A stretch of DNA of 19,818 nucleotides from positions 1 to 19,818 of the forward strand of contig OMQZ01000116.1 in assembly GCA_900313355.1 (NCBI GenBank). Reading direction: 5' to 3'. Positions 1-19,818 of this stretch are shown here, piece after piece (the stretch's first letter is position 1; every line of letters starts with the position of its first letter). The translations under genes and the position numbers were made by a program. The DNA comes from an uncultured Rhodospirillaceae bacterium. Its GTDB lineage: Bacteria; Pseudomonadota; Alphaproteobacteria; RF32; CAG-239. The notes below the pieces were generated by a model that saw only the letters and a program-made list of their open reading frames with translations, made no database searches and had not been told where the DNA came from.

Positions 1-396
1 CCCTGCGCCATCACCGATATGAAAGAAAATCCCTTTTCCGTTTTGATAAACCGTTCCGACAACCGTTGCCGCAAAATCGATCAATCCGTCTTCATTTTTG
101 CTTTTGTTCAAGCGATGAATCATCAACTCGTCGCGTGCCATTTCTATGGCATCAATAATATTTTGACGCACATCTTTTGTGCCGGTTTTGCTCAAAACTC
201 TGCATAAAGTATTACAAACGCATTTCGCACCTATGGCACCATACTTTGCCGAGCCTGCGCCGTCCGAAACAACAGCCACAACCTTTGTCCCGTTTTCCTT
301 AAAAGCAAAAAAATCCTGACACTTCAAAGATTTTGCTTTGTGATACGGTCCGACGGTGCTCACCGCAACAACACGATATTGTTTTTTATTCTTCAT
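1..396 (-). CDS. PP2C-family protein phosphatase, partial (C-terminus beyond left edge)
   Basis: The 132 visible codons start at ATG 394-396 and read off the left edge without a stop. The protein resembles the short bacterial PP2C-type Ser/Thr phosphatases that pair with VWA proteins and kinases. CQD at residues 26-28, SDGAGSAKYG at 44-53, DFAATVVG at 107-114 and HIGDG at 126-130 match, in order, the metal-binding and core motifs of the PP2C fold. No signal peptide is seen, so it should act in the cytoplasm, removing phosphate from Ser/Thr of a partner. The start overlaps the last 11 bases of the VWA gene (386-396), which suggests translational coupling and joint function. The motif order makes the family call fairly safe. 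The substrate is unknown. Confidence 0.85.
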   Translation of the reverse strand, partial: MKNKKQYRVVAVSTVGPYHKAKSLKCQDFFAFKENGTKVVAVVSDGAGSAKYGAIGAKCVCNTLCRVLSKTGTKDVRQNIIDAIEMARDELMIHRLNKSKNEDGLIDFAATVVGTVYQNGKGIFFHIGDGAG

Positions 397-1075
397 TCCA
401 AGCTTCAATATCCTTTAACAAATCGTCAGCATGCGGTGCAGCCTTTGAAACACAAGAAACACTTCGGCTGAGCCATAAGAAAAATTCCGTAAATTTTAAG
501 CCAACCAAACGTTTCGGCTCCATGATTGAAAATTTGGCGAGTTTTTCCATATTTGCGCCCTGTGTTCCGATGGCGTGCACAATAACCTTTTTGTTTTTCT
601 GAGCTTCAATACATCTTTGAGCGGCTTGCTCCCAGCCATAATCCGTCGGTTCGCCGTCGCTGACCAAAAAGATCCATGGCCTTTTTGAGCTAACCCCGCA
701 TGAATCATATAAATCCTTTTGATCTTCAATCTTTTTTAAGGCTAAATCGACAGCCTTGCCAAGCGGAGTTAAACCGCCTGCTTCAACAACAGGCGCCGTA
801 AAATTCATTGCATCAACCCAATCTGAAGCCACAACAGCCTCGTCATCTTTTCCGCAGGCCTTAATAATCAAAATCTGCACACGCGATGATGCATCGATAT
901 CATCTTTCAACTCTTTTTCCAAGGCTTTCAAGCCGGCATTTAATTGCTTAATCGGCTCGCCTCTCATAGACCCCGAACAGTCTAAAACCAAAACACACGG
1001 CGTGCGCTCATTGGCATTGTCGGCAAATTCCACATACGGAATCATATCATCGCTTAATTTTTCTTCTTCTGCCAT
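386..1075 (-). CDS. TerY-like von Willebrand factor A (VWA) domain protein
   Basis: A 229-residue cytosolic protein consisting almost entirely of one VWA domain. A complete MIDAS metal site is visible: DCSGS at residues 32-36, the Thr of GGLTPLGKA at 103, and the Asp of VSDGEPTD at 140. VWA domains of this size, related to TerY, are known as scaffolds in phosphorylation systems alongside PP2C phosphatases and kinases. Here the PP2C gene follows with an 11-base overlap. The start ATG has a good AAGGA Shine-Dalgarno sequence, which lies just after the stop of the preceding lipoprotein gene (11-nt gap), so the three genes read as one operon. The C-terminal 40 residues beyond the Rossmann-like core look helical and end in acidic residues. 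The family call is strong; the exact role is not known. Confidence 0.87.
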   Translation of the reverse strand: MAEEEKLSDDMIPYVEFADNANERTPCVLVLDCSGSMRGEPIKQLNAGLKALEKELKDDIDASSRVQILIIKACGKDDEAVVASDWVDAMNFTAPVVEAGGLTPLGKAVDLALKKIEDQKDLYDSCGVSSKRPWIFLVSDGEPTDYGWEQAAQRCIEAQKNKKVIVHAIGTQGANMEKLAKFSIMEPKRLVGLKFTEFFLWLSRSVSCVSKAAPHADDLLKDIEAWNEE

Positions 1076-1086
1076 CTTATTTTTCC

Positions 1087-1221
1087 TTAAATTCTCGGGT
1101 ATGAATGCGGATATCCACTTTTTTCAATCGGTTTCGGGTCTGAAATTTTGCCGCAGGCACAAACATTTAAAACGGCACAAACCAAAATCAAAATCTTCAA
1201 AAACATTAAAGCTTGTTTCAT
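1087..1221 (-). CDS. Small LptM-like lipoprotein
   Basis: A 44-residue protein: a hydrophobic signal segment, then a lipobox-like VCAC in which the last Cys would be the lipidated residue, then a short tail (GKISDPKPIEK...YPHSYPRI). The CGKxxDPKP...YPxxYP pattern is typical of the tiny LptM-family lipoproteins seen beside argH and lysA in alphaproteobacteria. LptM is known in enterobacteria to assist maturation of the LPS-export complex LptDE, so an outer-membrane location is plausible. I chose ATG 1219-1221 because AAAAGG lies about nine bases upstream. The longer readings from ATG 1239 or TTG 1269 lack a Shine-Dalgarno sequence and would spoil the N-region of the signal. It heads the operon with the VWA and PP2C genes. 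Family assignment of so short a protein is moderate. Confidence 0.7.
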   Translation of the reverse strand: MKQALMFLKILILVCAVLNVCACGKISDPKPIEKSGYPHSYPRI

Positions 1222-1282
1222 AATTTTTAACCTTTTCATTGTAAGCTTGTTTATACTGATTATATTCAAAAGAGGTCTTAAA

Positions 1283-1291
1283 AGTATAGCA
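1283..1291 (-). promoter_or_regulatory. Extended -10 promoter for the lipoprotein-VWA-PP2C operon
   Basis: On the minus strand TGCTATACT forms an extended -10 element (TG-N-TATACT). No good -35 lies 17 bases upstream, which is usual for extended -10 promoters. Transcription would begin near 1276, about 55 nt before the chosen lipoprotein start. It lies in the 94-bp divergent region shared with the TlpA-like gene. Confidence 0.4.
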
Positions 1292-1315
1292 TAATTTAAC
1301 GGATTTTCACAGGCA

Positions 1316-1879
1316 ATGAAACACTTCTTTCAAATTCTTTTTTTCGTATTCGGATTGATTTTTTCATTTGATGTTACGGCAAAAACAGATGCCGTTAACA
1401 TTTTTGCCGAATCGCGTGATGTCCCGAAACGTTTGATTATCCACGAAAACGGAAAAGGTTACAGCCTATCAGATTTTAAGGGAGAATTTGTGGTTGCGGT
1501 GTTTTGGTCGAAGACGTGCGGTCCGTGCTTAAAAGAACTTGCTGATTTAAACACTTTTTATAAAAACGCTTTGCCTCAGGGAATCCGCCTGATTCTGATT
1601 TCGCCGAAATCCGAATGGAAATCTGCCGTCGAACAGCGCCTTTTTTTGAAAAAGCTCAAGGCGCCGGATATTGAATTTTATACCGACAAGAAAGGCAAGC
1701 TTGCCGGTGACTTTGGCATTTTCAGCACACCTCACACGGTTTTAATTGATGAAAACGCCCAAGAGATCGGACGCATTCGCGGCACTGCCAAATGGGCGGA
1801 CAAACGCGTTTTGAACTACATCAAGTCATTAAAAAAGAACCCTTATCATTCTCAACAAACCTTAAACCAAATTAAATAA
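1316..1879 (+). CDS. TlpA/ResA-like exported thiol-disulfide oxidoreductase
   Basis: A 187-residue thioredoxin-fold protein of the TlpA/ResA/AlkyHydroperoxide-reductase type. An N-terminal Sec signal or anchor occupies roughly residues 1-22 (MKHFFQILFF... ending VTA). The redox site FWSKTCGPC places the CxxC cysteines at 68 and 71. STPHTVLID supplies the cis-proline at 139. Length and motif spacing fit a periplasmic or membrane-tethered reductant that reduces disulfides in exported proteins or cytochrome c apoproteins. The Shine-Dalgarno sequence is weak (AGG two bases before ATG), but no other Met is available and the signal peptide supports this start. It is divergent from the lipoprotein operon. 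In many alphaproteobacteria a TlpA-like gene sits beside argH-lptM-lysA; argH is not present between them here. Whether it serves the nearby Cys-rich secreted proteins is speculation. Confidence 0.86.
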   Translation: MKHFFQILFFVFGLIFSFDVTAKTDAVNIFAESRDVPKRLIIHENGKGYSLSDFKGEFVVAVFWSKTCGPCLKELADLNTFYKNALPQGIRLILISPKSEWKSAVEQRLFLKKLKAPDIEFYTDKKGKLAGDFGIFSTPHTVLIDENAQEIGRIRGTAKWADKRVLNYIKSLKKNPYHSQQTLNQIK

Positions 1880-2039
1880 AACTCTTTCTTTTTTGTATTT
1901 AAGCAAAATTTTATAAAATCATTCTTTTTCATAAAGATTTGATAACATTCTTTTTACCTTTAGGTATTAACATAATAAGTTGCATACATATATTTATGAA
2001 CAGTAATTTGTAAATCATTAACCATTAAACCATACAGAT

Positions 2040-2594
2040 ATGAAAAAAATTATTTTTCTCGTCGCCATCTTATTGGTGACCGGCATTTCTGCCATGGCAC
2101 AGCCTTCTAAGGTGTTGCAGGTGCCTCTCATGACGATGCAGGAGGTTTCCATTCCTGATTCGTGGGGAACTCCCGGCGGCGCATACAAGATTGTTATGCC
2201 CGCGGGCGGCCTTTCTTTCTATTCGGGCTTGTTTGTCCCTACCGACAGGGGATACGGGCTTATTGAGCTTGACAGAAAGCAAAGAAGCTTTTTCTTCCCT
2301 TCTTCCGAGTTGCCTTCCGACATCAACGGATTTTACTACGACAGGAACGGCAACCCTGTTCCCGGCTATTGCCGAATTCAGAGAGGTGTTTCCTACGGCG
2401 ATACATTCTCCGGACCTGTGTTTTACTGGTATGACCTCAATCATAAAAAAGCATGGGTCATGCCTCAGCTCTCGTTCTCCAAGCGCTCTCCTGAGGATGC
2501 AACCGGCATTCCTTACAACTGGAACCGCCTCTTGGTCGACTTGGCAACCGATGGTCCGATCGTCGCCGTCCACCCCGCCTGGTGGAAAGACTAG
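2040..2594 (+). CDS. Secreted protein of unknown function, possibly acquired
   Basis: I do not recognise this 184-residue protein. A clear Sec signal peptide (residues 1-20, ending ISAMA) is followed by QPSK at the predicted mature N-terminus. The mature part is rich in aromatics, Gly and Pro (SWGTPGGAYK, GFYYDRNGNPVPGY, FYWYDLNHKKAW) and has a single Cys at 111, unlike its very Cys-rich neighbour. It looks like a compact beta-rich domain; no catalytic motif is evident. Codon use is richer in G and C (CTC, GGC, GTC, TTC) than flanking genes. No Shine-Dalgarno sequence precedes the ATG, only A-rich sequence (ACCATTAAACCATACAG). These traits, with the AQ signal-peptide end, recall Bacteroidota genes, so transfer is possible. 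It stands alone, with a terminator right after it. Confidence 0.7.
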   Translation: MKKIIFLVAILLVTGISAMAQPSKVLQVPLMTMQEVSIPDSWGTPGGAYKIVMPAGGLSFYSGLFVPTDRGYGLIELDRKQRSFFFPSSELPSDINGFYYDRNGNPVPGYCRIQRGVSYGDTFSGPVFYWYDLNHKKAWVMPQLSFSKRSPEDATGIPYNWNRLLVDLATDGPIVAVHPAWWKD

Positions 2595-2606
2595 TGCTCA
2601 CATTCG

Positions 2607-2639
2607 CAGGTTTCCTTCAACGGAAACCTGTTCTTTTTA
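2607..2639 (+). terminator. Rho-independent terminator of the 2040-2594 gene
   Basis: A perfect 9-bp stem (CAGGTTTCC 2607-2615 with GGAAACCTG 2622-2630) with a 6-nt loop is followed by TTCTTTTT. It lies 12 bases after the stop codon, so the upstream gene is a single-gene unit. Confidence 0.88.
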
Positions 2640-2660
2640 TATTCTAAGTATCATAATCAT

Positions 2661-2697
2661 AAAAAAATCCCTCGGATTAAACCACCGAGGGATTTTA
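2661..2697 (-). terminator. Strong terminator of the giant Cys-rich gene (bidirectional)
   Basis: A perfect 12-bp stem (AAAATCCCTCGG 2664-2675 with CCGAGGGATTTT 2685-2696) has a 9-nt loop. Read on the minus strand it is followed by seven T, 18 bases after the stop of the 2715-11423 gene. On the plus strand TTTTATTATTT follows, so it can also back up the terminator at 2607-2639. Confidence 0.9.
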
Positions 2698-2714
2698 TTA
2701 TTTGCTTATTTTTT

Positions 2715-5700
2715 TTACCAACCGTGTCCGTGCGGATAAAGATCAAAATTGCAGCCTAAGCTGTTGCATTCAGAAATGCAACGCGCCATCTCTTCGCAAG
2801 CCTCTATGCCTCCTTGGCTACAATGGTGAGCATAGTCCATTTCACAACCCCAGTGGCAAGGATCGCAATAATTATAACTACAGTGGTAATCATTATTGCA
2901 CCTTTGAATACACAGGGCCAAATCATAGCAAAGATCTTCGTTACCTATTGCGGTATCACCGAAATAGCAATACCTTCCTTCGTCGTTCTCACATGTTGTA
3001 TAACAAGACTCGCAGTCCTCTTCATTACCGCCACCGGCAGGTGAACAATTCCTGTAACAATCAATCTCGTAACCTAAATCTGTTGTGACACCAATGCTTT
3101 GGCAAACATAGCCATCTGCAATAGATTCTTCATATCCATAGTCGGAACAACTCTTGCGGCAATTTTCGTCGCTAATCGTGTAGCATGTAATTGTTCCGCC
3201 ACAACCGTCAGAGACCGTATGTTCAACAGACGTTTGGCAAGCATAATCTTGATGATAGCTGTCACCGTCCATCATATTGCTAGGACAACTTGGTGTACAT
3301 GGCTCTACCGAGCATTCCCAACAAGTCATATCAACGCTCAAATCATTTGTTACAGTCTGACGAGTACAATTCATGCCTGCTTGGCTTGAAGAATAGAAAG
3401 GATCACCACTTTGTGTTGTATATTCTTCACAGGTTGTTTTGCAGTTGTCCTGCGAAACTTGGCCTGTATAACATGTGATGGTTCTTAATCCGGTGCTTCT
3501 TGTCGTTGTCGGGCATGTCTCGCATTGGTGTTCTGCGCCACACGTACTGTACAAATTGAAGTATTCGCAGTCTTTTTCGACACAATCGCCGTCTTCTTCT
3601 TTGTAGTAATACCCTGTCTTACATGTAAAGCCCGGCCATCTTCTGTCTTCTTCCTCGCAATAGTTGTTACCGACAATACAAGGTGTTCCTGTCGGGTCAG
3701 AATTTGCCGGAAGATTATCTCTGTTATACGGATATAAGTTTTCATCGCACTCTGTCGGTTCAACGTTCCAATAACAAGGCTGTCCGTTGATGGTTTCAGG
3801 TCCGTCATACGTACAATATGTTCCGGGACGAGTTGTTGTTCCTCCGGGGTGAATCTCAGAACAACCCTTATCTCGACACATATAACAATCTACACTATAA
3901 TCTGCGGTTCTTTGATGTCCTTGTTGAACTTGTGTCGATGGATCACATGGCGTCGAATAGAAATCTTCATCTCCGTTACACGCGTATGGCGTGACACACC
4001 AGTTTGCACCGCTCACAGTTGAGCACAAAAATGCATCCGGACAATCACCTGTTTCATAATAGTCCTCACCAATCTCTTCACATGGTGTTTGTTCGCATTT
4101 TGTACATGTCATATTAACCCATGTTCTTGAATCAGACTCGTAATAATAGTTGCCATATCTTTGAACACAAGTCTGATCTTGAAGATTTTCGTAACCACTC
4201 TTCTTACAACTTGTCGGATAGTAACAGGTAACACCATTAAATGCCTTTGAACTATAATTAAAGTAAGTTTTTGTCGTTGAGTTTGGCGCTGTTCCGGTTG
4301 CAAGAGCGCTATAGCATTGTCCCGGGTTAACACAAGTTTTTGTTGTCGTGGCGCTAGTCTTAAATGTGCTTTGGCTGTTGCTGTCATAATAGCCTGCGAA
4401 ATATTCAAGCCCGCTTGTGTCATAGTCATACCAACCCGAAGCGCAATCCGTTGCTTTCGCACAACCATTAACGTTTGTGCAAGCAGCCCCCGTCGGACAA
4501 GTGTTATAATAACCCGCATTCTCATTACATACGCAGTCTTGGCAAGGCTCGTCTCCGGCGTAGCTGCCGTTATTCGTGCCGTCTAAAATGCGTCCTGTTC
4601 CACAACCACTATTGCTTGTTGCAGATCCCGGAGGACATCCGTCTGCCTCGCATCCCCAGTAACACGTTACATTATGAAAAGCTTCACTGTTGCAAATCCA
4701 GCCGTCTCCAGGATCTGTTGTTACACCGCCCGAGTGCATCTCGCCGCAGTTTTTGCATTCATAGCAAGGATTGTCACCCGCATAGCCGTTTTGGCTTGTT
4801 GTATCTACAACCTCATTTGATGGGCAACCTGCCGTTGAAGTAGCGGCACCATCCGGACATCCGCTCTCAACGCAATCATAGTAACATGTTTGTCCGTTGA
4901 CAACTTTTGTTTGGCATGTGTAACCCGCACCGGGCGCCGATGTTGCAGCGCATCCCGTCAAGACATAACACGTTTTACCGTCTTGCGTTTTTGTTGTATA
5001 GGTAATTGCGCTTTGAGGAATACCGAAGTGAGATGCGAGAGCTGCAACGCTCGTAAATGAGTTCGCGCTTGCATCACATCCCGTAACCTTGTAGCACTCA
5101 AGCGGATCATTAGCTGCCGTTCCGTTATAAGTGCTCGGTGTATATGTAAACCATTCTTGCTCATCAGCCTCGCTGACATACCCTGCTGAAAGCTTACAAG
5201 CACTACCTATCAGACAGCTCGTTCCCGAAACGGTTGTACATGTTCTGTCAGCCGGGCATGAGCTGTAATAACCGCGCTCAACGCAGGTCTTCTCTCTACC
5301 CCACCAACAATGAACGCCGTTGACATCTTCGTCGCCTTCAACGTAGTAAACATTTGTATTCGGCTGACTTGTCCATGTCAGTTTTCCGGAGTGTCTTGCC
5401 GCGCAGTCTTCGCAGAGATAACATATGTCTGTTCCCTGGTGTTCACCGTTTGTCTTAGAGGTATTGATTTTATAACCGGTTCCGCACTCTGCATCACTGA
5501 TTGCATATGGCGCCGTACAATAAACCAAATCCTCACATCCGAAGAAGCATGTTATGTTATGGAAAGCTTGACCGACGCAACTCCATCCTTCGCCGCGATC
5601 TGTTAACTCACCGCCCATTTCCGTACAGCTCTTGCACTCATAACACGGTAACTCACCGGCATAACTCAAAATTGAACTTGTATCCGCAATTTCATCTGAC

Positions 5701-8700
5701 GGACATCCGTTTGTTGATGTTGCGCTTGTGCCGTTCACACATGTTTTAGCTGAGATGTTGTAATAACACGGTTGACCGTCAATCGTTGTTTGAGAATAGT
5801 TATATCCTGCCGTCGGCTTTGTTGTTGTGCCATCCGTATATCTTTCTTGACAAGTCTTGTTACGACATTTATAGCAGTGTGTTCCTCCTTTTGTATCATT
5901 AAAGAGTTCAACCTGCGTTGTTGAGTTACAAGCCGTTGTGTTGTATCCGTTTGTCGTATCGCAACCCGTGACGCTGACACAATCTTCATTATATGGTGCG
6001 CAGCTAAATCCTGTCGGGCATTCATCAAACGCACCGATTGTGCTGCAAGAAAGTTTGACAATGTCATAATAACATTCTTTGCCGTTTAATGTTTCGTGTT
6101 CGTAGCTGTAATCCGATGCCGGCGACGGCTCTGTTTCTGACGTTGTGCCGCCCGGGTGTCTCATCGCACAGTTTTCGCACCTATAGCATGTGTTCTCGCC
6201 GTTCTTTGCTGTCGGATGCGGGCTGCTTGTATTTGCGACATATCCTGTTCCGCAAGCCGCATCATTGATGCCGTATCCGCTCGGACAAGCTTTCGGCTCA
6301 CAGTTATAATAACATGTTTGTCCGTTAACTGTTTTTGATGAACAGGTATAAGCATTTGAGTCATAGTTTGTTTGTGCACACCCTTTCAAAACGTTACAAG
6401 ATGTTCCGCCTTGCGTTTTCTTTTCAAATGTTAAAGCGCTGACCGGAATGCTGTATTTTGTTGCAATTTCTTGCTTACATGTCGTATCGGCAGATGAATT
6501 ACTTGACCAACATGTAGAATTTGCATCTCTGTTACATCCCGTATTTTCATAACAATTCAATGTATCATTTGTTACCTTGCCGCATTTGTTAGCTTCACCA
6601 TATGTGAAATAGTTCTGCATTTGGGTAGCTTGGTAATAATAACCATGCGTTGCGTCCGCATAACAGTTATCACCTGTTTTACAAGTCGTGCCTAGTGCTG
6701 TTGTTACATTCTTTAAGCTTCTGTCGCACTTTGTATCTGAGAGCTCATAATAACCTTGTGTCGCACAAGAAATCTGACCGCAGTTATAATAACACGTGAA
6801 CGTTCCGTAGTCTTGTTCTTGGCAGTTTTCATCGTCTTCTTTAGATGTTCTTGCACCCTCACCGAAGATGTCAACACAGCCTTCGCACTTGCGGCACGTT
6901 GTGCCGAGCAACGTATCTGTTTCGGTCGCTGTTGTTTCACCCAAACAAGTTGAATCTGTGTAACCTGACTGACAACCGTTAATCTCACAACAAGTCGTTG
7001 ATTCTATTGTGTGACACGTTGTATCAAACATCGTTTGGTTAACATCTGCCAGCGGAACGGCAACTGACGTATTGCATCCCGTAATGCTGTGGCAGTCAAC
7101 CTGCGTTGAGCCGACGTTAAATCTATAAGCCGTTGTGTGGTTAAAGTATGCCAATTCCGAAGAAAGTGATGTGATGTATCCCTCATGACAACCTGTCGGT
7201 ACCGAACATCCGTTAACTTTTTGTGTTTGACATTCCGCACCGTTCGGACATCCGTCATAATAACCGTTTGCTATATCGCAAATACATTTGTAGCAAATTT
7301 GTCCACCTGTTTGGTTTCCGGGTTGTGCCATATCAATAATGCGACCCGTTCCGCAACCGTTGTTATCCGTTGCATAGCCTTCATTACAACCCGATTCCTG
7401 GCATTCAACACAGTTCGAAAGCGTATCACCCAAATAAAGATTGCTGTGCGTTATGCTCGTCTTATAACCTGCCGGACATCCGCCGACCGGATAATAAGAA
7501 GCATTATGATCCGAACATTGTTTTGCCACACATTGTTTACATTGTTGTGTGCCTGACATCTCGCCCGTCGGATTTCCTAACTTCCAACCGTTTGCACCGC
7601 CTGAACCGTTGCCGCAGTTTGCTTCTGTTGTTGCGCCGGTTGTGCAGTCTTTAACCTTACAAGCATAGCATTGTTGGTCTCCGACGAAATTGCTTGTCGG
7701 CAAACCTTGTTCATAACCTGCGCCGCAATCACCACCGTTTAAGATTTGTCCCTCTGGACAACTTGAATTTGCTAAACAGTTATAGCAAGGCGTATCACCA
7801 TTATATGATGAAACTGCCGTTCCTAAATGCCAACCGTTTGCCCCGCCTGTGCCATTACCGCAGTTTGCAACGACCGTTGCATCTCCGGGAGCACAAGTTT
7901 TGGCAAAACACTCATAGCAGTCTGCCTCTCCGACTTTGTTTCCTGTCGGTGCCGTTCCGATTGTCCAACCTGAAGCGCCGGCAATGCCGTTGCCGCACTC
8001 TGCCGCACTGACGGCTTCACCAATCGGGCAGCCTGTTTTTTCAACGCACTCATAGCATGTTGCGTTCGTGTTGTCTCCGAGTGTTACCGTGTGGTTTGTC
8101 TGATCATAACCTGATGAGCATGGCACACCTTGATATGCATTATTAATATATTGACATGTTTTTGCCACACAAAGTTTACATCTGTTTGTGTCAGACGGTT
8201 CGAAATACCAACCGGCTGATCCCGTGTCTCCGCATTCTTCCACGCTTGTTCTATGTGTCACATCGCATGGACAGCGACAACAATCCTCTTCACCTGCATA
8301 ACGTCTGTCAGAACAGCTTCTGTATTCACCTTCGTTACAAGTCACGTTCGTTGCAAAATCTTCTTCGCAAGCAAGCGGCGTACATGTTCCGCATTTTGGC
8401 AATACATATGCCGGTGTGATTGATGCCAAAGGTGTGACTTCTGTCCATCCCCAACCGTCATTGCCGTGAGGCGTTTTCTTTGAACAGTTGTTTTCATAAT
8501 ACGAACTACCGCAGCTTGTGATCACATAGCAGCCCGTTAAGGGGTCAACATCACACTTATAATAGCCGTTTTGTTCGCATAAGGTCTTTGTCGGATAATA
8601 AGCCTCGTTTGTTTTTGAAGCACAGCTTGCGCAATAGTAGCACTCACCATCATTTGTTAGCGTTAAAACGCTTGTGACACATCTTGCGTCAGGTGTGTAT

Positions 8701-11423
8701 GCCTTGTATTCAGCCCCATATCTTTGTTCACACAGCTCATCCGGCGTTTTATCAACAACACCAAGATAACAATCTTCTAGTGTGTTGGTTGATGTGTTGT
8801 AATATTTTGTAACTGCAGACGGATATTGTGTTTCAGGATCGAGATTAACTTGACCGCCCATTTCCTCACAAGTTACCGCCTTGCACTTATAACATGCGTT
8901 TTCGCCCGAAGGTGTTCCTTGTTCAGAGCCAAGTGCCCAATATACAATCGAATTTGCCACGCTATTGGTGCATGAATCTAAGTCTCCGTCAAGAGCATAT
9001 CCCTCTTCACAACCCTTCGGCTCGCACTTACCGCAGGCTCGGCCTTCATCAGTTCTGTCCGGATCCGTCACATATTCAAATCCGCTCGCGCATCCTGACG
9101 GGGTTAAGTTTACATCATAGCCTTCAGCACAACCCGTATGAACACATTTGTCTCCCACACGATCATATCCGTTTTCCGTCTTACAAGCTTTTGCTCTATA
9201 TAATGTCTCTCCGCATCCCGTACATTCCAGAGCATCGCTGACCGCAATATCAAACTTGCCGGCAGGTTCTGTCAAAGCATCTTTTGCTAAACCGACACAT
9301 TTTGTTGCACACGTTGCATAATAGCCGTTACAACAAACATCTGACAAATCGGCGCTGCCTTTATTGTTTTTATTCCATCTGCACGCATCTGTCTCGCTCG
9401 GGTTTTGAGGGACCTCACACACACACTGTGTGCAATAAAAGCTTCCGCTTCTTGCTCTGTTTCCGTTTTCGTATTCATCATATTCCAAATTCCAACCGAC
9501 TTCCGTTCCGCAGTCTGAAACTGCCTGATTTGACGTTGTATAAGGCGCACGACAATCGGCCGTTACACATCTGTTGTTTTGTACGCGATAACCTTCCTGA
9601 CATTCTCTGATGAAACAAACTTTTTGAAAGTCGCAAGCTTCATATTCATCTTTAACCGTTGCTTTTTCGTCGTCGCATGCTTCTGGCGTAGAACCTTCCG
9701 GAGCTTCAGAGAAACAGTCTTTATAATAGCCGTTGCAGCATAAGTCTTCTGCTTTTAGCACACCATTTGCGCCTTTATTTGTCGAATTCCAACGACAAAG
9801 ATCTCCCTCGCCCGGTGTTTCAGGCTCTCCGCAAACACATCTGTTGCAGCTTGCTTCGCCGCTTTGAACCGTATTTCCATTCACGTCTGTCTGCGTTTCA
9901 ACCGTCCAGCCATACGCTCCTTGGAACATATTTTCAGATGTCATACAGTCCAAAGTTCCCGAAATATCTGTTGAATAGCCTTCTTCAACATTGCACGCAC
10001 TTGTCTCACAACGATTTTCTCTTACTTCATAGCCTTTTTTGCACGTTCTGATAACATAATATTTTTCACCGCAGGCTTCGCAAACATCATATGCTTCCAT
10101 ATTCGGATCCGGATCCGTATTCAAATCTCGTCCCGAACATCTTCCGATGCAAGCTGAATAATAGCCGTTACAGCACTGGTTTGCCAACTCACCCGTACCG
10201 GCATAAATCGGCTGATATAAATTATTGTTAATCGTGATGGTCGAATGATCGTTCGGCTGAGCTGTATAAACGCAATTCACATTCGGCGAACAAACGCATT
10301 TTCCGCAAACTTCGCCGCCGCTCATACCGCCGCGCTCATAAGTTTCACCCTCTTTTGTACACGTTGTTAACCCTGCACGATATCCTGCCGCACAAGGTAT
10401 TGCTTCACATCTCGTACCATTTTGGCGATAACCGTTCACTTCGTCGCATCTGACAACGCCATAACAGCCTGCTTCGCTTCCTTCAATCAGTTCACAAACG
10501 GCGCCGGGGTTTGCTTCTTCGCAAGTAAACAAGTTCGGATAACAGTTTTCAGGCCTTTCACAGTTCATATAATCCCTGTTAAACGGACACCTTACGCCAA
10601 CCTCTCCCGGATTACCGCTGTCGGCAGGGCAGGTTCCGGACGGAGCATATACATAACCCAAATCTTCGCAGTCAAAATTGACTTCCGTTGATTTTGCGCA
10701 GAAATATGCCAAAACGTTAAATTCATCAATTGTTGCACAAACATATTCTTCGCATTGCGAACATCTGATATTGTTACCGTTGACATCTACCGTATCAATA
10801 TACGTCATCGGCTCCGTACAGCCATCTAACCTGTCACGGCACCCGTTTGAGCTCCAACCGTTTGCAACGTCGCATTCGCATCCTTTATATGATTTAACAC
10901 CGCTCGGGTCTTCGCACATATATCTTTCATCGAGCGGTTCTCTTAATCCTGTTTCATGGCAGAAATATTGATATTCATCACTACAAATACAGTCTTTGTA
11001 AAAAGTTTTACCGTTCGGCAAAACACAGGCATTAACACCGACCGTATTTTTATAATCTTTACAATGCCCAAGACCGTCGCCTTCGTATTTATATTCCGGA
11101 GAACATTTTAAGTGCTTCGCTGCGCAGCCGCATTCCGTCGTATTGCCTTCCGTACATAAATATTCAGGGTGTTCCTCTAATTTGTAGGTATCTGCACGGC
11201 AATAACACCTGTAATATGTCTTTCCGCCCTTTACGCAGCTGACCTGTTCCTGACCTTCCGGACACGGTGTAGTCTGATCAAAGCCTTCGCAGTTAGCATA
11301 CTGCGCGTCAGACAAACAGCTTGTATCACCTCCGAACACCCCCGGAAGGAAGCATACTTTTGCCTCAGCAGAACCGATTATACTCAAAGAAATTAAAAAC
11401 AAAAACGCCTGTATTTTACGCAT
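2715..11423 (-). CDS. Giant secreted cysteine-rich modular protein (2902 aa)
   Basis: One uninterrupted frame encodes 2902 residues. A Sec signal peptide (about residues 1-21, ending GSAEA) leads into a protein in which roughly every tenth residue is Cys (ten in the first 100). Repeated local motifs are GxxCYxC, CCNGYY, NGQ(T/P)CYY and CGxGY. Three repeat classes stand out: three CCNGYY modules (about residues 375-808), four 43-residue units with CGNGxGGANGW (about 1130-1303), and longer shuffled duplications (about 1640-2283). The rest is made of related Cys pairs rich in Asn, Thr, Gly and Tyr. No transmembrane helix, sorting signal, beta-barrel or catalytic motif was seen; the end is simply HGHGW. 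I do not recognise the family. A disulfide-stabilised extracellular fibre, adhesin or coat is the likeliest inference. AGGA lies nine bases before the ATG. It is monocistronic, with its own promoter and terminator. Confidence 0.9.
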   Translation of the reverse strand: MRKIQAFLFLISLSIIGSAEAKVCFLPGVFGGDTSCLSDAQYANCEGFDQTTPCPEGQEQVSCVKGGKTYYRCYCRADTYKLEEHPEYLCTEGNTTECGCAAKHLKCSPEYKYEGDGLGHCKDYKNTVGVNACVLPNGKTFYKDCICSDEYQYFCHETGLREPLDERYMCEDPSGVKSYKGCECDVANGWSSNGCRDRLDGCTEPMTYIDTVDVNGNNIRCSQCEEYVCATIDEFNVLAYFCAKSTEVNFDCEDLGYVYAPSGTCPADSGNPGEVGVRCPFNRDYMNCERPENCYPNLFTCEEANPGAVCELIEGSEAGCYGVVRCDEVNGYRQNGTRCEAIPCAAGYRAGLTTCTKEGETYERGGMSGGEVCGKCVCSPNVNCVYTAQPNDHSTITINNNLYQPIYAGTGELANQCCNGYYSACIGRCSGRDLNTDPDPNMEAYDVCEACGEKYYVIRTCKKGYEVRENRCETSACNVEEGYSTDISGTLDCMTSENMFQGAYGWTVETQTDVNGNTVQSGEASCNRCVCGEPETPGEGDLCRWNSTNKGANGVLKAEDLCCNGYYKDCFSEAPEGSTPEACDDEKATVKDEYEACDFQKVCFIRECQEGYRVQNNRCVTADCRAPYTTSNQAVSDCGTEVGWNLEYDEYENGNRARSGSFYCTQCVCEVPQNPSETDACRWNKNNKGSADLSDVCCNGYYATCATKCVGLAKDALTEPAGKFDIAVSDALECTGCGETLYRAKACKTENGYDRVGDKCVHTGCAEGYDVNLTPSGCASGFEYVTDPDRTDEGRACGKCEPKGCEEGYALDGDLDSCTNSVANSIVYWALGSEQGTPSGENACYKCKAVTCEEMGGQVNLDPETQYPSAVTKYYNTSTNTLEDCYLGVVDKTPDELCEQRYGAEYKAYTPDARCVTSVLTLTNDGECYYCASCASKTNEAYYPTKTLCEQNGYYKCDVDPLTGCYVITSCGSSYYENNCSKKTPHGNDGWGWTEVTPLASITPAYVLPKCGTCTPLACEEDFATNVTCNEGEYRSCSDRRYAGEEDCCRCPCDVTHRTSVEECGDTGSAGWYFEPSDTNRCKLCVAKTCQYINNAYQGVPCSSGYDQTNHTVTLGDNTNATCYECVEKTGCPIGEAVSAAECGNGIAGASGWTIGTAPTGNKVGEADCYECFAKTCAPGDATVVANCGNGTGGANGWHLGTAVSSYNGDTPCYNCLANSSCPEGQILNGGDCGAGYEQGLPTSNFVGDQQCYACKVKDCTTGATTEANCGNGSGGANGWKLGNPTGEMSGTQQCKQCVAKQCSDHNASYYPVGGCPAGYKTSITHSNLYLGDTLSNCVECQESGCNEGYATDNNGCGTGRIIDMAQPGNQTGGQICYKCICDIANGYYDGCPNGAECQTQKVNGCSVPTGCHEGYITSLSSELAYFNHTTAYRFNVGSTQVDCHSITGCNTSVAVPLADVNQTMFDTTCHTIESTTCCEINGCQSGYTDSTCLGETTATETDTLLGTTCRKCEGCVDIFGEGARTSKEDDENCQEQDYGTFTCYYNCGQISCATQGYYELSDTKCDRSLKNVTTALGTTCKTGDNCYADATHGYYYQATQMQNYFTYGEANKCGKVTNDTLNCYENTGCNRDANSTCWSSNSSADTTCKQEIATKYSIPVSALTFEKKTQGGTSCNVLKGCAQTNYDSNAYTCSSKTVNGQTCYYNCEPKACPSGYGINDAACGTGYVANTSSPHPTAKNGENTCYRCENCAMRHPGGTTSETEPSPASDYSYEHETLNGKECYYDIVKLSCSTIGAFDECPTGFSCAPYNEDCVSVTGCDTTNGYNTTACNSTTQVELFNDTKGGTHCYKCRNKTCQERYTDGTTTKPTAGYNYSQTTIDGQPCYYNISAKTCVNGTSATSTNGCPSDEIADTSSILSYAGELPCYECKSCTEMGGELTDRGEGWSCVGQAFHNITCFFGCEDLVYCTAPYAISDAECGTGYKINTSKTNGEHQGTDICYLCEDCAARHSGKLTWTSQPNTNVYYVEGDEDVNGVHCWWGREKTCVERGYYSSCPADRTCTTVSGTSCLIGSACKLSAGYVSEADEQEWFTYTPSTYNGTAANDPLECYKVTGCDASANSFTSVAALASHFGIPQSAITYTTKTQDGKTCYVLTGCAATSAPGAGYTCQTKVVNGQTCYYDCVESGCPDGAATSTAGCPSNEVVDTTSQNGYAGDNPCYECKNCGEMHSGGVTTDPGDGWICNSEAFHNVTCYWGCEADGCPPGSATSNSGCGTGRILDGTNNGSYAGDEPCQDCVCNENAGYYNTCPTGAACTNVNGCAKATDCASGWYDYDTSGLEYFAGYYDSNSQSTFKTSATTTKTCVNPGQCYSALATGTAPNSTTKTYFNYSSKAFNGVTCYYPTSCKKSGYENLQDQTCVQRYGNYYYESDSRTWVNMTCTKCEQTPCEEIGEDYYETGDCPDAFLCSTVSGANWCVTPYACNGDEDFYSTPCDPSTQVQQGHQRTADYSVDCYMCRDKGCSEIHPGGTTTRPGTYCTYDGPETINGQPCYWNVEPTECDENLYPYNRDNLPANSDPTGTPCIVGNNYCEEEDRRWPGFTCKTGYYYKEEDGDCVEKDCEYFNLYSTCGAEHQCETCPTTTRSTGLRTITCYTGQVSQDNCKTTCEEYTTQSGDPFYSSSQAGMNCTRQTVTNDLSVDMTCWECSVEPCTPSCPSNMMDGDSYHQDYACQTSVEHTVSDGCGGTITCYTISDENCRKSCSDYGYEESIADGYVCQSIGVTTDLGYEIDCYRNCSPAGGGNEEDCESCYTTCENDEGRYCYFGDTAIGNEDLCYDLALCIQRCNNDYHCSYNYCDPCHWGCEMDYAHHCSQGGIEACEEMARCISECNSLGCNFDLYPHGHGW
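4575..6510 (-). repeat. Shuffled large duplications in the C-terminal third of the giant protein
   Basis: Two pairs of related segments lie inside the coding sequence. Pair one is about 6230-6510 and 4790-5065 (shared features: IPxSAxT, KTQxGxxC, TVNGQTCYYNC versus VVNGQTCYYDC). Pair two is about 5460-5745 and 4575-4860 (shared features: ATSTxGCPS, YAGxxPCYEC, GxGWxC, AFHNxTC). The pairs overlap at 4790-4860, so modules have been copied and rejoined rather than kept in simple tandem. Edges are estimated by eye from the translation. Confidence 0.7.
7516..8035 (-). repeat. Four tandem 43-residue Cys modules in the giant protein
   Basis: Four consecutive units of about 130 nt are present, each of the form C...NCGNGxGGANGWxxGxx...CYxCxxxxC. 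Units one, two and four carry CGNG followed by GASGW or GANGW; unit three is diverged (DCGAGYEQG). The unit boundaries fall at the final Cys of each CYxC-x4-C group. Even Cys counts suggest each folds as a small disulfide knot. Confidence 0.75.
9000..10300 (-). repeat. Three large CCNGYY modules in the giant protein
   Basis: Three related modules of about 135-150 residues are anchored by CCNGYYSAC (near 10170), CCNGYYKDC (near 9735) and CCNGYYATC (near 9335). Two are preceded by CRWNxxNKG, all have an internal CGEKYY, DFQKVCF or CGETLY-type segment and a GYxVxxNxC-like element, and modules end in CxxCxC. Outer limits are approximate. Confidence 0.72.
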
Positions 11424-11456
11424 TGCAAAGCATCCTAAAAAAATTCTTTTTAATCA

Positions 11457-11485
11457 AGAATATCCCCAAAAAGACAAATCGTCAA
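11457..11485 (-). promoter_or_regulatory. Sigma-70 type promoter of the giant Cys-rich gene
   Basis: On the minus strand TTGACG (11480-11485) and TATTCT (11457-11462) are separated by exactly 17 bases. Transcription would begin near 11450, giving a leader of about 27 nt that contains the AGGA ribosome-binding site. The rest of the 243-bp gap before aspS is AT-rich. It holds a perfect AAGTTTT-T-AAAACTT palindrome at 11544-11558 of unknown meaning, and no second clear promoter. Confidence 0.65.
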
Positions 11486-11666
11486 GGGTTTTCTCAAGAT
11501 ATTATAAGTCAAATTTTATTTTTTTTATATGAATATTTTGTTAAAGTTTTTAAAACTTATCGCAAAGATTTTTTTAAGATAGGCACACCATGTCATTTTC
11601 TTCTTGCATTTAAAGACCGACGGCTTTAATAATATAAAACAATTAAAAATAAACAAAGAGGAAAAA

Positions 11667-13436
11667 ATGAACGAATATCGCACACATACCTGCGGCGAGC
11701 TCCGCAGTTCGGATGTCGGCAAAAAGGTTTTGCTTGCCGGCTGGCTTCATCGCAAACGCAATTTAGGCAATCTTTGCTTTGTCGATCTTCGAGATCATTA
11801 CGGTATCACTCAGTGCGTGTTTGATTCTGCCTCTGATTTGTTTGAAAAAATTCAAAATCTTCGCCCTGAGAGCGTTATCGGTGTTGAAGGTGAAGTTGTT
11901 ATGCGTGAAAGCATTAATAAGAATATGCCGACCGGTGATATTGAAATAAAAGTTCAAAAACTTGTGGTTCACAGCCAAGCCGATCAATTGCCGATTCAGG
12001 TTTCATTTGTTGATGATTCTCCGGAAGATATTCGTCTTAAATATCGTTTTTTAGATTTACGCAGAGAGAAACTTCATCAAAATATGTTGCTTCGCTCAAA
12101 GGTTATTGCCTCAATGAGAAGACTTATGACCGAGCAGGGATTTGTTGAATACCAAACGCCGATTTTAACAGCTTCATCACCTGAAGGTGCTCGTGACTTT
12201 TTGGTGCCGTCGCGCATTAACCCCGGAAAGTTTTATGCCCTTCCTCAGGCTCCTCAACAATTTAAGCAGCTTTTAATGGTTTCCGGCTTTGATAAATATT
12301 TCCAAATTGCACCTTGTTTCAGAGATGAAGATCCACGCGCTGACAGATCTCCGGGTGAATTTTATCAGCTTGATATGGAAATGAGTTTTGCCACACAAGA
12401 AGATGTCTTTAAGGTTTTGGAAAAAACTTTAAGCGGTGTGTTTAGCGAATTTTCCAACGGCAAAAAAGTTGACCAGCCGCCATATCGCAGAATTCCTTAT
12501 CGCGAATCGATGATTAAATACGGCTCAGACAAACCTGATCTGCGAAATCCTCTTGAAATTATGGACGCTACTTCGTTTTTCCATAATTCCGGTTTCGGTG
12601 TTTATGATAGCAAGGTCGAAAGCGGTGAACAGGTTCGCGCAATAGTTGTTAAAGGAATTGCCGACAAACCGCGTTCCTTCTTTGATAAACTAGATGCCTA
12701 TGCCAAAGAAGCTGACATGGGCGGCATGGCATATATTGCTCTTTCATCGAACGGCGCCAAAGGAATTGCCAAGTTTTTCAGCGATGAAAAGCTTTCTGAG
12801 GCGAAGAAGTTTTTTGCCATAAATGACGGTGATGCCGTTTTGTTAATGGTCGGCGAAGTTAATAAACTCAACAAATTTGCCGGTCAAACCCGCACAAAAA
12901 TCGGCCAAGATCTTGATTTGATTGAAAAAGATGCCTTCCGTTTCTGCTGGATTATTGATTTTCCTTTTTATGAGAAAAATGAAGAAACAGGCGCGGTCGA
13001 ATTTTCACACAATCCGTTTTCGATGCCCCAAGGCGGTATGGATGCGCTTTTGAACAAAGACCCGCTTGATATTTTGGCTTATCAATACGACATTGTATGC
13101 AATGGTATTGAGCTTTCTTCGGGCGCCGTCAGAAATCACCAACCTGAAATTATGTATAAGGCTTTTGAAATCGCCGGTTACGACAGAAGTGTTGTTGACA
13201 ACAAATTTGGCGGTATGATCAGCGCTTTCCACTATGGCGCCCCGCCGCACGCAGGCTGTGCTCCAGGGGTTGATCGTATTGTCATGTTGCTCGCTGATGA
13301 ACCAAGCATCAGAGAAGTTATTTTGTTCCCCTTGAACGGTAAAGCGCAAGACTTATTGATGCAAGCCCCGAACACCGTTACCGAAGAACAGCTTAAAGAG
13401 CTTCACATTAAGCTTGATTTAGAATCCAAGGATTAA
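11667..13436 (+). CDS. aspS: Aspartyl-tRNA synthetase
   Basis: A class II aminoacyl-tRNA synthetase of 589 residues, the usual bacterial length, which charges tRNA-Asp with aspartate in the cytoplasm. In order it shows the N-terminal OB-fold anticodon domain ([29 protein letters not shown]), the motif 1 region ([17 protein letters not shown]), motif 2 ([19 protein letters not shown]), the bacterial GAD insertion, and motif 3 ([14 protein letters not shown]) near the C-terminus. I start it at ATG 11667, seven bases after AGAGG and matching family N-termini; the in-frame ATG at 11604 would add 21 unrelated residues. Leu33 (RNLGN) stands where many non-discriminating bacterial enzymes have His, so tRNA-Asp specificity is possible. 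It is monocistronic, ending in a terminator. Confidence 0.97.
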
Positions 13437-13441
13437 AAAAT

Positions 13442-13467
13442 GCCGCCTTTTATGGCGGCTTTTTTTA
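13442..13467. terminator. Bidirectional terminator between aspS and the small Cys-rich gene
   Basis: GCCGCC (13442-13447) pairs with GGCGGC (13454-13459) around a TTTTAT loop. Eight-base T-rich sequence follows on the plus strand, and six T on the minus strand. It ends aspS. The minus-strand stop codon of the 13465-13788 gene overlaps the plus-strand T-tract. Confidence 0.9.
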
Positions 13468-13788
13468 TAAGCTTCGTGCCTTTATCAGGTTCGGATCTTC
13501 TTCTGTCGGTTCAAATTGTATCGCTTCCTGACATGTATAGTTCGTGCCGTTTATTAAATATTTAAATGTCCACCCGATTGTACATTTATAGCCGCAACTT
13601 AAAGGATATTTTGTACAAACAAGTTCTTGCCCGTTTCTTTTTGCTCCCGGCCGATCATAAAAATATCCGCTGCCGCATAGGTTTGAACACATTTGGTTAT
13701 GTATGTCTTTTTGAGCCATATCTTTTCCGAAAACCGGATTTAAAATAAATAAAAAAAACATAGCAACCGTCAGAATTTTTTTATTCAT
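13465..13788 (-). CDS. Small secreted six-cysteine protein, unknown function
   Basis: A 107-residue protein with a Sec signal peptide (residues 1-21, ending NPVFG) and a mature part of about 86 residues holding six Cys (34, 38, 58, 65, 69, 86). The even number and the CxxxC, CxxxxxxC and CxxxC spacing suggest three disulfides after export. Its texture (GSGYFYDRPG, CGYKCTIGW, NGTNYTC) resembles single modules of the giant Cys-rich protein across aspS, which may mean common ancestry or a working partner; this is inference. The Shine-Dalgarno sequence is weak (GAGAATGTAAG before ATG), but the signal peptide fixes the start. TATAAT upstream gives a -10 element. The family is not recognised. Confidence 0.75.
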   Translation of the reverse strand: MNKKILTVAMFFLFILNPVFGKDMAQKDIHNQMCSNLCGSGYFYDRPGAKRNGQELVCTKYPLSCGYKCTIGWTFKYLINGTNYTCQEAIQFEPTEEDPNLIKARSL

Positions 13789-13810
13789 CTTACATTCTCA
13801 TTTTTTCAAC

Positions 13811-13816
13811 ATTATA
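13811..13816 (-). promoter_or_regulatory. -10 element for the small Cys-rich gene
   Basis: A consensus TATAAT on the minus strand lies 22 bases before the ATG of the 13465-13788 gene. The -35 region 17 bases upstream is only A-rich, with no good match. Confidence 0.45.
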
Positions 13817-13940
13817 CTTCAATTATCACATTTTTTGTTTTTTATCAATCTTTTTGTCAAAAAAACTCTTGCTTTGTGGTTAAAATTGTGTTACGTTTTT
13901 CTTACAACTATGTATTAGTTAGATATTTTTATATTAACCA

Positions 13941-13979
13941 AAAGAGGGAACGGGACGTGCCACAGGACACACCCTCTTT
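13941..13979 (+). promoter_or_regulatory. Folded leader upstream of the 121-aa gene
   Basis: AAAGAGGG (13941-13948) is perfectly complementary to CCCTCTTT (13972-13979). Inside it GTGCC (13957-13961) can pair with GGACAC (13965-13970) with one bulged A, giving a two-tier hairpin. It ends 18 bases before the ATG and has no T-run, so it is not a terminator. It could be a protein- or ligand-responsive leader or a stabilising 5' hairpin. Its AT-rich surroundings contain several weak promoter candidates (for example TTGTGT-17-TATGTA). Confidence 0.45.
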
Positions 13980-13997
13980 AAACAAGCCCAGATTTTT

Positions 13998-14363
13998 ATG
14001 TCTGATTTTGAAAAGGACGACCTCAAAAAGACGATCAGCGCTCTTAAAACCTACCGTTCCGGTTGGGCAAACGACATCCGCGAGGGTTGGAGTGTTGCCG
14101 TTAGCGGCGCTAAAGAGATCCACTTTGCACTCTACGAGATTTCCGGCTGTATTATCCTTGCCCTTGAGCAACTGGCAAAGGGCTCTTCTCGAGACAAAAT
14201 GGCGATGTTTATGGTCAGAGCCAAACTTGAAGCCCTTGTCAAGTCCGAGATTTTCGCTGACTTCGACAGCTTGGGCGAAGCCGGCATCTGCAATGTCGTC
14301 ACGAGCGGCACCAAGCACCACATCCGTGTGATGTATGATTGCCTCGACATGCTCACTGATTAA
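13998..14363 (+). CDS. Small cytosolic protein of unknown function
   Basis: I do not recognise this 121-residue protein. It has no signal peptide or transmembrane segment, and reads as mostly helical: an Asp/Lys-rich start (SDFEKDDLKKTISALKTY), an amphipathic middle (ISGCIILALEQLAKG) and a C-terminal HHIRVMYDCLDMLTD. It has three scattered Cys. Codon use is unlike its AT-rich neighbours, favouring GAG, CTC, ATC, CAC and GGC, and no Shine-Dalgarno sequence precedes the ATG; the 2040-2594 gene shares both traits. A matching terminator directly after the stop and a folded leader before the start support this strand over the 154-codon antisense frame. It could be an acquired or highly expressed orphan gene. 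Confidence 0.65.
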   Translation: MSDFEKDDLKKTISALKTYRSGWANDIREGWSVAVSGAKEIHFALYEISGCIILALEQLAKGSSRDKMAMFMVRAKLEALVKSEIFADFDSLGEAGICNVVTSGTKHHIRVMYDCLDMLTD

Positions 14364-14380
14364 GCGCCTCTCTCCAAAAC

Positions 14381-14408
14381 AAAAACCTTCCATCTCGGAA
14401 GGTTTTTT
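14381..14408. terminator. Bidirectional terminator between convergent genes
   Basis: AAAAACCTTCC (14381-14391) pairs with GGAAGGTTTTT (14397-14407) around ATCTC, with six T after the stem on the plus strand and five on the minus strand. It ends the 13998-14363 gene and also serves the kinase-like gene arriving from the right. Confidence 0.9.
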
Positions 14409-14414
14409 ATTTTT

Positions 14415-15359
14415 TTAAGTATACATACTCCGACCGGCAACACGCACTAACCGTTCAAAATTGTTCGTAACCGGATATCGCTGTTCGTCTTTTATACTAC
14501 AAACTCTTTTAACAAAATTTTTTCTATATTTTTCTTCTATATTGAGTAATGAAAGTTGATAATCCCAGATCTGTTCTATCTTTGAGAGATCATTGCCTAT
14601 ATACCCCCCTAAATCATTGATGTGGTTACGTTCTGCAGCGCTGATGATTTTATCAATCGTTTCCGTTCGATATTCAATTAACGGCGGATATTTGCTGTGT
14701 TCTTTGGCGTGTTTATATGAGCCCGTAATTAAACCATGCGCCAAGTAAAGCGGTGTATTAAAACCTTTGGTGTGATTCATATTGATACCTGGATGTTGCC
14801 TATAAAACGGTTGGATATCAACCACTTGAAGTCTTTTATTGGCAGCATCGAGCAAAATATTTCCCATATTGCTGAACCAACCGCAATTGCCTGTATCGAT
14901 TGAATATCCTTTTGACGATAAAAAGAGTGTATCATCACAAACACCATCATAAGCTTTATCCGGCAAATTGAGTATTGTCTTAGAAAATACTATTGTTTTC
15001 ATTAGGGCTTCCTCACTTGAGGGCTCGTATTGTCCCGGTTTCCAAATTTCGATTGAGACTCCAGGCGCATACCGGCAAATTGCGATTAATGCCATATGTT
15101 CGTCACGCTCATCAAGCCACATATAAGCTACTGTTTGACCATAATTTCTTCCCTCAAAAATGTCTTTTTGAACCGTAAATTTTTCGTCAAATATTCTTTG
15201 AGCCAAAATTTCAAAATCCGGTGCATCTCTACTTACACGAACCGTAAATTTCGGATTTGTGTGCACTTTATAAACTGTAGCTTCTTCACCCATTCCCAAA
15301 GGGCGTTCGCTCATAGCGCACAAAACCTCATCAATGGTTGGCAAAAAACGTTCTATCAT
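14415..15359 (-). CDS. Atypical kinase-like protein
   Basis: A 314-residue cytosolic-type protein with features of the protein-kinase fold. GMGEEATVYKV (residues 22-32) resembles a glycine-rich loop, TVRVSR (39-44) a beta-3 strand with Arg in place of the usual Lys, and MGNILLD (165-171) followed by VVDIQPF (179-185) the catalytic-loop Asn and a DFG-like Asp spaced 14 apart. The usual HRD aspartate five residues before the Asn is not there (Phe instead), so it may be an atypical kinase or a pseudokinase. After residue 220 the protein is helical and charged. I chose ATG 15359, ten bases after GGAG; TTG 15365 is the alternative. It has its own strong promoter and is not in an operon. Target and function are unknown. 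Confidence 0.6.
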   Translation of the reverse strand: MIERFLPTIDEVLCAMSERPLGMGEEATVYKVHTNPKFTVRVSRDAPDFEILAQRIFDEKFTVQKDIFEGRNYGQTVAYMWLDERDEHMALIAICRYAPGVSIEIWKPGQYEPSSEEALMKTIVFSKTILNLPDKAYDGVCDDTLFLSSKGYSIDTGNCGWFSNMGNILLDAANKRLQVVDIQPFYRQHPGINMNHTKGFNTPLYLAHGLITGSYKHAKEHSKYPPLIEYRTETIDKIISAAERNHINDLGGYIGNDLSKIEQIWDYQLSLLNIEEKYRKNFVKRVCSIKDEQRYPVTNNFERLVRVAGRSMYT

Positions 15360-15385
15360 ATTCAATTTTCTCCAAATTCGGAGGC

Positions 15386-15414
15386 ATTGTATACAAAAAA
15401 ATTTTTATTGTCAA
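15386..15414 (-). promoter_or_regulatory. Near-consensus sigma-70 promoter of the kinase-like gene
   Basis: On the minus strand TTGACA (15409-15414) and TACAAT (15386-15391) are separated by exactly 17 bases, making it the best promoter in the window. Transcription would begin near 15379, leaving a leader of about 20 nt with GGAG. Confidence 0.8.
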
Positions 15415-15419
15415 GTTTT

Positions 15420-15438
15420 GTCTATAAAAATTATAGAC
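15420..15438. promoter_or_regulatory. Perfect palindrome just upstream of the kinase-like promoter
   Basis: GTCTATAA (15420-15427) and TTATAGAC (15431-15438) form an 8-bp inverted repeat with a 3-base centre. It sits five bases upstream of the TTGACA -35 and includes the stop codon of the glycosyltransferase gene. No T-run follows on either strand, so it is not a good terminator; an operator or activator site is possible. Confidence 0.35.
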
Positions 15439-18400
15439 TTCTTTTAAATTTAATAATCCTTGCTGATTTTGATGTTGTTTTTTGAGACTGTTCAGTTTGC
15501 CATGCTTGCAAATTATTAATCACGGACTGTTGCTCATCAATTTTTTGCATCAACTCAGTTTGTAGTCCCTTCACATCTGTTTGTATTTTCTCAATTTCTT
15601 TGCTCATTTGAGACAAAACTTTTTCAAGTTTAGTGTTTATTTGGGATGTCATTTGCTCATTTACCTTTTGAAGCAATTCCTTTTGTTGCACTTCCATATC
15701 AGATTGCATTTTTTTAATTTTTGAACTTAACTCAGCAAATCGGCTTTCAAAAGACGGATCCGTATCTGTTTTCTTTTTATGGAACAATAAATAGCCTAAG
15801 CCTTTGTTGTGCTTAAATTTACGGTAAACCTTATTGGAAATATTTTCCAAATCCTTCAAATTTGGATACATTTCATTAATCAGCGCATTCAATTCAGCTT
15901 TTGTATATTCATGTGAGGTTTGCTTAATTTCAACACCAATCGTTTGCCCATCTTTAACAGCCATTTCATAGCGATATGGTTCGTCGTGCCATGTTTTAAT
16001 GGGAGATGATAAAATCTCTTTGCCATCGATTTTGATTGATTTGTAATCAATCCAAACAGGCATGCGAACCCCTTTGCTGTTTTTCTTATCTTGTCCGCGA
16101 AAAGAAAATTGCAACTTTCCGTCTTTGATAATTTTAATACTTAACTTTTGTCTTGAATTTGACGTTTCAATAACTGCTCCAACACCTTTTTCATTTATAA
16201 ACCATTTCGGTTTATTTGTTTTTATGTTTTTCCCGGTAACGACAATATCGTTATCTGATGCGCCATAATTTTTAACATCTATCCTCATCTCTTGAAGAGT
16301 TTGCTCAATTTCTTTTGAACTTGGGTTAAGTGATTTAGCTTTTTGCATAATCCGTTGCAACAAACTGCTTTCTACTGTTTTTTCGTTCATTGGCGTACCT
16401 TTCATTCTAGCATTATAAACCTGTATTCCGCATATATAAATTTTTTTATGTTCTTTTGTTTGTTTTTGATAAAACAAACCACCTCGATATTTAAATTTGC
16501 GATGAACAATTTTTGAAACCTTATCTAAATCAGGCAAATTCGGGTTAAACAGTTTAATCAGCCATTTTAACTCATTTTGGTCGTATTGGTGTGGAATTTG
16601 CTTTATTTCGACGTTAACAATTTGCCCGTCTTTAACAGACATCTCATAACGATATGGTTCATCATGCCATGTTTTAACAGGTGATGATAAGATTTCTTTG
16701 CCATCGATTTTGATTGACTGATAATCAATCCAAACTTTCTTGCGAACCCCTTTACTGTTTTTCTTATCTTGACCGCGAAAAGAAAATTGCAACTTCCCGT
16801 CTTTAATAACTTTAATACTTAACCTTTGTCTTGAATTTGATGTTTCAACAACTGTTCCGATACCTTGCTCATCAGCAAACCATCCCGGTTGACTTGCTTT
16901 TATATTTTTCCCGGTAACAACAATATCATTATCTGATGCACCAAAATTCTTGATATCTACTCTTATCTCTCGAAGAGTTTGCTCAATTTCTTTGACTCGT
17001 TTGTTAATTAACTTAATCTTTTGTAGCATTCGGCATGATAAATCATAAAAACACCATATTGTTTTTTTTATTTGAGAATCCTTCACATTTGTACTTAATG
17101 CTACTCTCAGGCTTTTAAGCGAATTGTCATAAATTTTTTGAGCCATATTTTGTAGACACGTTTTCATTATTTGATAATCTTGATCTTTCTGCTCAATTGC
17201 CATAATCATTGTTTTTGTTAATTTTTCATTGCTTTTATAAACAAAACTGTTTTCATTATTAAAGCCATATTTTTTCGCAAATTTTTCAACCACTAGACAT
17301 GGCAAATTAAATCCATATATCAATTGAAATGAACCGCTTGTGCCTAGCTTTAGATAACGGTTATGTTCTTTATTTATTGGATCTAATAATGTTAGAAAAT
17401 AGTCGGCATTTTGAACTTCTTGATACATTTGAAAGTATCCTAAACGTCCTTTTATATCAAAATATTCTTGAAGTTCTTCCGGTATAATTAATTCCTTTCC
17501 TTTACCCACAATAGTTACTTTAAAATTCTTAATCCCTTCATTGTATAATTTTTGAACAGTAGAAATCAATAAATCATAATTTTTTCTTTGTTTTTCAATA
17601 TTTCCGACGACAATAAAATTAGTTATTTTATTTTTATGATGCGGTAAAATTTTACCAAAATAGATGGGAGTAACTTCAAAAATACGATCATTTTTTCTGA
17701 ATTTTTTCAGAACAATTGGAATAGCTCTCCAGTATACATTTCGAAGGTTTTGTTGTGTATGCTCCACACATAGTTTTTGCAGACCCTTTTGTTTATATTC
17801 AATCAAATCTAAAATTGAGGTTCTATCGTAATCATAAAGTACATCGGAATTAAACAAGCATACCTTATATTCCGACATCGCACTTGAATTGAGATACTTG
17901 ATAATATTTTGTTGTTTTTCATATTTAACATTAATATTATCAAACATATATAATGGGTTTTCATTACTCTGTTTCTCATTGATTAATACATCAACGGCGT
18001 AACCTAAGTCTATAAAGTATTGAATATACCCCGGTAAACATTCTCCATGACAACTGTTTAATTCAACAATCAAAACCCTGTTTGCATAAGTCAATATATA
18101 TTTATAAAAACTATTTAATGGTTCATTTTTATAATTTAATTTATTTTTCGCCATGAAAGATACTATTTTTCTGACAAAGATATCTTTGATTTCCTTGGCC
18201 TGGATTCTGCGCATATGGTATTTACATTGCTCTACAAAAAATGATAAATACTCTTGTTCCAGTTCCAAATATTTATTTTCTGTGCACAAAAATGTATAAA
18301 CATCTTGTAAGAAATAAATAATGTCTGAAGTTTTATCGATACTTTTAGAGATTCCCATCGTTGAAGATTGCTGATTGTCTCTATAAATATACAAATTTTC

Positions 18401-19818
18401 ATCAAGAAAAGATATCTTTTGTGCCAGGATTAGAGATTTTACGCTAAAAATGACATCTTCGAAATATATTTTTGGCGTAAAGAATATATCGTTTTCAAGA
18501 ATAAATTGCCGACGATACAATTTACAAAATGGATAAAAGTGAGAAAATAGGGCATTTTTAATATCTCTATATGTGCAAACTTTATCAATTTGTAATTTAT
18601 AAGAACTTAAATCTCGAAATTTATCAATGAACATTTGTTTCGTTTGATTGTTATAGGTCGCGCAACCATACAAACAAATATCGCTTCCTTCAGAAACAAT
18701 TTTATTATATAATTTCTCCAAACACTCATTATCTAGGTAATCATCCGAATCACAAAAAAATATGTACTCTCCCTTTGCGTATTTGATTCCATTATTTCTA
18801 GCCACTCCTTGTCGCTGGTTACTTTGTCTTATAATACTTATCCTTTTATCTTTTTGAGCATATTCCTTCAATACATCAAAACTGTTGTCCGTTGATTCAT
18901 CATCGATACAGATAATTTCAATTTCTTTTAATGTTTGATTAATTAGAGAATCTAAACAATCACCTAAATATGTTTGGGTGTTATATACCGGTATTATCAC
19001 AGATATTCTAGGATGAAGGTCTATTGTCCTTTGATTAATTATCTGAACATTTAGTTCTTTTTGTATGTCTGAATAGAACGCTGATATTTTCGAAGAAGAA
19101 GATAATTTTACATATTTTAAAATCTCTTTATTACAAGCATCATACATTTGTAAAGGACAACGATTTATCAAGTCCCTCATACTCATAACAAAAGTAGCAT
19201 CTAAGGCTTCTTTGTAGACATTAATTTTTCTGTATTTTTCGAGCGTTTCATATACTTTACAGTAAATATTTACAATATCTAGAATTTTTCTGCTTGAATT
19301 TCTTTCACTCATAATCGAGTTTTTGCGCTGTAGATAAAAATACATTGCTTTATCTGTTACAGAATAAGTTTGACATTGAACCATATACGCCCATAGCCAA
19401 TATTCATCCTCATTGATTAAGCCCTCAGGAAATCTGATGTTAAACTTCTTAATAATAGACATTTTATATAACTTATTCCATGCTGTCGGAAAAATTTCGG
19501 ATCGTATATTCTGTCCTATCTCAAACTTTCCTACTTTATGCCATCTATTAATCCATGCTTGAACTGACTGGATTTTTTTCTCATCACCAACGCAACAAGT
19601 TTTTCCTATTGAAACGTCAGAATTATCATAAATCATATTTTTATATAAAATTTCTATTGTATTTTCTTCTATGTAATCATCCGAATCTATAAAATAAATC
19701 AATGCGGAACGACAATTTTTGATACCAGTATTACGGGCCGCTGATAATCCTTGATTTTTTTGTGTTATAATTTTAACACGTTCATCTTTTTTTTCGTACT
19801 CTTCCAAAATTTTTAGAG
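15431..19818 (-). CDS. Giant multi-domain glycosyltransferase, partial (N-terminus beyond right edge)
   Basis: At least 1461 codons; the frame is open to the right edge (LKILEEYEKKDE), so the first TTG at 19807 is not the start, and about 50-60 residues are missing. Counting from 19807, residues 1-250 are a GT2 (GT-A) domain with DSDDY at 41-45. Residues 267-570 are a second GT2 domain (ISVIIPVYN start, a second DSDDY near 353). Residues 577-863 look like a GT-B, GT4-type domain (VVGNIEKQRKN, VTIVGKGK). Residues 939-1106 and 1165-1332 are two near-identical copies of a module with WIDY and TWHDEPYRYE. Residues 1347-1446 form a coiled coil (MQKIDEQQ-type heptads). Such proteins build cell-surface polysaccharide or glycosylate surface proteins. 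No membrane helix is seen; the basic tail KSARIIKFKRSL may contact the membrane. Confidence 0.9.
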   Translation of the reverse strand, partial: LKILEEYEKKDERVKIITQKNQGLSAARNTGIKNCRSALIYFIDSDDYIEENTIEILYKNMIYDNSDVSIGKTCCVGDEKKIQSVQAWINRWHKVGKFEIGQNIRSEIFPTAWNKLYKMSIIKKFNIRFPEGLINEDEYWLWAYMVQCQTYSVTDKAMYFYLQRKNSIMSERNSSRKILDIVNIYCKVYETLEKYRKINVYKEALDATFVMSMRDLINRCPLQMYDACNKEILKYVKLSSSSKISAFYSDIQKELNVQIINQRTIDLHPRISVIIPVYNTQTYLGDCLDSLINQTLKEIEIICIDDESTDNSFDVLKEYAQKDKRISIIRQSNQRQGVARNNGIKYAKGEYIFFCDSDDYLDNECLEKLYNKIVSEGSDICLYGCATYNNQTKQMFIDKFRDLSSYKLQIDKVCTYRDIKNALFSHFYPFCKLYRRQFILENDIFFTPKIYFEDVIFSVKSLILAQKISFLDENLYIYRDNQQSSTMGISKSIDKTSDIIYFLQDVYTFLCTENKYLELEQEYLSFFVEQCKYHMRRIQAKEIKDIFVRKIVSFMAKNKLNYKNEPLNSFYKYILTYANRVLIVELNSCHGECLPGYIQYFIDLGYAVDVLINEKQSNENPLYMFDNINVKYEKQQNIIKYLNSSAMSEYKVCLFNSDVLYDYDRTSILDLIEYKQKGLQKLCVEHTQQNLRNVYWRAIPIVLKKFRKNDRIFEVTPIYFGKILPHHKNKITNFIVVGNIEKQRKNYDLLISTVQKLYNEGIKNFKVTIVGKGKELIIPEELQEYFDIKGRLGYFQMYQEVQNADYFLTLLDPINKEHNRYLKLGTSGSFQLIYGFNLPCLVVEKFAKKYGFNNENSFVYKSNEKLTKTMIMAIEQKDQDYQIMKTCLQNMAQKIYDNSLKSLRVALSTNVKDSQIKKTIWCFYDLSCRMLQKIKLINKRVKEIEQTLREIRVDIKNFGASDNDIVVTGKNIKASQPGWFADEQGIGTVVETSNSRQRLSIKVIKDGKLQFSFRGQDKKNSKGVRKKVWIDYQSIKIDGKEILSSPVKTWHDEPYRYEMSVKDGQIVNVEIKQIPHQYDQNELKWLIKLFNPNLPDLDKVSKIVHRKFKYRGGLFYQKQTKEHKKIYICGIQVYNARMKGTPMNEKTVESSLLQRIMQKAKSLNPSSKEIEQTLQEMRIDVKNYGASDNDIVVTGKNIKTNKPKWFINEKGVGAVIETSNSRQKLSIKIIKDGKLQFSFRGQDKKNSKGVRMPVWIDYKSIKIDGKEILSSPIKTWHDEPYRYEMAVKDGQTIGVEIKQTSHEYTKAELNALINEMYPNLKDLENISNKVYRKFKHNKGLGYLLFHKKKTDTDPSFESRFAELSSKIKKMQSDMEVQQKELLQKVNEQMTSQINTKLEKVLSQMSKEIEKIQTDVKGLQTELMQKIDEQQSVINNLQAWQTEQSQKTTSKSARIIKFKRSL
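15813..16314 (-). repeat. Glycosyltransferase module, copy 2
   Basis: About 500 nt that align without gaps to 16491-16992, offset by exactly 678 nt. It encodes KEIEQTLQEMRID to KVYRKFK and includes GASDNDIVVTGKNIK and SFRGQDKKNSKGVR. Most differences look like third-base changes, indicating a recent duplication or ongoing gene conversion. Confidence 0.9.
16491..16992 (-). repeat. Glycosyltransferase module, copy 1
   Basis: The partner of the copy at 15813-16314. Long DNA stretches are nearly identical (for example around 16690-16810 against 16012-16132). The 58-residue linker between copies (positions 16315-16490) is unique and contains MKGTPMNEKTVESS. The module resembles the beta-rich accessory domains carried by other gut-bacterial GT2 proteins, by recollection only. 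Confidence 0.9.

Follow-up and report, generated by a model that had tools for sequence, protein, structure and literature searches.

The window, by which we refer to the whole stretch of 19,818 nucleotides that was analyzed, contains a gene for a cysteine-rich protein of 2,902 amino acids, here called P0001. The genome from which it derives, G000, represents an uncultured bacterium of a ruminant-gut type; it is a draft assembly of 1.24 Mb in 219 contigs and is 78% complete. The gene is located on the minus strand and extends from an ATG codon at position 11423 to a stop codon at positions 2715-2717, with no internal stop codons (Table 1). This agrees with a previous sequence-only reading, in which a single intact frame of 2902 residues was described and cysteine was placed at about one residue in ten; the exact count was 287 cysteines, or 9.9% of the residues, and the largest gap between consecutive cysteines was 36 residues. 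Since the total is an odd number, one or more cysteines must remain unpaired, and the number of disulfides cannot exceed 143. The N-terminus, MRKIQAFLFLISLSIIGSAEA followed by KV, was leader-like when read by eye, which is consistent with the Sec export proposed previously and suggests that the protein is exported.

Table 1. Positions of the cysteine-rich gene, its segments and its flanking features in the window
Feature	Positions	Strand	Basis
Giant Cys-rich protein gene, 2,902 aa, 287 Cys	2715..11423	-	Frame, translation, selection data
Sec-type leader (putative), residues 1-21	11361..11423	-	Read by eye
N-terminal "CFLP" domain as aligned, residues 22-298	10530..11360	-	Alignment, model pLDDT 78.1
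Module C ("CPF"), residues 251-294	10542..10673	-	Profile, 69.5 bits (seed includes this copy)
Module B1, residues 376-474	10002..10298	-	Profile
Module B2, residues 529-621	9561..9839	-	Profile
Module B3, residues 667-762	9138..9425	-	Profile
Four tandem A modules, residues 1132-1303	7515..8030	-	Profile; model pLDDT 86.9
Span with ten more A modules	4524..9986	-	Profile
A modules in span, first five: residues 480-531, 624-670, 805-849, 1053-1088, 1346-1383		-	Profile
A modules in span, other five: residues 1713-1751, 1895-1932, 1969-2006, 2189-2225, 2263-2300		-	Profile
Variable part (51-99% identical to P0002 in segments of 100 residues), residues 1301-2902	2718..7523	-	Alignment
C-terminal segment, residues 2780-2902	2718..3086	-	BLAST
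AGGA 9 nt upstream of the ATG, candidate ribosome-binding site	11433..11436	-	Sequence reading
Terminator-like hairpin with T run, after stop	2661..2694	-	Sequence reading
TlpA-like thioredoxin-fold gene (CGPC), convergent neighbor	1316..1879	+	Pfam/NCBIfam, neighborhood

The signals for expression of the gene appeared to be mixed. The ribosome-binding site and the terminator that had been noted previously were both recovered as candidates, the former as the AGGA motif and the latter as a hairpin with a 10-bp stem and a 9-nt loop followed by a T run past the stop codon. The hairpin was absent from the output of the terminator scanner because its loop exceeds the 3 to 8 nucleotides to which the scanner is restricted. 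The promoter, on the other hand, was not borne out, as the 2 promoter-like matches were at chance level (1.4 +/- 1.0 expected).

The gene was preceded by a divergently oriented aspS gene in the window as well as in the genomes G004 and G005. The opposite flank contained a gene for a 184-amino acid protein, the TlpA-like gene, a gene with a VWA domain and, finally, the end of a gene for which the counterpart in G004 was PP2C-like. The TlpA-like gene was located beside the cysteine-rich gene both in the window and in G004, and in 3 loci from the genus g6 it directly preceded the cysteine-rich gene on the same strand, about 80-115 bp upstream. However, it was identified in 86 of 100 relatives and in 53 of the 56 members of f1, the uncultured alphaproteobacterial family to which G000 belongs. 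Since the gene is near-universal in this family, the adjacency is weak evidence and at most suggestive, and we do not regard the TlpA-like protein, a core gene product, as a dedicated partner. It was also noted that the VWA-domain gene was located next to the gene with the PP2C-like counterpart in G004 (window 1-1075, minus strand), and that these two also accompanied TlpA-like genes in 3 g6 genomes. Adjoining aspS was a gene for a small, leader-bearing and cysteine-containing protein of 107 amino acids (13465-13788, minus strand) with counterparts in G004 (L035) and G005 (L030) and no Pfam match at E ≤ 0.1. Further away (15431-19807, minus strand) was the gene for a protein of 1,458 amino acids, the C-terminal half of which contained near-identical repeats; 2 stretches of this protein were assigned to glycosyltransferase family 2 and another, weakly, to glycosyltransferase group 1.

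P0001 was found to be a mosaic of repeats, as the sequence-only reading had stated. We defined 3 types of modules by iterated profiles, with seeds taken partly from P0001 and partly from its relatives: module A, with about 40 positions and 4 cysteines, module B, with about 80-95 residues and 11 cysteine columns, and module C, which terminates in CPFD..Y..C. With these profiles, for which copies in P0001 itself were among the seeds, 14 A modules, 3 B modules and 1 C module were identified, and together with the N-terminal domain they summed to roughly two fifths of the chain. Additional cysteine repeats recurred within the protein across residues 1380-2560, and stretches up to residue 2800 recurred in paralogs, according to BLAST. 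The last segment, residues 2780-2902, gave no BLAST match at 1e-3 to the other family proteins compared (P0002 left out), although a BLAST comparison of residues 2634-2902 with the single locus L033 yielded weak stretches. No anchor and no conserved C-terminus were found in P0001.

The searches for known domains in P0001 gave no family in Pfam-A or NCBIfam at E ≤ 1, in line with the sequence-only reading, which had recognized no enzymatic, anchoring or secretion domain, and a single match with an E-value of 1 among the PDB sequences, and thus no confident match of its modules to a characterized family in these libraries. A few weak matches among the relatives were set aside, namely Antistasin in 1 of 7 members of A6 (E 4.3e-4), TPP_enzyme_C in 2 of 7, and ZCCHC24_C in 1 of 14 relatives of the N-terminal domain. 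The A, B and C modules are not described in the curated libraries searched, and no paper on such a family of cysteine modules was identified among the literature matches listed, with subscription journals mostly outside the scope.

Structure models were inferred with AlphaFold2 for the N-terminal domain (14 rows; mean pLDDT 78.1, pTM 0.55, with values below 50 in model stretch 205-226) and for the 4 tandem A modules (7 rows; mean pLDDT 86.9, pTM 0.64). In the latter, each A module was predicted to form one long β-hairpin with the CxxC pair on the second strand. A fold search of the PDB gave no significant match for either model.

To place P0001 among its relatives, we searched approximately 5.8 billion proteins, with candidates restricted by length and shared words, which returned 5 proteins including the query (P0001-P0005). 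The most similar, P0002, was an intact protein of 2,907 amino acids with about 88-89% identity to P0001, followed by P0003 (3,216 amino acids, about 67-70%), P0004 (41% identity over 56% in the search, 39% overall in alignment A1) and P0005 (27% over 16%). Two named relatives were from uncultured Alphaproteobacteria, one from reindeer (Reindeer_2_mag_112) and one from the yak reticulum (RGIG9974), and the lineage is tentatively placed in the GTDB order RF32. In a search of 107 genomes, 14 contained a match to P0001, its own genome included: 10 of the 11 genomes in the same genus, 3 in the genus g6 and 1 in g5.

The cysteines were conserved to a higher extent than the sequence as a whole. In alignment A1, they were retained at 286 of 286 aligned positions in P0002, 269 of 283 in P0003 and 218 of 254 in P0004, as compared with 2564/2887, 1909/2853 and 980/2539 for all residues. 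The figure for P0004 leans high, because the aligner favors cysteine matches and the distal part of P0004 is poorly aligned; over residues 1-1400, the numbers were 140/140 for P0003 and 134/140 for P0004. In the N-terminal domain, for which the P0001 fragment contains 30 cysteines, 28 cysteine columns were invariant in 14 sequences. In the C-terminal third of P0004, tails of low complexity were noted, with TQSGTKYR repeats and CSASCS-like stretches among them, which are perhaps slipped or hypervariable repeats.

The gene is under purifying selection. By the Nei-Gojobori method, comparison with the N-terminal piece of the counterpart in G004 gave dN/dS values of 0.03, 0.06 and 0.12, and comparison with the distal piece gave 0.10, 0.15, 0.27 and 0.24. 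The frame has been kept in close relatives, intact in P0002 and open in G004, where it is split into 2 pieces at contig ends; the terminal 336 residues of the first piece had no match to P0001. Two G004 frames (L035:39-1047 and L086:1-1794), one of them a secretin gene on another contig, ended at contig ends in residues that mismatched their G000 counterparts, perhaps as a result of misassembly. The divergence between P0001 and P0002 was unevenly distributed, with identities of 98% to 100% per 100 residues over residues 1-1300 and of 51% to 99% thereafter (Table 1).

P0001 is one member of a lineage-restricted modular family, rather than a unique protein. Module B was identified in 14 of 100 relatives, every one of which belonged to f1, and in only 1 of 385 genomes across the class, which was G000 itself, although the sample held 4 other f1 genomes. 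Module C was present in 42 of the 100 relatives, corresponding to 41 of 56 genomes in f1, the single genome from f2, a second family of the same order (a marginal match, 5.4e-4), and none of the 43 other members of the class. Across the phylum, 1 of 398 genomes contained it, again G000. The homologs that the sequence-only reading had suggested to look for are thus lineage-wide at the level of modules. G000 contained a second place with module C on contig C139, in a frame of at least 842 amino acids that was interrupted by the contig end, and a third, weak one on C48 (3.9e-5). The number of module C matches per genome reached 75 in G014 (1.6 Mb), 71 in G032 and 61 in G028, and many of the expanded module C proteins were encoded by frames of 200-450 amino acids.

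In some of these relatives, the modules were fused to a domain of a known surface adhesin. An intact protein of 1,647 amino acids in a genome of a sister genus (L089, G028:C13) consisted of a leader, a C module, a B module, 9 A modules, a B, an A and another B module, and then 3 Lcl_C-type domains, with a score of 85.2 bits for Lcl_C (PF07603) against the Pfam cut-off of 34.9; 2 weak B rows overlapped the Lcl_C part. Another locus with an open 5' end (L090) contained A and B modules and an Lcl_C match of 45.7 bits, and L091 scored 26.8, below the cut-off. Among 9 short or mid-sized relatives that were scanned, Lcl_C exceeded the cut-off in 2 (L065, 43.6 bits; L066, 37.5 bits), fell below it in L069 (15.5 bits) and was missing from the other 6. 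L042b was also below the cut-off (17.9 bits). Of the 52 relatives examined for Lcl_C, 12 gave a match, 11 of these being among the 30 in f1, and in 8 of the 52 the score exceeded the cut-off. We do not claim an Lcl_C tip for G029, a relative in g6, where the match scored only 9.4 bits (E 0.0021) and the highest-scoring reversed control 5.7 bits. The domain was found in none of the 11 genomes of the genus of P0001, and in P0001 itself there was no Pfam match at E ≤ 1 and a score of 0.9 bits with a profile made from the lineage.

The Lcl protein of Legionella is described as a type II secretion-dependent adhesin that is located at the surface and binds glycosaminoglycans (PMC11162425). The position of Lcl_C (DUF1566) after the same A, B and C modules as in P0001 implies that the modules serve as stalks under adhesin domains in the proteins of the sister genus, and the plan of these relatives, a repeated stalk plus a tip, is that of Lcl. 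P0001 differs in that it lacks Lcl_C and is 2,902 amino acids long, with a stalk of cysteine modules instead of the collagen-like repeat in Lcl. P0001 may work in a similar manner to the Lcl_C-tipped proteins.

Giant adhesins of the RTX/LapA type, autotransporters and adhesins with Ig-like repeats are cysteine-poor, modular and exported proteins of thousands of residues that vary distally. P0001 resembles them in its length, modularity, apparent export and distal variability, but differs in its cysteine content and N-terminal leader, and it contains none of their Pfam domains: no β-barrel, RTX repeats or Ig-like domain was recognized (Pfam-A, E ≤ 1). The variant-specific surface proteins of Giardia and the surface antigens of Paramecium are large, exported proteins with about one cysteine in ten residues, repeated cysteine modules and a variable part. 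P0001 shares these features, with export being apparent only, but those proteins are eukaryotic and P0001 has no Pfam match. Paramecium_SA (PF01508) did not match P0001 at E ≤ 1, and 1 of the 14 relatives of the N-terminal domain gave a non-significant match (E 0.046), which was also set aside.

We also considered a phage or plasmid origin, which was rejected: tblastn gave no match in 50,697 phage or 72,556 plasmid records, none of the 58 pattern matches in IMG/VR was a relative, and PHROGs gave one non-significant row (E 0.021). N-glycosylation sequons were not enriched, with 39 observed versus 32.0 (SD 4.9) in shuffled sequences.

The need for on the order of 100 disulfides that had been inferred previously gained support from the position-specific conservation of the cysteines. 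Among 66 B modules with residues at both positions, 17 lacked Cys7 and Cys8 together and 10 lacked one of the two (Fisher p = 5e-8; after thinning at 50% identity to 46 modules, p = 2e-5). This co-loss is moderate evidence for pairing, since several of the losses were inherited by orthologous modules from a single event. Weaker associations were seen for Cys5/Cys9 (p = 3e-4, 3 double losses) and Cys6/Cys9 (p = 0.004, 2 double losses), with p values uncorrected for many tests. The oxidation machinery, however, speaks against the inference. G000 contained a DsbA-like gene with a CTHC motif, but the Pfam profile for DsbB gave no match in the 30 f1 genomes (G000-G029) or the single f2 genome, as compared with 19 of 21 other members of the class, and VKOR was likewise absent from these 31 genomes by its profile and present in 1 of the 21 others. 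Missing contigs do not explain the absences, because 18 of the 30 f1 genomes are listed as at least 98% complete. A divergent DsbB could escape the profile; either the family has an unrecognized oxidant or many of the cysteines are not in disulfides.

We suggest, with a probability of roughly 0.55, that this uncultured alphaproteobacterium with a small genome exports P0001 through Sec as a modular stalk or adhesin of its surface. In the periplasm, which the chain would enter first, the short modules would fold singly as cysteine-clasped β-hairpins, and the tandem modules would build a long, stiff and protease-resistant rod. The N-terminal half, with the CFLP domain and B and A modules, is constant between near relatives, and the distal half would vary through gain, loss and replacement of modules, as expected where a protein meets a varying partner such as a host, a ciliate, plant fiber or other microbes. 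In the sister genus, the stalk modules bear Lcl_C tips, and in the genus of P0001 any binding would have to reside in the cysteine modules. The conserved cysteines, the dN/dS values, the predicted hairpins of the A tandem, L089, the constant and variable parts and the Cys7/Cys8 co-loss argue for a stalk or adhesin; the lack of Lcl_C in P0001 and its genus, of an anchor or conserved C-terminus, of recognizable DsbB and VKOR in the family and of a fold match argues against it. The sequence-only reading had proposed a new class of fiber, adhesin or armor protein, and such a role is plausible for P0001, which is a real, selected, cysteine-packed and apparently exported giant, but it belongs to a lineage-wide family with members fused to a known adhesin domain.

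Alternatively, P0001 may be passive armor with no specific ligand, comparable to the cysteine-rich coats found in gut protists, and protect the cell against proteases and grazing by protozoa. Such a coat would account for the extreme cysteine content along the entire chain and for the lack of a binding domain in Pfam, and the host gut is rich in proteases and ciliates. We nevertheless regard it as rather unlikely, because related proteins employ the modules as stalks for Lcl_C and because a constant and a variable part fit recognition better, although evasion of immunity or predators by a coat could yield the same split. If many of the cysteines were instead reduced or bound Zn, Cu or Fe in the anoxic gut, the protein would be an extracellular metal or redox buffer. 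The absence of DsbB and VKOR fits such a polymer, as does the modest enrichment of CxxC pairs (38 versus 28.5 expected, SD 4.9, in 1000 shuffles), but it is made improbable by the leader, the DsbA-like gene, a histidine content of only 1.3%, and cysteine conservation and module architecture that favor a fold over bulk thiol; the predicted A module also needs no metal, although metals lie outside such modeling.

A released P0001 that targets a host, ciliate or rival microbe in the manner of an effector or toxin seems very unlikely, since no enzymatic domain was found in Pfam or NCBIfam and repeats make up most of its length, even if its size, apparent export and variable distal half, and the big module repertoire in some relatives, would suit that role. 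An assembly artifact or a decaying repeat gene is already disfavored and hardly credible: the draft state of G000 and the broken G004 gene, with its unmatched terminal residues, are set against the intact homologs P0002 and P0003, the low dN/dS values and the invariant cysteines.

More tentatively, and with doubt, the lineage may possess an extracellular kit of its own, made of cysteine-clasped hairpin modules, that is used both for Lcl_C stalks and for all-cysteine giants of about 300 kDa, with their hundreds of thiols oxidized independently of DsbB and VKOR through an unrecognized oxidant or electron acceptor that serves the DsbA-like protein. If the stalk or adhesin interpretation is true, P0001 adds to the giant surface proteins of bacteria a class from uncultured gut species that has cysteine modules in place of Ig-like or RTX repeats, and it becomes testable how a Gram-negative bacterium with no recognizable DsbB or VKOR in an anaerobic habitat would produce proteins with as many as 143 disulfides.

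As for passage of the outer membrane, type II secretion of P0001 is not claimed. The one secretin match in G000 had genes with a TcpQ domain and with similarity to TrbC/VirB2 as its neighbors, which suggests a mixed pilus/type IV-like system. Such sets of secretin, TcpQ and TrbC/VirB2-like genes were located at L085 (G000:C17) and L086 (G004:C24).
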